The notes under the pieces: model-generated
The model's database searches: none
What the model saw: only the letters and a program-made list of their open reading frames with translations
What the model was told of the DNA's origin: nothing
Assembly (NCBI RefSeq): GCF_040783975.1
Contig: NZ_CP160631.1
Span: 744,001-808,000, forward strand
DNA from: Pantoea sp. Ep11b
GTDB taxonomy: Bacteria; Pseudomonadota; Gammaproteobacteria; Enterobacterales; Enterobacteriaceae
Length of the DNA stretch: 64,000 nt
Direction: 5' to 3'
Program-made: the position numbers and the translations under genes
In this document: positions 1 to 64,000 of the stretch, in pieces
Layout: each line of letters starts with the position of its first letter
How positions within the stretch are numbered: position 1 is the stretch's first letter

Positions 1-1939
1 ACTGCTTCTCCTCAAGCAGTTTCTCCACCACGCCAGGGTCGGCGAGGGTCGAGGTATCACCCAGATTACTGGTGTCGCCGGTGGCGATCTTGCGCAGAAT
101 ACGGCGCATGATTTTGCCCGAGCGGGTCTTCGGCAGAGAGTCGGTCCAGTGCAGCACGTCCGGTGTGGCGATGGGGCCGATCTCTTTGCGCACCCACTGC
201 CGCACGTCGCTGTAGAGCTCCGGCGACGGCTCTTCACCGTGGTTCAGGGTAATGTAGGCATAGATCGCCTGGCCTTTGATGCTGTGCGGGATCCCGACGA
301 CCGCCGCTTCGGCAATTTTCGGATGGGAAACCAGCGCCGACTCGATCTCGGCGGTGCCAAGCCGGTGACCCGAGACGTTGAGTACGTCATCGACGCGTCC
401 GGTGATCCAGTAGTAGCCATCTTCATCGCGACGGGCGCCGTCACCACTGAAGTAGACGTTTTTAAAGGTGGAGAAGTAGGTCTGCTCGAAGCGGTCGTGA
501 TCGCCATAGAGCGTACGCGCCTGGCCGGGCCAGGAGTCCGTGATCACCAGATTGCCCTCGCAGGCACCCTCCTGCGGCTGGCCTTCGTTGTCCACCAGTG
601 CCGGTTGCACGCCAAAGAAAGGACGGGTAGCGGAACCGGCTTTCAGCTCGGTTGCCCCTGGCAGCGGCGTGATCATGAAACCGCCGGTTTCGGTCTGCCA
701 CCACGTATCCACGATCGGGCAGCGGCTGTTGCCGATTTTCTTGTAGTACCACTCCCAGGCTTCCGGGTTAATCGGCTCGCCGACCGATCCCATAATGCGC
801 AGGCTGCTGCGGTCGGTGCCTTCAATCGCCTTGTCACCCTCGGCCATCAGCGCACGGATTGCCGTCGGCGCAGTGTAGAGCAGGGTAACTTTATGCTTGT
901 CGACCACCTCGGCCATGCGGCTTGGCGCTGGCCAGTTCGGCACCCCTTCAAACATCAGCGTGGTCGCCCCGCAGGCCAGCGGGCCATAGACCAGATAGCT
1001 GTGGCCCGTGACCCAGCCTACATCGGCGGTGCACCAGTAGATATCATCCTGATGGTAGTCAAAGACGAACTTGAAGGTGGTCGCGGCGTAGACCAGATAG
1101 CCGCCCGTGGTGTGCAGCACCCCTTTGGGCTTGCCGGTGGAGCCTGACGTATAAAGGATAAAGAGAGGATCTTCCGCGCCGACTTCGGCGGCAGAATGGT
1201 TGGTGCTGGCGTTCTGCATCAGGTCGTGCCACCAGCGATCGCGGCCTTCCACCCAACCGATATCTTTACCGGTGCGCTGGAACACCACAACGTTTTTCAC
1301 GCTGGTAACGTGAGGATTTTTTAAGGCGTCATCGACATTTTTCTTCAGCGGAATGCTGCGTCCGGCGCGGATCCCTTCGTCGGCGGTGATGACCAGCGAC
1401 GCACTGGAGTCGACGATACGCCCGGCAACCGCCTCCGGTGAAAAGCCGCCGAAGATGACCGAATGAACGGCACCGATACGCGCACAGGCGAGCATGGCGA
1501 CAGCCGCTTCGGGCACCATCGGCATATAGATCGCCACCACATCGCCTTTTTTCACCTCCAGCAGCTCCAGCACATTGGCGAAGCGACAGACTTCGGCGTG
1601 TAGCTGGCGGAAGGTCAGGGTTTTGCTTTCGCTGGCGTCGTCACCTTCCCAGATAATGGCGGGATGATCGCCGCGTGTGGCGAGATGACGGTCAAGGCAG
1701 TTTGCCGCCAGGTTGAGCGTGCCATCTTCGTACCAGCGAATATCAATGTTACCTGGCGCAAACGAGCAATTTTTCACCTTGCTGTAAGGCTTAATCCAGT
1801 CGAGGATTTTGCCCTGTTCACCCCAGAAACTGTCTGGATCATCGACAGATTGCTGATACATCGCCTGATACTGCTCTGCGGTAATCAGGGTGTTTGCTGC
1901 AATATTCTCTGGAACGGGATGTTTGTGTATTTGGCTCAT
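1..1939 (-). CDS. acs: Acetyl-CoA synthetase (3' end cut by window edge)
   Basis: Activates acetate with ATP and CoA to acetyl-CoA through an acetyl-AMP intermediate; a cytoplasmic AMP-forming ligase. The frame begins [14 protein letters not shown], as in E. coli Acs, and runs 646 codons to the window edge, ending LLEEKQ; by comparison with the 652-residue E. coli enzyme about six residues and the stop are missing. The AMP-binding P-loop [11 protein letters not shown] and the C-terminal [11 protein letters not shown], carrying the catalytic lysine that is acetylated in known Acs enzymes, are both intact. It is divergent from gltP across 585 bp. Identification is very secure. Confidence 0.97.
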
Positions 1940-2524
1940 GGCGGATCTCCTTGAAGATGTTAATGATATGTCAATCAATGGTTAATTAAAGCCCGCCCAT
2001 AAGCTTTGTTTCTTTTTTGCGCCACAGATCACGGGATAAACCGTCTGCCAGGAAGTGTGAAGCCATTCTGATATTTCCGGTTAACTCTCTGGCGGCGATA
2101 GGGAATTAAGAAAGGGTGTCAGACGGGAATGCACTGGATAAAAAGCAAGCAAACGCGCCAGCCGCGTTTTTAATCCACTCTGCATAGCTATGCGGAAATT
2201 CATCTAAGTATTACTTTTCATAACAGCAGGTTAGGGATTTTTACTTCTGGCAGCACTTTATGCTACTTAGGTGGCTAACTTTTAATCGGATCCGCCAGGG
2301 GTTGCATTTACCACAGTGAAAATGGTACTTATCTCGCCCCTGTTCTGCAGGTATCAACTCAGACAGCGTCTGAATATGGGTATGAGAATCATCAGATTTT
2401 CATACGGGGCGCTGTTTCAAGACACCCTCTAATTTACCGGGCTTTTTGCTCACTCCCTGTGTGTATTGTCTTCTGCACCTTCGCAGTAGAGAAAAACGGG
2501 TTTTGACTGAGGAAATTACGCGTT
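1940..2524. other. acs-gltP divergent intergenic region
   Basis: This 585-bp spacer has no credible reading frame. It must hold promoters for both acs and gltP. It includes a weak CRP-like site at 2056-2071 and a 6-bp inverted repeat GTATGA/TCATAC around 2380-2405. I recognise no RNA gene in it. Confidence 0.5.
2056..2071. promoter_or_regulatory. Possible weak CRP site upstream of acs
   Basis: TGTGA-AGCCAT-TCTGA matches 8 of the 10 conserved CRP positions. In E. coli acs is CRP-activated, so a site here is expected, but the right half is poor and this call is tentative. Confidence 0.25.
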
Positions 2525-3826
2525 ATGAAAGGTTTTAAAATCAGCCTGGCCTGGCAGATTCTGACAGCCCTGGTGCTTGGCATCATCGTGGGTGCTGTGT
2601 TGCATAATCAGCCAGACAATCGTGAATGGTTAGTCACCAACATTCTCAGTCCTGCGGGCGATATCTTTATTCATCTTATCAAGATGATTGTGGTACCGAT
2701 TGTGATCTCATCCCTGATTGTCGGCATCGCTGGCGTCGGTGATGCAAAGAAGCTGGGACGCATCGGCGTCAAAACGATTCTCTACTTTGAAGTGATCACC
2801 ACCATTGCCATTGTGGTCGGTATTACGCTGGCCAACGTATTTCAACCCGGCACCGGCATCGATATGTCAACGCTGGCAACGGTGGACATCTCTAAATATG
2901 AAGCGACAACGGCAGAAGTCCAGGGTGGCCCGCACAGCCTGGTGACCACGATTCTGTCGCTGATCCCGCAGAACATCTTCGCTTCCATGGCGAAGGGCGA
3001 CATGCTGCCGATTATCTTTTTCTCGGTGCTGTTTGGCTTAGGCCTGTCGTCACTGCCGTCAGCGCAGCGCGATCCGCTGGTGAACCTGTTCCGTGGCGTT
3101 TCTGAAGCGATGTTTAAAGTGACCCACATGATCATGCGTTATGCGCCGGTAGGGGTATTTGCGCTGATTGCGGTGACCATTGCGAACTTCGGCTTCGCTT
3201 CACTGTGGCCACTGGCGAAGCTGGTGCTGCTGGTTTACGCGGCGATCCTCTTCTTCGCCTTTGTGGTGCTGGGTGGGGTTGCGCGCTTCTGTAAGCTGCG
3301 GATCACCACGCTGATGCGTATCCTGAAAGATGAGCTGATCCTCTCTTACTCGACCTCCAGCTCAGAAACCGTGTTACCGCGTATTATGGAGAAGATGGAA
3401 GCCTACGGCGCGCCGAAAGCGATTACCAGCTTCGTGGTGCCGACCGGTTACTCGTTTAACCTGGATGGTTCGACGCTCTATCAGAGTATCGCGGCGATCT
3501 TTATTGCGCAGCTCTATGGCATCGACCTGTCGCTGACCGACGAGATCGTGCTGGTACTGACGCTGATGGTGACCTCAAAAGGGATCGCTGGCGTGCCGGG
3601 CGTCTCGTTCGTGGTGCTGCTGGCGACGCTGGGCAGCGTCGGCATTCCGCTGGAAGGCCTGGCGTTTATCGCCGGTGTTGACCGTATCATGGATATGGCG
3701 CGTACCGCGCTGAACGTGGTCGGTAACGCGCTGGCGGTGCTGGTGATTGCCCGCTGGGAAAACCAGTTCGACGCTGAACAGGCGAAACAGTATGAGCTGC
3801 AGTTGCGGACACAGACCGCAGACTGA
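2525..3826 (+). CDS. gltP: Proton/glutamate-aspartate symporter
   Basis: Inner-membrane carrier of the DAACS family that imports glutamate and aspartate with protons. The 433-residue product is close to the 437 residues of E. coli GltP. It shows the family hallmarks: a serine-rich hairpin (SYSTSSSETVLPR, about residues 278-290), the helix motif GYSFNLDGSTLY (about 309-320) and a late MARTALNVVGNA segment that forms part of the substrate site. A GAGGAA ribosome-binding site precedes the ATG. It stands alone, followed by a strong terminator. A related DAACS transporter such as DctA is less likely because length and sequence follow GltP. Confidence 0.93.
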   Translation: MKGFKISLAWQILTALVLGIIVGAVLHNQPDNREWLVTNILSPAGDIFIHLIKMIVVPIVISSLIVGIAGVGDAKKLGRIGVKTILYFEVITTIAIVVGITLANVFQPGTGIDMSTLATVDISKYEATTAEVQGGPHSLVTTILSLIPQNIFASMAKGDMLPIIFFSVLFGLGLSSLPSAQRDPLVNLFRGVSEAMFKVTHMIMRYAPVGVFALIAVTIANFGFASLWPLAKLVLLVYAAILFFAFVVLGGVARFCKLRITTLMRILKDELILSYSTSSSETVLPRIMEKMEAYGAPKAITSFVVPTGYSFNLDGSTLYQSIAAIFIAQLYGIDLSLTDEIVLVLTLMVTSKGIAGVPGVSFVVLLATLGSVGIPLEGLAFIAGVDRIMDMARTALNVVGNALAVLVIARWENQFDAEQAKQYELQLRTQTAD

Positions 3827-3847
3827 TCAGGGTTCTGACAAAGACAA

Positions 3848-3876
3848 GGGCTCAACGAAAGTTGGGCCCTTTTGTT
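3848..3876 (+). terminator. Rho-independent terminator of gltP
   Basis: A 9-bp stem GGGCTCAAC / GTTGGGCCC with a GAAA tetraloop is followed by a T-rich run, 21 bp after the gltP stop. Confidence 0.85.
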
Positions 3877-3984
3877 TTGCGGGCTTTTGCGGGCGCCTGG
3901 GTCATCCCTGCCAGAGACCCTGTCAGCAGCCACAGAGCAACCTGCAGCCAGAGAAGGGCCATCTGAAAAGGAAAGCGTCCCACG

Positions 3985-4185
3985 CAGGCCTGGCATCATG
4001 GATGACGTATTCAGCCTGACGATCGGGTGAACCATTTCTGACCGGTTCCGAATGTCCGGCCACGCCACTGCCCGGCAAATCACAGCCTCCAGTCCCGCGT
4101 GTCGGGCAGCCTGCGTAAACGCACCACTGGTCAGCCCGGCCTCTGCAACATGACTTACCCCGCATCCATTAAAAAAAGATCTCAC
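3985..4185 (-). pseudogene. Possible remnant of a TetR-type regulator
   Basis: On the minus strand one frame reads GVSHVAEAGLTSGAFTQ near its start, which resembles the helix-turn-helix core of TetR proteins (GVS-x-x-AEAAGLT-x-GAFY). It lacks the helix before that motif, and the HFxSK motif that should follow is missing, so no intact regulator is possible. A separate minus frame around 3900-3960 encodes a hydrophobic stretch (MALLWLQVALWLLTGSLAG), possibly debris of another gene. It lies between gltP and murQ, where E. coli has no such gene. I read it as a relic, with low confidence. Confidence 0.3.
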
Positions 4186-4205
4186 CCAATGAATTAATCA
4201 TTCGC

Positions 4206-4236
4206 TATGATAGCTTTTATATCGAATAATTTATTC
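4206..4236 (+). promoter_or_regulatory. murQP promoter -10 and palindromic operator candidate
   Basis: A TATGAT -10 hexamer at 4206-4211 is followed by a perfect 13-bp palindrome GAATAATTTATTC at 4224-4236; a near-palindrome AATGAATTAATCATT lies just upstream at 4189-4203. No good -35 box is visible. The palindrome falls where a repressor would block initiation. In E. coli murQP is repressed by MurR, but no murR is adjacent here. Confidence 0.45.
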
Positions 4237-4252
4237 CTTAGCGGAGCCCGCC

Positions 4253-5164
4253 ATGAAACTCGACCTCAGCCAGATGATCACCGAAGGCCGCAATCCGGCC
4301 AGCCAGAACATTGATGAACTCTCTACGGAAGCGATGCTGCGCGTCATTAATGACGAGGACAAAAAGGTGGCACTGGCGGTTGAGGCCATTGTGCCGCAGA
4401 TCGCGGCAGCCGTTGACGCCATCTGCGCGGCGTTTCAGGCCGGTGGACGCCTGATCTACGCTGGCGCGGGCACCTCCGGGCGACTGGGCATACTGGATGC
4501 AAGCGAATGCCCGCCCACTTTTGGCACCCCGCGCGAACAGGTGATCGGCCTGATTGCGGGAGGGCACACTGCCATCCTGCAGGCGGTCGAAAACGCCGAG
4601 GATAACCGGGAGCAGGGCGCACAGGACCTGAAAGATATTCACTTCAGCCGCGACGATGTGCTGGTGGGGATCGCCGCCAGCGGCCGTACCCCTTACGTGC
4701 TGGGGGCGCTGGCCTGGGCGAACGAACTCGGTGCCACCACCGTGGCGCTCACCTGCAATCCGGGCAGCGCGATGTCACAGGTTGCCGCGATTGCGCTTAC
4801 GCCGGTCGTCGGCCCGGAAGTGGTCACCGGCTCGTCACGCATGAAAGCGGGCACGGCGCAGAAACTGGTGCTCAACATGCTCACCACCGGATCGATGATC
4901 CGCAGCGGAAAAGTGTATGGCAACCTGATGGTGGATGTGGAGGCGACTAACCAGAAGCTGGTGCAGCGCCAGGTCAATATCGTCATGCAGGCGACAGACT
5001 GCGATGACGCCACCGCCCGCACCGCGCTCTCCGCCTGCGGCGGTCACTGCAAAACCGCCATTCTGATGGTGCTGGCCGATCTGGATGCCGATACCGCGAA
5101 AACGCTGCTGAGCCAGCATCAGGGCTTTATCCGTCAGGCGCTGCAGGCGGCGGGAGCACGCTGA
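4253..5164 (+). CDS. murQ: N-acetylmuramic acid 6-phosphate etherase
   Basis: Cleaves the lactyl ether of MurNAc-6-phosphate to give GlcNAc-6-phosphate and D-lactate in peptidoglycan recycling; cytoplasmic. The 303-residue protein is a SIS-domain etherase of usual length. The sugar-phosphate loop and active-site region read [19 protein letters not shown] (about residues 71-89), and a second SIS signature [16 protein letters not shown] is near 194-209. A GGAG ribosome-binding site precedes the ATG. The stop overlaps the murP start in TGATG, so both are cotranscribed and probably translationally coupled. The usual neighbour murR is absent. Confidence 0.96.
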
Positions 5165-6618
5165 TGGCCACAATCACCGAAGCACTGTTGCGTGAGATCC
5201 TGCAGGCGGTCGGTGGCGCGCAGAATATCGCGGCCTGTGGTCACTGCATGACGCGGCTCCGGCTCACGCTTAACCAGCCGGAGCAGGCGGATGTGAAGCG
5301 GTTAAAAAGCCTGCCCGGCGTGCTGGGCGTTATCGACAGCGATGCCCAGTTACAGATCGTTGTCGGCCCCGGTAAGGCGCAGACCGCCGCTGAGGGAATG
5401 CAGAGTCTGCTGGCGCAGGATGACACCGCCCGGCCACCGCAGGATGATGCGATGGAACTCAGCCAGCTGGCGGCGCAGAAAAAGCAGCAGATGAAGGCGA
5501 AGCAGACCCGCGGCGTGCATCAGTTTCTGTCACGTTTTGCGACCATCTTCACGCCGCTGATCCCCGGCTTTATTGGTGCCGGACTGCTGCTGGGTTTTGC
5601 CACGCTGATTGAACAGAGTCTCCATCTTAATGCGCCCGGCGATCATGCGCCCTGGCTGCTGCACACCGTGGCCTACATGAAGGTCTTTGGCAAAGGGCTG
5701 TTCACCTTTCTCAGCATCCTGATTGGCTACAACGCACAGAAGGCGTTTGGCGGCAGCGGTGTGAATGGCGCCATTATCGCCTCGCTGTTTGTGCTCGGCT
5801 ATGTACCAACCGCCACGACCGGCTACTACAGCGGCATGGAGAGCTTTTTCGGCCTGACCATCGACCCGCGCGGCAACATTATCGGCGTGCTGATGGCGGC
5901 GATTATCGGTGCGTGGATTGAGAAACAGCTGCGCAGAATCATTCCCGACAACCTCGATATGATCCTCACCTCGCTGTTTACCCTGCTGATCACGGGTGCC
6001 ATCACCTATCTGCTGATCATGCCGCTGGGTGGCGAACTGTTTAAAGGGATGTCGTGGCTGTTTATCCATCTCAACAGCAACCCCTTTGGCTGTGCGGTGC
6101 TGGCCGGGCTGTTCCTGATCGCGGTGATGTTCGGCATCCATCAGGGCTTTATTCCGGTCTACTTTGCGCTGATGGAGACGCAGGGCTTCAACTCACTGTT
6201 CCCGATTCTGGCGATGGCCGGTGCAGGGCAGGTCGGCGCCTCGCTGGCCCTGTGGTGCAAAGCCGAAAAGGGGGCGCTGCTGCGGGCGCAGATTAAAGGG
6301 GCGATTGTGCCGGGTCTGCTGGGCGTCGGTGAACCGCTGATTTACGGGGTGACGCTGCCGCGCCTTAAGCCCTTTATCACCGCCTGTGGCGGCGGGGCAC
6401 TGGGCGGTTTCTTCATCGGCCTGGTGGCGTGGCTGGGCCTGCCGGTCGGGATGAACACCGTCTTCGGGCCGTCCGGGCTGGTGACGCTGCCGCTGATGAC
6501 CTCCAGCCAGGGGATCTTCGCCGGTATGGCGGTTTACCTGGCCGGGCTGATCGTGGCGTGGACCGGCGGATTCCTGCTGACCTGGTGGTTTGGCAGCCGG
6601 GGTGTCGATCTGAGCTGA
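5164..6618 (+). CDS. murP: PTS MurNAc-specific EIIBC component
   Basis: Takes up N-acetylmuramic acid across the inner membrane and phosphorylates it to MurNAc-6-P, the MurQ substrate. The N-terminal EIIB domain (residues 1 to about 90) has the phosphorylation cysteine Cys28 in [13 protein letters not shown] charged linker near 100-120 leads into the multi-helix EIIC domain. There is no EIIA domain, so the phosphate must come from a separate EIIA; E. coli MurP uses the glucose EIIA. At 484 residues it is near the 474 of E. coli MurP. It overlaps murQ by one base and ends before a good terminator. Confidence 0.95.
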
Positions 6619-6672
6619 CTGACGGCCCGAACCCTCCAGCCGGGCTAACCGATAACCTGTCAGTAAAAGTGT

Positions 6673-6700
6673 GAAAGCCGCTGCAAAGCGGCTTTTTTCG
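6673..6700 (+). terminator. Terminator of murQP
   Basis: The stem AAAGCCGC / GCGGCTTT with a short loop is followed by a T run, about 55 bp past the murP stop. Confidence 0.8.
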
Positions 6701-6723
6701 CGGCGGAAATTTAACAAAAACAC

Positions 6724-6751
6724 TAAAGAGAGTCTCAAATGATGCCGAAAA
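6724..6751 (+). promoter_or_regulatory. Sigma-28 (FliA) type promoter of aer
   Basis: TAAA at 6724-6727 and GCCGAAAA at 6744-6751, separated by 16 bp, match the flagellar sigma consensus TAAA-N15-GCCGATAA with 7 of 8 bases in the -10 and one extra spacer base. E. coli aer is FliA-dependent, which fits. The leader to the aer start is about 85 nt. Confidence 0.6.
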
Positions 6752-6844
6752 CATAAAAAATGGTAATCGTTATCTCTCAGCCCGCCGTTTACACGCAGGC
6801 TCTCCGGCTGTCGCGTGCAAACGCCGGGTTTTTAAGGACCCGTA

Positions 6845-8389
6845 ATGCGTAACAATCAACCTGTCTCTCAGCATGAATATCTGTTCGACGATCATGCGAC
6901 CCTGATGTCGACCACCGATCTCAATAGCTATATCACCTACGCAAATGATGCCTTTATCGACGTGAGTGGATTCACTGCCGACGAGATCAATGGCCAGCCG
7001 CATAACCTCGTCCGTCATCCCGATATGCCGCCAGAAGCCTTTGCCGACATGTGGGCGACGTTAAAACAGGGCGAACCCTGGACCGCGCTGGTCAAAAACC
7101 GCCGTAAAAATGGCGATCACTACTGGGTAAGAGCGAACGCCATTCCGGTGGTGCGTGACGGCAAAGTGCAGGGCTACATGTCAGTGCGGACCAAACCGAC
7201 GGCAGAAGAGGTGCGGCAGAGCGAAGCGCTCTATCAGGATTTCCGCGAGGGGCGTGCCAGAGGACGACGTTTTTACAAGGGTCTGCTGGTTCACAGCGGC
7301 TGGCGTCGTCCCTTCTCGCTTCTGAAGACGCTGCCCCTGCGCTGGCGGATCCGCAGCACCCTGCTGATGATGCTCCCGCTCTCCATCGCCGGCGTCTGGG
7401 CGCTGAGTGTCTCCTCTGGGGCGCTGGCTGGCTTTAGCGCGGGCATGGCGGGTCTGCTTCTGCTCAGTAGCCTGTGGCTGGAACAGCAGATTTCGCGCCC
7501 TGTCGAACGGATGTGTCAGCAGGCGCTGAGCGTTGCGACCGGGGCGAATCACAAAGTAGAACAGATGGATCGGGTGGATGAGATCGGTGTGACGCTGCGC
7601 GCTATCGGCCAGCTCGGTCTGATGTTCCGCTGGCTGGTGGATGATGTCAGCGGTCAGGCGATCACAGTATTAAGCGCCAGCGACGCCATCGCCCGCAGCA
7701 ACAGCGAGCTGAGCCGCCGGACCGAGCAGGCCGCTGCCAATGTGCAGCAGACGGCAGCCACCATGAACGAAATGACCGCCACGGTGAAGAGCAACACCGA
7801 AACGGCCAACGAAGTGAATATGCTCTCGGCTGATACCAGCAATGCCGCCATCAAAGGCGGCAGCGTGATGAACGAGATGATGGGCATCATGGGCGAAATC
7901 GCGGACAGTTCAAAGCGGATCGCCAACATTACCAGCGTGATCGACGGCATCGCTTTCCAGACCAACATTCTGGCGCTGAATGCCGCTGTCGAAGCCGCCC
8001 GGGCAGGCGAGCAGGGCAAAGGGTTTGCGGTGGTGGCGGGTGAAGTGCGCAGCCTTGCACAGCGCAGTGCCAAAGCCGCCAGCGAAATTAAAACGCTGGT
8101 GGAAACCAGCGCCAGCCGCGTTCAGTCAGGTAATAACCACGCCAGCACGGCGGGTATGACGATGCAGGATATTGTCTCGCAGGTGCAGAATGTGACCGCG
8201 CTGATTGCCCAGATCAGCGCCGCGACGGCGGAACAGGCGACGGCGCTCAGCGAGGTCAGCACCGCAGTAGAAGATCTGGATGACATCACGCATCAGAACG
8301 CAGCCCGCGTCGCTGAAAGCGCCGAGGCGTCAGATCGCATGACCCATCAGGCTAACCGTCTGGTGGAAGCGATCAGCGTCTTCCGTTAA
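6845..8389 (+). CDS. aer: Aerotaxis receptor (PAS-MCP)
   Basis: Senses redox state through an FAD-bearing PAS domain and signals to CheA/CheW. The N-terminal PAS domain (about residues 10-120) carries the Aer-typical stretches [34 protein letters not shown] and [15 protein letters not shown]. Two hydrophobic segments near 170-215 form the membrane anchor, then a HAMP-like segment, then the MCP signalling domain with the conserved hairpin tip [20 protein letters not shown] (about 371-390). No periplasmic sensor loop and no C-terminal receptor pentapeptide are present, as in E. coli Aer (506 residues; here 514). An AAGGA site sits 6 nt before the ATG. Confidence 0.93.
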
Positions 8390-8411
8390 CTGCGAAGCGT
8401 AAGCTGCCTGG

Positions 8412-9377
8412 TTAAGACGCCAGCGCCTGCGGGCCTTCACGCCCGGCCCGCAGCGCCCCCGGCGACTGGCCAACAATCCGCTTAAAGGCGCGGCTGAACG
8501 CCGCAATCGAGCCGTAGCCGAGATGAAACGCGACGGCCTCCACGGCTTCACCGTTATTCACAATCCGCTGGACCGCCAGCCGCATCCGCAGTTCCGTCAG
8601 ATAACGCAACGGCGTCATGCCGGTGGCGTTGAGAAACCGCCCGGCAAACACCGAACGCGAACAGCCCGCCACGCTGGCCAGCCGCGCGACCGTCCAGTTT
8701 TCGCCGGGATCGCGATGCATGGCGGCTATCGCCTGGCTGAGGCGGGGATCGCGCATCGCCTGCACCAGCCCGGTGGATTCTCCACAGCCGTTCTCCACCC
8801 AGCCGCGCACGATCAGGGCGGCGACCACATCGGCCAGACGCGACAGAATACCGGCGAATCCGGCCTGACGGGTGCGGGATTCCCGCTCCATTGCCGCCAG
8901 AATCGGCTGAATTTCCGGGTACTGTGACAGCAGGGTGCTCACCAGCATCACATCCGGCATGGTGTTGATCAGCGGCTGCATCCCGCCCAGTTCAAATGCC
9001 ATGCAGGCGCTGAACAGCAGTACGCTGTGCTCGTCATCGCAGGCCCCTTCCGGCGCGGCGATCGTGCAGACGCTGTCGCAGAGCGGCTTGCTCGCCATGT
9101 TCTTAATACACTGGCAGGTTGCCTCTTCGCTGGAGATCAGGCTGTGCGGCTTACCGTGCGGCACCAGCAGCGCATCGCCACTGTTGAGCTGAATCAGCTC
9201 GCCAGAGGCACTGCGCACCAGCAGCGAACCGCGTCCGACAAAGTGAAACTGCGCCCGGCCCGGTGCGTAGTCGTAATGCAAACCGAAAGGCGCACTTACC
9301 GCGATACGCTGGTAGTTGACGCCATACAGGCGCATGCCCATCAGCAGCTCGCTGGTCAGATCTCCATAGTGGCTCAT
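8412..9377 (-). CDS. AraC-family regulator with cupin sensor domain
   Basis: A 321-residue transcription factor. The N-terminal half (about 1-170) is a cupin-like sensor containing GDALLVPHGKPH; the C-terminal 100 residues hold two helix-turn-helix motifs, the first near SVAGCSRSVFAGRFL and the second ending in the family signature VAFHLGYGSIAAFSRAFKR. It matches the cupin_6/AraC group that commonly sits divergent from an exporter or oxidoreductase. Here it is divergent from the NepI-like exporter with about 100 bp between starts, so it likely controls that gene. Inducer unknown. Confidence 0.85.
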   Translation of the reverse strand: MSHYGDLTSELLMGMRLYGVNYQRIAVSAPFGLHYDYAPGRAQFHFVGRGSLLVRSASGELIQLNSGDALLVPHGKPHSLISSEEATCQCIKNMASKPLCDSVCTIAAPEGACDDEHSVLLFSACMAFELGGMQPLINTMPDVMLVSTLLSQYPEIQPILAAMERESRTRQAGFAGILSRLADVVAALIVRGWVENGCGESTGLVQAMRDPRLSQAIAAMHRDPGENWTVARLASVAGCSRSVFAGRFLNATGMTPLRYLTELRMRLAVQRIVNNGEAVEAVAFHLGYGSIAAFSRAFKRIVGQSPGALRAGREGPQALAS

Positions 9378-9481
9378 AGTATTCCAGACGAATTATCAAA
9401 AATGAAGGTGTAAGCATCATAGATCGTCCTGGTCCGACACTCTATGCTCACACTCACTTTTTTATCTTCCGGAGAAGCAGC

Positions 9482-10669
9482 ATGAGTCTGACAACCGAAG
9501 TGGCTGATGAGGTTTCCTCGCCCGCCCGTCCCGCGTGGGGCGCGGTCTTTGCTATGGCGTTTGGGGTGTTCAGCCTGATTACCGCCGAATTTTTACCCGT
9601 CAGCCTGCTGACGCCGATGGCCCATAGCCTGGGCGTCTCAGAAGGGCAGGCGGGGCAGACCGTGACCGTGACTGCGCTGGTGGCGCTGTTTACCAGTCTG
9701 GTCATCGGCAGCGTCACGCGGCGTATCGATCGCCGCATCGTAATGCTGGTTTTTTCGCTGCTGCTGATCGCCTCGGCGCTGATGGTGGCCTTTGCGGCTG
9801 ACCTGACCGTGATCCTGCTGGCGCGGGTGCTGCTCGGGATGGCCATCGGGGGATTCTGGACGCTCTCTACCGCCATCACCATGCGTCTGGTGCCCGGCGA
9901 CCAGGTGCCGCGTGCGCTCTCGATCGTCTTCAGCGGTATCTCGCTGGCGACGATTATCGCCACCCCGCTGGGCAGCTATCTGGGCGGGCTGGTGGGCTGG
10001 CGCAACATCTTTATGCTGACCGCCGGACTGGGCAGCGTGGCGCTGCTGTGGCAGTTCTTTACGCTGCCCGACATGCCTGCGGAGGACAAAGATCGCAACG
10101 GCGGGGTGCTGGCGCTGCTGCGGATGGGCGTCATGCGCTGGGGGATGCTTGCGGTCATTATGATGTTTACCGGCCACTTCGCCTTCTTTACCTACCTGCG
10201 TCCGTTCCTGGAAGGCGTGGCGCAGTTCAACCTCAATCAGCTGTCACTGGCGCTGCTGGCCTTTGGTGTGGCGAACTTCTTTGGCACCTCGCTGGCCGGT
10301 TTCCTGGTCACCCGCAGCGTGTCGCTGACGCTGAGCGGGATGGCGCTGCTGATGAGCGTCACCGCGCTGCTGCTGGTCACGTCTGGCGAGGTCAGCTGGA
10401 TGGTCGGTGCGGGCGTGGCACTCTGGGGAATGGCGTTTGGTTCGATGCCAACCGGCTGGTCAACCTGGATTTCGCGCGCGGTGCCGGACGATGCGGAATC
10501 GGGTGGCGGATTACTGGTCGCGACTATTCAGCTGGCGATTACCGCCGGCGCGGCGGCGGGCGGCTGGATGTTCGACCTGCGCGGCGCAGGGGGCGTCTTT
10601 GTCGCCAGCGGGGTGCTGATGCTGCTGGCCGCGCTGACCATCTTCACCCGCGTCAGACACCACGGCTGA
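9482..10669 (+). CDS. MFS exporter, NepI-like
   Basis: A 395-residue, 12-helix major facilitator closely resembling E. coli NepI, a purine ribonucleoside efflux pump: shared runs include [21 protein letters not shown], equivalent to [20 protein letters not shown], and later [10 protein letters not shown]. Strong GGAGAAG ribosome-binding site before the ATG. Divergent from an AraC regulator not found beside E. coli nepI, so the regulation and perhaps the substrate differ. It belongs to the drug:H+ antiporter group; substrate assignment to nucleosides is inference from similarity. Confidence 0.8.
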   Translation: [395 protein letters not shown]

Positions 10670-10675
10670 TGCCAT

Positions 10676-10703
10676 AAAGGCAGCGGGAAATGCTGCCTTT
10701 TTT
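10676..10703 (+). terminator. Terminator of the NepI-like gene
   Basis: The stem AAAGGCAGC / GCTGCCTTT is followed by six T residues, starting about 7 bp after the stop. Confidence 0.88.
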
Positions 10704-10881
10704 ATTGTACCTGGATTATTAACCTTCTGAGCGAAAACTGTGCGAAATGTGCTTTTTATGTTCAGTTTTACTGAATGAGTTAAGCAAATCACTCCGCTTT
10801 TTACTGACTGACTTCGGGACTATTATATCTATCAACAAGGCAGCACGCCTTACCTGATAAAAATTAACCGAGGAATTGACC

Positions 10882-11091
10882 ATGAAATCTATCAAAACTT
10901 TTGCAGCTGTTATCGCGCTCTCTGTCCTGCCATTCGCCAGCTTCGCGCAATCTGTGACCGCCGTCGACTCTACACTGGATGGTGCTGAAGCGAAAATCGC
11001 TGCCCAGGCTCAGGATGCTGGTGCTTCATATAAAATCACCGAAGCTTACACCAACAACGGCGTTCACATGACCGCTGAGCTGCTGAAATAA
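10882..11091 (+). CDS. Small BhsA/YdgH-family (DUF1471) periplasmic protein
   Basis: A 69-residue secreted protein. The start chosen is ATG at 10882, preceded by GAGGA; a TTG two codons earlier is less likely. Residues 1-22 (MKSIKTFAAVIALSVLPFASFA) are a signal peptide cleaved after FA. The mature part shows the YdgH/BhsA/McbA pattern: an alpha segment DGAEAKIAAQAQDAGA followed by KITEAYTNNGVHMTAELLK. Members in E. coli are stress-induced envelope proteins affecting permeability and biofilm. The gene is monocistronic, between terminators, with a TATTAT -10-like box at 10821. Exact paralogue not assigned. Confidence 0.82.
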   Translation: MKSIKTFAAVIALSVLPFASFAQSVTAVDSTLDGAEAKIAAQAQDAGASYKITEAYTNNGVHMTAELLK

Positions 11092-11115
11092 GTTGAGCTT
11101 TACCCTCTATGCTGA

Positions 11116-11140
11116 CAGGACGCCTTCGGGCGTCCTGGCT
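11116..11140 (+). terminator. Hairpin after the BhsA-like gene
   Basis: The 9-bp perfect stem CAGGACGCC / GGCGTCCTG has a TTCG tetraloop, 25 bp after the stop. The T-tract is poor, so termination strength is uncertain. Confidence 0.65.
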
Positions 11141-11337
11141 GCGTTGTTCTGCAGCGCGCCCCGCCTCCTTTTCCCACGATAAACGCATTTCTCAGAAATT
11201 TTGTGTCAGGCTGCGGATAAACGATGACCGCATCTGACGCTGTATCCGCAGTTGACTGAGGCTTACGCGGCAGCGATCGCCTATGCCGCCATCATATGGA
11301 ACGCTGGGCTATTTACGTGTTGCCTGATCACTGACGA

Positions 11338-11372
11338 AAAAAAAGCCACGCTAACGTGGCTTCTTTTTTCAC
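11338..11372. terminator. Bidirectional terminator downstream of sbmA
   Basis: AAGCCACG / CGTGGCTT with a CTAA loop is flanked by A and T tracts on both sides, so it can stop transcription from sbmA on the minus strand and from the plus strand. Confidence 0.85.
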
Positions 11373-11378
11373 ACCCTT

Positions 11379-12620
11379 CTACAGCTCTTCCGACGCTTCG
11401 CGCATCATCTCATCATGCGGTACATCATCCAGGATCTGCTCAAAGCTGCGCAGACGTTTATAGATCGACATCAGCTCAATCAGCGTTGACCAGGAGGTGA
11501 TCAGATACTGGAATGAGCCGCGCACCTGATCGAAGACGTTAGTGATCTGGTTGAGCAAGCCCAGCGTGATAGTGCCTGCGACAATCGACGGAAACAGCAG
11601 GAACAGACCAAACACGTTATCAACCTGCAGATAGAGAATGCGGGTGATATTAAAATAGAGATAGTGGAAGTAGAGGCGGAAGTAGTTTACCCGCACGCGG
11701 CTGAACAGCGCCTGCACCGTCGGTGGTCTGGCGCGATCGGCATGATCTTCGCCGTAGACCAGCTCTTTACGGTAAGCCGCTTCCACCCGCTGATTGCGGA
11801 ACTCCAGCCCCGGCAGTTTGATCCCCACCAGCGCCAGTAGCCCGGTGCCAAATACCGACCAGAGCACCGCAGCGATCACCAGCGCATAAGGAATATTGCC
11901 CAGAATCGGGATATCTTTGACGTGACGAGAGAGTGCCACCAGCACCGGTAAAAACGCTACCAGTGTCATTATCGCCTGAATAAACCTGACGCCCCAGTCT
12001 TCCAGCGTAGTGGCAAACCGCATGGTGTCTTCCTGCACACGCTGTGCGGCCCCTTCGACATGACGCAGGCGCTGCCAGTTGTGCATATAGTAGTTATTCA
12101 TGGCGGTACGCCAGCGGAAAACCCAGTGACTGATAAAGAAAGAGTTGAGTACGCCAATCACCACGGCGATTAATGCGATACCAAGAAACGCGATAACCTC
12201 ACGATAAAAATCAGAAATATTAACCGAGCCCGCTTTGGTCAATGCTTTCTGAATCAGATCATAGAATGGGCCATACCAGGCATTAATCGCCACCCCGACC
12301 TGCACACCAAACCAGGTGACAAAGATAATCAGCGCGGAACCCCATACTGACCAGCGCTGCCACGGATGCGGATCGATAATCCGCCAGGCCACGGCGAATA
12401 GCGTGACCATAATCCAGTAGTAGAGATAGAACCAGAGCTGGCTGGCGGCGATAAAACGTGCGGCCGTGGTCGGCAGCGGCGTTTTGATCGCGGCTTCAAA
12501 TGTGGGCCAGTTGCCGGGCAAATCGCTGGCAAAGCCAAACCAGGCAAAAATCGCAATTAAGCTCCAGACAGCCGCAGAGCTGAAAAACAGCGCTGGCCGC
12601 GGAAAAAAAGACTTAAACAT
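11379..12620 (-). CDS. sbmA: Peptide antibiotic transporter SbmA/BacA
   Basis: Inner-membrane, proton-driven importer of microcins, bleomycin and proline-rich peptides, built like the membrane domain of an ABC exporter but without an ATPase. At 413 residues it is close to E. coli SbmA (406). Family landmarks include an amino end with hydrophobic helices (about 10-32, 65-85, 95-115), then [33 protein letters not shown] and [16 protein letters not shown]. The gene has its own terminator and is divergent from the gluconate dehydrogenase operon. E. coli yaiW, normally next to sbmA, is absent. Confidence 0.94.
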
Positions 12621-12772
12621 AGGGACTCCGCTGTTGTGTGTTGCCTGTTATAACGTTTTTGACCTGTCGCTGTCTGTAGTCTGTTGTTTCTGCTCGTGAC
12701 AGGACGAGGAGAGATGTTAATGAAATTGTGCGATTTTGTTTCCTGGAACTAAATCTTTGTGAATGGCAGTGT

Positions 12773-12805
12773 TACAATATGGAGGTTTGTTACCGGTAAC
12801 AAACC
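12773..12805 (+). promoter_or_regulatory. Extended -10 promoter and GntR-type operator of gluconate dehydrogenase
   Basis: A TGT-TACAAT extended -10 ends at 12778. Right after it, 12784-12805 is a perfect 22-bp inverted repeat whose centre reads TTGTTACCGGTAACAA. The E. coli GntR consensus is ATGTTA-N4-TAACAT; this site matches TGTTA-N4-TAACA in both halves. Its place over the expected start of transcription fits repression relieved by gluconate. A second small inverted repeat ACCGGC/GCCGGT follows at 12803-12819. Confidence 0.75.
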
Positions 12806-12896
12806 GGCTCCGGGCCGGTATCTGCGGATTAAAACCATTACAACGCAACCACCACTTTTTTCATACCGCCAGTCAGCGCGGGAATGAGGCAATGTC

Positions 12897-13631
12897 ATGT
12901 CAGAACAAAAAAAGGGTCATTCACGCAGGGATTTTTTGCTGAAGACAATTACCCTGGCGCCAGCAATGGCGGTAGGGTCCACTGCGATGGGCGCGCTCTC
13001 CCTGACGCAGGCCGCGCAGGCGGCTGAGACGCCTGCGGCACCACAACAGGCGCGCGATTACCAGCCCGCCTGGTTTACACCGGAAGAGTATGCCTTTATC
13101 ACCGCCGCCGTCGCACGGCTCATTCCCAGCGACGAACGTGGCCCGGGCGCGCTGGAAGCGGGCGTGCCGGAGTTTATCGACCGTCAGATGAATACCCCCT
13201 ACGCCACGGGTTCGAACTGGTATATGCAGGGGCCATTTAATCCTGACCTGCCAAAAGAGCTGGGCTACCAGCTCCCGCTGGTGCCGCAGCAGATCTATCG
13301 TCTGGGACTGGCCGATGCCGATCGCTACAGCAAACAGCAGCACGGCAAGGTCTTCGCGCAGCTCAGCGGCGATCAGCAGGATGCCCTGCTGCAGGCGATG
13401 GAGAGCGGCAGCGCCGAATTCAGCCAGCTGCCGGCAAAAGTCTTCTTTAGTTTTCTGCTGCAGAACACCCGCGAAGGCTTCTTCAGCGATCCTATCCACG
13501 GCGGGAATCAGGGCATGGTGGGCTGGCGGCTGATCAACTTCCCTGGCGCACGCGCCGACTTTATGGACTGGGTAGAGCGCGGCGAACGGTATCCGTTCCC
13601 CTCAGTGTCGATTCGCGGAGAGAGAAGTTAA
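12897..13631 (+). CDS. Gluconate 2-dehydrogenase subunit 3 (gamma)
   Basis: Small subunit of the membrane-bound FAD/cytochrome c dehydrogenase. The 244-residue protein starts with a twin-arginine signal, [17 protein letters not shown] at about 9-25, followed by a cleavage region ending AQAAE, so it is exported folded, probably carrying the flavoprotein along. The mature part has the family features [20 protein letters not shown] and [15 protein letters not shown] site lies 7 nt before the ATG. First gene of a three-gene operon, 2 bp before the flavoprotein. Confidence 0.9.
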
Positions 13632-13633
13632 GC

Positions 13634-15418
13634 ATGGCAAACGAAATGAAAAAAGTGGATGCGGTCATTGTCGGTTTTGGCTGGGCGGGCGCCATTATGG
13701 CGAAAGAGCTGACCGAAGCGGGCCTGAACGTCGTGGCGCTGGAGCGCGGACCGCATCGCGATACCTATCCCGATGGGGCCTATCCGCAGTCGATTGACGA
13801 ACTGACCTATAACGTCCGCAAAAAGCTGTTCCAGGATCTCTCCAAAAGCACCGTCACCATTCGTCACGACGCGTCACAGACGGCGGTGCCTTATCGTCAG
13901 CTGGCCGCCTTCTTACCCGGCACCGGCACCGGCGGCGCGGGTCTGCACTGGTCCGGCGTCCATTTCCGTGTCGATCCGATTGAGCTGCGGATGCGCAGCC
14001 ACTACGAAGAGCGTTACGGCAAGCACTTCATCCCGGAAGGCATGACGATTCAGGACTTTGGCGTCACCTATGATGAGCTGGAGCCCTTTTTCGACAAAGC
14101 GGAAAAAGTTTTTGGCACCTCCGGCAGCGCCTGGAGCATCAGGGGCAAGGTGGTTGGCAAAGAGAAGGGCGGCAACCCGTTCGCGCCCGATCGTTCAGAT
14201 AACTTCCCGCTGCCCGCGCAGAAGCGCACCTACTCGGCGCAGCTGTTTGCCCAGGCTGCCGAATCGGTCGGCTATCACCCTTACGATCTGCCGTCCGCCA
14301 ATACCTCCGGTCCCTACACCAATACCTATGGCGCGCAGATGGGGCCGTGTAACTTCTGTGGTTTCTGCAGCGGCTACGCCTGCTACATGTATTCCAAGGC
14401 GTCGCCAAACGTCAACATCCTGCCCGCCCTGCGTCAGGAACCGAAGTTTGAGCTGCGTAACAACGCCTATGTATTGCGGGTGAATCTCAGCGACGACAAA
14501 AAACGCGCTACCGGCGTAACCTATGTGGATGGTCAGGGACGCGAGCAGGTTCAGCCCGCCGATCTGGTGATCCTCTCCGCCTTCCAGTTCCACAACGTGC
14601 ATCTGATGCTGCTCTCCGGCATCGGTAAGCCTTACAACCCCATCACCAATGAAGGCACGGTGGGACGTAACTTCGCCTATCAGAACCTCTCGACGCTGAA
14701 GGCGCTGTTCGACAAAAACACCACCACTAACCCGTTTATCGGCGCGGGGGGCGCGGGTGTTGGCGTGGATGATTTCAACGCGGATAACTTTGACCACGGG
14801 CCGCTGGGCTTTGTCGGCGGCTCACCATTCTGGGTCAACCAGGCGGGCACCAAACCGATCTCCGGCCTGCCGGTGCCAGCGGGTACGCCAAACTGGGGCA
14901 GCAAATGGAAGGCGGCGGTGGCGGATACCTACACCCATCATCTGTCGATGGACGCGCACGGTGCGCATCAGTCCTATCGCGCTAACTATCTCGATCTCGA
15001 CCCCAACTATAAAGATGCCTACGGACAGCCTCTGCTGCGTATGACTTTTGACTGGCAGGAGAACGACATCAAAATGGCGCAGTTCATGGTCGGTAAGATG
15101 CACAAAATCGCGGAAGCGATGAATCCGAAGATGATCATCGGCGGTGCGAAAAAGCCGGGCACGCATTTTGACTCTACGGTCTATCAGACCACCCACATCA
15201 GTGGCGGCGCGATCATGGGCGACGATCCCAAAACCAGTGCGGTTAACCGTTATCTGCAGAGCTGGGATGTCCCGAATGTGTTTGTACCGGGCGCGTCCGC
15301 CTTCCCGCAGGGTCTGGGCTATAACCCGACCGGCATGGTAGCGGCGCTGACCTACTGGTCAGCCAAAGCGATTCGCGAACACTACCTGAAAAACCCCGGC
15401 CCGCTGGTACAGGCATAA
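13634..15418 (+). CDS. Gluconate 2-dehydrogenase flavoprotein subunit (GMC family)
   Basis: Catalytic FAD subunit oxidising a sugar acid at the periplasmic face. It has 594 residues. The FAD dinucleotide motif VIVGFGWAGAIMAKEL lies near residues 9-24, the GMC-type substrate region includes PGTGTGGAGLHWSG near 95-108, and the C-terminal GMC signature includes VFVPGASAFPQGLGYNPTG. A four-cysteine stretch CNFCGFCSGYAC around 239-250 could hold an iron-sulfur cluster, as in known relatives. It has no signal peptide of its own and probably rides with the Tat-targeted small subunit. Substrate could be gluconate or 2-ketogluconate; the upstream GntR box favours gluconate. Confidence 0.88.
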   Translation: MANEMKKVDAVIVGFGWAGAIMAKELTEAGLNVVALERGPHRDTYPDGAYPQSIDELTYNVRKKLFQDLSKSTVTIRHDASQTAVPYRQLAAFLPGTGTGGAGLHWSGVHFRVDPIELRMRSHYEERYGKHFIPEGMTIQDFGVTYDELEPFFDKAEKVFGTSGSAWSIRGKVVGKEKGGNPFAPDRSDNFPLPAQKRTYSAQLFAQAAESVGYHPYDLPSANTSGPYTNTYGAQMGPCNFCGFCSGYACYMYSKASPNVNILPALRQEPKFELRNNAYVLRVNLSDDKKRATGVTYVDGQGREQVQPADLVILSAFQFHNVHLMLLSGIGKPYNPITNEGTVGRNFAYQNLSTLKALFDKNTTTNPFIGAGGAGVGVDDFNADNFDHGPLGFVGGSPFWVNQAGTKPISGLPVPAGTPNWGSKWKAAVADTYTHHLSMDAHGAHQSYRANYLDLDPNYKDAYGQPLLRMTFDWQENDIKMAQFMVGKMHKIAEAMNPKMIIGGAKKPGTHFDSTVYQTTHISGGAIMGDDPKTSAVNRYLQSWDVPNVFVPGASAFPQGLGYNPTGMVAALTYWSAKAIREHYLKNPGPLVQA

Positions 15419-15428
15419 GGAGATGGCG

Positions 15429-16739
15429 ATGAAAAATGGCATTCTGGCTCTGATTCTGGGCGCGCTGTCGTTCTCTGCACTGGCGGAAAGCGGTCAGGAC
15501 GATCTGCTTAAACGGGGTGAGTATCTGGCGCGCGCCGGTGACTGCGTGGCCTGCCACACCAGCAAAGGCGGCGCACCCTTTGCCGGCGGGCTGCCGATGG
15601 CAACACCGATTGGCACCCTCTACTCCACCAACATCACGCCCGATCCTGAGACCGGTATTGGTGACTACAGCTATGACGACTTCCAGAAAGCGGTGCGTCA
15701 CGGCGTGGCAAAAAATGGCGATACGCTCTATCCGGCGATGCCTTACCCCTCTTACGCGGTGGTCAGCGACGAGGATATGAAGGCGCTCTACGCCTGGTTC
15801 ATGCAGGGTGTCGCCCCGGTTAAGCAGGCGAATCGGGAGAGCGATATTCCGTGGCCGCTGTCGATGCGCTGGCCGCTGGCGATCTGGCGCGGAATTTTTG
15901 CGCCCGATGTGAAAGCCTTCCAGCCCGCCCCGCAGGAAGATCCGGTGCTGGCGCGCGGTCGCTATCTGGTTGAGGGCCTCGGCCACTGCGGCGCCTGCCA
16001 CACGCCTCGCAGCATCACCATGCAGGAGAAGGCGCTGACCAACGAAGAGGGAAGTGACTATCTGGCAGGCAGCAGCGCACCGGTTGATGGCTGGACCGCC
16101 AGCAATCTGCGTGGCGACAACCGGGATGGACTGGGACGCTGGAGCGAAGAGGATCTGCGTCAGTTCCTGCGTTATGGCCGCAACGATCAGACCGCCGCGT
16201 TCGGTGGCATGACCGATGTGGTGGAACACAGCCTGCAACACCTGAGCGAGGCCGATATCACAGCCATTGCGCGCTACCTGAAATCCCTGGGTGCAAAAGA
16301 TCCGCATCAGGCGGCATTCAGCGTGGATGATGCGACCGCAAAAGCACTGTGGAAGGGCGACGACAGCCAGACAGGGGCGGCAACCTATGTCGATAGCTGT
16401 GCCGCCTGCCACAAAACCGATGGCAGCGGCTACAAACGCTTCTATCCGGCGCTGCGCGGCAATCCGGTGGTGCTGGCGGACGATCCGACCTCACTGATCC
16501 ACATCGTGCTGGTGGGCGGTCAGTTGCCTGGCGTCAATGGAGCACCCTCAACCATTACCATGCCGGCATTTGGCTGGCGTCTTAGCGACCAGCAGGTCGC
16601 GGACGTGGTGAACTTCGTGCGCAACAGCTGGGGCAATACGGCGTCGGAGCCGGTCAGCGCGAAGCAGGTCGCCGCGCTGCGGAAAGATGAGAAAGATCGG
16701 CTGGGCAGTGCCGATATCCGGGTACTGGAAGGCAGGTAA
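15429..16739 (+). CDS. Gluconate 2-dehydrogenase cytochrome c subunit
   Basis: Passes electrons from the flavoprotein to ubiquinone. The start taken is ATG at 15429, because AAGGAG lies 6 nt upstream; ATG at 15423 abuts that site. The product of 436 residues begins with a Sec signal peptide (MKNGILALILGALSFSALA) and contains three haem c motifs, CVACH, CGACH and CAACH, near residues 39, 190 and 325, the usual triheme arrangement of this family (usual length about 440). Last gene of the operon and followed by a strong terminator. Haem attachment requires a cytochrome c maturation system encoded elsewhere. Confidence 0.9.
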   Translation: MKNGILALILGALSFSALAESGQDDLLKRGEYLARAGDCVACHTSKGGAPFAGGLPMATPIGTLYSTNITPDPETGIGDYSYDDFQKAVRHGVAKNGDTLYPAMPYPSYAVVSDEDMKALYAWFMQGVAPVKQANRESDIPWPLSMRWPLAIWRGIFAPDVKAFQPAPQEDPVLARGRYLVEGLGHCGACHTPRSITMQEKALTNEEGSDYLAGSSAPVDGWTASNLRGDNRDGLGRWSEEDLRQFLRYGRNDQTAAFGGMTDVVEHSLQHLSEADITAIARYLKSLGAKDPHQAAFSVDDATAKALWKGDDSQTGAATYVDSCAACHKTDGSGYKRFYPALRGNPVVLADDPTSLIHIVLVGGQLPGVNGAPSTITMPAFGWRLSDQQVADVVNFVRNSWGNTASEPVSAKQVAALRKDEKDRLGSADIRVLEGR

Positions 16740-16753
16740 ACGGCAATCAACGC

Positions 16754-16785
16754 GGCCGTCACCCTCAGGGTGACGGCCTTTTTTT
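16754..16785 (+). terminator. Terminator of the gluconate dehydrogenase operon
   Basis: The 11-bp perfect stem GGCCGTCACCC / GGGTGACGGCC has a TCA loop and is followed by seven T residues. Confidence 0.93.
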
Positions 16786-17085
16786 CAGATGTTTTCCGGA
16801 TCGCGTCCCCGCGTCTTCGGCCCGTTAATCCCCGCCGACAGCAGCCCGCTGCTGATGTAGCCGGTCTCCAGCAGATCATAAAGCTCAAAAAAACCATCCG
16901 GCGCCAGCAGGGTAATGAATCGCCACAATCCGGCGGCGGAGGGCAGCGCATCAATACGCGCGGCTAAGCGGTTGCAGATCGCGGGTGAAGTGTCCCCAGG
17001 CGAGCCTGGTGGCGAGCGTGGTCATTTCAGCGTGAACCTCAGGCAGTTCAGGGGCGACTTGCAGCCGGTCAGCGGCTTCGTAAAC
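16785..17085 (-). pseudogene. Unrecognised decayed gene
   Basis: On the minus strand two adjacent frames join across a one-base shift near 16960 into about 99 codons of protein-like sequence. The upstream part includes VYEAADRLQVAPELPEVHAE and WGHFTRDLQPL; the downstream part includes RIDALPSAAGLWRFITLLAP and GYISSGLLSAGINGPKTRG and ends at a TGA at 16785. A stop lies directly before the first part and no start codon with a ribosome-binding site is seen. I do not recognise the family. It lies downstream of abgT on the same strand. The remaining 17086-17211 shows nothing. Confidence 0.4.
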
Positions 17086-17211
17086 GCGTTAACCGTTAGC
17101 AAGCAGAGAATAAGCAGAACAGGCAATTCATCCGCGGTTGCCGGGAGGGGCGTTGCTGACGATTCAGCAACGCACATTGCAGGTTCTGCCATCCGTGGCA
17201 GGCACCGTGCA

Positions 17212-18729
17212 TTATGGCAGATGCGGCCAGACGCCCGGTCCAATCGGCAGGCCCAGCAGATACCACACCAGCAGCAGAGCTATCCAGCTGATAAAGAACA
17301 CCAGCGGATAGGGGAAGATCAGCACGTAATAGGTGCCGAGCTGCGCATCCTTCTGGTAACGCTGTAAAAAGGCCAGGAAGAGCGGCAGGAAAGGCGACAT
17401 CGGAGCCAGGGGCAGGACGGCAGAGTCGGCGATGCGAAAAATCATCTGGGCAAAGGCGGGATGAAAGCCGAGCAGCATAAACATGGGGACAAAGACCGGG
17501 GCCAGAATCGACCAGATCGCAGATCCGCTGGCGATAAACATGCAGAGAAACGCGGACAGGAACATCAGGCCGAGAAAGGCGGGTGCGCCACTGACGCCTG
17601 CGCTCTCCAGTACGTCGGTCAGCCCGATCGCCATGAATTTGCCCATATTGCTCCAGTTAAAGAACGCCACGAACTGCGACAGCGGAAACACCATCACGAT
17701 AAAACCCGCCATGCCTTTCATCGGATCAACCAGCAGCTGCGGAATATCATCCGGACGGCGGATCTGCCGGGTCACCACGCCGTAAGCAATCGCGACCACA
17801 AAGAAGAACAGGATGATGATTGGCACAATACCCTGAATAAAGGGTGAGGGAATGATGGCGCCGGTGGTGGGATGGCGAAGCGGCGCCTGTTCCGGCACGA
17901 CCAGCAGCGCCATCAGCGCAATAAACAGCAGGGCGGCGATGCCGGCGGCACACAGACCGCGGTTCTCCAGCGGCGTCAGTGCCGCCAGCTTCTCACCGTT
18001 GCCCTGCCACGCTGGCAGACGCGGCTCAACAAATTTGTCGGTCAGCAGCGCACCCGCAATCGTCAGTACAATTACCGACGTAGCCATAAAAAACCAGTTG
18101 TCGATGACGCTGACGTGTACCGTGTCGCTGACCGCTTTGGCCGCTTCGGTACTGATGCCGGAGAGCAGCACATCGGTGGTGACGATCAGCAGGTTAGCGG
18201 TAAAGCCTGAGGCGACGCCAGCGATCGCGGCCAGCAAACCTGCGACCGGATGTCGTCCCACCGCCAGAAAAATCAGCGCGCCCAGCGGCGGCATGACGAC
18301 CAGCGCGGCATCCGAGGAGATATGGCTGAAAAAGGCGATAAACAGCACCATATAGCTGGCGTAACGACGGCTGACGCGTGACGCCATTTTCACCATCAGC
18401 GACTGCAGCAGGCCCACTTTTTCGGCCAGTCCGGCCCCAATCACCAGTGCCAGAATCGATCCCAGCGGGGTAAAGCTGCTGAAGTTTTTGATGATATTGG
18501 GCAGGATCCACTGCAGGCCTGCGACGCTCAGCAGGTTGTTTACCCGTACAACTTCGCCGTTACTGGGGTTGGTCACCGCCAGATCCAGCGCGCTGATAAT
18601 GGCGGTAGCTACCATCAGCACCACGATCAGATAAACAAACAGTAAAAACGGGTTGGGGACTTTGTTGCCTATACGCTCTATCCAACAGAAGAGCCGGCCA
18701 GGAGTGCGGTTCGCGGATGTTGCTTCCAT
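17212..18729 (-). CDS. abgT: p-Aminobenzoyl-glutamate transporter
   Basis: Inner-membrane carrier for p-aminobenzoyl-glutamate, a folate breakdown product. The 505-residue multi-spanning protein has AbgT-family segments such as GRLFCWIERIGNKVPNPF at about 11-28, IAFFSHISSDAALVVMPPLG near 136-155, and a C-terminal SAFLCMFIASGSAIWSILAP. It is the third gene in the order abgA-abgB-abgT; a 160-bp gap separates it from abgB, unlike the tight coupling of the first two, so it may also have its own promoter. Some AbgT proteins also export sulfonamides, so transport direction is not settled by sequence. Confidence 0.94.
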   Translation of the reverse strand: MEATSANRTPGRLFCWIERIGNKVPNPFLLFVYLIVVLMVATAIISALDLAVTNPSNGEVVRVNNLLSVAGLQWILPNIIKNFSSFTPLGSILALVIGAGLAEKVGLLQSLMVKMASRVSRRYASYMVLFIAFFSHISSDAALVVMPPLGALIFLAVGRHPVAGLLAAIAGVASGFTANLLIVTTDVLLSGISTEAAKAVSDTVHVSVIDNWFFMATSVIVLTIAGALLTDKFVEPRLPAWQGNGEKLAALTPLENRGLCAAGIAALLFIALMALLVVPEQAPLRHPTTGAIIPSPFIQGIVPIIILFFFVVAIAYGVVTRQIRRPDDIPQLLVDPMKGMAGFIVMVFPLSQFVAFFNWSNMGKFMAIGLTDVLESAGVSGAPAFLGLMFLSAFLCMFIASGSAIWSILAPVFVPMFMLLGFHPAFAQMIFRIADSAVLPLAPMSPFLPLFLAFLQRYQKDAQLGTYYVLIFPYPLVFFISWIALLLVWYLLGLPIGPGVWPHLP

Positions 18730-18889
18730 GGTATTGATTCTCGTCTTGGGTTCCCTTTATCGGCGGAGGCCCGGTCTGACGCCGGTCCGGGAAGGCGACA
18801 GGCGGTGAGTTCAGAAACGGCTCCGCTGAGTCAGGGAAGTGTTTGCAATCATTTTTATAAGGGGCCGCGTCAGAGACACGGCCATTGGC

Positions 18890-20332
18890 TCATCCGGCCA
18901 GTTTTGTTGGGGTGATCCCTGCCGGGATCGGACACTGATAAGGCTGCGCGGCGCGTGTATGTTCAAACTCGGCCCGACAGTCAGCCAGCGTCTGCGGATC
19001 CGTCAACAGGGTTAACACCGTGGCTGCCATCACTTTGCCTGCCAGAAACATCCCTTTATGCCCGATGCTGGTGCGGCCCTGCGCCACCAGTTGCCAGGTG
19101 TGCAGCGGCGTGCCAAACGTAAAACAGGGCGCAAAGCACTGTGCGGTGGGTGTCACCCAGCTGACATCGCCGACATCGGTGGAGCCATAAAGCAGTTCAC
19201 GCGTGACGGCATAGGGCGCAACCTCGTCCATAAAGAGCTTATCGCCCAGCCGCTCAGCCCAGGCATAACCGGCTTCGCCACCGATACGGGCCGCATTCAG
19301 CCGGGCATTGCGCAGATCGTCATCGGTCAGAGTGGCACGGAGTTCGGCCGCCAACGCGCGCTCTTCGTCGCTGTAGTCGGGCAGACCAAACTGATGCAAA
19401 TTGCGCTCCATGACCGCTTCCAGCGCACGATTAGGCACGTAGTCTGAGCAGGCTTTGTCAAAACGCACCGTCAGGGTCGTGTCAGTCATCAGTGCGGCAC
19501 CCCTGGCGATGTTAATCACCCGTTCATAAATCGCCTGGGCCTGCGGCAGTTCCGGGGCGCGGATCAGGTAGAGCACCTCCGCGTCGGCCTGCACCACATT
19601 CGGTGAAACGCCGCCGCTGTTGGTGATGGCGTAGTGCACGCGCGCCTCCTGTACGATGTGCTCGCGCAGAAAGTTGGCACCGGTATTCATCAGCGTGACG
19701 GCATCCAGCGCGCTGCGGCCCAGATGGGGAGAGTTGGCGGCATGGGCGGCAACGCCTTTGAAGCTGAACGCCGCCTGAATATTGGCCAGCGTGCGCAGAT
19801 TGAACATGCCGCTGAAACCTTCGGGGTGCCAGGTGACGGCGGCATCCACGTCATCAAACAGCCCTTCACGCACCATAAAGGTTTTGCCCGACCCCCCCTC
19901 TTCGCCGGGGCAGCCATAGAAGCGTACCGTGCCGCCGGTGTGATGCTGCGCCATCCAGGCTTTCACGGCGCAGGCCGCCGCGACGCCCGCCGTGCCGAGC
20001 AGGTTATGCCCGCAGCCATGTCCGTTTCCGTTGGCCTCCAGCGGCTGTGGCCGGGCGCAGCCCGACTGCTGGCTCAGTCCGGCCAGCGCATCGAACTCAC
20101 CGAGAATGGCAATCACCGGCTTGCCGCTGCCCGCGCTGGCGATAAATGCTGTGTCGATACCGCCCACGCCCCGCTCCACAACAAACCCCTCCTGTTCCAG
20201 CGCATCGGCCAGCAGGGCGGAAGAGCGGGTTTCGGCGAAGCGGGTTTCGGGTGTGTCCCAGATCGCGTCGCTCAGCGTGCTGAAGCGGAGCTGATGGCGA
20301 TCGATATAATCGGCAATAAAGGCTTCCATCAT
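18890..20332 (-). CDS. abgB: p-Aminobenzoyl-glutamate hydrolase subunit B
   Basis: M20-family metallopeptidase-like subunit that with AbgA hydrolyses p-aminobenzoyl-glutamate to p-aminobenzoate and glutamate. Its 480 residues match E. coli AbgB (481). Metal-site regions are visible: GNGHGCGHNLLGTAG near 102-116 and GCPGEEGGSGKTF near 140-152. The start overlaps the abgA stop in ATGATG, so two tandem ATG codons are possible and coupling is likely. Context in an abgR/abgABT locus makes the assignment firm. Confidence 0.95.
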   Translation of the reverse strand: MMEAFIADYIDRHQLRFSTLSDAIWDTPETRFAETRSSALLADALEQEGFVVERGVGGIDTAFIASAGSGKPVIAILGEFDALAGLSQQSGCARPQPLEANGNGHGCGHNLLGTAGVAAACAVKAWMAQHHTGGTVRFYGCPGEEGGSGKTFMVREGLFDDVDAAVTWHPEGFSGMFNLRTLANIQAAFSFKGVAAHAANSPHLGRSALDAVTLMNTGANFLREHIVQEARVHYAITNSGGVSPNVVQADAEVLYLIRAPELPQAQAIYERVINIARGAALMTDTTLTVRFDKACSDYVPNRALEAVMERNLHQFGLPDYSDEERALAAELRATLTDDDLRNARLNAARIGGEAGYAWAERLGDKLFMDEVAPYAVTRELLYGSTDVGDVSWVTPTAQCFAPCFTFGTPLHTWQLVAQGRTSIGHKGMFLAGKVMAATVLTLLTDPQTLADCRAEFEHTRAAQPYQCPIPAGITPTKLAG

Positions 20333-21642
20333 CCTGCGCCCCCGAACGCTGCCTGATTCAGGGCGAGGGTGGCCAGCAGCGTGATGGCATCCGGCATCAC
20401 CCGCTCGTCAAAGTCGAATTTCGCATTGTGATGACCCGCTGCCAGCGCACAGCCGAAAATAACGTAGGAGGCCTGACCGCCACGCGCGATGACGCGCTCC
20501 ATCATGCAGGTTGCATCTTCCGAACCTGCCGCCTGCGCTTTACGATCGACCACCGAGCTGAAGAGGCCGAGGGCGTCCGCCTGCTGGTGGATGAAGTCGA
20601 CCCACGGCTGCGTCGGGGTACAGCTGCGTGCCGCGCCCATCAGCGAAACCTCCTGCTCAACGCCATACATCGCCGCTGCGCCCGCAATCACCCGCAGCGC
20701 CTGCTGATAAATATCGTCGTTGACCTCATTGGTCACACCGCGGGTTTCGACTTTCAGCAGGGCGCAGTCGGCCACCACGTTACGACCGGTTCCCGCCTGC
20801 AGCACGCCGACGTTAACCCGTGCCACGCCGCCGCTGTGCTGGGTCAAACCATGCAGCGCCAGCGTCGCCTGAGCTGCGGCCAGCAGGGCATTGCGACCCT
20901 CTTCAGGGCGGCCGCCCGCATGGGCACCGACGCCGGTGAAGCGGACATCCAGCTTGGTGGTGGCAAGGAAGCTGTCGCTGCCGCACACCACTTCACCTGC
21001 CGGAACGCCGGTGCCGATGTGAATCGCGGTGAAGCGCTCAACATCATCGACCACGCCCCGGGTGACCATCGCTTTCGCCCCGCGCACCCCCTCTTCGGCG
21101 GGCTGGAAGATCAGTTTAATGGTGCCGCTGAGCTGATCCTTCATCGCCATCAGCACCGTCGCGAGACCCAGCCCGATGGTGGTGTGACCATCATGCGCGC
21201 AGGCGTGCATCATGCCAGGGTTGCAGGAGGCGAACCCTTCGCGCTGCGGCAGGTGATCGTCGGCCTGGCTTTCGTTGAGATCCAGTGCATCCATATCGAC
21301 GCGAAAGCCCATCACCGGGCCGGGACGCCCGGTTTCCAGCGTTGCCACAATGCCGCAGAATCCGCCGGAAAAGTGGCTGATCCACTGCGGCAGTGCGCCC
21401 TGCTGCAACGCCCGCGCCTCCTGCTGCTTCAGCGTCGCGTCGTCCGGCAAGCCCATCCGCGCATCGGCGTCGATGACGTCACGACCCAGCTTCAGCTGAT
21501 AACCGAGCCTGTGCAGCGCTTCCGCCACGAAGGTGGCAGTACGGAACTCCAGCCAGCCCGATTCGGCATAGTGATGGAAGTCGCGTCGCCACTGTTGCAG
21601 CGTTGGCAGCAGGGCGCTGACGTGCTCTGAAAGGATTTTCAT
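20329..21642 (-). CDS. abgA: p-Aminobenzoyl-glutamate hydrolase subunit A
   Basis: Partner of AbgB in p-aminobenzoyl-glutamate hydrolysis; cytoplasmic M20 peptidase fold. The 437 residues match E. coli AbgA (436). The conserved metal-binding stretch MMHACAHDGHTT lies near 143-154 and LIFQPAEEGVRGAK near 177-190. It is first in the operon and divergent from abgR by 80 bp, which must hold both promoters and the AbgR site. Confidence 0.95.
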   Translation of the reverse strand: MKILSEHVSALLPTLQQWRRDFHHYAESGWLEFRTATFVAEALHRLGYQLKLGRDVIDADARMGLPDDATLKQQEARALQQGALPQWISHFSGGFCGIVATLETGRPGPVMGFRVDMDALDLNESQADDHLPQREGFASCNPGMMHACAHDGHTTIGLGLATVLMAMKDQLSGTIKLIFQPAEEGVRGAKAMVTRGVVDDVERFTAIHIGTGVPAGEVVCGSDSFLATTKLDVRFTGVGAHAGGRPEEGRNALLAAAQATLALHGLTQHSGGVARVNVGVLQAGTGRNVVADCALLKVETRGVTNEVNDDIYQQALRVIAGAAAMYGVEQEVSLMGAARSCTPTQPWVDFIHQQADALGLFSSVVDRKAQAAGSEDATCMMERVIARGGQASYVIFGCALAAGHHNAKFDFDERVMPDAITLLATLALNQAAFGGAG

Positions 21643-21722
21643 CGGCTTTTCCTCGTTGTTGATTTTTTATGCACTGTGTCGAATCTACACAATGGTGCTG
21701 GCGGGCATAAGATGCGAATATC

Positions 21723-22652
21723 TTGCGAATGATAAACAATGGTTATCGGGGAACTATGTCTGCCAACATCAAACTTCATCAGCTGCGCGCTTTCGTTGAC
21801 GTGGCGCGACAGGGCAGTATCCGGGCCGCGAGCCGTCTGTCCGGGCTGTCGCAGCCGGCGTTAACCAAAGCCATTCAGGAGCTGGAGCGAGAGCTGGGGG
21901 CAAAGCTGTTTAACCGCCGTCAGCAGGGCGTCGTGTTAACCGATATCGGTGATAACTTTTTTCGTCATGCCAGCCTGGTGCTGGCAGAGCTGCGGGTCGC
22001 GGAAGAGGATATCCAGCAGCGTCTGGGGCTGGGTGGCGGCCAGGTGAACATCGGGGTGGGCGGCAGCGTGGCGCGCACCATCATGCCGCAGGTGATAAAC
22101 CAGTTTCATCGTGAATATCCGCTGGTGAAGGTGCGCATCGTCGAAGGCCAGCTGGTGTCGATGGTGCATGAGCTGCGTCAGGGCGCGCTTGATTTCACGA
22201 TCAATACCTACGATCAGAGCCATCTCGATCAGGAGCTGATGTATGAGCGGCTCATGGAACGCGAATACAGAGTGGTGGTTCGCAAGGGCCATCCGCTGGA
22301 AAAGGCCCGTTCGCTGGCGGCGTTGCAGCAGGCGGACTGGACGATGCCCACGCCGAAAGGCAGTTATTACCGCCTGCTGCACGATCTGTTTGGCGAGCGC
22401 GGCATGGCGCCCAAAATCGTGGTGACCTGTGAAACCTTTATGGCCTGCACCAGCCTGGTCGCGCAAAGCGATTTCATCAGCATCCTCTCAGTTGACGTCA
22501 TTGACGATCCGATTCTGGGCCAGTCACTGGTGGCGCTGACGCTCGACGATCCCCTGCCGAAAGCGATCTTCTATCTGATTCAGCGGAAAGAGACGACGCT
22601 GACCCCGATGAGCAGTTACATGGCGCAACTCTTCCGCCGGTATTGTCAGTAA
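21723..22652 (+). CDS. abgR: LysR-type regulator of the abg operon
   Basis: A 309-residue LysR protein. The N-terminal winged helix reads HQLRAFVDVARQGSIRAASR (about 14-33) and continues LSGLSQPALTKAIQELE; the rest is the two-lobed effector domain. The first ATG at 21723 gives MRMINNGYRGTMSANIKLHQL; the internal ATG at 21756 (MSANIKLHQL) is the more typical LysR start and may be the real one. Divergent from abgABT, matching the E. coli arrangement, so it most likely activates that operon. Confidence 0.9.
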   Translation: MRMINNGYRGTMSANIKLHQLRAFVDVARQGSIRAASRLSGLSQPALTKAIQELERELGAKLFNRRQQGVVLTDIGDNFFRHASLVLAELRVAEEDIQQRLGLGGGQVNIGVGGSVARTIMPQVINQFHREYPLVKVRIVEGQLVSMVHELRQGALDFTINTYDQSHLDQELMYERLMEREYRVVVRKGHPLEKARSLAALQQADWTMPTPKGSYYRLLHDLFGERGMAPKIVVTCETFMACTSLVAQSDFISILSVDVIDDPILGQSLVALTLDDPLPKAIFYLIQRKETTLTPMSSYMAQLFRRYCQ

Positions 22653-22724
22653 AATCAGCGGGTAAAGGTGATCGTCTACACTCTTAAGGTACTGTAAAAA
22701 TCCAACCGATAAATAGAGGTGAAG

Positions 22725-23162
22725 ATGCAAGTCAGTCCTTATCTGTTTCTCTATGGCCGTTGCGAAGAGGCTATCGACTTTTACCTGCAGGCAACCGGGG
22801 GTGAGCTGCTCGGCAAAATGACGTTCGGAGATATGCCGGACCAGGGTGAGCAGGTCGGTGACCAGTCTGCCGCGCCACAGCCGCCAGAAAAGATCATGCA
22901 TGCGCAGCTGCGCATTGGTGATGGTGAGCTGATGCTGAGCGATGGCGACACCGCGAAGCCGCCCGCGTCTGAACATGCCGGTTATGCGGTCAGCCTTTCC
23001 ACCGATGATGTCGAAGAGGGTAAAGCCTGGTTTGAAAAACTGTCAGCAGGCGGCAAAGTAACGACGCCGTGGCAGGAGACCTTCTGGTCAGACGGCTTCG
23101 CCATGTTTATCGACAAGTTCAACATTCCCTGGCGTATCAACGTCGAGAAGTCGCAGGACTGA
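22725..23162 (+). CDS. VOC-family protein, YjdN/PhnB-like
   Basis: A 145-residue cytoplasmic protein of the vicinal oxygen chelate fold in the YjdN (PhnB) group. It shows SPYLFLYGRCEEAIDFYLQ at 4-22 and the C-terminal WSDGFAMFIDKFNIPWRIN typical of that group. The start is ATG at 22725 behind AGAGG; a GTG two codons earlier lies inside the ribosome-binding site. Members are often annotated as 3-demethylubiquinone methyltransferase-like, but none of that chemistry is established. It is monocistronic and convergent with tsx; function unknown. Confidence 0.82.
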   Translation: MQVSPYLFLYGRCEEAIDFYLQATGGELLGKMTFGDMPDQGEQVGDQSAAPQPPEKIMHAQLRIGDGELMLSDGDTAKPPASEHAGYAVSLSTDDVEEGKAWFEKLSAGGKVTTPWQETFWSDGFAMFIDKFNIPWRINVEKSQD

Positions 23163-23204
23163 TTGCCGTAAACGGGTGGCGCTTATCTGCAAGGCCTGAA
23201 AACA

Positions 23205-23244
23205 GACGCGCTGACCGGGAAGCTCAATTCCCGGTCAGCGCGTC
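23205..23244. terminator. 17-bp perfect hairpin between convergent genes
   Basis: Arms at 23205-23221 and 23228-23244 are exact inverted complements enclosing the loop GCTCAA. It lies between the VOC gene and tsx, 36 bp from the tsx stop. There is no T-tract on either strand, so it may act as an mRNA 3'-end stabiliser or a weak bidirectional terminator. Confidence 0.6.
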
Positions 23245-23280
23245 GGTATGTCGGACGGCACACTGCGCCGCCCGCGCTTA

Positions 23281-24147
23281 TCAGAAGTTGTAACCCGCCA
23301 CCAGGTAGTAACCCCAGCCGGTTGATTTCACTTCAAACGGGCCCTTGCCGAAGTTCAGCTCCTGACCATCAGCCCACTGGCCGCCGTTGTGGAAATAACG
23401 AGCCACCGCAGAGATATGCCAGTGATCGTAACCCAGTGACAGAATGTGGCTGGAGGCGATGGAGTTGCTGGTACGTGATGCACCCCCTTTCTCATTCAGA
23501 TCAGAGCCCCAGTCGAAGTTGGTGAAGCCGACATAGCCCAGGTTACCGCCCCACAGCGTGGTGATAGGCACGAAGTATTTCACCTTGAAGCGATAGCCAT
23601 CCCAGCTGTTTTCGTTCGCCGCACCGTAGTTTTCCCACTGGTATTTCGCGTAAACGTTCAGCGACAGGCCGACATCGCTGTGCGTATCAATATCGGTGCC
23701 CAGGCCCATGTACCAGGTATTCTGGCGATTATCGCTGTTGCGGCCCATGTCGTAGATGTAGTTGTTCGCGAAGTACCACTCTTTGAACGGGCCAAAGGCC
23801 AGGCTGGTGCCGGTCAGCTTATCGATAGAGAAGCGCGGTTCGATTTCCATAAACATCGGTGAACCGTGGTCGAACACGCCGTTGGCGTTGCTGTTGCCCA
23901 CGCCAAAGAAGTTAGGCACGTCGAGGTAGCCGTAAAAATCGAACCACTCTTTCTTCGCAAACGCTTCATATTCCAGATAAACGTCGTTATTGAACTGCGG
24001 TCCGAAGCGGGTGTGGTAACTGCCTACCACGTTAACGCTCTGATGCCACCAGTCTGAAACATACTGCGGATCGCTTTCAGCGGCCTGCGCAGCACCGGTC
24101 AGTGAACATGCCAGCGCGGCACCCGCTATCAACGTTTTAAATTTCAT
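23281..24147 (-). CDS. tsx: Nucleoside-specific outer membrane channel Tsx
   Basis: Outer-membrane beta-barrel letting nucleosides diffuse in; in E. coli also a phage T6 and colicin K receptor. The start used is ATG at 24147, giving a good signal peptide ([22 protein letters not shown]); in-frame ATGs at 24153 and 24162 are alternatives and none has a strong ribosome-binding site. The mature protein follows E. coli Tsx closely: [37 protein letters not shown], and the terminal aromatic GYNF of a barrel protein. The upstream region has a perfect CRP site. Confidence 0.95.
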
Positions 24148-24337
24148 TATCATCAGCCACATGCTTTTGACCGCCGCCCAGCAGAGGCAGTCAGAGAGAT
24201 ATCGGTCCCCTGGAGGGGAATAAGAGGTTCAGCAAAAACAGCCGTTTTCAGCCCGCGTAGCGTGCCTGTAACAGTTCGATAGAAAATAGATTTTGCTCAC
24301 GTTTGTCAAAAAGTGTTGCATTACAATTCAGCTAAAT

Positions 24338-24353
24338 TGTGATTTGCTTCACA
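24338..24353. promoter_or_regulatory. Perfect CRP site upstream of tsx
   Basis: TGTGA-TTTGCT-TCACA matches all ten conserved CRP positions, within the wider near-palindrome AATTGTGA...TCACAATA. It lies about 190 bp before the tsx start. E. coli tsx is controlled by CRP together with CytR, which fits; a CytR site was not identified. Confidence 0.8.
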
Positions 24354-24422
24354 ATAATGACCAGGATCGAACGGAACCAGGCAACCGTTTACGTTGTCTG
24401 GTTCGTGATCAAACGGGCGGGA

Positions 24423-25778
24423 TCAGGGAAGGGTGACGCGAACCTGCAAACCACAAACGGTACCCTGTGGCGACAGGCAGTTGGAAAGGGCGACCTGCAT
24501 CTGGTACTTCTGCGCGACGTTGCGCACGATCGATAATCCCAGACCGCTGCCCTGCGCTTTAACGTCAGGCGAACGGGTAAAACGATCGAATGCGCGGTCG
24601 ATGAAAGCGTCCGGCATCCCCATGCCGTTATCGACGATATCGACCACCGTTCTGCCCGCGACCCGATGCAGCAGAACATCCACCAGGCTGCCTTCCGGGG
24701 TATGCAGCATGGCGTTGCCAATCAGGTTGTCGAACAGGCTGCGCAGCTCGGAGCGGCTGGCCTGCAGGCGATACTGTGTGGAGCCGTTAAAGCCAATATC
24801 GATGCCACGTTTATCCGCCACCACCATCAGCTGCTCGATGCTCTCCTTCAGCAGTTCGTCCAGTTCGATATGTTCAACGCTGGCGATGACACTCTGGTCA
24901 TCCTGGCGGGAGACGTTAAGCAACTGCGTAACCAGATGACGGGTGCGCGTAACGCCCGCTTCCAGCTGACTGAACTGCCGGCTCGCCTCGCCGGGCTGAA
25001 TATGCTGGCGCAGGTTCTCCAGCTGCAGCGTCACGGCGGTCACCGGCGTGCGCAGCTCATGGGCGGCATCCTCCAGAAACTGACGCTGGGACGACCAGGC
25101 GTCGCGCAGCTTGCTCAGCAGCGAGTTATAGGCTGCCACCAGCGGCAGGATCTCATCCGGTAAGCCTTCCGGTGAGACGATATGCGGATGATGGGTCTCC
25201 TGTGCCGCGATCTGCCGCGACGCGACCTGCAGATCCCGCGTGATCTTCCTGACTACCAGCCAGATCACCAGCAGCGAAAGCGGCATCATCAGGATCATCG
25301 GCACGATCGCCGACAGCGCGCGCTTAACCATCGAGGCCTTCATGTAGCTGAGGTTGTGCATAACCTGAATGGTCCTGATCTCACTGCCTGGCATCCCCGG
25401 CCGGGTGTAGATGCGCCATTCGCAGTCGTCGCAATGGCCCACATAGACATCGCGATAGCCGCGCTGATTCTGCAGCGGCGCCGCCAGTTCCGGCCATGAG
25501 CTGGCCCGCAGCTGGCCCCGATCGTCCCACAACTGGACGACAAAGGCGCTTTTCGCCTTATCCGGCGCGATAAGCATCGGCATCAGGGCGGGCATCTGTT
25601 TATTGGTGGACCAGGCATCGGCGATTTTCGCCAGCTGATCGTCCTTCATGGTGCCGACCATATCGCCGTAGCAGCTGAAGAAATACCAGGTCACGCCGCC
25701 GATCATCAGCAGATGAATCATCAGCAGCGTAGAGAGTAATTTATTGCGCAGAGAGCGCATAAACGCGAAGGGTTTCAT
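24423..25778 (-). CDS. Sensor histidine kinase, QseC-like
   Basis: Inner-membrane sensor of a two-component system, 451 residues. A transmembrane helix near 15-35 and another near 160-182 bracket a periplasmic sensor containing the pair CDDC. A HAMP-like linker follows, then the dimerisation box with the phosphorylated histidine in FLEDAAHELRTPVTAV (about 238-253) and the ATPase N, G1 and G2 boxes (NLIGNAMLHT, VVDIVDNGMGMP, GSGLGLSIVRN). It overlaps its response regulator by 4 bp. Architecture and partner resemble QseC, but the periplasmic part is divergent and the signal is unknown. Confidence 0.88.
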   Translation of the reverse strand: MKPFAFMRSLRNKLLSTLLMIHLLMIGGVTWYFFSCYGDMVGTMKDDQLAKIADAWSTNKQMPALMPMLIAPDKAKSAFVVQLWDDRGQLRASSWPELAAPLQNQRGYRDVYVGHCDDCEWRIYTRPGMPGSEIRTIQVMHNLSYMKASMVKRALSAIVPMILMMPLSLLVIWLVVRKITRDLQVASRQIAAQETHHPHIVSPEGLPDEILPLVAAYNSLLSKLRDAWSSQRQFLEDAAHELRTPVTAVTLQLENLRQHIQPGEASRQFSQLEAGVTRTRHLVTQLLNVSRQDDQSVIASVEHIELDELLKESIEQLMVVADKRGIDIGFNGSTQYRLQASRSELRSLFDNLIGNAMLHTPEGSLVDVLLHRVAGRTVVDIVDNGMGMPDAFIDRAFDRFTRSPDVKAQGSGLGLSIVRNVAQKYQMQVALSNCLSPQGTVCGLQVRVTLP

Positions 25779-26434
25779 ATTGCCGGTACCCGCCAGCCCA
25801 GCCCGCGCACGTTGCGGATCACATCATTGTCGAGCTTGCGCCGCATGCCGTGAATCAGCACATCCACGGCGTTGCTGCTGACCTCATCGCCCCAGCCGTA
25901 GATGCGGTTTTCCAGCTGCTCTCGCGACAGGATCGCGCCCGGCCGTTCCAGCAGTGCGTAGAGCAGGGCATATTCCCGCGCGGTAAGCTGTTCGCGCTGG
26001 CCTTTGTAGAGCACCTCGCGGGTCATCATATCCAGCTGGACATCGCCGCTGCCCAGTACCGAGTCCGCAGCGCCGTGGCTGCGTCGGGTAATGGCACGCA
26101 TCCGGGCCATCACTTCCTGTAAATCGAAGGGTTTGAGCAGGTAGTCATCAGCGCCGCTGTCGAGCCCCTGTATCCGCTGCGCCACCGTGTCGCGTGCGGT
26201 CAGGATCAGCACCGGCGTGGCATCGCCGCGTCCGCGCGCCCGGCGCAGCACCTGCAGGCCATCATCGCGGGGTAAGCCGAGATCCAGCAGCACACAGCTG
26301 TAGCCGCCTTCGCTCCACGCATTCTGGGCGTAGACGCCATCACGCACCCAGTCCACCGACCAGCCTGCGCCCTCCAGTGCCTGCTGAAGGTTCGCGCCGA
26401 TCATTTCATCATCTTCAACCAGTAATACGCGCAT
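25775..26434 (-). CDS. OmpR-family response regulator, QseB-like
   Basis: Response regulator with an N-terminal receiver (acidic pocket VEDDE near 6-10, phosphorylated Asp in LLDLGLP near 51, Lys in LLKPFD near 101) and an OmpR-type winged helix (about 125-219, with SSNAVDVLIHGMRRKL). ATG at 26434 is chosen because GGAG lies 8-10 nt before it; a TTG 18 nt upstream in frame lies inside that site. It is translated first and overlaps the kinase. Tandem 11-bp-phased repeats upstream of the neighbouring MarA-like gene are a plausible target. Confidence 0.88.
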   Translation of the reverse strand: MRVLLVEDDEMIGANLQQALEGAGWSVDWVRDGVYAQNAWSEGGYSCVLLDLGLPRDDGLQVLRRARGRGDATPVLILTARDTVAQRIQGLDSGADDYLLKPFDLQEVMARMRAITRRSHGAADSVLGSGDVQLDMMTREVLYKGQREQLTAREYALLYALLERPGAILSREQLENRIYGWGDEVSSNAVDVLIHGMRRKLDNDVIRNVRGLGWRVPAI

Positions 26435-26644
26435 GGCTGATCTCCTCTGCAAAGATGGAAGAGAGTGTACTCATCAATTGTTAGGTCAGAATTATCCGCC
26501 GTCGACATCCTTTGTGCTATCAACGCATTCCCGGATTCAGCCGTTATCTGATCGATAACGCTGGCCGCTTGCGTCACCGGCCAGACGGTGATGTACGGGA
26601 GGCTCATCCTCCTGCTGCCCCTTTTCCTGTGCGCTTCTGCCGTT

Positions 26645-26673
26645 GCTAATTCTGCGCTAATTTTCTGCTAATT
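26645..26673 (+). repeat. Three GCTAATT repeats phased at 11 bp
   Basis: GCTAATT occurs exactly at 26645-26651, 26656-26662 and 26667-26673, each start 11 bp after the last. Direct half-sites spaced by one helical turn are the usual DNA target of OmpR-family regulators such as PhoB and PmrA. The set lies 62-90 bp before the MarA-like start and about 210 bp from the response regulator start. A TAGAGT -10-like box at 26694-26699 would leave the repeats in the -35 zone, as in activated promoters. Confidence 0.65.
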
Positions 26674-26734
26674 AAGGGATAAATTTTAGCGGGTAGAGTG
26701 GTTCCACTGCACATCAGCATCAACGGGAGGAACC

Positions 26735-27103
26735 ATGAATCAGCGCGAGTTTATTCGGAGTCTGCTGGACTGGATTGAAAACAACTTAGGACACGATCTG
26801 CATCTGGATGAGGTGGCGCGCCGCTCAGGCTATTCGCGCTGGCATCTGCAACGCCTGTTCCGCCAGCATACCGGCTTTTCACTGGCAGAATATATCCGTC
26901 AGCGCCGTCTGACCGAGTCTGCACTTACGCTGCTGAGCAGCAACGAAGCGATACTGCAGGTGGCGATGAACTACGGCTTCGATACCCAGCAGGCCTACAC
27001 CCGCACTTTTAAAAACTACTTTATGATGACGCCGGGTCAGTTGCGTCGTCAGCGTCGCGTTGAGCCTGATCGGCTGCTGTTTCCTCTGGCGATGGCCAGT
27101 TGA
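26735..27103 (+). CDS. MarA/SoxS/Rob-type AraC activator
   Basis: A compact 122-residue regulator consisting of little more than two AraC helix-turn-helix motifs, as in MarA (127) and SoxS (107). It reads LLDWIENNLGHDLHLDEVAR at 10-29, GYSRWHLQRLFRQHTGFSL at 32-50 and the second motif AMNYGFDTQQAYTRTFKNYF at 77-96. Such activators turn on efflux and stress genes from mar boxes and need no ligand, so their own synthesis is what is regulated. No repressor of the MarR or RamR type is adjacent. The phased repeats upstream suggest two-component control. Confidence 0.88.
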   Translation: MNQREFIRSLLDWIENNLGHDLHLDEVARRSGYSRWHLQRLFRQHTGFSLAEYIRQRRLTESALTLLSSNEAILQVAMNYGFDTQQAYTRTFKNYFMMTPGQLRRQRRVEPDRLLFPLAMAS

Positions 27104-27264
27104 GGCCCATCAGACCTTCCCGTCACCCTCTTCAGACGGGAAGGCCGGCCCGCCTTCTCCACGCCTTTCGCTGCCTCCCGCCTTTTTTACCCTTCAGCCG
27201 CCGTGACGCCATACGGACGTGATAGCTTGTTGCCAGTATCTCATTCCGACTGGAGTCAGGAAAT

Positions 27265-28161
27265 ATGGAAAACGGCGCGAATTTAACCGCCATGCTGGTT
27301 TTTGCTCGTGTTGTGGAATTACAGAGCTTCAGTGAGGCTGCTCGCGCGCTGGGCTGGTCCAAATCCCATGTCAGCCGGGAGATTGCCCGGCTGGAACTGC
27401 GGCTCGGTATCCGGCTGCTGCAGCGTACGACCCGGCGGCTGGCGCTGACCGAGCTGGGTCAGGCGTACTATCCCTACTGTGTGCGGATGCTGGCCGAAGT
27501 TCAGCGCGCCGAAACCTTTGTCCAGCAGCTGCATCAGCAGCCCGCGGGTCATCTCCGGCTACAGGCACCCGTGACCTTCGGCTGCCAGTGTGTGGTGCCG
27601 GTGCTTAATCGCTTTCTGCGCCGCCATCTGCATATCAACGTCGATCTCGATCTGACCGATCGCAATCACGATCGGCTCGACGATCAGACCGATCTGGCGA
27701 TTGTGATCCGATCCCGATCGCCACAGCAGGGCCATTTCCGGGTGCTGAGCGAGATCGAGTGGGGACTCTATGCCGCGCCCGCTTACCTGTCGCAGCGACC
27801 CGCCATCACGCACCCGGAGATGCTGCCGCGCCACGACCTGCTGCTGTTTCATGGCCCGGCGCACACTGCGGCGTTGCCGTTCCGCCGCGATAAGCAGCGG
27901 CTGGCGCTGGATGTACGCAGCCGGTTTCGGGCCAACAACAGCATGGCACTGCTGAATGCGGCGCTGGCGGGCAGCGGCATTGCTTATCTGCCTTCCTACA
28001 TGGCGCAGGAGGCGGTCGCGCGCGGCGAGATCCAGCAACTGCTGCCGGCGTGGCAGATGGACCGGCTGCAGAGTTATCTGCTGCTGCACGATGCCTGTGA
28101 AACGGCGTCGCCGGTCACGCTGCTGTGCGATGCTCTGATCGCGGCGCTGAATCCGCGCTGA
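27265..28161 (+). CDS. LysR-family regulator
   Basis: A 298-residue LysR protein of the PecT/CrgA-like group. The N-terminal winged helix includes LVFARVVELQSFSEAARALG, then RTTRRLALTELGQAYY; the effector domain begins near 90. AGGAAAT precedes the ATG. It is followed in the same direction by an MFS exporter after a strong hairpin, so it may control itself and that gene. Effector unknown. Confidence 0.86.
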   Translation: MENGANLTAMLVFARVVELQSFSEAARALGWSKSHVSREIARLELRLGIRLLQRTTRRLALTELGQAYYPYCVRMLAEVQRAETFVQQLHQQPAGHLRLQAPVTFGCQCVVPVLNRFLRRHLHINVDLDLTDRNHDRLDDQTDLAIVIRSRSPQQGHFRVLSEIEWGLYAAPAYLSQRPAITHPEMLPRHDLLLFHGPAHTAALPFRRDKQRLALDVRSRFRANNSMALLNAALAGSGIAYLPSYMAQEAVARGEIQQLLPAWQMDRLQSYLLLHDACETASPVTLLCDALIAALNPR

Positions 28162-28188
28162 TTGTTGCCTGCTGACAACAATCAGCGC
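28155..28188 (+). terminator. 13-bp hairpin between LysR and MFS genes
   Basis: The perfect arms GCGCTGATTGTTG and CAACAATCAGCGC enclose the 8-nt loop CCTGCTGA. The LysR stop codon is inside the left arm. No T-tract follows, so it may attenuate or stabilise rather than terminate. Confidence 0.5.
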
Positions 28189-28259
28189 CACAGAGTAACT
28201 ATCCCGCTATGACTGTTGTTATCCGTTGCGCCTGGTTAGCCTGTCTTCCTGATCACTCA

Positions 28260-29477
28260 ATGGACATTATTATGCACCCGTCACCCGAAGCGGCAGAGTC
28301 TGAGCACTGGAGACGTAACCTCGCGGTCTGCGTCGTTGGCTCGTTTACCACCATTGTGGCGATGACGCTGCTGCTGCCTTTTCTGCCGCTCTATGTGCAG
28401 CAACTGGGGGTAGAGCAGCCTGCCGCTATCGCTCGCTGGTCCGGTCTTGCCTATGGCGCGACGTTTTTCAGCGCGGCCCTGACCGCGCCGCTGTGGGGCA
28501 GGCTGGCCGATCGGTATGGTCGTAAGCTGATGCTGATCCGGGCCAGTCTCGGGATGGCGATTGCCATGTCGCTGACAGGCATGGCGACGGCGCCGTGGCA
28601 GCTGGTGGCGCTGCGCCTGCTGGCAGGATTACTGGGCGGTTATGCCTCGGGATCGACCATTCTGGTGGCGGCTCAGACGCCGAAAGCGCACACCGGCTGG
28701 GCGCTGGGTATGCTCGCGTCCGGCATCATGGCCGGTAACGTGGCCGGGCCGCTGCTGGGCGGCGTGTTACCGCCGTTTATCGGTATCCGTCAGACGTTCT
28801 GGCTGACCGGCGCGGTGATTTTTCTGGCCTTCCTCGCCACCACCTTTTTACTGAAAGAGCAGCCGCGGTCTGCGGCGGCGGCGCGCGCCGGTCAGCCAGC
28901 ATCGCCTGATGAGCGGCCGGTAAATCGTCGCCTGGTCCGGCTGATGTGGCTCTCCGGCATGCTGCTGATTTTCGCCAGCATGTCGATTGAGCCAATTATT
29001 ACGCTCTACGTAGGGGAATTTGTACAGGGTGACCATCAGATTACGCTGACCGCCGGACTGGTGATGTCCGCGGCGGCGCTGGGGACAGTCCTGGCGGCTC
29101 CCCGGCTGGGAAGGCTGGCAGACCGGGTGGGCCACTGGCGGGTGCTGACCGGCGGACTGCTGGTGAGCGGATTGCTGCTGATCCCGCAGGCGTTTATTAG
29201 CGCGGCCTGGCAACTGGTGCTGCTGCGTTTTCTGATGGGGATGGCGCTGGGCGGGCTGATGCCCTGTATCACCGCGATCATTCGTCACAATGTACCGGGT
29301 TCTCAGGTCGGACGGATGCTGGGCTACTCCACATCGGCGCAGTATATCGGCCAGGTCAGCGGTCCGCTGTTCGGCGGGCTGGTGGGTGGGGCGTTCGGGA
29401 TGCGACCGGTGTTTCTGGCCACCTGCGTGGTGATGCTGTTCTGTGGCTGGCTCAACTGGCGCGCAATGCGTCACTAG
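28260..29477 (+). CDS. MFS multidrug exporter, MdtG-like
   Basis: A 12-helix major facilitator of about 405 residues resembling E. coli MdtG: LLLPFLPLYVQQLGVEQPAA, LWGRLADRYGRKLMLIRASL and later LYSTSAQ-like TM11. The start is uncertain: ATGs at 28209, 28260 and 28272 all lack a good ribosome-binding site; 28260 is used. An arginine-rich loop separates the two six-helix halves near 215. It follows a LysR gene. MdtG confers fosfomycin and deoxycholate tolerance in E. coli; substrate here unknown. Confidence 0.8.
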   Translation: MDIIMHPSPEAAESEHWRRNLAVCVVGSFTTIVAMTLLLPFLPLYVQQLGVEQPAAIARWSGLAYGATFFSAALTAPLWGRLADRYGRKLMLIRASLGMAIAMSLTGMATAPWQLVALRLLAGLLGGYASGSTILVAAQTPKAHTGWALGMLASGIMAGNVAGPLLGGVLPPFIGIRQTFWLTGAVIFLAFLATTFLLKEQPRSAAAARAGQPASPDERPVNRRLVRLMWLSGMLLIFASMSIEPIITLYVGEFVQGDHQITLTAGLVMSAAALGTVLAAPRLGRLADRVGHWRVLTGGLLVSGLLLIPQAFISAAWQLVLLRFLMGMALGGLMPCITAIIRHNVPGSQVGRMLGYSTSAQYIGQVSGPLFGGLVGGAFGMRPVFLATCVVMLFCGWLNWRAMRH

Positions 29478-29484
29478 CGCGATC

Positions 29485-29510
29485 AAAAAAGGCGGACCGG
29501 AGTCCGCCTG
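29485..29510 (-). terminator. Terminator of gcd
   Basis: The stem GGCGGAC / GTCCGCC with a 4-nt loop is followed by six T residues on the minus strand. It also lies just after the convergent MFS gene and may serve both. Confidence 0.85.
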
Positions 29511-29532
29511 AATTTATTCACCGTCTGATGAG

Positions 29533-31920
29533 TTACTTCTGGTCTGGCAGCGCGTAGGCAATCACATAGTCGCCCAGTTTGGTACCAAACGAGCCGTGAC
29601 CGCCTGCCGCGATGACAACGTACTGCTTGCCATTCGCTTCATAGGTCATCGGTGTCGCCTGGCCGCCCGCTGGCAGACGTGCCTGCCATAACAGTTCGCC
29701 GGTATCGGTGCTGAACGCACGCAGGTAGTTGTCTGCGGTCGCGCCGATGAAGAAGACCTTACCGGCCGTGGTAATAGGACCACCCAGCATTGGCATCCCC
29801 ATTTTGAACGGCAGCGGAACCGGTGCGCTGTCGCGAACGGTACCGATACGCTGTTTCCACACCACGTCGTTGGTCTTCAGATCCACCGCAGAGATGTAAC
29901 CCCACGAAGGCTGTTTACATGGCAGACCAAACGGTGACAGGAACGGATTCAGCTCGACGCCATAAGGCACGCCATACTGCGGCTGAATACCGGTTTCGGT
30001 GCCTGAACCGCCTTCAGCGCCTTTCGGCGGCTCAATCGGGTTGCCCGGACCGCGTGGAACCAGTTTAGAGACAAACGGCAGCGCCATTGGGTTAGCAATC
30101 GCGATCTGACGGTGAGGATCGACAGCAATGCCGCCCCATTCGAACATACCAAGGTTGCCCGGGAAGACCAGGGTGCCCTGCTCAGATGGCGGGGTGAACG
30201 GACCTTCATAGCGCAGGCGCTTGAAGATCACGCGGCACACCAGCTGGTCAAACATCGTCGCGCCCCACATGTCCTTGTCCGTCAGATTCTGCTTCGGACG
30301 GAAGGTCAGCTCAGAGTAGGGCTGAGTGGCGGCAACATGATCGCCTTTCGCCGCACCCTGCGGCACGGGTGTTTCTGGTGCCGGGACGACGGGCTTACCG
30401 GTGCGACGGTCCAGCACGAAGATGTTACCGGTTTTCGCTGGTGCATAAACCACCGGCACGGTGTTGCCATCTTTGTCCGTGATATCGGCCAGCGTCGGCT
30501 GCGACGGCAGGTCCATATCCCACAGGTCGTGATGGACGGTCTGATAAGACCAGACCAGCTTACCGGTGGTAGCGTTCAGTGCCAGCACGCTGCTCGCGTA
30601 ACGCTCCTGCTCTGGTGTGCGGTTACCGCCCCAGATATCTGGCGTGGTCACACCCATTGGCAGGTAAACGGTATCCAGTTTCGGATCGTACACCGCCGGA
30701 GCCCATGAGTTCGGTGAGTTCATGGTGAAGGTGTGTTCATCCGCCGGAATCGCGTTGGGATCTTTCGCGCCTGGATCGAACACCCACAGCAGTTTACCGG
30801 TGTTGACATCAAAGCCACGAATGACGCCTGACGGCTCGCGTGTGGAGTAGTTATCGGTCACTGCGCCTGCCATCACGATAGTCGTGTTGGTGATGACGGG
30901 CGGTGAGGTCGGCTCATACATACCTGCGGTGGTCACAGGCTGTTTGTGCTGCAGATCCAGCTCGCCATTAATACCGAATGCCGGGCAGCGTTCGCCGGTT
31001 TCAGCGTCCAGGGCAAACAGACGGCCATCGTTGACAGGCAGGTAGATACGACGTGAGCAGAGCGCAGGCTGGCTGTTTGCGGCATCAGCAGCCGGCACTT
31101 CGTGATAAGAGACACCACGGCAGGTCACATGCTGGAAGGTGGGGTTCACCTTCATGCCCGGATCAAATTTCCACTTCTGCTTACCGGTTGCCGCGTCCAG
31201 TGCAAACAGGATCTGGTGTGGCGAGCAGAGGTAGAGCGTGTCGCGGATTTTAATCGGCGTCACTTCGTCGGTGATTTCACCCGGATCGTTAGGCGTTTTC
31301 ATGTCGCCGGTCTGGAACTGCCAGGCAACCTGCAACTCTTTCACGTTCTCGTGGTTAATCTGCTTCAGCGGAGAGAAACGGGTTCCCTGCTGGTCGCGCG
31401 CGTAAGCGGGCCAGTCAGCATCCGGGATGGTGCTCAGTGGCGTAGCCTGTGGGGCGTTATCGGCCGTTTCCGGCACTGAACCGTTGATAACCTGCGGGTC
31501 GTTGAAGACGGCATAGGCCAGAACGATGGCGCTGGCAATCAGCGCAACGGCCATGGTGCCCAGCGCAGCTTTGCTGCCTGCGTTGAAGCTGCGATAAACA
31601 AACGGCAGGATCAGCCAGACACCGAAAATCACCAGCACATCGGTGCGCGGTGCCAGTGCCCAGAAGTCAGTGCCCACTTCCCAGACGCCCCAGATCAGGG
31701 TACCGATCAGCAGCAGCGCGTAGAGAACCAGTGCGGTGCTTTTACGACGGGAAAGCAGATAAGCGGTGATAAGCATAACCACACCGCCGAAAACGTAATA
31801 CCAGGAACCACCAATGGCGGCTAACCAGCCACCGCCAATCAGCATAAACGCACCCGTCAGCACTGCGAACAGCACGGTCAGGAAACGAACTACGCCAAAA
31901 GATGAGGAGTTTTTCCCCAT
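29533..31920 (-). CDS. gcd: Membrane PQQ-dependent glucose dehydrogenase
   Basis: Oxidises glucose to gluconolactone in the periplasm and passes electrons to ubiquinone, acidifying the medium. ATG at 31920 (MGKNSSSFG) with GAGG 7 nt upstream gives 795 residues, as in E. coli Gcd (796). Five hydrophobic helices occupy about the first 140 residues; the rest is the PQQ beta-propeller, with tryptophan-docking repeats such as ALDAATGKQKWKFDPG, GFDVNTGKLLWVFDPG and ALNATTGKLVWSYQT. No pqq synthesis genes are in the window, so the cofactor source cannot be judged. It pairs functionally with the gluconate dehydrogenase at 12.9-16.7 kb. Confidence 0.96.
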   Translation of the reverse strand: MGKNSSSFGVVRFLTVLFAVLTGAFMLIGGGWLAAIGGSWYYVFGGVVMLITAYLLSRRKSTALVLYALLLIGTLIWGVWEVGTDFWALAPRTDVLVIFGVWLILPFVYRSFNAGSKAALGTMAVALIASAIVLAYAVFNDPQVINGSVPETADNAPQATPLSTIPDADWPAYARDQQGTRFSPLKQINHENVKELQVAWQFQTGDMKTPNDPGEITDEVTPIKIRDTLYLCSPHQILFALDAATGKQKWKFDPGMKVNPTFQHVTCRGVSYHEVPAADAANSQPALCSRRIYLPVNDGRLFALDAETGERCPAFGINGELDLQHKQPVTTAGMYEPTSPPVITNTTIVMAGAVTDNYSTREPSGVIRGFDVNTGKLLWVFDPGAKDPNAIPADEHTFTMNSPNSWAPAVYDPKLDTVYLPMGVTTPDIWGGNRTPEQERYASSVLALNATTGKLVWSYQTVHHDLWDMDLPSQPTLADITDKDGNTVPVVYAPAKTGNIFVLDRRTGKPVVPAPETPVPQGAAKGDHVAATQPYSELTFRPKQNLTDKDMWGATMFDQLVCRVIFKRLRYEGPFTPPSEQGTLVFPGNLGMFEWGGIAVDPHRQIAIANPMALPFVSKLVPRGPGNPIEPPKGAEGGSGTETGIQPQYGVPYGVELNPFLSPFGLPCKQPSWGYISAVDLKTNDVVWKQRIGTVRDSAPVPLPFKMGMPMLGGPITTAGKVFFIGATADNYLRAFSTDTGELLWQARLPAGGQATPMTYEANGKQYVVIAAGGHGSFGTKLGDYVIAYALPDQK

Positions 31921-32196
31921 AATATCGACCTCGTTTTGTTGCCATAAAACACGCGAAAACAACCAGATAGGCTGTTTCCAGTTATCAAGTACAAATGATT
32001 AAGGGTGTTCTTGAGTATCTCTTCCGATAAGACAGCTGATCCTTTTGTGTTAAATGTTATAGCAAAATTAGATCGAGGTTTGATTTTTTTAGCTCAAAAC
32101 GCTTAACAAATAGAGTAGTACGACATTTTATGAGGGATTGGAGGACGTTAAGCGCACCGCCGTGTGCCCTTAACGCCGGAAGGCAGGATTTGTGAA

Positions 32197-32796
32197 TCAG
32201 CTGCTAATAAGATCGCCGTCCGAACGTTGCTGTTGCCAGCCGCTGATATTTATCTCAGCAAACTGCTCAGCGGTTAATGGGGGAGTCTGACTCCGCACGA
32301 TGACCTCTGCCCCTTTATCCCGGAATGTCGCCATAAAAAAGGGAAAGGTAAATTTTTCATAATTGTCTTTAAAGAACGCTTCGGTTAAAACAATCCCTGA
32401 AAAAGGAAAGGATTCCAGCAGTCGCCAGTCTGCGCCCGGTGGCGCAAAATCATAAAGCCAGAAATCAAATTTATCCGTTAATTCAAGCAGTGACGCACTA
32501 TGTGCGGCCAGGCTGGAATAATTGATGCCTATCCGGACGCGTCCATTCTGTAAATGTGACCAGGCGTCCGGCACCGCAATAATTCCCCGCAGCCGAAGAT
32601 CTTCAACCGGAATAATCATTAAGGCTGCTTCAGTAGCAATTTGGTTGTGAAGTGAAATAATGTTGTTTGTATTAAGTATATTGCGGCTGTCCTGGTTTTG
32701 CTGAAGATAAGGCACGCTATAGCAAATGCCGGTAACATTACGCTTAACATGGTGAATAGGTTCAGTAACATAAGGGTTATATAGACTGTTTCTCAT
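32197..32796 (-). CDS. Degenerate EAL-domain-like protein
   Basis: A 199-residue protein from ATG at 32796 (MRNSLYNPY), preceded by AGAGAT; an upstream ATG at 32856 would add a hydrophobic 20-residue leader but has no good ribosome-binding site. The C-terminal half resembles the end of an EAL domain: LTDKFDFWLYDFAPPGADW, then FSGIVLTEAFF in place of the usual VKLDxxLI, and DKGAEVIVRSQ in place of VxAEGVE. The EAL signature and the metal ligands are not recognisable, so cyclic-di-GMP hydrolysis is unlikely; regulatory EAL-like proteins such as YdiV act by protein contact. Its 5' half and promoter region are clearly more AT-rich than the neighbours. Confidence 0.55.
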   Translation of the reverse strand: MRNSLYNPYVTEPIHHVKRNVTGICYSVPYLQQNQDSRNILNTNNIISLHNQIATEAALMIIPVEDLRLRGIIAVPDAWSHLQNGRVRIGINYSSLAAHSASLLELTDKFDFWLYDFAPPGADWRLLESFPFSGIVLTEAFFKDNYEKFTFPFFMATFRDKGAEVIVRSQTPPLTAEQFAEINISGWQQQRSDGDLISS

Positions 32797-32856
32797 TATC
32801 TCTATAAATGTAATAAAAAAGAAGGTGTTGATAATCAGGCATATAAAAAGTCGCAT

Positions 32857-33187
32857 TTTTCTGAATGCGTGAATAAATATAGATCAACTCCTTAATCTAA
32901 ATCACCTCTTTGTTGCGTGAAAAAGTAAATTAATCCATTAATAGGGCGAGGATAATTCCTTTGGCATCTGATGATGTACTGGAATATATTCATAAGTCGG
33001 GACCAGTAGGCTGGTAATAATCAGCGGTGGACCGCCTGGTGCTGCCCGGGAACGGGGCCGTTAGCGGCGCAGCGGGCTCATGCCGTCGTGGCAGACCGTC
33101 TGGCCGCCGCGCGTATTAACACCTCCATCCTCACACCAATAACACCGCGCTAAGAGGCGGCTTTCCTCACCTGATTTGGGATAAGAG
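32857..33187. other. Intergenic region before the EntS-like exporter
   Basis: The left part is AT-rich and belongs to the promoter region of the EAL-like gene. The right part turns GC-rich from about 33020 and contains a short frame ending NTSILTPITPR at about 33152, which may be debris. I see no intact gene or RNA. The next gene has GGGATAAGAG before its ATG. Confidence 0.4.
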
Positions 33188-34429
33188 ATGAAATTTAAGG
33201 CATCGGCGGCGGAAGCGTCGCTGTGGCAACATCGGGCATTTGTCGCTTTCTGGACAGCGCGGACCTGCTCCTCTTTTGGATTCCAGATGTTTTCGGTCGC
33301 GATTAGCTGGCAGATCTATGCGCTGACCAACAGCGCCATGGCGCTGGGGATGATTGGTTTAATGCAGTTTCTGCCGTCGGTGTTGCTGGCGCTTCCTGCG
33401 GGCCACCTGGCGGACCAGTATGACCGGCGGCGTATCGTCCTGCTGGGACAGCTGGTGGAATTTGCTGCGCTGGTGGCATTAGTGGTGCTTACCTTATTCC
33501 AGACGGCTGACCGCAGCGAATTATGGGGGCTGGTATTTATGATCGCGGTGGCGAAGGCGCTGGAGTGGCCTGCGATGTCTTCAATGCTGCCGTCGCTGGT
33601 GCCGCCTTCGATTCTGACGCGGGCGATGGCGATGAACTCCGTAGGCGGGCAGGCGGCGGTTATTGTCGGGCCGACGATCGGCGGTCTGCTCTATGTCGCG
33701 GGACCGCAGGTGGTGTATGGCGTTTCCGGGCTGTTTTATCTGATTTCGCTGATTCTGGTGAGCCTGCTGCGTTACGAGCGCCCGGCGCAGAGCCGCCTGC
33801 CGATGAATATGAAAAATCTGTTCGCCGGAATTCATTTCATCCGTGAGCGCAAAGATGTACTGGGCGTGATTTCGCTCGATCTGTTTGCGGTGTTGCTGGG
33901 TGGCGCAACGGCGCTGCTGCCGATTTTTGCCAAAGATATTCTGCATACCGGACCCTGGGGGCTGGGGATGTTACGCGGCGCGCCATCGGTGGGTGCGCTG
34001 CTGGTCGGCATCTGGCTGAGCCGCCACAAGCTGGAAAAGCATGTCGGGATGATCATGTTCGGATCGGTGGCGGGGTTTGGCCTTGCCACGCTGGTGTTCG
34101 CGCTCTCCACGCAGTTGTGGCTTTCGCTGCTGGCGCTCTGTGCGCTGGGCGGTTTTGATATGGTGAGTATGGTGATCCGGGGCGCGCTGGTGCAGCTTGA
34201 TACGCCGGACACGATGCGCGGGCGGGTGAATGCGGTTAACGCCATCTTTATCAACACGTCGAATCAGCTGGGCGAGTTCGAGTCAGGCCTGCTGGCGGCC
34301 TGGATGGGTGCGGCCCCGGCGGCGGCGCTGGGCGGCATCGGAACGCTGATTGTGGTGGCGCTCTGGATGAAGCTGTTCCCGCATCTGCGGCGGCGTCAGA
34401 GGCTGGAGAATGAGGCGGGTCTGGTTTAG
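33188..34429 (+). CDS. MFS transporter, EntS-like (MFS_3)
   Basis: A 413-residue major facilitator of the MFS_3 group that includes the enterobactin exporter EntS and macrolide exporters. It shows FVAFWTARTCSSFGFQMFSV at 18-37, the GHLADQYDRRRIVLLGQ loop after helix 2 and the late RGRVNAVNAIFINTSNQLGEFESG, both typical of the group. No siderophore biosynthesis genes or Fur box are nearby, so siderophore export is not supported. Monocistronic; substrate unknown. Confidence 0.8.
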   Translation: MKFKASAAEASLWQHRAFVAFWTARTCSSFGFQMFSVAISWQIYALTNSAMALGMIGLMQFLPSVLLALPAGHLADQYDRRRIVLLGQLVEFAALVALVVLTLFQTADRSELWGLVFMIAVAKALEWPAMSSMLPSLVPPSILTRAMAMNSVGGQAAVIVGPTIGGLLYVAGPQVVYGVSGLFYLISLILVSLLRYERPAQSRLPMNMKNLFAGIHFIRERKDVLGVISLDLFAVLLGGATALLPIFAKDILHTGPWGLGMLRGAPSVGALLVGIWLSRHKLEKHVGMIMFGSVAGFGLATLVFALSTQLWLSLLALCALGGFDMVSMVIRGALVQLDTPDTMRGRVNAVNAIFINTSNQLGEFESGLLAAWMGAAPAAALGGIGTLIVVALWMKLFPHLRRRQRLENEAGLV

Positions 34430-34480
34430 GGCGGCGGTACGGGTATTGACCCGGCAGGCTCAGTTTCCGGGGGAGAAAAA

Positions 34481-34510
34481 AGAGATAACTGGCCCGAAGG
34501 CCAGTTCAGT
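34481..34510 (-). terminator. Terminator of the Gfo/Idh/MocA gene
   Basis: The 8-bp stem AACTGGCC / GGCCAGTT has a tetraloop and is followed, on the minus strand, by ATCTC and then a T6 run. It lies 75 bp after the stop. Confidence 0.7.
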
Positions 34511-34580
34511 AGGGGGACCAGTCACACTGCCAGTTCAGGCCGGGGGCAGAGGGGGAGTCTGACCCGCAGGCGGGAGGCCG

Positions 34581-35738
34581 TCAGGCCCCGGTTTTTCCCA
34601 GGTTGGCGTCAAATGTTTGCCAGCTTTCACGCATGTCCACAACGCTGCGGGTTTTGCGTGCCTCATCGATTTTGATGGCAGTGAGGCCCGCTTCCAGCGC
34701 GTCCACCACTGACACTTTCAGCGGTGTTCCCTGTTTAATATGTTTGACAATTTCTGCGGCCATCAGCGCATCCGCGCCGTAATGGCCATCATAGGCGTTG
34801 CCGCTGTAGGCGGTATCCACCTCTTTTGCGCCGGTGCGGGCATTGTGTACGCGGAAGTAGTTGCGGACAAAGTCGCCCTCCGCCATGCCGCTGGTGCCCA
34901 TCACACAAAAACGGCGGAACTCATCCGGCACGTTCAGGTTGGCGTGGAAGGCAAGCGTCGCACCGCCTTCGTATTCGATCAGGGCGGTCTGGTAATCCAC
35001 AATGTCGGCATCGCTGTCGAACACCGCATCGGTACTGGACCAGCCGCTGGGCTTCTCATGATAGATGGCGGAATCAGGCGTGACAGCGCCCTGCGGAGCA
35101 TGAGCGGGCGTAAAGGATTTGCGACCGCCAAAGCTGGCGACGCGGGTCGGACGCTGCTGCAGCAGGCCCTGATAGAGATCGATGTCGTGGCAGCACTTTT
35201 CCAGAATATAGGGGCCGGCATACTTCTCCAGGCGCCGCCAGTCGCGCTGGAAGAAGGCACCGTGATAAGGCTTGATGTGCTCTGTCGCCTCAATAGAGGT
35301 GATCTCGCCCAGTTGTCCGGCGTCGCGCGCCGCCAGCAGGTCGTGATAGAGCGGTGAATAGCGCAGCACCAGACCGACCAGGATGCGAGCCTCGCCATAC
35401 TCGCGCACCAGCTTCGCCATCGCCATCGTCTGCTCTTCATTGATCACCACCGGCTTTTCGGTAAAGACCGTATAACCCGCCGCCAGCGCCTGACCCACAT
35501 GCTCCAGATGCAGAAAGTTGGGTGAACCTACCAGCACCACATCCATTCCACCCTGTTTCAGCAGATCATCAATGGAGTCAAAGGCCTGACCGGGTGCGAT
35601 ACCAAAACTGTGCAGATTAGGCAGTCCGGCGGGAGCCGGATCGTAATACCCCACCACCGAGAAGGCGTCGTCGGCCCTGCTGAACTCTTTGATTACGTGG
35701 GACAGACGAAAGCCAAGACCGATAATGCCTACTTTCAT
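34581..35738 (-). CDS. Gfo/Idh/MocA-family sugar dehydrogenase
   Basis: NAD(P)-dependent oxidoreductase of 385 residues. ATG at 35738 is chosen because CAGGGG sits before it and the protein then begins MKVGIIGLGFRLSHV, the Rossmann GxGxxx fold; an upstream frame extension has no ribosome-binding site. The family EKP motif appears as FTEKPVVINEE (about 94-104), and EKCCHDIDLYQGLL (about 187-200) holds the conserved catalytic-type HDID. It is divergent from a BadF-type kinase, at the edge of a carbohydrate locus, so it likely oxidises or epimerises a sugar from that pathway. Substrate unknown. Confidence 0.82.
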   Translation of the reverse strand: MKVGIIGLGFRLSHVIKEFSRADDAFSVVGYYDPAPAGLPNLHSFGIAPGQAFDSIDDLLKQGGMDVVLVGSPNFLHLEHVGQALAAGYTVFTEKPVVINEEQTMAMAKLVREYGEARILVGLVLRYSPLYHDLLAARDAGQLGEITSIEATEHIKPYHGAFFQRDWRRLEKYAGPYILEKCCHDIDLYQGLLQQRPTRVASFGGRKSFTPAHAPQGAVTPDSAIYHEKPSGWSSTDAVFDSDADIVDYQTALIEYEGGATLAFHANLNVPDEFRRFCVMGTSGMAEGDFVRNYFRVHNARTGAKEVDTAYSGNAYDGHYGADALMAAEIVKHIKQGTPLKVSVVDALEAGLTAIKIDEARKTRSVVDMRESWQTFDANLGKTGA

Positions 35739-36008
35739 GATAAACCCCTGCTTCTGAAATCGGATGATGTCTGGCCTGCCGGTAAGCGGCGTGGCTGTTG
35801 ATAATCTGACCATCAACTTATTACGACAGAAAAAGTAATGTCAATAACGCGCTGCGCGTTTTGCGAGAGGGTTTTTTGTTATAGCGATGTAAAATAAGGG
35901 AAAGTTGACAATATCTTTTTGCCATATTTATTTGTGATTGCGATTTAAGTTTTTTTATCCTATCGTTCGCTCACTATGGCTATAACCCTTACTCCGGGAA
36001 GGAATCGC

Positions 36009-36893
36009 GTGCAACCACACTATCTTCTTGGCATTGATGGCGGCGGTACACAGTGTCGCGCGCGGTTAACCGATCGGCAGGGGCGTCTGCTGGCCGAAGC
36101 CACGGGCGGTCCTGCCAACGTCTGGTCAGCCTATGACGCGGCGCTGAGCTGCGTTGATCAGCTGATCGACCTCGTTTTCTTACAGGCGGGATTAACCGCA
36201 GAGGCGCTGGCGCAGACCGCGCTGGTCGCCGGCTTAGCCGGAGCCAACGTCGCCTCGGTGCAGGCACGGCTTGCCAGCTGGCAGCCCGCCTGCGCGGCGT
36301 TACAGGTTGTCAGCGATGTGGAGATCGCCTGTGCAGGCGCCCACGCGGGCGCGCCTGGCGCCGTCTTTATCATCGGCACCGGCAGCCAGGGGGCCGCCTG
36401 GGATGGCGAACGCTTTACGCTGCTTGGCGGCTGGGGCTTTGCCCTGTCGGATCAGGGGTCGGGCGCGGAGCTGGGCCGTCGTGCGCTGCGTCTGGCGCTG
36501 CTAGCCCACGAGTCCATTGTTCCGCCTGGCGCACTGACCCGGCAACTGATGGCGCAGTTTGACCACAGCCCGGAAACCATGCTGCTCTGGACGCGCTCCG
36601 CCACGCCTGCGGACTGGGCGCGCGTGGTGCCGCAGATCTTTGCGGCCGCCGACGCGGGCGATCGCCATGCCCAGGAGCTGCTGCAGCAGACCGCCGCCGA
36701 TATCGGCCTGATGGTTCGCCGTCTGACCGCCCTGAGCAGCGGACCAGTGGCCCTGATGGGCGGGCTCGCCACCCCGATCCAGCCCTGGCTGGATGAGGCC
36801 GTTCAGGCCCGGCTGGTGACGCCTCAGGGTGATGCCCTGAGCGGCGCGCTGATCCTGGCCCGGCAGCTGACACCTGCCCGATTAACGATCTGA
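36009..36893 (+). CDS. BadF/BadG-type kinase, glucosamine kinase-like
   Basis: A sugar kinase of the ASKHA fold, 294 residues from GTG at 36009, which has GGGAAGGA 6 nt upstream; an ATG at 35976 lacks one. The phosphate 1 loop LLGIDGGGTQCRARLTD is at 6-22, the phosphate 2 loop FIIGTGSQGAAW near 118-129 and an adenosine-type VALMGGLATP near the end. Length and motifs match GspK-type glucosamine kinases and GlcNAc kinases of this family. The neighbouring ROK regulator, 40 bp downstream on the same strand, suggests amino-sugar metabolism, but this is inference. Confidence 0.78.
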   Translation: MQPHYLLGIDGGGTQCRARLTDRQGRLLAEATGGPANVWSAYDAALSCVDQLIDLVFLQAGLTAEALAQTALVAGLAGANVASVQARLASWQPACAALQVVSDVEIACAGAHAGAPGAVFIIGTGSQGAAWDGERFTLLGGWGFALSDQGSGAELGRRALRLALLAHESIVPPGALTRQLMAQFDHSPETMLLWTRSATPADWARVVPQIFAAADAGDRHAQELLQQTAADIGLMVRRLTALSSGPVALMGGLATPIQPWLDEAVQARLVTPQGDALSGALILARQLTPARLTI

Positions 36894-36933
36894 CGCTGGC
36901 TTACTCCGTTCAGCCCGCTAACCCGAGGAATTT

Positions 36934-38052
36934 ATGACCGCTCCCAACGTAACCGCGCGCATTCTGCGGTTGATTGTTGAAAATGCGCCGATCAGCCAGT
37001 CGGACCTGAAAGTTCGCAGCGGACTGAGCATGTCAACCGTGTCTCAGGCGACGAATCGCCTGCTGGCGCAGGAGATTGTGCAGGAGCTGGGGTTACGCCG
37101 CGTCTCGATGGGACGGCCAAAGACGCTGCTGGGGCTCAATGCCGATCGCGCCAGCGTGATTGGTATTCAGCTCAATGCCGAACGTAACCTGATCGTGATG
37201 ACCGACCTCAGCGGCAACCTGCTGGGCGAGCAGCAGATGCCAAAAGGAACGCTGACGCCACGTCAGCTTGGCGATGCACTGGCAAAGTTTCTGCGCGGTG
37301 TGGAGGAGAAGCGGGTTGGTGCAATCGGCCTCGCCCTGTCGGGCCTGGTCGACGCCGACAATGGCTACTGCATCCGTTCCAAGGTGCTCGGCTGGGACAA
37401 CGTGCCGATTGCGCGCCTGCTGGAAGCGCGTTTCTCTCTGCCGGTCTTTATCGAAAACGATGCCAACGCGATGGCGATGGCGGCGATGGTTTTTGGTCAG
37501 CTCGGCAACGCGCAGTCGGCGGTGATCGCCACCTACGGCAAAGGTATCGGGGCAGGGATCATTCTTAACCGTCAGCTCTATCGCGGGCGTCACGGCAAGG
37601 CGGGGGAGATTGGCAACGGGCTGGTGGCGGACGGTTCGCTGCGGCTGCTGGAGGATGTCGCCTCGTCGCGGGCTATTCTGCAACGCCTTGCGGAGCAGGA
37701 GCCGGATGAGGGCGTCACGCTACAGGCGCTGGACCAGCGGCCCACACCCGCAGTGCTGGCGGCGCTGGAAGAGGCCGGGCGCGAGCTGGGGATTTCGCTG
37801 GCGAACCTCTCTGTGGCCTACGATCCGGATGTGGTTTATCTGGCGATGGAGCCGCACATGGCGTCGCGCATCCTGCTCGATCACATCACCCAGAGTTTCC
37901 AGGCCTACCGGCTGAAACTGACGCCGCACATGACGCCGTTGCAGTTCCTGACAGAATCGAACCGGATGTGGGCGCTGGGCGCGGCAGGCTTTGCCGTTAA
38001 CCGGCTGCTGGATCTGCTGGCGGCGCAGGCCGATGAAGAACCCGTCACCTGA
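36934..38052 (+). CDS. ROK-family transcriptional regulator
   Basis: A 372-residue NagC/XylR-type repressor. The N-terminal winged helix covers about 1-70 (ILRLIVENAPISQSDLKVRS, then GLSMSTVSQATNRLL); the rest is the ROK sugar-kinase-like domain with VGAIGLALSGLVD and IENDANAMAMA. The zinc cluster CxCGxxGC(x)E normally following the GEIG motif is absent: the sequence reads GKAGEIGNGLVADGSLRLLED. It may therefore sense its sugar without that cluster. It probably cotranscribes with the kinase and controls the divergent transport genes. Confidence 0.85.
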   Translation: MTAPNVTARILRLIVENAPISQSDLKVRSGLSMSTVSQATNRLLAQEIVQELGLRRVSMGRPKTLLGLNADRASVIGIQLNAERNLIVMTDLSGNLLGEQQMPKGTLTPRQLGDALAKFLRGVEEKRVGAIGLALSGLVDADNGYCIRSKVLGWDNVPIARLLEARFSLPVFIENDANAMAMAAMVFGQLGNAQSAVIATYGKGIGAGIILNRQLYRGRHGKAGEIGNGLVADGSLRLLEDVASSRAILQRLAEQEPDEGVTLQALDQRPTPAVLAALEEAGRELGISLANLSVAYDPDVVYLAMEPHMASRILLDHITQSFQAYRLKLTPHMTPLQFLTESNRMWALGAAGFAVNRLLDLLAAQADEEPVT

Positions 38053-38066
38053 ATCCCCCTCCCAAT

Positions 38067-38094
38067 AAAAACGGGCGCCGCGGCGCCCGTTTTT
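38067..38094. terminator. Bidirectional terminator between ROK and ABC ATPase genes
   Basis: The 28-bp perfect palindrome has arms AAAAACGGGCGCC / GGCGCCCGTTTTT, giving A and T tracts on both strands, placed exactly between convergent genes. Confidence 0.93.
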
Positions 38095-38109
38095 GTTTCC
38101 GCGTTGTCC

Positions 38110-39201
38110 TTAACGCAGGCGCATTCCCTGCTCATCAAACAGCAGGCAGTGCGCGGCGGAAAAGCCCAGTTCAACCTGAGTGCCCAGATCGCGCGCTGTC
38201 GCCTCGCGCTCCTCCACCACCAGCATCTGCTCACGTCCGATATCCAGATAGAGATAGTTGGTGTGGCCCAGCATCTCGCCATAGGCCAGCTCACCGCAGA
38301 AGTGCACGGCATCCGGCGTGCGGGCGGCAGGCTGGAAGTGCTCGGGACGAATGCCCAGCGTCACGGTCTGCCCTTCGTGGCAAGCGGCGGCGATGTTCAG
38401 GGTCAGCGCCTCAATTTTCAGCGCCGGCACCCGCAGCTGCACCTTACCCGCGCCCGTGGCGCTGATCTCTGCCCGCAGGAAGTTCATCTTAGGCGAGCCG
38501 ATAAAACCGGCGACAAACAGGTTATCCGGGTCGTGATAGAGCGCCAGCGGCGCGCCAACCTGCTCGATGCGGCCCTGGCGCAGCACCACGATGCGGTCAG
38601 CCAGCGTCATCGCCTCCAGCTGATCGTGCGTCACATAGATCATGGTGTTGCCGAGCGAGGCGTGCAGGCGGGCGATCTCAATCCGCATCTGCAAACGCAG
38701 TTCGGCATCCAGGTTAGAGAGCGGTTCATCGAACAGGAAAATCCGGGGGTGACGGATGATCGCCCGGCCAATCGCCACACGCTGCCGCTGTCCGCCTGAC
38801 AGCGCGCGCGGCAGACGATCAAGCAGTTCGGTGAGGTGCAGGCGGGCGGCGGTCTGCTCAATCGCGCGGTTGATCTCCGCTTTCGGCTTCTTCATCACCT
38901 CCAGCGGATAGGCCAGGTTGCCGCGCACCGTCATGTTGGGGTAGAGCGCATAGGACTGGAACACCATGGCGATGCCACGTTCGGTGGCGGGCTGCTGCGT
39001 CATATCCTGTTCATCAATCAGCAACTGCCCGCTGCTGATCTCCTCCAGCCCGGCGATCATCCGCAGCAGCGTGGATTTGCCACAGCCGGATGGCCCGACA
39101 AACACCACAAATTCGCCGCTGTTAATCGTCAGATCGATGCCATGAATGACATTCACATGTTCATAGGACTTCTTCACATTCTGCAGGCGCAGGCTGGTCA
39201 T
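38110..39201 (-). CDS. MalK/UgpC-type ABC transporter ATPase
   Basis: Energises sugar import by the permeases at 41.7-43.4 kb. Its 363 residues include Walker [19 protein letters not shown] at 35-52, the signature [14 protein letters not shown] near 134-147, Walker [15 protein letters not shown] near 153-166, and the C-terminal TOBE-type regulatory domain typical of the CUT1 family. It is transcribed after the GNAT gene on the minus strand, away from the permeases, but has no other transporter partner here. Confidence 0.9.
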
Positions 39202-39213
39202 CGGCTACCTCAC

Positions 39214-39813
39214 TCAGAGTAACTGGCCCATGTAGATGGCATTGCTGCGCAGGATCGGGGTGAACCCCATGCGCTGATAAAAGGCACAGACCTGCTCATT
39301 CTGCAGGCTGACCCCCAGATGAACGCCGGTCACACCGGCGGCACGCAGCGCCGCCAGTTCATGCTCAATCATCCGTCGCCCCCATCCCCCTTTCTGAGCC
39401 GCGGGCAGCAGGTTGATATGCAGATGAGCCGGCCACTGCGTCACCAGATTGTCTGCGGCCTGGTCGGGATGGCGGATGGCGTCAAGAATTTTGCCGTCGA
39501 GCGGGGCGCTGGCGTGGCGGTCGCGATATTTCGCCTGCAGCGCCGGCCACCATTCGGCCGCCAGCCGGGCTTCAAACGCGCGGGTATCGGGCACCGCGAC
39601 CACATAACCCTGCACCTCACCCTCCCGCTCCAGCACAAAGGCAAAGTCCGGCGCAAATCGTGCGTAGGGCACGGCAAAACGCTGGCCGGGGTAGTCGGGA
39701 TCGGAGTAGAGCGCACGGGCATCGCCGCCCGCATCGGCTGTTTCCAGGCAGATGCGGTAGAGCGCCGGAAAGTCCGCCGGTGTGGCCGGACGGATGACAC
39801 CTTGATTCGCCAT
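39214..39813 (-). CDS. GNAT-family protein resembling the O-GlcNAcase acetyltransferase-like domain
   Basis: A 199-residue GNAT protein. It begins GVIRPATPADFPALYRICLE, then carries ALYSDPDYPGQRFAVPYARF, FVLEREGEVQGYVVAVPDT and EWWPALQAKY, features I associate with bacterial homologues of the C-terminal acetyltransferase-like domain of eukaryotic O-GlcNAcase. The acetyl-CoA loop reads KGGWGRRMIEHEL, close to the usual Q/RxxGxG/A pattern, so cofactor binding is plausible. It precedes the ABC ATPase by 12 bp in the same unit. Amino-sugar acetylation would fit the context but is unproven. Confidence 0.75.
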   Translation of the reverse strand: MANQGVIRPATPADFPALYRICLETADAGGDARALYSDPDYPGQRFAVPYARFAPDFAFVLEREGEVQGYVVAVPDTRAFEARLAAEWWPALQAKYRDRHASAPLDGKILDAIRHPDQAADNLVTQWPAHLHINLLPAAQKGGWGRRMIEHELAALRAAGVTGVHLGVSLQNEQVCAFYQRMGFTPILRSNAIYMGQLL

Positions 39814-40363
39814 GGTGAATTCTCGTGAGTGAGTGAACCGGTCAGAGCGTGAACCGCTTCGCAGGTGAAAGTTACGTTAATAAAAGCGGACTTAGTTTTC
39901 AAGATAGAATAATTACCTTATCGCACTAACCCGGCCGGTTCGGCAATATTTACCGGCATCAGGATGCACAACTGTGATCGCCAGCACGCCCGTAACAGGG
40001 CGTCTGGCAGCCGTTTCACAGCCAGCGAAAAGAGAAAAGTGTGAGCGTGATAGGATTTTCATATGTTTTATCAGGATGTTATTTTGCGATTATCGCGCAG
40101 GCATCTTCTGTGGGATAAGCGGCAGGTGGCGGAATACCGCACCGGCTGATGCGCGCAGACGCAGCGCGGCGTGCTGAATTTTCTGCTCTTTTGTTGTTTA
40201 TTTGCGCGTGCTCACAGCGTTGCAATTCCCCGCGCGGGCTGTTTGACTTTATTTTTTTATTAAAGTAAGTATGAGTGAGTGCGTTTGTGTGCGGCTGCAG
40301 CCTGCAGGATGTCAGGCGGTGAGATGAAGGGATGCCGATCCTGGTCTGAAGAAGGTGAGCATA
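39814..40363. other. Divergent regulatory region of the sugar ABC locus
   Basis: This 550-bp spacer separates the GNAT-ATPase unit from the solute-binding protein. The central part is AT-rich (for example 40245-40270) and is the likely promoter zone; a CCGGCCGG palindrome lies near 39930. I see no credible gene, RNA or definite ROK operator. Confidence 0.45.
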
Positions 40364-41695
40364 ATGTCTGTTTCCTCCGTTCGTTCGTTCCGAATTCGCA
40401 ATGTGGGTCGGCTGCTGGCAGCGAGCCTGCTGGCGGGCAGCGTCTCGCATGTCGCCCACGCCGCCGTAACCCTGAATGAGTGGGATATCTATAACTATCC
40501 GCAGCAGACGGCCGCAGTGGATGAAGGGATTAAGGAATTTTCGCAGCAGAATCCTGGCATCGTGATTAATCGCTCGGTTCACTCTTTCGAAGATACCCGT
40601 ATTCCGCTCAAACTGGCGCTGACCGCCGGTGATGGCCCGCAGATCGCTCAGGTTAACCAGGGCGGTGGCGATATGGGCTCGCTGGTGAAAGATAAGCTGC
40701 TGCTGCCGCTGGACAGTTACGCCACCAGCAACGGCTGGACCCACCGTTTCCCGGACTCGATTCTGAAGCGTAACCGCTGGTCAGACAGCGGCGAGTTTGG
40801 CAGCGGTAAGCTTTACGGCATCGCCAGCCTGGGCGAAATGGTGGGGCTCTATTACAACAAAGCATTGCTGGACAAGGCGGGTATCGCGGTGCCGAAAACG
40901 CTGGCCGAGCTGGAGAGCGCCATGGCGAAGCTGAAACAGCAGGGCACCGCCCCGATGATGCTGGGCCTGCTCGATGGCAATATGGGCCAGCAGCTGCTCA
41001 GTACGCTGTGGCAGGCGCAGATTGAGAGCCGCGACCGCAAGACGCTGGACAACCTGATTTACGATGTGGGTGGCACCTTCAAAGAGAGCAAACTGGTGAA
41101 TGCCGCCACCATGATGAAGAGCTGGACCGACAAAGGCTACTTCTTCCCGGGCTTCCAGGGCATCGGCCACGACGATGCGGCAACCCTGTTCCAGAACGGC
41201 CAGGCGGCCTTCCTGGTCAGCGGCACCTGGTATCTTGGCCAGTTTAAAGACAACAAAGATATTCACTTCGCCGCGATGCCTGCCGGTGAGGGTGTGAAAC
41301 AACCGCTGATGGTGGGCGGAACCGATCTGGCGTTCTCTATTACCAGCACCGCCAAAAGCAGGGATCAGCAGGATGGCGCGGCGAAGTTCATCAACTATAT
41401 GGTTTCCGATGCGATGGCGGATCGCTGGCTGAAGGTCGGTTTCCTGCCCGCCAGCACCAACAAAGCGGCCAGAATGCCTGCGGATAATCCGCTGCTGGCG
41501 GAGGCGTATCAGGTCTGGCTGACGCTGAACGACTACGACGGTTTAGGCCACTATGTAGACTGGGCGACACCGACCATGAACGCCGAACTGAACCAGAATG
41601 TCCAGCTGCTGCTGGCAGGCCGTCTGACCGCCGATCAGATGGTCGTCAACTTTGATAACAACTATCAGCGTTACCTGAAAACCCTGAAGCATTAA
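40364..41695 (+). CDS. Extracellular sugar-binding protein of ABC transporter
   Basis: Periplasmic receptor of the CUT1 type, 443 residues. ATG at 40364 has GAAGG 8 nt upstream. A long signal peptide (about 1-34, ending [10 protein letters not shown]) is followed by a two-lobed binding fold: ITLNEW-like start, then [39 protein letters not shown] and [20 protein letters not shown], which match family 1 solute-binding proteins. It heads an operon with two permeases and a GH28 enzyme. Ligand unknown; context suggests an oligosaccharide. Confidence 0.88.
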
Positions 41696-41700
41696 GCCGG

Positions 41701-41723
41701 AGGCCCGGCAGACCGCCGGGCCT
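41701..41723 (+). repeat. Intercistronic hairpin after the binding-protein gene
   Basis: The perfect 9-bp stem AGGCCCGGC / GCCGGGCCT with a 5-nt loop lies between the binding-protein and first permease genes, with no T-tract. Such hairpins protect the upstream message and raise binding-protein yield over permease, as known for malE-malF. Confidence 0.6.
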
Positions 41724-41752
41724 GAGCATCGTTCCGAACCACGGGTAAGGTT

Positions 41753-42625
41753 ATGTTGAATTTAAGCGGCTGGCGTAATTTTCTCTATGTTCTGCCTGCG
41801 GTGCTGGTGTATGCGGTGTTTCTGCTGTTCCCGCTGCTGGCCTCGCTGGGCATCAGTTTTACTGAATGGGATGGCACCTCGCTGCCGGTGTTCAGCGGCC
41901 TCAGCAACTATCTGCGGATGTTCAGCGATCCGGTGTTCTGGATCGCGCTGGGTAACAACGCCCTCCTGATGCTGTTCTACACCCTGCTGCCGATTGGCGT
42001 CGGCCTGCTGCTCTGCAGCTTTCTGTATGAGACGCGCAACAACAGCGAACGCAGCGTGCTGCGCATTCTCTTTTTCCTGCCCTATATCATGCCGATGGCG
42101 GTGCTGGGCGTGGTGTGGCGCTGGCTTTATAACCCCGCGTTCGGGCCGATCGATCAGATCCTCCGCGCAATAGGATTGCCGCAGCTGGCGCTCTCCTGGC
42201 TGGGCGATTTTACCTGGGCGCTGCCTGCGGTGGGGCTGGTCGCGACCTGGTACTTCTTCGGCTTCTGTCTGGTGCTGTTTATGGCGGGCCTGCAGCGCAT
42301 GGATCCCTCGCTGCTGGAAGCCGCCGACCTGGATGGCTCATCGCGTCGCCAGAAGTTTATGCGGATTACGCTGCCCGGCCTGCGGCCTGAACTGCGGATT
42401 GCGCTGCTGCTGACGGTGATCGCCAGCCTGAAAGCCTTCGACCTGGTCTATGTGATGACGCAGGGTGGGCCGGGCACCTCGACCATGGTGACCAATATCT
42501 TTATGTATAAGCAGGGTTTTGACCTGCACTACTTTGGCTACGCCTCGTCGGTGGCGGTGTTCAGCATGGTCATTGTTTTAGGCATTAACTATCTGATCCA
42601 TCTGGCCTTAAAGGAGCGTTACTGA
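41753..42625 (+). CDS. Sugar ABC permease, MalF type
   Basis: First inner-membrane permease of the CUT1 importer, 290 residues, six predicted helices. The ATPase-docking EAA loop reads EAADLDGSSRRQKFMRITLP (about 189-208). The start region NFLYVLPAVLVYAVFLLFPL is a typical first helix. It overlaps the next permease by one base (TGATG). Follows the binding protein after a stabilising hairpin. Confidence 0.92.
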   Translation: MLNLSGWRNFLYVLPAVLVYAVFLLFPLLASLGISFTEWDGTSLPVFSGLSNYLRMFSDPVFWIALGNNALLMLFYTLLPIGVGLLLCSFLYETRNNSERSVLRILFFLPYIMPMAVLGVVWRWLYNPAFGPIDQILRAIGLPQLALSWLGDFTWALPAVGLVATWYFFGFCLVLFMAGLQRMDPSLLEAADLDGSSRRQKFMRITLPGLRPELRIALLLTVIASLKAFDLVYVMTQGGPGTSTMVTNIFMYKQGFDLHYFGYASSVAVFSMVIVLGINYLIHLALKERY

Positions 42626-43440
42626 TGCGAAGCACGCCGATCATTTCACGCGCGCTGATCTGGATTGTGGCGCTGATGACGATTCTGCCGTTTCTGATGG
42701 CGCTGATGACCTCGTTTAAAACCCAGATGGAGCTGTTTCAGGGGGTCTTCACGCTGCCCGCCTCGCTGAATTTTAAAAACTATCTGACCGCGTGGCAGCA
42801 GGGACATTTTAACGTCTACTTCCTCAACTCGGTGCTGGTGGTGATCCCGGTGGTGCTGTTCAGCGTGCTGCTGGGGATCCTGGCCGGATTCGGTTTTGCC
42901 TGGCTGAAGATCCCGGGGAAAAAAGTGATTGCTGCGATGCTGGCGCTGGGGATGGTGCTGCCGAGTGAAGCCTTTATCATTCCGCTCTATCACGAACTGC
43001 GCTGGATGGGGCTGACCAACACCTATCTGGCGCTGATCCTGCCGCAGATTGCGCTGTCGCTGCCCTTTACCACGCTGATGATCGCCAGTGCGTTTCAGCA
43101 GGTGCCCAAAGAGTTGGTGGAAGCGGCGGTCATGGATGGGGCATCGCGGGTCAAAATCCTGTGGGGCATTCTGGTGCCTGCCATCTGGCCGACCCTGTCG
43201 ACCCTGGGACTGCTGCTGTTTATCTGGACCTGGAACGAGTTCCTGATCCCGCTGATTCTGGTCAATAAAGATGAGCTGCGCACGCTGCCGATTGGCATGA
43301 TGTTTTTCCAGAACAAAAACACCATCGACATTCCGGTGCTGATGGCGGGCGCGATGATTGTGATTATGCCGCTGATCGCGGTGTTCCTGATTTTCCAGCG
43401 CAAATTTATCAGCGGCGTCACCGAAGGTGCCGTGAAGTAA
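42625..43440 (+). CDS. Sugar ABC permease, MalG type
   Basis: Second permease, 271 residues and six predicted helices. The EAA loop reads EAAVMDGASRVKILWGILVP (about 168-187). Translationally coupled to the preceding permease by a one-base overlap and about 100 bp before the GH28 gene. The ATPase serving both permeases is most likely the one at 38.1-39.2 kb. Confidence 0.92.
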   Translation: MRSTPIISRALIWIVALMTILPFLMALMTSFKTQMELFQGVFTLPASLNFKNYLTAWQQGHFNVYFLNSVLVVIPVVLFSVLLGILAGFGFAWLKIPGKKVIAAMLALGMVLPSEAFIIPLYHELRWMGLTNTYLALILPQIALSLPFTTLMIASAFQQVPKELVEAAVMDGASRVKILWGILVPAIWPTLSTLGLLLFIWTWNEFLIPLILVNKDELRTLPIGMMFFQNKNTIDIPVLMAGAMIVIMPLIAVFLIFQRKFISGVTEGAVK

Positions 43441-43539
43441 TCTGTGACAGCCCGCACAAAACGGCGCACTGGCGGCCAGACAAAGGTTTGCTGCGCCGCT
43501 GTGTGCTGCAATTTCTCCTCCTCAACCTGCGGGAGACGC

Positions 43540-44874
43540 ATGATGCACCTTTCCCTTGCTGATTTTCATCCGGCCGCCGATGGCGAAACTGCCGACACCG
43601 ACGTGCTGCAGCGCGCCCTGGATCAGATTGCTGCTGCGGGTGGCGGGCGTCTGGCCGTGCCAGCCGGTCGCTATCGCACCGGTTGCCTGACGCTGCCCTC
43701 TGATTTTGAGCTGCACCTGGAAGCCGGAGCAGAGCTGATCGCCAGTCACCGGCTGTCGGACTATCAGGCCGTGCAGACGCTAAGCTATGCGGAGAAGTCC
43801 CACAACGTGCTGCTCTATGCGCTGGGCCAGCGCAATATCACCATCAGCGGCACCGGACGCATTGATGGTGATGGTGAAGCCTGGTTCGCCGCTGAGCGTG
43901 ATGAGCAGGGCTATCGCCTGCCGCGCGTCGACCGGCCACGAATGATCGTGTTTGAGGATTGCGAACAGGTGACGCTGACGGCTTTTACCATCGTGCAGGC
44001 GCCGATGTGGACGGTGCATCTGGTGAGCTGCCGCCATGTGCATATCGACCATCTCACGATCGACAACAGCATGACCATGCCCAACACCGATGCGCTGGAT
44101 ATCGATAGCTGCGAGGCAGTGTTTGTGAGTAACAGCTACTTTAGCGCCGCCGATGACGCGATCTGCATTAAAACCACCTGTAAACCCGCAGCCCTGCGGC
44201 GTCCGGCCCGGCAGATTATGATCACCAACTGCCTGCTGCGCAGCTACAGCTGTGCATTTAAAATCGGCACGGAGACCTGGGACGATGTCGAAGATGTCAC
44301 CGTGACCGGCTGTACGCTGTTTGATTCCAACCGTGGCATCGGCATTCTGTCGCGCGACGGCGGGGCGATGCGACGTCTGCTGTTCAGCAATCTGACCTTT
44401 GCCTGTCACCATGCGCCGCCCTGTCACTGGGGCAAAGCCGACCCACTGCATATCTCCGTTCGCAGCCGTGATCCCGCCATCCCGCCCGGCATCGTCGAAC
44501 TGGTGCAGTTCAGTAATCTGACAGGCGTCGCGGAAGGTGCAATTAACCTGCATGCGGCACAACCGGGCTGGATACGCGATGTGGTGATTAGCCAGCTTCA
44601 GATGCGGCAGACGGTGTCGCCGATGACTCAGGGGCAGTATGACATTCGCCCGCCCTGTAACCCGGATGCCCCGACCGGCATGGGTCTGGACAACGCCTAT
44701 AAACTGGATCCGACAACCGGCGAAGCCTTTGGCGTGGAACCCTATCCCGGCGGGTTGCCTGGCCTGTTCGCGCGTGGCGTGGAGAATCTGCAACTGCACC
44801 ACCTGACGATCAACAGGCCAGCGCCGTTACCGGCAGGCTGGCATCCCGATCCGGTGGTGCAGCTACCGGCGTGA
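43540..44874 (+). CDS. Glycoside hydrolase family 28-like enzyme, cytoplasmic
   Basis: A right-handed beta-helix protein of 444 residues from ATG at 43540 with GGGAG 5 nt upstream; no signal peptide. GH28 landmarks NTDALDIDSC (about 185-194) and AADDAICIKT (about 205-214) keep three aspartates equivalent to the polygalacturonase NTD and DD pairs. The usual GHG motif is replaced by CAFKIGTETW and RIK by RGIGILSRDGG, a pattern I associate with a broad bacterial GH28 subgroup rather than pectin-cleaving enzymes. Cotranscribed with the ABC importer, it probably cuts the imported oligosaccharide inside the cell. Bond specificity unknown. Confidence 0.8.
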   Translation: MMHLSLADFHPAADGETADTDVLQRALDQIAAAGGGRLAVPAGRYRTGCLTLPSDFELHLEAGAELIASHRLSDYQAVQTLSYAEKSHNVLLYALGQRNITISGTGRIDGDGEAWFAAERDEQGYRLPRVDRPRMIVFEDCEQVTLTAFTIVQAPMWTVHLVSCRHVHIDHLTIDNSMTMPNTDALDIDSCEAVFVSNSYFSAADDAICIKTTCKPAALRRPARQIMITNCLLRSYSCAFKIGTETWDDVEDVTVTGCTLFDSNRGIGILSRDGGAMRRLLFSNLTFACHHAPPCHWGKADPLHISVRSRDPAIPPGIVELVQFSNLTGVAEGAINLHAAQPGWIRDVVISQLQMRQTVSPMTQGQYDIRPPCNPDAPTGMGLDNAYKLDPTTGEAFGVEPYPGGLPGLFARGVENLQLHHLTINRPAPLPAGWHPDPVVQLPA

Positions 44875-44875
44875 A

Positions 44876-45946
44876 TTACAGCGCGGCGGCGATGGCGGCC
44901 CCCAGCTCTTCCGTGGTGGCGCTGCCGCCGAGGTCGCGTGTGAGATGCTGACCCGCCGCCAGCGTGCGTTCGATCGCATTCAGCACGGCATCGCCCGCCG
45001 CTTTGTAGCCGAGGTGCTCCAGCATCATCGCGCCACACCAGATCTGCCCGACAGGATTGGCGATGCCTTTACCGGCGATATCGGGCGCCGAGCCGTGCAC
45101 CGGTTCAAACAGGCTGGGAAACAGACCTTCCGGGTTGATGTTAGCGGAAGGCGCAATGCCGATGGTGCCGGTGCAGGCCGGGCCGAGATCGGAAAGGATA
45201 TCGCCAAACAGGTTGCTGGCGACCACCACATCGAACCAGTCCGGGTGCAGTACGAAGTTGGCGGTGAGAATATCGATGTGATACTTATCGACGCGAACCG
45301 CCGGGAACTGGCTGGCCATCGCCTCAACGCGGCTGTCCCACCAGGGCATGGTGATGGCGATGCCGTTGGATTTGGTGGCGGAAGTGAGATGTTTTTTCGG
45401 CCGGCTCTGCGCCAGCTGATAAGCAAACTTCAGGATGCGATCGACGCCGGTGCGCGTCATCACCGTCTCCTGAATGACCACTTCGCGATCGGTGCCAGGA
45501 AACATCGTGCCGCCGACGCTGGAGTATTCCCCCTCGGTGTTTTCGCGCACTACATAAAAGTCGATATCGCCAGGCTGGCGATTCGCCAGTGGCGCTTTCA
45601 CGCCGGGCATCAGCCGGACCGGGCGCAGATTGACATACTGATCGAATTCACGCCGGAACTGCAGCAGCGAACCCCACAGTGATACATGGTCGGGCACCAC
45701 CTCAGGCCAGCCGACCGCGCCAAAATAGATCGCATCAAAGGCTTTCAGCTGCGTAAACCAGTCGTCAGGCAGCATTTTGCCGTGCTGCTGCCAGTAGTCG
45801 GCGCTGGCATAATCGAACCACTCCCAGCGCAGCGGAATGTTGAATTTCTCTGCGGCAGCATTCATCACGCGGACGCCTTCCGGCATCACCTCTTTGCCAA
45901 TGCCGTCGCCAGGGATGACGGCAATACGGTGGATTTTATCAGTCAC
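44876..45946 (-). CDS. dmlA: D-malate/tartrate dehydrogenase (decarboxylating)
   Basis: NAD-dependent enzyme of the isocitrate/isopropylmalate dehydrogenase family converting D-malate to pyruvate and CO2, with possible tartrate or isopropylmalate activity. GTG at 45946 with GGAAAGG upstream gives 356 residues (E. coli DmlA 361), starting VTDKIHRIAVIPGDGIGKEV. VVRENTEGEYSSVGG and the metal-binding NLFGDILSDLG are in place. It is divergent from a LysR gene as in E. coli dmlA-dmlR. It ends 1 bp from the convergent GH28 gene without room for a separate terminator. Confidence 0.9.
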   Translation of the reverse strand: MTDKIHRIAVIPGDGIGKEVMPEGVRVMNAAAEKFNIPLRWEWFDYASADYWQQHGKMLPDDWFTQLKAFDAIYFGAVGWPEVVPDHVSLWGSLLQFRREFDQYVNLRPVRLMPGVKAPLANRQPGDIDFYVVRENTEGEYSSVGGTMFPGTDREVVIQETVMTRTGVDRILKFAYQLAQSRPKKHLTSATKSNGIAITMPWWDSRVEAMASQFPAVRVDKYHIDILTANFVLHPDWFDVVVASNLFGDILSDLGPACTGTIGIAPSANINPEGLFPSLFEPVHGSAPDIAGKGIANPVGQIWCGAMMLEHLGYKAAGDAVLNAIERTLAAGQHLTRDLGGSATTEELGAAIAAAL

Positions 45947-46010
45947 AGGGCACCTTTCCGGTTGATGTTCGAATTGTGTACGCAGTATAACTGTCGGTTC
46001 CGGGAAGATA

Positions 46011-46949
46011 ATGAGTCTGAAACGCAATCCAGTGTTGAATAAAAGTAGAGAATCCCGCACATCCACAGATGACCTGGCTTTCTTTGTTCGCCTGGCCGGG
46101 CTGGAGAGTCTGACGGCGGCGGCGCATGAACTGGGCCTGTCGCTGGCGGCGGTCAGCAAACGTCTGAGCCAGCTTGAGCAGCGCCTCGGCGTGCAGCTGC
46201 TGCGCCGCACCACCCGACGGCTGGAGCTGACGGCAGAAGGGCGTCGCTATCTGGCGGGTGCCCGACCGCTGCTGGATCAGCTGGCGGCGCTGGAGGAGGC
46301 GGTGAGCGGGGAAACCGCTCAGCTACGCGGCACACTGAACATCAACGCCTCATTCGGCTTTGGCCGTCGCCATATCGCGCCCTGCGTGTCGGCCTTTGCT
46401 GCCCTGCATCCGCAGCTCTCGCTGTCGCTGCAGCTCAGCAGCCAGTCACTCAATTTTCCGGATGCGCATATGGATATCGATATTCGGGTCGGTGAACCAC
46501 CTGACTCGCGGCTGGTGGCGCGCAAACTGCGCACCAATCCGCGTATTCTCTGCTGCTCGCCTGCCTACGCTGCCCGGCATGGTCTGCCTGCCACCGTGCG
46601 CGATCTGGCGCAGCACAACTGCATTTTACTGCGCCAGCATGACAGCGATTTTACCCTGTGGCGGCTGATCCGTGGCGAACAGAGCATCACGCAGAAAGTG
46701 CGCGGCAGCCTGATCACCAATGATGGCGAAGTGGCGATGCGCCTGGCGATGGACGGGCATGGCATCCTGCTGCGTTCCTGGTGGGACGCGCAGCACAGTC
46801 TGGCGTCGGGTGAACTGCTGCCGGTGTTACCTGACTGGCAGGCACCCGATGGGGATATTTTTGCGGTCTGGCAGGCGCAGCGTCAGCTTCCGGCGCGAAT
46901 TTCCGCCTTTGTCGCGTTTCTGCAGCAGCATCTTCAGTCGATTGATTAA
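46011..46949 (+). CDS. dmlR: LysR-type regulator, probable DmlR
   Basis: A 312-residue LysR protein. The winged helix lies at about 18-77 (DDLAFFVRLAGLESLTAAAH, then LSLAAVSKRLSQLEQRLGVQ), followed by RTTRRLELTAEGRRYL. GGAAG precedes the ATG. Divergent from dmlA by 64 bp, the E. coli arrangement in which DmlR activates dmlA in response to D-malate. The symbol rests mostly on this context. Confidence 0.8.
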   Translation: MSLKRNPVLNKSRESRTSTDDLAFFVRLAGLESLTAAAHELGLSLAAVSKRLSQLEQRLGVQLLRRTTRRLELTAEGRRYLAGARPLLDQLAALEEAVSGETAQLRGTLNINASFGFGRRHIAPCVSAFAALHPQLSLSLQLSSQSLNFPDAHMDIDIRVGEPPDSRLVARKLRTNPRILCCSPAYAARHGLPATVRDLAQHNCILLRQHDSDFTLWRLIRGEQSITQKVRGSLITNDGEVAMRLAMDGHGILLRSWWDAQHSLASGELLPVLPDWQAPDGDIFAVWQAQRQLPARISAFVAFLQQHLQSID

Positions 46950-47043
46950 TCTGTTATTGATCTGTTTTCCTGCCCCTTCTGACGGGGCTGAACACTTTAT
47001 ATACCGTATAATGCTGATTTACGCCGCTGAACGAGCCGCTGCG

Positions 47044-47082
47044 TTTACACTATTTTCACTGATGCGTATGATTCTCATTCTT
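47044..47082 (+). promoter_or_regulatory. Sigma-70 promoter overlapped by a Fur box
   Basis: TTTACA at 47044-47049 and TATGAT at 47067-47072 are 17 bp apart. The 19 bp at 47064-47082 match the Fur consensus at 12 of 19 positions, including an almost perfect ATGAT-x-x-TCATT core, and cover the -10. E. coli yncE was reported to be Fur-regulated, which fits. A second TATAAT lies further upstream at 47007. Confidence 0.6.
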
Positions 47083-47147
47083 TTTATCCCAGCCTGCCGG
47101 GTCTGCCGCGGCCCGCCGGGAACGGCAGATCGATAAGGGAGTTAAGC

Positions 47148-48242
47148 ATGAAAGCGTTGTTCAGCCCGCGTAAAATGGCACTTGCCCTGGCGATGGTCAG
47201 CGCCTTCGGCCTGACCGCGTGTCAGACCACAACCAGGAAAGTGGATGGCAGCGGGGCGGTGGTGATGCAGCCCTCCAGCCCGGACAATCTGATCCAGCGT
47301 GAGCTGGAAGGGGGCGTGCAGCAGATGGTCTATCTGTCCGCAACCAATACGCTCTATATCGCCCGTGCGCAGGCGGCAGAGACGGTAAGCGGCGGCATGA
47401 TCTATCGGCTTGATGCCACCACGCTGCAGAGCCGTGGGGCCGGGCATTTCGATCTGAAAAACGTGGGTCTGATCGGTGAGCCGGACGGCAGCGCGCTCTA
47501 CGCTACCAACGCCTTCGATGGTGCAATCACTGAGATCGATCCGGAAAACGGCAGGGTGCTGAAACGGCTGATCCTGAATGAGAAAGATCAGAGTGGCCAG
47601 CCCGCTCATCCGCATGAAATCCTGCTGCATGACGGCCTGCTCTATGTGGGCGATGCCGGTGATTCGGGTGTGATCTGGGTCGTGCAGGCGAAAACCCTGA
47701 AGCTGAAAGCCCGGATGACCGGAGCCGGAAAAGCGATCGGCGGCCTGCTTTTCTCACCGGTCAGCGATCGGATTTATGCAACGAATGGCAGTGGCGAGAT
47801 CCTGGTCATCAATCCGCGTAATCACAGGATCGAGCAGCGTCTGACCGCGGGAGACGGACAGAGCGATCCGTTGCTGAACATGGCGGAAGATCCGGCGACG
47901 GGTCGGTTGTTTGTCACGGCGCGTTCCCGGACGGGGCAGGCGTGGGTGTTTGATGAGCGGAGCGGCCGGGTGATCCAGAGTCTGGTGCCGGGCGATTCGC
48001 AGGGCATTAAATTCAATGGCAAGCGTAATGAAATCTACCTCAGCCAGCGCGAGTCAAAGGAGGTGCTGCAGCTGGATGGCACGACTTATGACGTTAAAAA
48101 CAGCTGGTCATTTGGGGGGCATCCCGAAAATCTGCTGGTGACGCCGGATGGGCAGACGCTGTTTGTCACCCTGAAGCAGGGGAGCAAAGAGGATAGCAGC
48201 GGACAGTCGCAGGATGGCGTGGCGCGCATCAATCTGCAGTAA
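47148..48242 (+). CDS. YncE-like beta-propeller lipoprotein
   Basis: A 364-residue seven-bladed propeller protein related to E. coli YncE (353). Unlike a simple secreted form it has a lipobox, FGLTAC with Cys at about 25, so it is probably membrane-anchored at the periplasmic side. Blade-type repeats include LYATNAFDGAITEIDPENGR, IYATNGSGEILVINPRNHR and LFVTLKQGS. A Fur-box promoter lies upstream. YncE binds DNA in vitro and is iron-regulated in E. coli, but its function is not settled. The gene is followed by a hairpin shared with a convergent gene. Confidence 0.8.
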   Translation: MKALFSPRKMALALAMVSAFGLTACQTTTRKVDGSGAVVMQPSSPDNLIQRELEGGVQQMVYLSATNTLYIARAQAAETVSGGMIYRLDATTLQSRGAGHFDLKNVGLIGEPDGSALYATNAFDGAITEIDPENGRVLKRLILNEKDQSGQPAHPHEILLHDGLLYVGDAGDSGVIWVVQAKTLKLKARMTGAGKAIGGLLFSPVSDRIYATNGSGEILVINPRNHRIEQRLTAGDGQSDPLLNMAEDPATGRLFVTARSRTGQAWVFDERSGRVIQSLVPGDSQGIKFNGKRNEIYLSQRESKEVLQLDGTTYDVKNSWSFGGHPENLLVTPDGQTLFVTLKQGSKEDSSGQSQDGVARINLQ

Positions 48243-48264
48243 AAAAAGGCGGCACGGCTGCCGC
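48241..48264 (-). terminator. Terminator of the DUF1330-yghU unit
   Basis: The 7-bp stem GGCGGCA / TGCCGCC is followed by a T run on the minus strand, 9 bp after the DUF1330 stop. Confidence 0.75.
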
Positions 48265-48272
48265 CCCGGGAC

Positions 48273-48566
48273 TTATTTGCTGACACCCTCAACCAGCACC
48301 ACGCGGTAGCTGGCACCTTTCAGGCGGTGCGCTTTGGCCGCCTGATATTCCGGGCTGTCATACCAGGCATGAGCGGCTTCGCGGCTCGCGAACTCCAGAA
48401 TTACCACTCCTTCCGCTTCCTGACCTTCCAGCGTTTCCAGCTCACCATAAAAGGCGAGCGGGTTGATCTGATGATCGCCGCGTGCCTGGCCCGCTTTCTC
48501 GGCGTAGATCGCCATTTCATCCTGATTCAGGGTGTTATCACGAATAAAAACAACGTATGCACTCAC
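48273..48566 (-). CDS. DUF1330 family protein
   Basis: A 97-residue dimeric ferredoxin-like fold protein. GTG at 48566 is used, with GGAGAAA just upstream; the sequence then starts VSAYVVFIRDNTLNQDEM and ends with ASREAAHAWYDSPEYQAAK, the DUF1330 signature. It follows yghU by 10 bp. The family's function is unknown. Confidence 0.85.
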   Translation of the reverse strand: MSAYVVFIRDNTLNQDEMAIYAEKAGQARGDHQINPLAFYGELETLEGQEAEGVVILEFASREAAHAWYDSPEYQAAKAHRLKGASYRVVLVEGVSK

Positions 48567-48576
48567 AGGTTTCTCC

Positions 48577-49440
48577 TTAAGCTTTTTTATCCTGAGTCTG
48601 GGTATCGAAGTCAGCGGCATCATGACGCTCATGCAGCTGATCGGCCGGGTCACCCATTACGCGGTTGACCTTGCGACCACGAATCACGGCCGGCCGCTGC
48701 GCGATCTCTTTCGCCCAGCGCACCACATTTTTATAGGACTGCACATCCAGGAATTCCGCCGCGCCATACTGATCGTTCAGCACCATATTGCCGTACCACG
48801 GCCAGGTGGCGATGTCGGCGATGGTGTAATCGTCACCGGCCAGATAGCGGTTATCGGCCAGCTGGCGATCCAGCACGTCGAGCTGACGCTTCGCTTCCAG
48901 CGTGAAGCGGTTGATGGCGTACTCAATTTTTTCCGGCGCATAGTGATAGAAATGGCCGAAACCGCCGCCCAGATAAGGCGCGGAGCCCTGCAGCCAGAAC
49001 AGCCAGTTCAGGGTTTCGGTGCGGGTGGCGATATCTTTTGGCAGGAAGTAGCCATATTTTTCTGCCAGATAGAGCAGGATATTGCCCGACTCAAACACCC
49101 GGATCGGCGGCGTGGCCGAGTGGTCGCTCAGCGCCGGAATTTTCGAATTCGGATTCACGTCAACAAATCCGCTGGAGAACTGATCGCCGTCGCCGATACG
49201 AATCAGCCAGGCATCATATTCCGCATCCTGAACGTTCAGCGCCAGCAGCTCTTCCAGCAGGATGGTCACTTTCTGGCCGTTAGGCGTGCCCAGGGAGTAG
49301 AGCTGCAGAGGGTGTTTGCCGACCGGCAGCGCTTTTTCATGGGTAGGACCCGCAAATGGACGGTTCGTCTTCGCACCGTTGCCTTTGGCTTCAGGATCCC
49401 AGGTCCAGACTTTTGCAGGCTGATATGCATTTTCCGACAT
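48577..49440 (-). CDS. yghU: Glutathione-dependent disulfide-bond oxidoreductase YghU
   Basis: A 287-residue glutathione S-transferase-fold protein of the Nu class, which binds two glutathiones and has disulfide reductase activity. The thioredoxin-like domain spans about 40-135 (LYSLGTPNGQKVTILLEEL, ESGNILLYLAEKYGYFLP) and the helical domain follows (YLAGDDYTIADIATWPWYG). The E. coli protein has 288 residues. It is first in a two-gene unit with DUF1330. Confidence 0.93.
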   Translation of the reverse strand: MSENAYQPAKVWTWDPEAKGNGAKTNRPFAGPTHEKALPVGKHPLQLYSLGTPNGQKVTILLEELLALNVQDAEYDAWLIRIGDGDQFSSGFVDVNPNSKIPALSDHSATPPIRVFESGNILLYLAEKYGYFLPKDIATRTETLNWLFWLQGSAPYLGGGFGHFYHYAPEKIEYAINRFTLEAKRQLDVLDRQLADNRYLAGDDYTIADIATWPWYGNMVLNDQYGAAEFLDVQSYKNVVRWAKEIAQRPAVIRGRKVNRVMGDPADQLHERHDAADFDTQTQDKKA

Positions 49441-49613
49441 AATAAACGTTCGCCTTGTGATGTGATGTTCGTCAGGAGTGTAGCAGGTGCTGCGAAGGCG
49501 GTTTAACTCTGCTGGCTGCGCAAAGGTGTGCTGCCCCGCGCGGAGGTCAGGCGGGCTGCGGCGTCGGAGAAAAGTGCATAAAAGTGTGTCAGGCGGGGCG
49601 TTGGTGGTTTATA

Positions 49614-49639
49614 CCGTGCAGCAGGCGACCACTGCACGG
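49614..49639 (-). terminator. Weak hairpin downstream of iolH-like gene
   Basis: The 8-bp arms CCGTGCAG / CTGCACGG enclose 10 nt, 10 bp past the stop. The downstream sequence on the minus strand is TATAAAC, so the T-tract is poor. Confidence 0.35.
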
Positions 49640-49648
49640 CAGGCAGGT

Positions 49649-50527
49649 TTACAGCAGTTCGCGCTCAATCCGTTCGCGGGTTTCGATAGCCTGAACCTTC
49701 ATTTTTTCCGGGTAGCCAAACAGAGAGGTGGCGATAATCGATTCACCGCCCACTTTATGTGTCCGGGTGGCAAAGCCGGTGTCGCGCAGCGTTTTAAACA
49801 GGGTGTCGAAGTCCACTTCGCCTTCACCGACGCCAACGTGCTGGTGAATGGTGGCATCCACTCCCGGCGGGTTAACGATGTAGCGACAGTGTCTGGTGTG
49901 ATTCATGGTGTCGGCGATCAGTACGTGGGAGAGATCGTCTCCGGCATACTCCAGCATCGGCTTCACATCGCCTTTACCTTTGTCATAAAAGAAGGTGTGA
50001 GGGGTGCTGTAAACATATTTGACGTTGTCGCTGCGGAACGATTTGACGATATCGACCGTTTCGTTGTTCTCTTCGCAAAAATCCCAGGGGTGAGCCTGGA
50101 TTTCGACGCGGATGCCTTCACGTTCGATGATTGGCAGCAGCTCCTCCATCGAGCGATAGAACATCTCTTCGCAGATTTCCGGCTCGTTTGGCGTGCCGGA
50201 GAGTTCGGTGTTGATCACTGGCACCCCCATCTCAACCGCGATCTCAATCATCCGCTTCCAGTTTTTTACCGCCGCCTGACGGCGCAGCTCATCCGGGCCG
50301 GACCAGCGATAGACGACGATAAACGAAGAGACCGCCAGCCCGGTGGCGCGCAGGGCATTTTTATACTCAGTGATGATTTCACGGCTGGCTTTAGGGTGCT
50401 TATAAAAGGGGTTGATCTGTGGATGCGGTGACTGTTCGATATATTTGTATCCCCACTCCGCCACCTGATGAACCATTCGGGTGATGCCCATATCTTTAAT
50501 CACATCCACATCAAAAGCGATTTTCAT
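49649..50527 (-). CDS. Sugar-phosphate isomerase/epimerase, IolH-like
   Basis: A 292-residue TIM-barrel protein of the xylose isomerase-like superfamily. The sequence MKIAFDVDVIKDMGITRMV and YKYIEQSPHPQINPFYKHP closely follows enterobacterial IolH of the myo-inositol cluster. Metal-ligand type residues appear in NTELSG, VEIQAHPWDF and DTMNHTRH. No other iol genes are in the window, so inositol degradation is not supported here; this may be a stand-alone paralogue. Divergent from a LacI regulator, which probably controls it. Confidence 0.82.
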   Translation of the reverse strand: MKIAFDVDVIKDMGITRMVHQVAEWGYKYIEQSPHPQINPFYKHPKASREIITEYKNALRATGLAVSSFIVVYRWSGPDELRRQAAVKNWKRMIEIAVEMGVPVINTELSGTPNEPEICEEMFYRSMEELLPIIEREGIRVEIQAHPWDFCEENNETVDIVKSFRSDNVKYVYSTPHTFFYDKGKGDVKPMLEYAGDDLSHVLIADTMNHTRHCRYIVNPPGVDATIHQHVGVGEGEVDFDTLFKTLRDTGFATRTHKVGGESIIATSLFGYPEKMKVQAIETRERIERELL

Positions 50528-50867
50528 CTTTCTGCTCCGGCGTTACTAAAGGGCTGTTGTTCATGGCCGACCGCATCAGGCTGCTGCGAGCTTAACGGCG
50601 CGGCGGACGGAGCGGGTCAGCAAGCCGGCCCGCTTCTGCCGCCGGACACGCTCTGGAATCGGGCCGGCAGCAGGATTTTCCCCTGTTTTATCAAATGAAC
50701 GTTTTAAAAGGAATGAAGATAGAAATGAATGTTTCATTCTGAGAGGAGCGTCAAGGTTGTCGCATTTTTTCTATCAAAAAAATGAGAGGATTTTCCGGGC
50801 CACGTTAGAGTGAGAGGCGCAAAACCCGCAGAACAGGTCGTTTTCAATCCGAAAGAAGAGGGGCAGG
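50528..50867. promoter_or_regulatory. Divergent region with two candidate LacI-type operators
   Basis: The 340-bp spacer between the iolH-like and LacI genes contains AATGAA-TGT-TTCATT at 50724-50738, a perfect 6-bp inverted repeat, and a second CG-centred site AAATGAACGTTTTAAA at 50693-50708. LacI-family operators are typically of the TGAAACGTTTCA type. The two lie about 30 bp apart. The rest holds nothing recognisable. Confidence 0.5.
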
Positions 50868-51893
50868 ATGGCAAAAGTAACGATGATCGCCATAGCACAG
50901 GCGGCGGGTGTAGGCGTAGCCACCGTAGACCGGGTGCTTAACCGTCGTGCGCCGGTGCGTAGCGTGACCACGCAGAAGGTGCTGAGTGCGGCCCGTGAGC
51001 TGGGCTACCGTCTGCCGGATGCGCATAGCCAGGCAATGGCATCGTTCGCTGCGGCCCCGATTCGCGTGAGTTTCATCCTGCTGCCTGCCCGTTACTCCTG
51101 TTACCAGCAACTGGGCGAGGCACTGAAACAGCAGCTTAAGATGCAGCAGCCCGCAGGCAATGAACCCGAATTCTGCTGGCATGATATTCATGAGGTGGAG
51201 GCAGTGGCGCGATCGTTACGTCAGCTGGCACAACGCAGCGAGGTGATTGCGCTGGTGGCACTGGATCATCCGCTGATTCGGCACGCTGTCCGCGACGTGT
51301 CGCGGCTGGGCGTGCGGGTCTACGCGCTGTTCTCCGACTTCTCGCCCTGTGAACATGCCGGTTTTATCGGCATCGATAACCAGAAAGCGGGCCGGACGGC
51401 GGCCTGGATGGCGCAGCATCTGCTTCGACAGCCGGGATCGGTCGGCGTGCTGCTCGGCGATCATCGCTTTACCTGTCAGGAGCGCAGCGAAATCAGTTTT
51501 CGATCCTGCCTGCGTGAAGCGGGCGTCAGCCAGCGGGTGCTGGAGCCGCTGAAAACGCATGAGTCCGCAGAAGGGGGCTATCAGGCGGCCCGGCAGTTGC
51601 TGGAGACACATAGGGATCTGGTGATGATTTATGCGCCCTGCGGCGGTATTGAAGGCGTGGTGCAGGCGCTGCGCGAGAGTGGCCGCCCCCGGATTGATCT
51701 GCTGTGCCACGGTCCGCTGCCGGGCGATGACCTGGCGCTGATTGACGGCACCATTACGCTGATGCTGCGCAACCGAATTGATGCGCTGGCCGCGGCTGCG
51801 ATCGCAACATGCCTCAGCAGTCCGGCAGATCAGCATGATCATTTTGCTCAGGTCACGGTGCCGTTCGATATCGTCACGCGTGAAAACCTGTAG
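50868..51893 (+). CDS. LacI-family regulator
   Basis: A 341-residue repressor. The helix-turn-helix MIAIAQAAGVGVATVDRVLN is at 6-25, followed by a hinge near 45-60; the periplasmic-binding-like effector domain follows, with FIGIDNQKAGRTAAWMAQHL near 162-181 and GSVGVLLGDHRFTCQER. It shares the non-standard VGVATVDRVLNRR of inositol- and ribose-type regulators. Divergent from an iolH-like gene, its likely target; inducer unknown. Confidence 0.85.
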   Translation: MAKVTMIAIAQAAGVGVATVDRVLNRRAPVRSVTTQKVLSAARELGYRLPDAHSQAMASFAAAPIRVSFILLPARYSCYQQLGEALKQQLKMQQPAGNEPEFCWHDIHEVEAVARSLRQLAQRSEVIALVALDHPLIRHAVRDVSRLGVRVYALFSDFSPCEHAGFIGIDNQKAGRTAAWMAQHLLRQPGSVGVLLGDHRFTCQERSEISFRSCLREAGVSQRVLEPLKTHESAEGGYQAARQLLETHRDLVMIYAPCGGIEGVVQALRESGRPRIDLLCHGPLPGDDLALIDGTITLMLRNRIDALAAAAIATCLSSPADQHDHFAQVTVPFDIVTRENL

Positions 51894-52040
51894 AGAGATC
51901 CGCTTAGTTATTTTTGACAGGAATCTCTCATTTACAGCGAGGTGCTGACAGGATCGCCTGGATAAAATTGAAAGTTTTCACGATTGTCCGGGATGAAACA
52001 TATCGTTTGATATCACCCTTCAGAAACGGGCTACTGCCAG

Positions 52041-52072
52041 AAGGCAAAAACCCCCGCCGAAGCGAGGGTTTC
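52041..52072 (-). terminator. Second terminator downstream of tRNA-Phe
   Basis: The stem AACCCTCGC / GCGGGGGTT with a TTCG loop is followed by five T residues on the minus strand. Confidence 0.75.
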
Positions 52073-52156
52073 AAATTCTGATGCGCGACCCAGAGGGCAA
52101 GCCACAGGACGTGGCGAGTGAATCGAACCTGTCGATAACGGGTTTGCTCAGAACGC

Positions 52157-52183
52157 AAAAACCCGCCAGAGGCGGGTTCTTTA
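52157..52183 (-). terminator. Terminator of tRNA-Phe
   Basis: The stem GAACCCGCC / GGCGGGTTT with a short loop is followed by T residues on the minus strand, 6 bp after the tRNA 3' end. Confidence 0.85.
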
Positions 52184-52188
52184 AATTT

Positions 52189-52264
52189 TGGTGCCCGAAC
52201 CCGGAATCGAACCAGGGACACGGGGATTTTCAATCCCCTGCTCTACCGACTGAGCTATTCGGGC
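52189..52264 (-). tRNA. tRNA-Phe (GAA)
   Basis: The 76-nt tRNA includes an encoded CCA end. The acceptor starts GCCCGAA and pairs with TTCGGGC; the D-arm AGCTCAGTCGGTAGAGCA, anticodon stem GGGGATT-GAA-AATCCCC with anticodon at 52229-52231, and T-arm GGTTCGATTC are all complete. It is almost identical to E. coli tRNA-Phe and occupies the pheU position next to yjdC. Confidence 0.97.
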
Positions 52265-52371
52265 AACGGGGCGCATTAAACCGTAAAGGCCGCGGGTCGT
52301 CAACGGCTTTCACTAAAAAACCCCTGAAAACGTGACTGATTGCCTGATTTTCAGTCAGGATCGATAAAACC

Positions 52372-52947
52372 TCAGGCCAGGGCACCCTGTTTGCGGCACA
52401 GCGCGATGCTGTAAACATCTTCCGCCAGGCGCTGAGCGGTGGCGACATCCTGTACATTACGTTTCACCAGCAGCTTACTGAGACAGCCCTCCAGAATCAG
52501 CTCCATCTGATCGGCTACCATGGAGGGGTTATCCAGCGCCTGATCCAGCAGAATGTCATGCGTGAACTGCCAGGAGCCACGTTTCTGTTGCTCGGCCAGT
52601 TGATGAATGGGCTGGTCAGGCTGCGGATAGAAGCTGCAGGCGGCAATAAACAGGCAGCCAGGGAAGCGGCCTTTACTGACCTGCTCAGCCAGGACGTCAT
52701 AGCGTGCCATCAGCTTCTGCGCCGCTGACAGCGTTTCATCGAGCAGGATCTGACGTCGCCAGGTTTCAATCTGCTGCCCGTGATAGCGCAGCGCATCGTA
52801 GAGCAGGGCGTCACGGTCGGGCCAGAACAGCTGAAGCTGTTCTGAGGGTAATCCGGAACCCGCCAGGGTCTCCAGTGAGAGGGTGGCGGCGAGGCCGTTC
52901 TGTTCAAGCACATTCAAGGCATGCTCGAGTATCTGTTCACGCTGCAA
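52372..52947 (-). CDS. yjdC: TetR-like regulator YjdC
   Basis: A 191-residue TetR/AcrR-fold protein, the same length as E. coli YjdC and in the same place between tRNA-Phe and dsbD. The N-terminal helix-turn-helix region includes REQILEHALNVLEQNG and LETLAGSGLPSEQLQLFW, somewhat unlike canonical TetR motifs. The C-terminal helical domain has GCLFIAACSFYPQPDQ. It lies 63 bp downstream of the dsbD stop, so it may be cotranscribed. Target genes unknown. Confidence 0.85.
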   Translation of the reverse strand: MQREQILEHALNVLEQNGLAATLSLETLAGSGLPSEQLQLFWPDRDALLYDALRYHGQQIETWRRQILLDETLSAAQKLMARYDVLAEQVSKGRFPGCLFIAACSFYPQPDQPIHQLAEQQKRGSWQFTHDILLDQALDNPSMVADQMELILEGCLSKLLVKRNVQDVATAQRLAEDVYSIALCRKQGALA

Positions 52948-53010
52948 GTGACTCTCCTCTGGTCTTCAGGCCCGGCTGATTACCGGGCAACAATCTGACT
53001 CCAGTGTTGT

Positions 53011-54738
53011 TTATGGGGTAAGTTTCTGCAAATGCGCCCGGAAGTCGGCGGCATTGAGAAACCCGGTGATACGCGATCCGGGGATTTCGCGGCCCTGCGC
53101 ATCAAAGAACAATATGGTCGGTAATCCCAGCACCCGAAGATGTTGCAACAGCGCATTGTCGCTGGCGCTGTTGGCCGTGACATTGGCCTGCAGCAACTGA
53201 ACCCGACTCAGGCTATCGCGCACGGTGCTATCGCTAAAGGTGTATTTTTCAAACTCCTTGCAGGCCACGCACCAGTCAGCATAGAGATCGACCAGGGTAA
53301 TGCGGCCGTCGGCCTTCTGCAGCGCGCTGTCGAGCTGTTGCGGCGTCTGCACAGGCTGAAACGGCAGCGCGGCTACGGCCTGCTGCTCGGCAGAATGCCC
53401 GAAAGCCCACTCCTGCAACGGGCGGGCGCTGATCAGCGCGGCGGCCAGCATGACGATCTGCACCACCCGCCACCCGCCGCTGCGGGTATGCAGGCTGACA
53501 CAGAACGCCCAGCCGAAAAAGGCCACACCCAGCAGGCTCCAGAGGCGTAATCCCCAGAGATCGCCGGTTATCCGCTCCAGCAGAAACACCGGCAGCGCCA
53601 GAATGACAAACCCAAAGCCCTCTTTAACGGTCTGCATCCACGGGCCGCTTTTCGGCAGCAGGCGATTCCCAAAGAGCGTCACGGCGATCAGAGGTAATCC
53701 CATGCCGACGGCATAAAGCCACAGCGTGCCCGCGCCAGCCCACAGATTTCCGCTCTGCGCGATATAAAGCAGAATGGCGCTGAGCGGGGCAGTGGTGCAG
53801 GGCGAGCAGATTAATCCGGCCAGTGCCCCCATCAGGAAGACACCAGGCAGCGATCCGCCCTGCTGGCGATTGCTCCACAGGGTCAGGCGCGTTTGCAGGC
53901 TGGCGGGCAGCTGCAGCGTAAAGAGGCCAAACATCGACAGGGCCAGCACGATAAACAGCACGGAGAGCGTCACCAGCACATAAGGGTGCTGGAGCGCGGC
54001 CTGGAAACGCAGACCGGCGGCCGCGACGATCAGCCCCAGCAGCGTGTAGGTGAGCGCCATCCCCTGCACATAGACCATCGCCAGCGCAAACAGCCGGCCC
54101 AGCGAAGAGTGGCGCTGTCCGCCAAGAATAATGCCGGAGATCAGCGGATACATCGGCAGCACGCAGGGCGTAAACGCCACACCGATGCCGATCAGCAGCG
54201 CCCAGAGCGGGGAAAAGGGCAGCGGGCTGGCGGGGGCAGGCTGAGCGTCAGATCTGTTGGTGGCCGTCGCCGCCTGTGCGGGCGCGGACGCACTGCTGGC
54301 GGCCACCGCGTTCAGCGGAACGGTGCGGGTTTCCGGCGGATAACAGAACCCGGCGGCGGCACAGCCCTGATAGGTGACGCTGAGCGAGGCGCCGCGGGCG
54401 GCCTGCTGCAGCGTCACCGGCAGCGTCAGATTTTCAGGATAGATCTCACTTTTGCCAAAGAACTCATCTTCATGCGGCTGACCCGCAGGCAGCGTCAGCG
54501 GCGCAATCGTCGCGTTCTGGGGCGTGATGTGGATCTGCTGGCGATAGAGGTAATAACCCGATTTCACCTTCCAGTGCAGGTTGAGTTGCGCGCCCTGCTG
54601 GTCGAAGTCAAACGTAAACGCCTGGTCGACCGGCACGAAGCGGCGGGTCGATGGGTCTGAGAAAAGGGATGCGTGCGCCTGCAGGCAGATAAACAGCGCC
54701 AGCAGGATCGTTATTAAGCGAGAGATGCGTGCAGCCAT
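53011..54738 (-). CDS. dsbD: Thiol:disulfide interchange protein DsbD
   Basis: Carries reducing power from cytoplasmic thioredoxin to periplasmic DsbC and others. The 575 residues comprise a signal peptide ([20 protein letters not shown]), an N-terminal periplasmic domain with the cysteine pair in [16 protein letters not shown], an eight-helix membrane domain with [10 protein letters not shown] and [11 protein letters not shown], and a C-terminal thioredoxin domain with [10 protein letters not shown]. All six redox cysteines are thus present. It overlaps the 3' end of cutA by 25 bp, implying cotranscription. Confidence 0.96.
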
Positions 54739-55028
54739 GACAAGTATTCACTGTCTCCATATTGAACCGGCAGAGCCAGCAGTTCGGGTACGTCGTAAGG
54801 ATGAGCCGCTTTGAGCAGGTCACACAGCGCCTGCTGGCGATCGCTGTCGCACTTCAGCAGCATCTGCACTTCACTACTCTGCTCGATTTTCCCCTGCCAG
54901 CGATACCAGGAGGTCGCCCCCGGCAGCAGAGTCACGCAGGCCGCCAGTCTGGCTTCCAGCGCCAGGGCAGCGAGCTGCTGCGCTGTAGTCTGATCGGGCG
55001 CCGTACAGAGAATAACAACAGCCTTCAT
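54714..55028 (-). CDS. cutA: Divalent-cation tolerance protein CutA
   Basis: A small trimeric ferredoxin-like protein linked to copper tolerance. ATG at 55028 with AGGAG gives 104 residues; a longer upstream frame has no such support. The family signature [19 protein letters not shown] is at 27-45 and [12 protein letters not shown] near 78-89. It overlaps dsbD and follows dcuA, the E. coli order. Confidence 0.94.
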
Positions 55029-55092
55029 CCTGACACTCCTGTTTAAAAGAGCGCCGATGATAGCACGCTCCCCCGGTAAGATGATGCGGGCG

Positions 55093-56394
55093 CTACAGCA
55101 GCAGCCCGCCAAAGAGAAAGCCCGCCAGCACCGACAGCGCAATGGCGATCACGCCTGGAATAATAAAGGCGTGGTTGAAGACAAACTTGCCAATCCGGGT
55201 GGAGCCGGTGTCATCCATCTCCACCGCGGCCAGCAGAGTCGGGTAGGTGGGCAGGACGAACAGCGCCGACACGGCGGCGAAGGAGGCAATCGCCGTCAGC
55301 GGGCTGACGCCCAGCAGCAGCGCGGCGGGCATGAGTGCTTTGGTGGTGGCAGCCTGCGAGTAGAGCAGCATGGAGGCGAAAAACAGAATCAGCGCCAGCA
55401 TCCACGGGTAGGTTTTCAGCGTGTCGCCAGCCAGGGTCTGAATATCGGCCAGATGCGCTTTTACAAAGGTATCGCCCAGCCAGGCAACGCCCATTACGCA
55501 GATACAGGCACTCATACCCGATTTAAAGGTACTGGCACTGAGGATGTCGCCGGTGTCGAGTCTGCAGGTCAGGCTGATCAGCGTGGCGATGGTCAGCATA
55601 AACACGACAATAGCCTCATTGCGCGGCAGAGGTGGATTGACGATCAGGCCAACGCTGGCGCTGGTCGCGGTGGCATAGAGCACCACGGCCACAATCCCCG
55701 CCAGGAACAGCAGCACCGATCTTTTCGCGCCCGGTTTTGCCTGGTAGTGTGTGGCACCGCGCAGGGTGGTTTCCCCTTTGGCAAGACGGGCCTGATAAAC
55801 CTCATCATCTTTTAACTCTTTGCCAAGAAAGTTCGTTACCAGCGCCGCCAGGAACAGGCCTGCCATCGTGGCGGGGATGGTGATCGCCAGCAGGGTGATG
55901 TAGCTGACGCCGCGCGGTTCAAGCAGCGTCGCGAAGAAGACCACTGCCGCAGAAATCGGTGAGGCGGTAATCGCAATCTGTGATGCCACGACCGCAATCG
56001 ACAGCGGCCGGGAGGGGCGGACGCCTTGCTCTTTTGCCACTTCAGCAATCACCGGCAGCGTCGAAAATGCAGTGTGTCCGGTGCCGGCCAGCAGCGTCAT
56101 CAGGTAGGTCACCAGTGGGGCCAGCAGGGTGACGTGACGCGGATGGCGACGCAGCAGGCGTTCCGCCAGGCTCACCAGATAATCCATTCCGCCCGCCACC
56201 TGCATGGCCGCTATCGCCGCGATCACCGCCATGATGATTTCGATAACGTCAAAGGGGATCGCGCCAGGTGCCATGCCAAATCCCAGCGTCAGGATCAGCA
56301 CGCCCATTCCGCCTGCGAATCCGATCCCTATACCGCCAAGGCGGGCACCCAACCAGATCGCCATGAAGACGATCAGCAGCTCAACCACAAACAT
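55093..56394 (-). CDS. dcuA: Anaerobic C4-dicarboxylate transporter DcuA
   Basis: Inner-membrane antiporter for aspartate, fumarate and succinate in anaerobic respiration, 433 residues as in E. coli. The first helices read [20 protein letters not shown], and [21 protein letters not shown] near 106-126 is a conserved loop. About 110 bp downstream of aspA, which deaminates aspartate to fumarate; a terminator between them likely allows partial read-through, as both are needed together. Confidence 0.95.
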
Positions 56395-56442
56395 GAATCA
56401 CTCCTGAAAAGTAAACCGGCCATTACTGAGACGCTGTGTATC

Positions 56443-56477
56443 AAAAAAAAGGCACACCGTGTTGATCGCGGTGTGCC
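56443..56477 (-). terminator. Terminator between aspA and dcuA
   Basis: The 9-bp perfect stem GGCACACCG / CGGTGTGCC is followed by eight T residues on the minus strand. Confidence 0.88.
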
Positions 56478-56503
56478 TTTTGTTAACCAGCGCAGGTCAG
56501 ACC

Positions 56504-57940
56504 CTACTGCTCGTTTTCATCGGTATACCGTTTCGCTTTATAGACCGGATACATCAGGTTCTGCACTGAGAAGATATCGTCCAGCTCACTCTCCGTCAGC
56601 AGGCCACGCTCCAGCACCACTTCGCGCACGCTCTTGCCGGTTTCGGCACAGATTTTACCGACGATGTCGCCGTTGTGATGGCCGATGTAGGGGTTGAGGT
56701 AAGTCACGATACCAATGGAGTTGAAGACGTAGGCTTCGCACACTGCGCGGTTAGCGGTGATGCCGTTGACACACTTCTCCAGCAGGTTGTAGCAGGCGTT
56801 GGTCAGGATGCTGATCGACTCAAACAGCGCCTGGCCAATGACCGGCTCCATCACGTTAAGCTGCAACTGACCGGCTTCAGAGGCCATGGTGACCGTGATG
56901 TCGTTGCCAATAACTTTAAAGCAGACCTGGTTGACCACCTCCGGCACCACCGGATTGACCTTGGCGGGCATGATGGAGGAACCCGCCTGCAGCTCTGGCA
57001 GGTTGATTTCGTTCAGACCCGCGCGCGGACCGGAGGAGAGCAGCCGCAGATCGTTACAGATTTTAGAGAGCTTCACCGCCAGGCGTTTCAGCGAGGAGTG
57101 AACCATCACGTAGGCACCGCAGTCAGAGGTCGCTTCGATCAGATCTTCTGCTGGCACCACCGGCAGGTTACTCACTTCCGCCAGACGCTGAACCGCCAGG
57201 TGCTGGTAGCCTTCCGGCGTATTGAGGCGGGTGCCGATGGCGGTCGCCCCCAGGTTCACTTCCAGCAGCAGTTCGGCGGTGCGCAGAATGCTTTTCGTCT
57301 CTTCATTCAGCAGCACGCTGAAGGCGTGAAACTCCTGGCCGAGCGTCATCGGCACGGCATCCTGCAGCTGGGTGCGGCCCATCTTCAGGATGGTCTGAAA
57401 CTCATCGGCCTTGTTCTGGAACCCTTCAGAGAGCTGGCTGATGCCATCCAGCAGCTTCAGCAGTGAGCTGTAGACCGCGATGCGGAAACCGGTCGGGTAG
57501 GCATCATTGGTGGACTGGCACTTATTCACATGATCGTTGGGATTGAGGTACTGATATTCCCCTTTCTGGTGGCCCATCAGCTCCAGGCCGATGTTCGCCA
57601 GCACCTCATTGGTGTTCATGTTGACCGAGGTTCCCGCACCGCCCTGATAGACATCCACGGGGAACTGGTCCATACAGCGGCCCTTGTTCAGCACTTCATC
57701 GCAGGCCTTAATGATGGTATCGGCAATGTTGCGCGGGATGGTCTGCAGCTCTTTGTTGGCCATCGCGGCCGCTTTTTTCACCATCACCATACCGCGGACA
57801 AACTCAGGTATGTCGCTGATTTTACTGTTGCTGATATAGAAATTCTCAATCGCACGCAGAGTATGAACGCCATAATAGGCATCCGCCGGAACTTCGCGCA
57901 TACCTAACAGGTCTTCTTCGATACGAATGTTGTTCGCCAT
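56504..57940 (-). CDS. aspA: Aspartate ammonia-lyase
   Basis: Converts aspartate to fumarate and ammonia. ATG at 57940 ([20 protein letters not shown]) gives 478 residues, exactly the E. coli length; a longer upstream frame is spurious. The fumarase/aspartase signature [19 protein letters not shown] is at about 318-336, holding the catalytic serine. First of aspA-dcuA; a CRP site lies 171 bp upstream of the start. Confidence 0.96.
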
Positions 57941-58110
57941 GATAACCTTCTTGTTGTTGCCGCTAACCATCACAAAGGATGTGTTTATTTTGTCGTGGTG
58001 TACCCGTGCCGACATATTATCCGTCTTCACAGGGGCGTGTGCGATCATATTCTGATGCCAGTGAAAATCATGCATGCAGATCACTTAATGCTGCAGCCTG
58101 GTTAACGATA

Positions 58111-58126
58111 TGTGAAGTAGGTTACA
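58111..58126. promoter_or_regulatory. CRP site in the aspA-fxsA spacer
   Basis: TGTGA-AGTAGG-TTACA matches 9 of 10 conserved CRP positions. It lies in the 328-bp divergent spacer between aspA and fxsA, which otherwise shows no gene. E. coli aspA is CRP-activated. Confidence 0.65.
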
Positions 58127-58268
58127 AAATTAACCCCGCAGGATAAATTTGACAGAATCGGTTGAAAATGGCGGCGCGGGTGCCCATCTCTTTTCTTATC
58201 ATCTGTAGGATGAACGCTTTCTGCTGAGCGGCACGCTGCCGTTCAGCCCCTAAATACAGGAGAGTTCG

Positions 58269-58730
58269 GTGCGCTGGATACCGTTATTAGTCTTTTTTGT
58301 TCTGGCCTGGATTGAGATTTCCCTCTTCATTCAGGTTGCACACGTCATGGGCGTGCTGCTGACCATGCTGCTGGTGATCTTCACCTCCTGCATCGGGGTC
58401 TCGCTGGTGAAAAACCAGGGCATGAAAAACTTTATGCTGATGCAGGAGAAGCTGGCGCGTAACGAAAGCCCGGCCAGCGAGATGATCAAAAGCGTGTCGC
58501 TGATCATCGCGGGCTTTCTGCTGTTGCTGCCGGGCTTCTTTACCGACCTGCTCGGCCTGCTGCTGCTGCTCCCCCCCGTTCAGAAGCATCTGACGCTGAA
58601 ACTGATGCCTCACCTGCGCGTCTGGCGCGGGCCCGGAGCCGGGCCAGACAGCGGTTACACCGTGGATGGTGAGTTCGAGCGCAAAAACAGCGATCGCCTT
58701 GAGCACCATGACGATCACCAGGATCGTTAA
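58269..58730 (+). CDS. fxsA: FxsA family membrane protein
   Basis: A 153-residue inner-membrane protein; in E. coli its overproduction suppresses F-mediated exclusion of phage T7. GTG at 58269 follows GGAG. Hydrophobic helices lie near 3-20, 25-47 and 78-98; the C-terminal tail is charged and cytoplasmic. The E. coli neighbour yjeH, normally between fxsA and groES, is absent. Its role in this host is unknown. Confidence 0.93.
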   Translation: MRWIPLLVFFVLAWIEISLFIQVAHVMGVLLTMLLVIFTSCIGVSLVKNQGMKNFMLMQEKLARNESPASEMIKSVSLIIAGFLLLLPGFFTDLLGLLLLLPPVQKHLTLKLMPHLRVWRGPGAGPDSGYTVDGEFERKNSDRLEHHDDHQDR

Positions 58731-58750
58731 TCGCAATGCCTGCCTCTGAA

Positions 58751-58776
58751 GCGCAACCTCCGGGTTGCGTTTTTAT
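58751..58776 (+). terminator. Terminator of fxsA
   Basis: The stem CGCAACC / GGTTGCG with a 4-nt loop is followed by a T run, 21 bp after the stop. Confidence 0.8.
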
Positions 58777-58839
58777 TTGCCCCTGCTCCTGTTTAAAAAG
58801 TCGTCAGTTGTCCTGGCCGGATAAAAAATTTGTTGTTCA

Positions 58840-58872
58840 CCCCCTTGAAAGTGGATGGGCGTGGCCCTATCT
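58840..58872 (+). promoter_or_regulatory. Sigma-32 heat-shock promoter of groESL
   Basis: CCCCCTTGAAA at 58840-58850 and CCCTATCT at 58865-58872, with a 14-bp spacer, match the E. coli groE heat-shock promoter (CTTGAAA and CCCCAT type). The groES start is 85 bp downstream. Confidence 0.9.
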
Positions 58873-58956
58873 CTCAGGTCACGAGGCCGGAAGCCATGCA
58901 GCCCGGTGTTCAACCCCAAAACTGAATGATTGGACTTCTCAAAGGAGAGCTATCAA

Positions 58957-59250
58957 ATGAAAATTCGTCCATTGCACGATCGCGTTATCGTCAAGCGTAA
59001 AGAAGTTGAAGCTAAATCAGCTGGCGGCATCGTACTGACCGGTTCCGCAGCTGGTAAATCCACTCGTGGTGAAGTACTGGCTGTCGGCAATGGCCGCATC
59101 CTTGAGAGTGGCGACGTTAAGCCGCTGGACGTGAAGGTTGGTGACGTCGTGATCTTCAATGAAGGTTATGGTGCTAAAACCGAAAAGATCGACAACGAAG
59201 AAGTGCTGATCATCTCTGAAAGCGACATTCTGGCGATTGTTGAAGCGTAA
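58957..59250 (+). CDS. groES: Co-chaperonin GroES
   Basis: A 97-residue heptameric lid of GroEL. It starts [20 protein letters not shown] and has the mobile loop [20 protein letters not shown] at about 20-39. ATG at 58957 follows GGAGAG. It is separated from groEL by 49 bp and transcribed with it from the sigma-32 promoter. Confidence 0.98.
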
Positions 59251-59287
59251 TTTTTTTCGCGTAACTCACTGAACGAAACGAATTTAA

Positions 59288-60949
<1,662 letters not shown>

Positions 60950-60974
60950 TTGCCGTTGACGCCTTAGTCACGAT

Positions 60975-61010
60975 AAAACCCCCGACCGGAAACGGTCGGG
61001 GGTTTTTCTT
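60975..61010 (+). terminator. Terminator of groESL
   Basis: The stem AAAACCCCCGACCG / CGGTCGGGGGTTTT has a GAAA loop and is followed by more T residues. The rest of the 322-bp spacer up to yjeI shows no gene. Confidence 0.93.
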
Positions 61011-61271
61011 TTGGGCAGGAAAATAGTATAAGTAGTGGCGCAATCGCTCGTCTTTTCTCTTGATATCTCCCGCTGTCTGCACGCTGGCTGTTGCGGCCTC
61101 ACCAGATGACCTGCTGTGGTAAGTTCATCGGAATGCGCAAACCTGCCAGACTGAGCACCGCAGGAGATATCAAGGTGATATAACGGGATTAAGGCAATGA
61201 ATGTGCAGAAAAAAACGATCTTTTTTTGCTACGCTGCCACCCGACTCTGATGATAATAAATGGGGATTACA

Positions 61272-61619
61272 ATGCGGATTAACCTCTTGCCTGGACTGAT
61301 CGCTGGCGCGTTATTGCTGGCAGGCTGCAGCAGCTCTACGCAACTCTCTTCAGCCGGACAGCGCGTGACCTTTACCGATCAGCAGCCTGCCAGCACCTGT
61401 CAGCTTCTGGGTAACATCACTGGCTCACAGAGCAACTGGCTGAGCGGTGCAGGCGGCGAAACCAGCGCTCTGCGCGGTGCGGCCAATGACCTGCGCAATC
61501 GCGCAGCGGAAATGGGTGGCAACGTGATTTACGGCGCGACCAGCCCGACGCAGAATCTGCTGTCCGCGTTTGCGCCACTCGACAGTAAAATGAGCGGCCA
61601 GGTCTATAAGTGCCCGTAA
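61272..61619 (+). CDS. yjeI: Lipoprotein YjeI (DUF4156)
   Basis: A 115-residue lipoprotein from ATG at 61272; an ATG four codons earlier is possible. The signal peptide ends in the lipobox LLLAGC with Cys near 19. The mature part has CQLLGNITGSQSNWL and MGGNVIYGATSP, the DUF4156 features. It is found at the E. coli yjeI position between groEL and epmB. Function unknown. Confidence 0.87.
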   Translation: MRINLLPGLIAGALLLAGCSSSTQLSSAGQRVTFTDQQPASTCQLLGNITGSQSNWLSGAGGETSALRGAANDLRNRAAEMGGNVIYGATSPTQNLLSAFAPLDSKMSGQVYKCP

Positions 61620-61643
61620 TCTGAACCGGACGTCCTGTCCCAT

Positions 61644-61669
61644 CGGCCAGCCTGTTGCTGGCCGTTTTT
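61644..61669 (+). terminator. Terminator of yjeI
   Basis: The stem CGGCCAGC / GCTGGCCG with a 5-nt loop is followed by five T residues, between convergent yjeI and epmB. Confidence 0.85.
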
Positions 61670-62696
61670 ACTCCTGACGCAACTGCAAATCCAGCGGCGT
61701 TTTGCTGGGCTCCCCGCCAATCTCACGCGCCAGCTTCGGCACCAGATAGCCGGACACCTGCGCCAGAAGGGTCCGCACCAGCTGGCGAGCCTCGTCATCG
61801 GAGACAAAGAAGTGCGCGGCGCCCTGAACCTTATCCAGCACATGCAGATAGTAGGGCAGAATGCCGGCATCAAATAAGGCGTTACTGAGCGTGGCCAGCG
61901 TCTGCGCATTATCATTAATGCCACGCAGCAACACGCTCTGATTCAGCAGGGTGACACCCGCCCGCTTCAGGCTGCGCATCGCCGCACGCAACTCTTCATC
62001 GATTTCCTGCGCATGGTTGATGTGCGTCACCATCACGACCTGAAGACGCGTCTCGCCCAGCATCTGACAGAGCGGGTCGGTGATACGTGCCGGAATCACC
62101 ACCGGTAAGCGGCTGTGAATACGCAGGCGTTTCAGATGCGGGATCTGCTCCAGCGCGGCGATAAGCCAGGCCAGCTCATGATCTTTCGCCATCAGCGGAT
62201 CGCCGCCGGAAAAGATGATCTCATCCAGCTCAGGATGGGCGGCGATATAGTCCAGCGCCGCCTGCCAGCTGCGCTTATTGCCGGGGTTATCCTGATAGGG
62301 AAAATGGCGGCGGAAGCAGTAGCGGCAGTTGACGGCGCAGCCGCCTTTGACAAGCAACAGAGCCCGGTTCCGGTATTTATGTAGCAGTCCAGGCACAACG
62401 TTGCTTTGTTCATCGAGCGGATCGGTGCTATAACCGGGCGCATCGATGAATTCCTGGCGTCGGGTTAACACCTGAAGCAGCAGCGGATCGTGCGCATCGC
62501 CCTTTTTCATCCGGCGGATGAAGGCATGCGGAACACGCAGGGCGAAAAGCCGCCGCGCATCCGCGCCCTCAGCCAGCTCTGTGTGCTGATCGAGGGCTAA
62601 AATTCGCAGTAATTCATCAGGTTCGGTAACAACATCCGCAAGTTGCTGCAACCAATCTTCTCTGGAAGGTGTTTTTAGGGTTACAATGTGTGCCAT
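61668..62696 (-). CDS. epmB: EF-P-(R)-beta-lysylation enzyme, lysine 2,3-aminomutase
   Basis: Radical SAM, PLP-dependent enzyme making (R)-beta-lysine for modification of elongation factor P. The 342 residues match E. coli EpmB (YjeK). The iron-sulfur cysteines are in CAVNCRYCFRRHFPY at about 119-133; EIIFSGGDPLMAK near 158-170 and LLNQSVLLRGIND near 249-261 are also conserved. Divergent from efp, its substrate, by 43 bp. Confidence 0.96.
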   Translation of the reverse strand: MAHIVTLKTPSREDWLQQLADVVTEPDELLRILALDQHTELAEGADARRLFALRVPHAFIRRMKKGDAHDPLLLQVLTRRQEFIDAPGYSTDPLDEQSNVVPGLLHKYRNRALLLVKGGCAVNCRYCFRRHFPYQDNPGNKRSWQAALDYIAAHPELDEIIFSGGDPLMAKDHELAWLIAALEQIPHLKRLRIHSRLPVVIPARITDPLCQMLGETRLQVVMVTHINHAQEIDEELRAAMRSLKRAGVTLLNQSVLLRGINDNAQTLATLSNALFDAGILPYYLHVLDKVQGAAHFFVSDDEARQLVRTLLAQVSGYLVPKLAREIGGEPSKTPLDLQLRQE

Positions 62697-62739
62697 TTTT
62701 TTGGCTTAGTACCAGTGTCAATTTTCGTAGAGGGCCTTC

Positions 62740-63306
62740 ATGGCGACTTATTCTAGCAACGATTTCCGTCCCGGTCTTAAAATCATGTTCGAAGGCGAAC
62801 CTTATGCCATCGAATCCAGTGAGTTCGTTAAACCGGGTAAAGGCCAGGCATTTGCGCGTGTTAAAATGCGTCGCCTGCTGACGGGTTCTCGCGTTGAGAA
62901 AACCTTTAAATCTACCGACTCCGCCGAAGGCGCAGACGTGGTCGATACCAACCTGAACTACCTGTACAACGACGGTGAGTTCTACCACTTCATGCACCCG
63001 GAGAGCTTTGAGCAGTTCCCGGTTGAAGAGAAGACCGTAAGCGATGCAGCAAAATGGCTGCAGGATAACGCGGAGTGTATCGTTACGCTGTGGAACGGTC
63101 GTCCAATCGCCGTTCAGCCGCCAAACTTTATCGAAGCTGAAGTGGTTGAAACCGATCCAGGCCTGAAAGGTGATACCGCTGGTACCGGCGGCAAGCCCGC
63201 TAAACTCTCTACCGGCGCGGTCGTGAAAGTGCCACTGTTCGTACAAGAGGGCGAAGTGGTGAAAGTTGACACCCGCTCTGGTGAATACGTGTCACGCGTA
63301 AAATAA
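62740..63306 (+). CDS. efp: Elongation factor P
   Basis: Relieves ribosome stalling at proline runs; 188 residues. The modified lysine lies in [17 protein letters not shown] near residue 34, and the C-terminal signature [19 protein letters not shown] is intact. A GAGGG site precedes the ATG. Transcribed away from epmB. Confidence 0.98.
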
Positions 63307-63314
63307 GTTTCGCA

Positions 63315-63339
63315 GGCGCATCTTCGGGTGCGCCTTTTT
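63315..63339 (+). terminator. Terminator of efp
   Basis: The stem GGCGCATC / GGTGCGCC with a TTCG loop is followed by five T residues. Confidence 0.88.
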
Positions 63340-63357
63340 CTTGTCTGAGAGAAAAAA

Positions 63358-63489
63358 ATGTTCAAGCTGGCAAAATTAATCGCGTTCGCGTTGCTGGTCT
63401 CCTCTGCATTAAGTGCCTGCAACACATTCCACGGTTTTGGCGAAGATGTCTCCCACCTGGGCGGTGCCATTTCGCGCGCGGCAAAATGA
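63358..63489 (+). CDS. ecnA: Entericidin A lipoprotein
   Basis: A 43-residue lipoprotein, MFKLAKLIAFALLVSSALSA followed by the lipidated Cys21 and NTFHGFGEDVSHLGG. It closely resembles E. coli EcnA, the antidote of the entericidin pair. It is found between efp and ecnB in the E. coli order, with GAGAG upstream. No separate promoter is obvious; it lies just past the efp terminator. Confidence 0.92.
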   Translation: MFKLAKLIAFALLVSSALSACNTFHGFGEDVSHLGGAISRAAK

Positions 63490-63544
63490 CCTTAACGGAT
63501 TGTCCTTTTTAGTGTTCTGACGGCAGCAACCGGTGGAAATCCGG

Positions 63545-63554
63545 CTATGCTTAA
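63545..63554 (+). promoter_or_regulatory. Sigma-S type -10 element of ecnB
   Basis: CTATGCTTAA matches the RpoS extended -10 consensus CTAYRCTTAA, 37 bp before the ecnB start. E. coli ecnB is transcribed by sigma-S in stationary phase. Confidence 0.75.
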
Positions 63555-63591
63555 AACGCTGTACTTTACATCCATCAAAAAGGACATTGTC

Positions 63592-63726
63592 ATGTTAAAG
63601 AAAAGTATCGCCGCAATCTTCTCTGTACTGGTGCTCTCTTCTCTGCTGACGGCGTGTAACACCACGCGTGGCGTTGGTGAAGATGTTGAAGCGGGCGGCC
63701 AGGCCATTCAGAACAGCACGAAGTAA
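63592..63726 (+). CDS. ecnB: Entericidin B lipoprotein
   Basis: A 44-residue bacteriolytic lipoprotein, [20 protein letters not shown] then Ala and the lipidated Cys22 in [11 protein letters not shown]. It is nearly identical to E. coli EcnB over the first 31 residues but has a shorter tail. AAGGA lies 7 nt upstream. Promotes lysis in stationary phase in E. coli, opposed by EcnA. The E. coli neighbour sugE is missing. Confidence 0.93.
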
Positions 63727-63739
63727 CCTGTTATCCCAA

Positions 63740-63765
63740 CCGGTACGAAAGGCTTTTCGTACCGG
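63740..63765. terminator. Hairpin between ecnB and blc
   Basis: The 11-bp perfect stem CCGGTACGAAA / TTTCGTACCGG with a 4-nt loop lies between convergent genes; the T-tract is short. Confidence 0.65.
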
Positions 63766-63778
63766 CTTGTCAGCTCGC

Positions 63779-64000
63779 TTACTCTTTCTGTTTTACCCAG
63801 ATCAGCTCTTCTACCGGGAAGCCATCCCGACGCGCCTGTTCAACCAGCTTCTCTTTGACGCCCGGTGCCAGCTGAGGTGTGCGTGACAGTATCCAGAGAT
63901 AGTGGCGGTTCGGGCCGCACACCATCGCGTAGCGATAGTCGGGATCGAGGGCGATAACGTTATAGCCACCGTAGAAGGGGCCAAAGAACGAGACTTTCAG
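63779..64000 (-). CDS. blc: Bacterial lipocalin (5' end outside window)
   Basis: The C-terminal 73 residues of an outer-membrane lipoprotein lipocalin; the start, signal peptide and first strands lie beyond the edge. It reads LKVSFFGPFYGGYNVIALDP, DYRYAMVCGPNRHYLWILSR and ends IWVKQKE, closely matching E. coli Blc. It binds lysophospholipids and aids envelope maintenance. It occupies the E. coli position after the entericidin genes. Confidence 0.93.
   Translation of the reverse strand: MKVSFFGPFYGGYNVIALDPDYRYAMVCGPNRHYLWILSRTPQLAPGVKEKLVEQARRDGFPVEELIWVKQKE

What the first reader, a model, noticed from the sequence alone, without database searches (positions are those of the whole stretch)
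34581..44874. Unassigned oligosaccharide uptake and breakdown locus
A complete CUT1 importer (binding protein, two permeases, ATPase) is combined with a cytoplasmic GH28-like enzyme, a BadF/GspK-type kinase, a ROK regulator, a Gfo/Idh/MocA dehydrogenase and a GNAT protein. The kinase, ROK and GNAT members point to an amino sugar, whereas GH28 enzymes act on galacturonan- or rhamnose-type plant polymers. I know of no described pathway with this exact set, so the imported sugar may be a mixed glycan. Seen: gene order and motifs. Inferred: a single pathway.
Basis: partly seen in the sequence, partly recalled or inferred. Interest (0 to 1): 0.7.

Follow-up and report, generated by a model that had tools for sequence, protein, structure and literature searches.

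The report
Amino-sugar oligosaccharide import locus with O-GlcNAcase relative
A conserved bacterial gene set that most likely takes up and breaks down a glucosamine-containing sugar chain; one of its enzymes is a relative of the tail domain of the human enzyme O-GlcNAcase, and its gene company suggests that this domain began as a glucosamine acetylating enzyme.

Summary
The nine genes are real and stand as described. They are one conserved unit: all nine, same order and strands, are found at 21 of 23 Pantoea(-like) loci (the other two are cut by contig ends) and in another family of the order (G186). Eight of them, without GH28, stand in the same order on a Duffyella plasmid, and rearranged beside nagB on a Falsirhodobacter plasmid. 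The core is therefore most likely an amino-sugar route; GH28 is a variable glycosidase. (1) The GNAT protein belongs to the bacterial family solved as model of the pseudo-acetyltransferase domain of human O-GlcNAcase; it keeps the acetyl-CoA loop and catalytic histidine, and relatives often lie in sugar loci, twice next to GH84. (2) The Gfo/Idh protein is nearest to NAD+-dependent sulfoquinovosidases (GH188) but lacks their sulfonate-binding residues. My reading: GlcN-terminated chains are imported, N-acetylated, cut, phosphorylated by the BadF-type kinase and fed to NagA/NagB. A possible plant substrate is the GlcN(Ac)-GlcA-inositol head of GIPC sphingolipids; this is inference. No activity was tested.

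The parts
34581..35738 (-). Gfo/Idh/MocA protein, nearest to NAD+-dependent glycoside hydrolases (GH188); candidate NAD+-dependent glycosidase or dehydrogenase of the imported sugar
   Evidence: Pfam; PDB sequence; model and fold comparison; EKCCH in 28 of 28 aligned relatives
35739..35975 (.). divergent Gfo|BadF intergenic region; sigma70-like promoter for Gfo at 35816-35844 (-) with conserved blocks
   Evidence: alignment of 14 sequences; position; promoter reading by eye
35976..36893 (+). BadF-type sugar kinase, likely GlcNAc kinase
   Evidence: PF01869; NagK_SO3507 215.5 bits (cut-off 370); 1zc6 E 1.5e-39
36934..38052 (+). ROK repressor with winged helix, likely local regulator
   Evidence: Pfam; NagC model 105.5 bits (cut-off 650)
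38110..39201 (-). MalK-type ATPase of the CUT1 importer
   Evidence: Pfam, NCBIfam
39214..39813 (-). GNAT acetyltransferase of the OgpAT / O-GlcNAcase C-terminal-domain family; proposed GlcN N-acetyltransferase
   Evidence: PDB 3zj0 E 5e-38, 4bmh 6e-33, human OGA about 9e-12; catalytic His and P-loop in 16 of 16 rows
39814..40363 (.). divergent GNAT|SBP intergenic region; inverted repeat ACTTTA-N9-TAAAGT at 40246-40266 inside the likely SBP promoter, candidate ROK operator
   Evidence: operator role inferred
40364..41695 (+). CUT1 solute-binding protein
   Evidence: Pfam; nearest PDB 4g68 (named only ABC transporter), then chito-oligosaccharide-binding NagB1/NagB2; NgcE model 62.3 bits (cut-off 399.65)
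41753..42625 (+). CUT1 permease 1
   Evidence: Pfam
42625..43440 (+). CUT1 permease 2
   Evidence: Pfam
43537..44874 (+). GH28-family glycosidase without signal peptide (by eye), accessory and variable member
   Evidence: PF00295; PglB model 420.7 bits (cut-off 600); alignments; not in the Duffyella stretch

Best explanation
The locus is a ROK-controlled uptake and breakdown unit for an oligosaccharide that contains glucosamine or N-acetylglucosamine. The CUT1 importer brings it into the cytoplasm. The GNAT protein N-acetylates a free-amino GlcN residue, so that the chain or the sugar can enter the GlcNAc route. Cytoplasmic glycosidases that vary with lineage (GH28 here; GH84, GH20 or an alpha/alpha-toroid-like protein elsewhere) and possibly the GH188-like Gfo protein (transient C3 oxidation with NAD+) cut the chain. 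The BadF-type kinase phosphorylates GlcNAc, and NagA (elsewhere in this genome) and NagB (not searched here) finish the job. Shown: gene content, conservation, families, kept active-site residues, gene company. Inferred: substrate, order of steps, every enzyme activity, the ROK protein's target.
For: Nine-gene synteny at 21 of 23 Pantoea(-like) loci and, in the same order, in G186, another family of the order, at 51-75% identity. Eight-gene core without GH28, same order, on a Duffyella plasmid. In Falsirhodobacter SBP-permease-permease-Gfo-ATPase-BadF-ROK-DMT-GNAT-nagB-amidohydrolase (the Gfo match lies in two halves at the two ends of the circular record). BadF kinase nearest to NagK. nagA present in the own genome. 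GNAT family: of 26 loci outside the window's genus 17 have a sugar-catabolic marker within 6 kb and 9 have that plus CUT1 parts, against 0 of 20 control stretches; in the 17 loci whose contents I had not looked at when the markers were written, 11 and 5. Next to GNAT: GH84 in L087 and L123, NagK-like BadF in L087, nagA, ROK kinase and SIS in L126. Gfo: of 13 distant loci 11 have CUT1 parts alongside (no control run). Gfo nearest to GH188 by sequence and structure, with Lys107, Glu189 and His193 equivalents kept.
Against: 9 of 26 GNAT loci have no marker, and 7 of the 17 positives rest on a single ROK match of 26-29% identity; without these seven it is 10 of 26. The CUT1 matches at L087, L116 and L123 are weak (25-37%). 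Two plasmid relatives of GNAT (Mesorhizobium, Streptomyces) have no sugar genes around. No equivalog cut-off is reached for kinase, ROK, SBP or GH28. The Gfo protein lacks the Tyr136 equivalent of SqgA, so a plain dehydrogenase remains possible; some Gfo relatives sit beside an importer without amino-sugar genes that I could see (L040, L057), and two have no importer match (L067, L068). A common operator in both intergenic regions was not established: 3 of 200 shuffles reached the best score. The SBP's best PDB hit is not an amino-sugar binder by name. The Falsirhodobacter amidohydrolase was not tested as NagA.
Confidence: 0.62

Rival explanations
1. Plant-lipid variant: the imported sugar is the head group of plant glycosyl inositol phosphoryl ceramides, GlcN(Ac)-GlcA-inositol. 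GNAT acetylates GlcN, the Gfo protein or another enzyme removes GlcNAc, GH28 cuts the uronic acid from inositol, and the iol pathway takes the inositol.
For: It explains amino sugar, acetyltransferase, a uronic-acid type glycosidase and plant-linked hosts together. Tomato GIPC heads carry GlcNAc, and inositol phosphate glycans are released in infected leaves (passages of PMC11496612). The own genome has iolB. In Agrobacterium and Microvirga the ROK-Gfo-GNAT set lies next to an inositol-monophosphatase-family gene and another importer type, which would suit a phosphorylated head group. The Gfo loop that replaces the sulfonate pocket keeps an invariant His159 and Arg165, so an acidic group is not excluded.
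Against: No alpha-glucuronidase activity is known to me for GH28 (recall). Duffyella and Falsirhodobacter lack GH28 in the stretches seen; relatives in family f73 sit with GH84 or GH20, which fits chitin-type sugars. Inositol monophosphatase-family proteins have many substrates (recall); the Microvirga one scores 177.5 bits against a cut-off of 332 for inositol-1-monophosphatase. iolB is far away (C1:167257).
Confidence: 0.18
2. Chitin/chitosan-oligosaccharide route: partly deacetylated chito-oligosaccharides are imported, re-acetylated by GNAT and cut by the glycosidase at hand; GH28 is a bystander added in some lineages.
For: Relatives in family f73 with GH20 (L066), a NagA-like protein (222.5 bits, cut-off 225.65) and a NagK-like ROK kinase (209.8 bits, cut-off 380; both L062), or GH84 and a BadF NagK-like kinase (L087); NagB1/NagB2 among the nearest SBP structures.
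Against: GH28 is present in all 23 Pantoea(-like) loci and in the same unit in two f69 genomes; no beta-hexosaminidase lies in the window locus.
Confidence: 0.3
3. Pectin-type route: the unit takes up galacturonan or rhamnogalacturonan pieces, and kinase, ROK and GNAT are incidental.
For: GH28 nearest to PglB and then to PglA and Bacteroides rhamnogalacturonidases.
Against: The core persists without GH28; nagB joins it in Falsirhodobacter; the Lelliottia GH28 relative goes with another transporter (my reading). No uronate-catabolic gene among the nine.
Confidence: 0.1

Closest known systems
OgpAT (Oceanicola granulosus, 3zj0) and SsAT (4bmh), bacterial relatives of the human O-GlcNAcase C-terminal domain
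   Same: Sequence family (E 5e-38 and 6e-33), catalytic His135 and CoA loop kept; OgpAT lies directly downstream of a GH84 (PMC3814719), and a relative stands next to GH84 in L087 and L123
   Different: Their substrate was not known (passages); here the family stands in an import and kinase unit, with GH28 instead of GH84
GH188 NAD+-dependent sulfoquinovosidases (SqgA)
   Different: Sulfonate residues Arg166 and Lys172 and Tyr136 not kept; no sulfoquinovose genes among the nine
NagK of the BadF type (NagK_SO3507; 1zc6)
   Same: Best NCBIfam and PDB matches of the kinase
   Different: 215.5 bits against an equivalog cut-off of 370
Agrobacterium PglB-type GH28
   Same: Nearly whole-length match, 420.7 bits; catalytic aspartates kept
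   Different: Below the cut-off of 600; conserved His of galacturonases replaced
Chito-oligosaccharide importers (NgcE type; NagB1/NagB2)
   Same: CUT1 architecture; SBP matches
   Different: Low scores; specificity not transferable

Membership tests
OgpAT / O-GlcNAcase C-terminal acetyltransferase family | Sequence homology to 3zj0, 4bmh and the human OGA domain well above other GNATs | tested here: met
   5e-38, 6e-33, about 9e-12; best other GNAT 9e-5
OgpAT / O-GlcNAcase C-terminal acetyltransferase family | Catalytic His135 and acetyl-CoA P-loop of the active bacterial members | tested here: met
   HxH and [QR]xxGxG loop in 16 of 16 aligned rows (R in two; window plus 15 of the loci); numbering and PMC3814719
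OgpAT / O-GlcNAcase C-terminal acetyltransferase family | Acetyl-CoA binding and acetyl transfer | not testable with these tools
   needs protein
GH188 (NAD+-dependent sulfoquinovosidase) | Fold and sugar C3/C4 contacts Lys107, Glu189, His193 | tested here: met
   residues read by hand on the alignment
GH188 (NAD+-dependent sulfoquinovosidase) | Sulfonate-binding Arg166 and Lys172 | tested here: not met
   Ile155 and Ala161 in the alignment, a region where the model is weak (160-169 under pLDDT 50)
GH188 (NAD+-dependent sulfoquinovosidase) | Tyr136 at the sugar C2 | tested here: not met
   Leu125; VGLVLRY in 28 of 28 relatives
GH188 (NAD+-dependent sulfoquinovosidase) | His321 | not tested
   outside the printed alignment
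GH28 | Pfam domain and three catalytic aspartates | tested here: met
   NTD and DD in the alignments (which residues are catalytic: recall)
GH28 | Conserved His (HG) of galacturonases | tested here: not met
   YSCAFKIGTE replaces it (role of the His: recall)
CUT1 ABC importer | SBP, two permeases, MalK-type ATPase with OB/TOBE | tested here: met
NagK (NF046058 equivalog) | Curated score cut-off 370 | tested here: not met
   215.5 bits
NagC (NF047937 equivalog) | Curated score cut-off 650 | tested here: not met
   105.5 bits

The most novel reading that the evidence does not exclude
The bacterial family behind the pseudo-acetyltransferase domain of human O-GlcNAcase is a glucosamine N-acetyltransferase of oligosaccharide catabolism: it restores the 2-acetamido group that GH84 and GH20 enzymes need for catalysis. 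The metazoan enzyme would then be a fusion of an old GH84-GNAT catabolic pair whose second half lost acetyl-CoA binding. In Pantoea the same enzyme serves, with a GH188-like NAD+-dependent glycosidase and GH28, in use of a GlcN-uronic acid glycan such as the GIPC head group.
Probability: 0.35. Interest if true: 0.78.

Novelty: new variant of a known kind. Interest (0 to 1): 0.58.

Why it matters
[quoted passage not shown] The gene company found here gives that family a concrete, cheap-to-test substrate class. The locus also offers a second branch of NAD+-dependent glycosidase-like proteins with a changed sugar pocket, and a candidate bacterial route for plant sphingolipid head groups; the capped lists (20 of 34,765 papers; 15 of 36) showed me none.

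Tried and rejected
Sulfoquinovose as substrate: rejected, because the sulfonate residues of GH188 are not kept and none of the nine genes is a sulfoglycolysis gene. GH28 as core gene: rejected. A common ROK operator in both intergenic regions: tested on conserved columns, 3 of 200 block shuffles reached the observed best score and the top match was diffuse, so not claimed; only the inverted repeat at 40246-40266 stands out. A search with the SBP in 274 genomes of the class gave only the own genome at E <= 1e-60, no new context. E. coli genomes: no near match. Mesorhizobium and Streptomyces plasmid relatives of GNAT have no sugar genes around. An IolH-like gene and a LacI-type regulator at 49649-51893 (my reading) were looked at as an inositol link; other iol genes were not seen nearby and iolB lies at C1:167257, so dropped. 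Literature: searches (1 paper; 12 of 196 listed; 10; 1; 8 of 28 listed) showed no paper that assigns the GNAT family to amino-sugar catabolism or describes this gene set; the library holds open-licence papers only and the lists are capped.

Limits of the counts: the markers include proteins taken from L059, L062, L066, L087 and L041, so L059 and L087 match themselves. The 17 loci were fetched before the marker script was written, but their contents had not been looked at; they are therefore given apart. Some are short (L122 11.8 kb, L124 10 kb with the gene at its end). The controls are 20 stretches that I chose from 13 genomes, 12 of which bear the GNAT gene; the other GNAT-bearing genomes gave no control. 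One search was run without L042. Names such as SIS, GatZ/KbaZ, CutC, GPH transporter, CUT2 and iron-type importer in proteins not scanned with Pfam or NCBIfam are my reading of the sequence or the record's own annotation.

Full report
Observation. The window lies in a 4.03-Mb genome whose nearest relatives at this locus are Pantoea. Start sites that I used are 35738 for Gfo, 40364 for the SBP and 43537 for GH28.

Is it one unit? Of 26 loci compared with the window proteins (L001 is the window's own stretch; L002-L026 come), 23 are Pantoea or Pantoea-like (L018 is labelled Enterobacter ludwigii). In 21 of the 23 all nine genes are present in the same order and strands; L007 and L021 begin inside the unit because their contigs start there; L010, L019 and L024 have one or more genes in pieces. 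L025 (Lelliottia) and L026 (Enterobacter soli) hold only GH28 and a weak ABC-ATPase match; beside the Lelliottia GH28 stands a transporter that I read as GPH type. In a sample of 295 genomes of the order, 5 have the Gfo gene at E <= 1e-40: the own genome, three of the same genus and G186, of another family. G186 has all nine genes in the same order, 51-75% identical; Celerinatantimonas proteins show like identities to the window (72% Gfo, 59% GH28), so it may be of that genus (inference). Duffyella gerundensis carries eight genes in the same order on a plasmid, with no GH28 in the 25-kb stretch. On a Falsirhodobacter plasmid the order is SBP, permease, permease, Gfo, ATPase, BadF, ROK, DMT transporter, GNAT, nagB, amidohydrolase.

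Amino sugar. The kinase's best curated model is NagK_SO3507 (215.5 bits, cut-off 370) and its best structure a probable GlcNAc kinase (1zc6, E 1.5e-39). The SBP's matches are 4g68, the chito-oligosaccharide proteins NagB1 and NagB2, many other sugar binders and, weakly, NgcE. nagB and an amidohydrolase gene (by its place perhaps nagA, not tested) join the unit in Falsirhodobacter; nagA is elsewhere in the own genome.

The GNAT protein. Its best structures are 3zj0 (5e-38) and 4bmh (6e-33), then human O-GlcNAcase residues 716-900 (about 9e-12); the best GNAT outside this group is at 9e-5. 3zj0 is OgpAT of Oceanicola granulosus: it binds acetyl-CoA, lies directly downstream of a GH84 gene, and its function was called unknown (PMC3814719, passages and section 3.1). 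The 4bmh paper argues for a small-molecule substrate (PMC3919268, passages). Eukaryotic domains do not bind acetyl-CoA (PMC12494797, passages). The window protein keeps the histidine equivalent to OgpAT His135 and the CoA loop; both were seen in all 16 rows aligned, two rows having R for Q in the loop.

Its gene company. In 398 genomes of the phylum 12 have the gene at E <= 1e-20, three of them of the window's genus, own genome included; in 149 genomes of the family of G580 (f73) 5 (query: L087 protein); in 151 genomes of the family of G632 (f69) 17. Together these are 26 distinct loci outside the window's genus, all fetched. 17 of 26 have a sugar-catabolic marker within 6 kb and 9 of 26 have this plus CUT1 parts; 20 control stretches had none (Fisher p 1.8e-6 for any marker). 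Counting only the 17 loci whose contents I had not looked at before: 11 of 17 and 5 of 17 (p 1.4e-5 and 0.014). Seven of the 17 positives rest on one ROK match of 26-29% identity, some of them by my reading beside a CUT2-type importer; without the seven it is 10 of 26, and 6 of the 17 held-out loci. Nine loci have no marker. The clearest cases: L087 and L123, importer-GH84-GNAT, with a NagK-like BadF kinase in L087; L126, where nagA, a ROK kinase and a SIS protein lie next to it and, by my reading, Gfo in the same row; L059 and L110, with toroid-like protein, ROK kinase, GH28, GNAT, SBP, two permeases and Gfo. The L087 protein is closer still to OgpAT (2e-76) and to human O-GlcNAcase (2.8e-14).

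GH28. It scores 420.7 bits with PglB (cut-off 600) and about 130 with two rhamnogalacturonidase models. The three catalytic aspartates are kept; the histidine of galacturonases is replaced. It is present in all 23 Pantoea(-like) loci and in two f69 units, but is missing from the unit elsewhere.

Regulation. Both divergent intergenic regions have strongly conserved blocks in 14 sequences. The SBP side holds the inverted repeat ACTTTA-N9-TAAAGT at 40246-40266 within a sigma70-like promoter; the Gfo promoter lies at 35816-35844; promoters were read by eye. A shared operator was not demonstrated.

Mechanism. GH84 and GH20 enzymes use the substrate's own 2-acetamido group (GH84: passage in PMC4683255; GH20: recall). 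A free-amino GlcN end would block them, and a GlcN N-acetyltransferase beside them would clear the block, as the lysosomal heparan acetyltransferase does for its glycosidase (recall). This would explain the GH84-GNAT pair and, later, its fusion in metazoan O-GlcNAcase. For Pantoea, a plant chain with GlcN(Ac) and a uronic acid fits the GIPC head group (GlcNAc in tomato heads and release in infected leaves: PMC11496612, passages); the own genome has iolB. This last step is speculative.

Literature check. Searches (capped lists, open-licence library) showed no paper that describes this gene set or assigns the GNAT family; passages of PMC5343134 and PMC5507952 describe other GlcNAc regulons and predicted GlcNAc importers but not, in the passages seen, these two proteins.

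Noticed in passing
L087:8573-14632 and L123: In two unnamed f73 genomes a GH84 gene stands next to the GNAT gene beside importer genes, with a NagK-like BadF kinase in L087: the bacterial counterpart of the domain pair of human O-GlcNAcase, inside a sugar uptake unit.
   Followed up: partly
L032:5676-13792, L033:5587-13795: Agrobacterium and Microvirga: ROK-Gfo-GNAT next to an iron-type ABC importer and an inositol-monophosphatase-family gene, perhaps import of a phosphorylated version of the same sugar.
   Followed up: partly
L034:9225-11003, L059:1273-2991, L084, L085, L110, L113: A 570-655 aa protein (lengths of four members seen) within about 5 kb of the GNAT gene; of two members scanned, L059 has weak GH116/GDE_C matches and L034 none; the L059 member has no PDB match: possible new glycosidase family of the alpha/alpha-toroid type.
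   Followed up: partly
L019 (stink-bug symbiont contig): The locus looks decayed in an insect symbiont Pantoea: several genes match only in pieces.
   Followed up: no
L061-L066: Rows in f73 genomes with importer and Gfo and, by my reading, GntR, SIS proteins, ROK kinase and NagA (Pfam/NCBIfam run on single members only): the Gfo family's role in these GlcNAc clusters is unassigned.
   Followed up: partly
49649-50527 and 50868-51893: IolH-like isomerase and a LacI-type regulator in the window (my reading), apart from other iol genes.
   Followed up: partly
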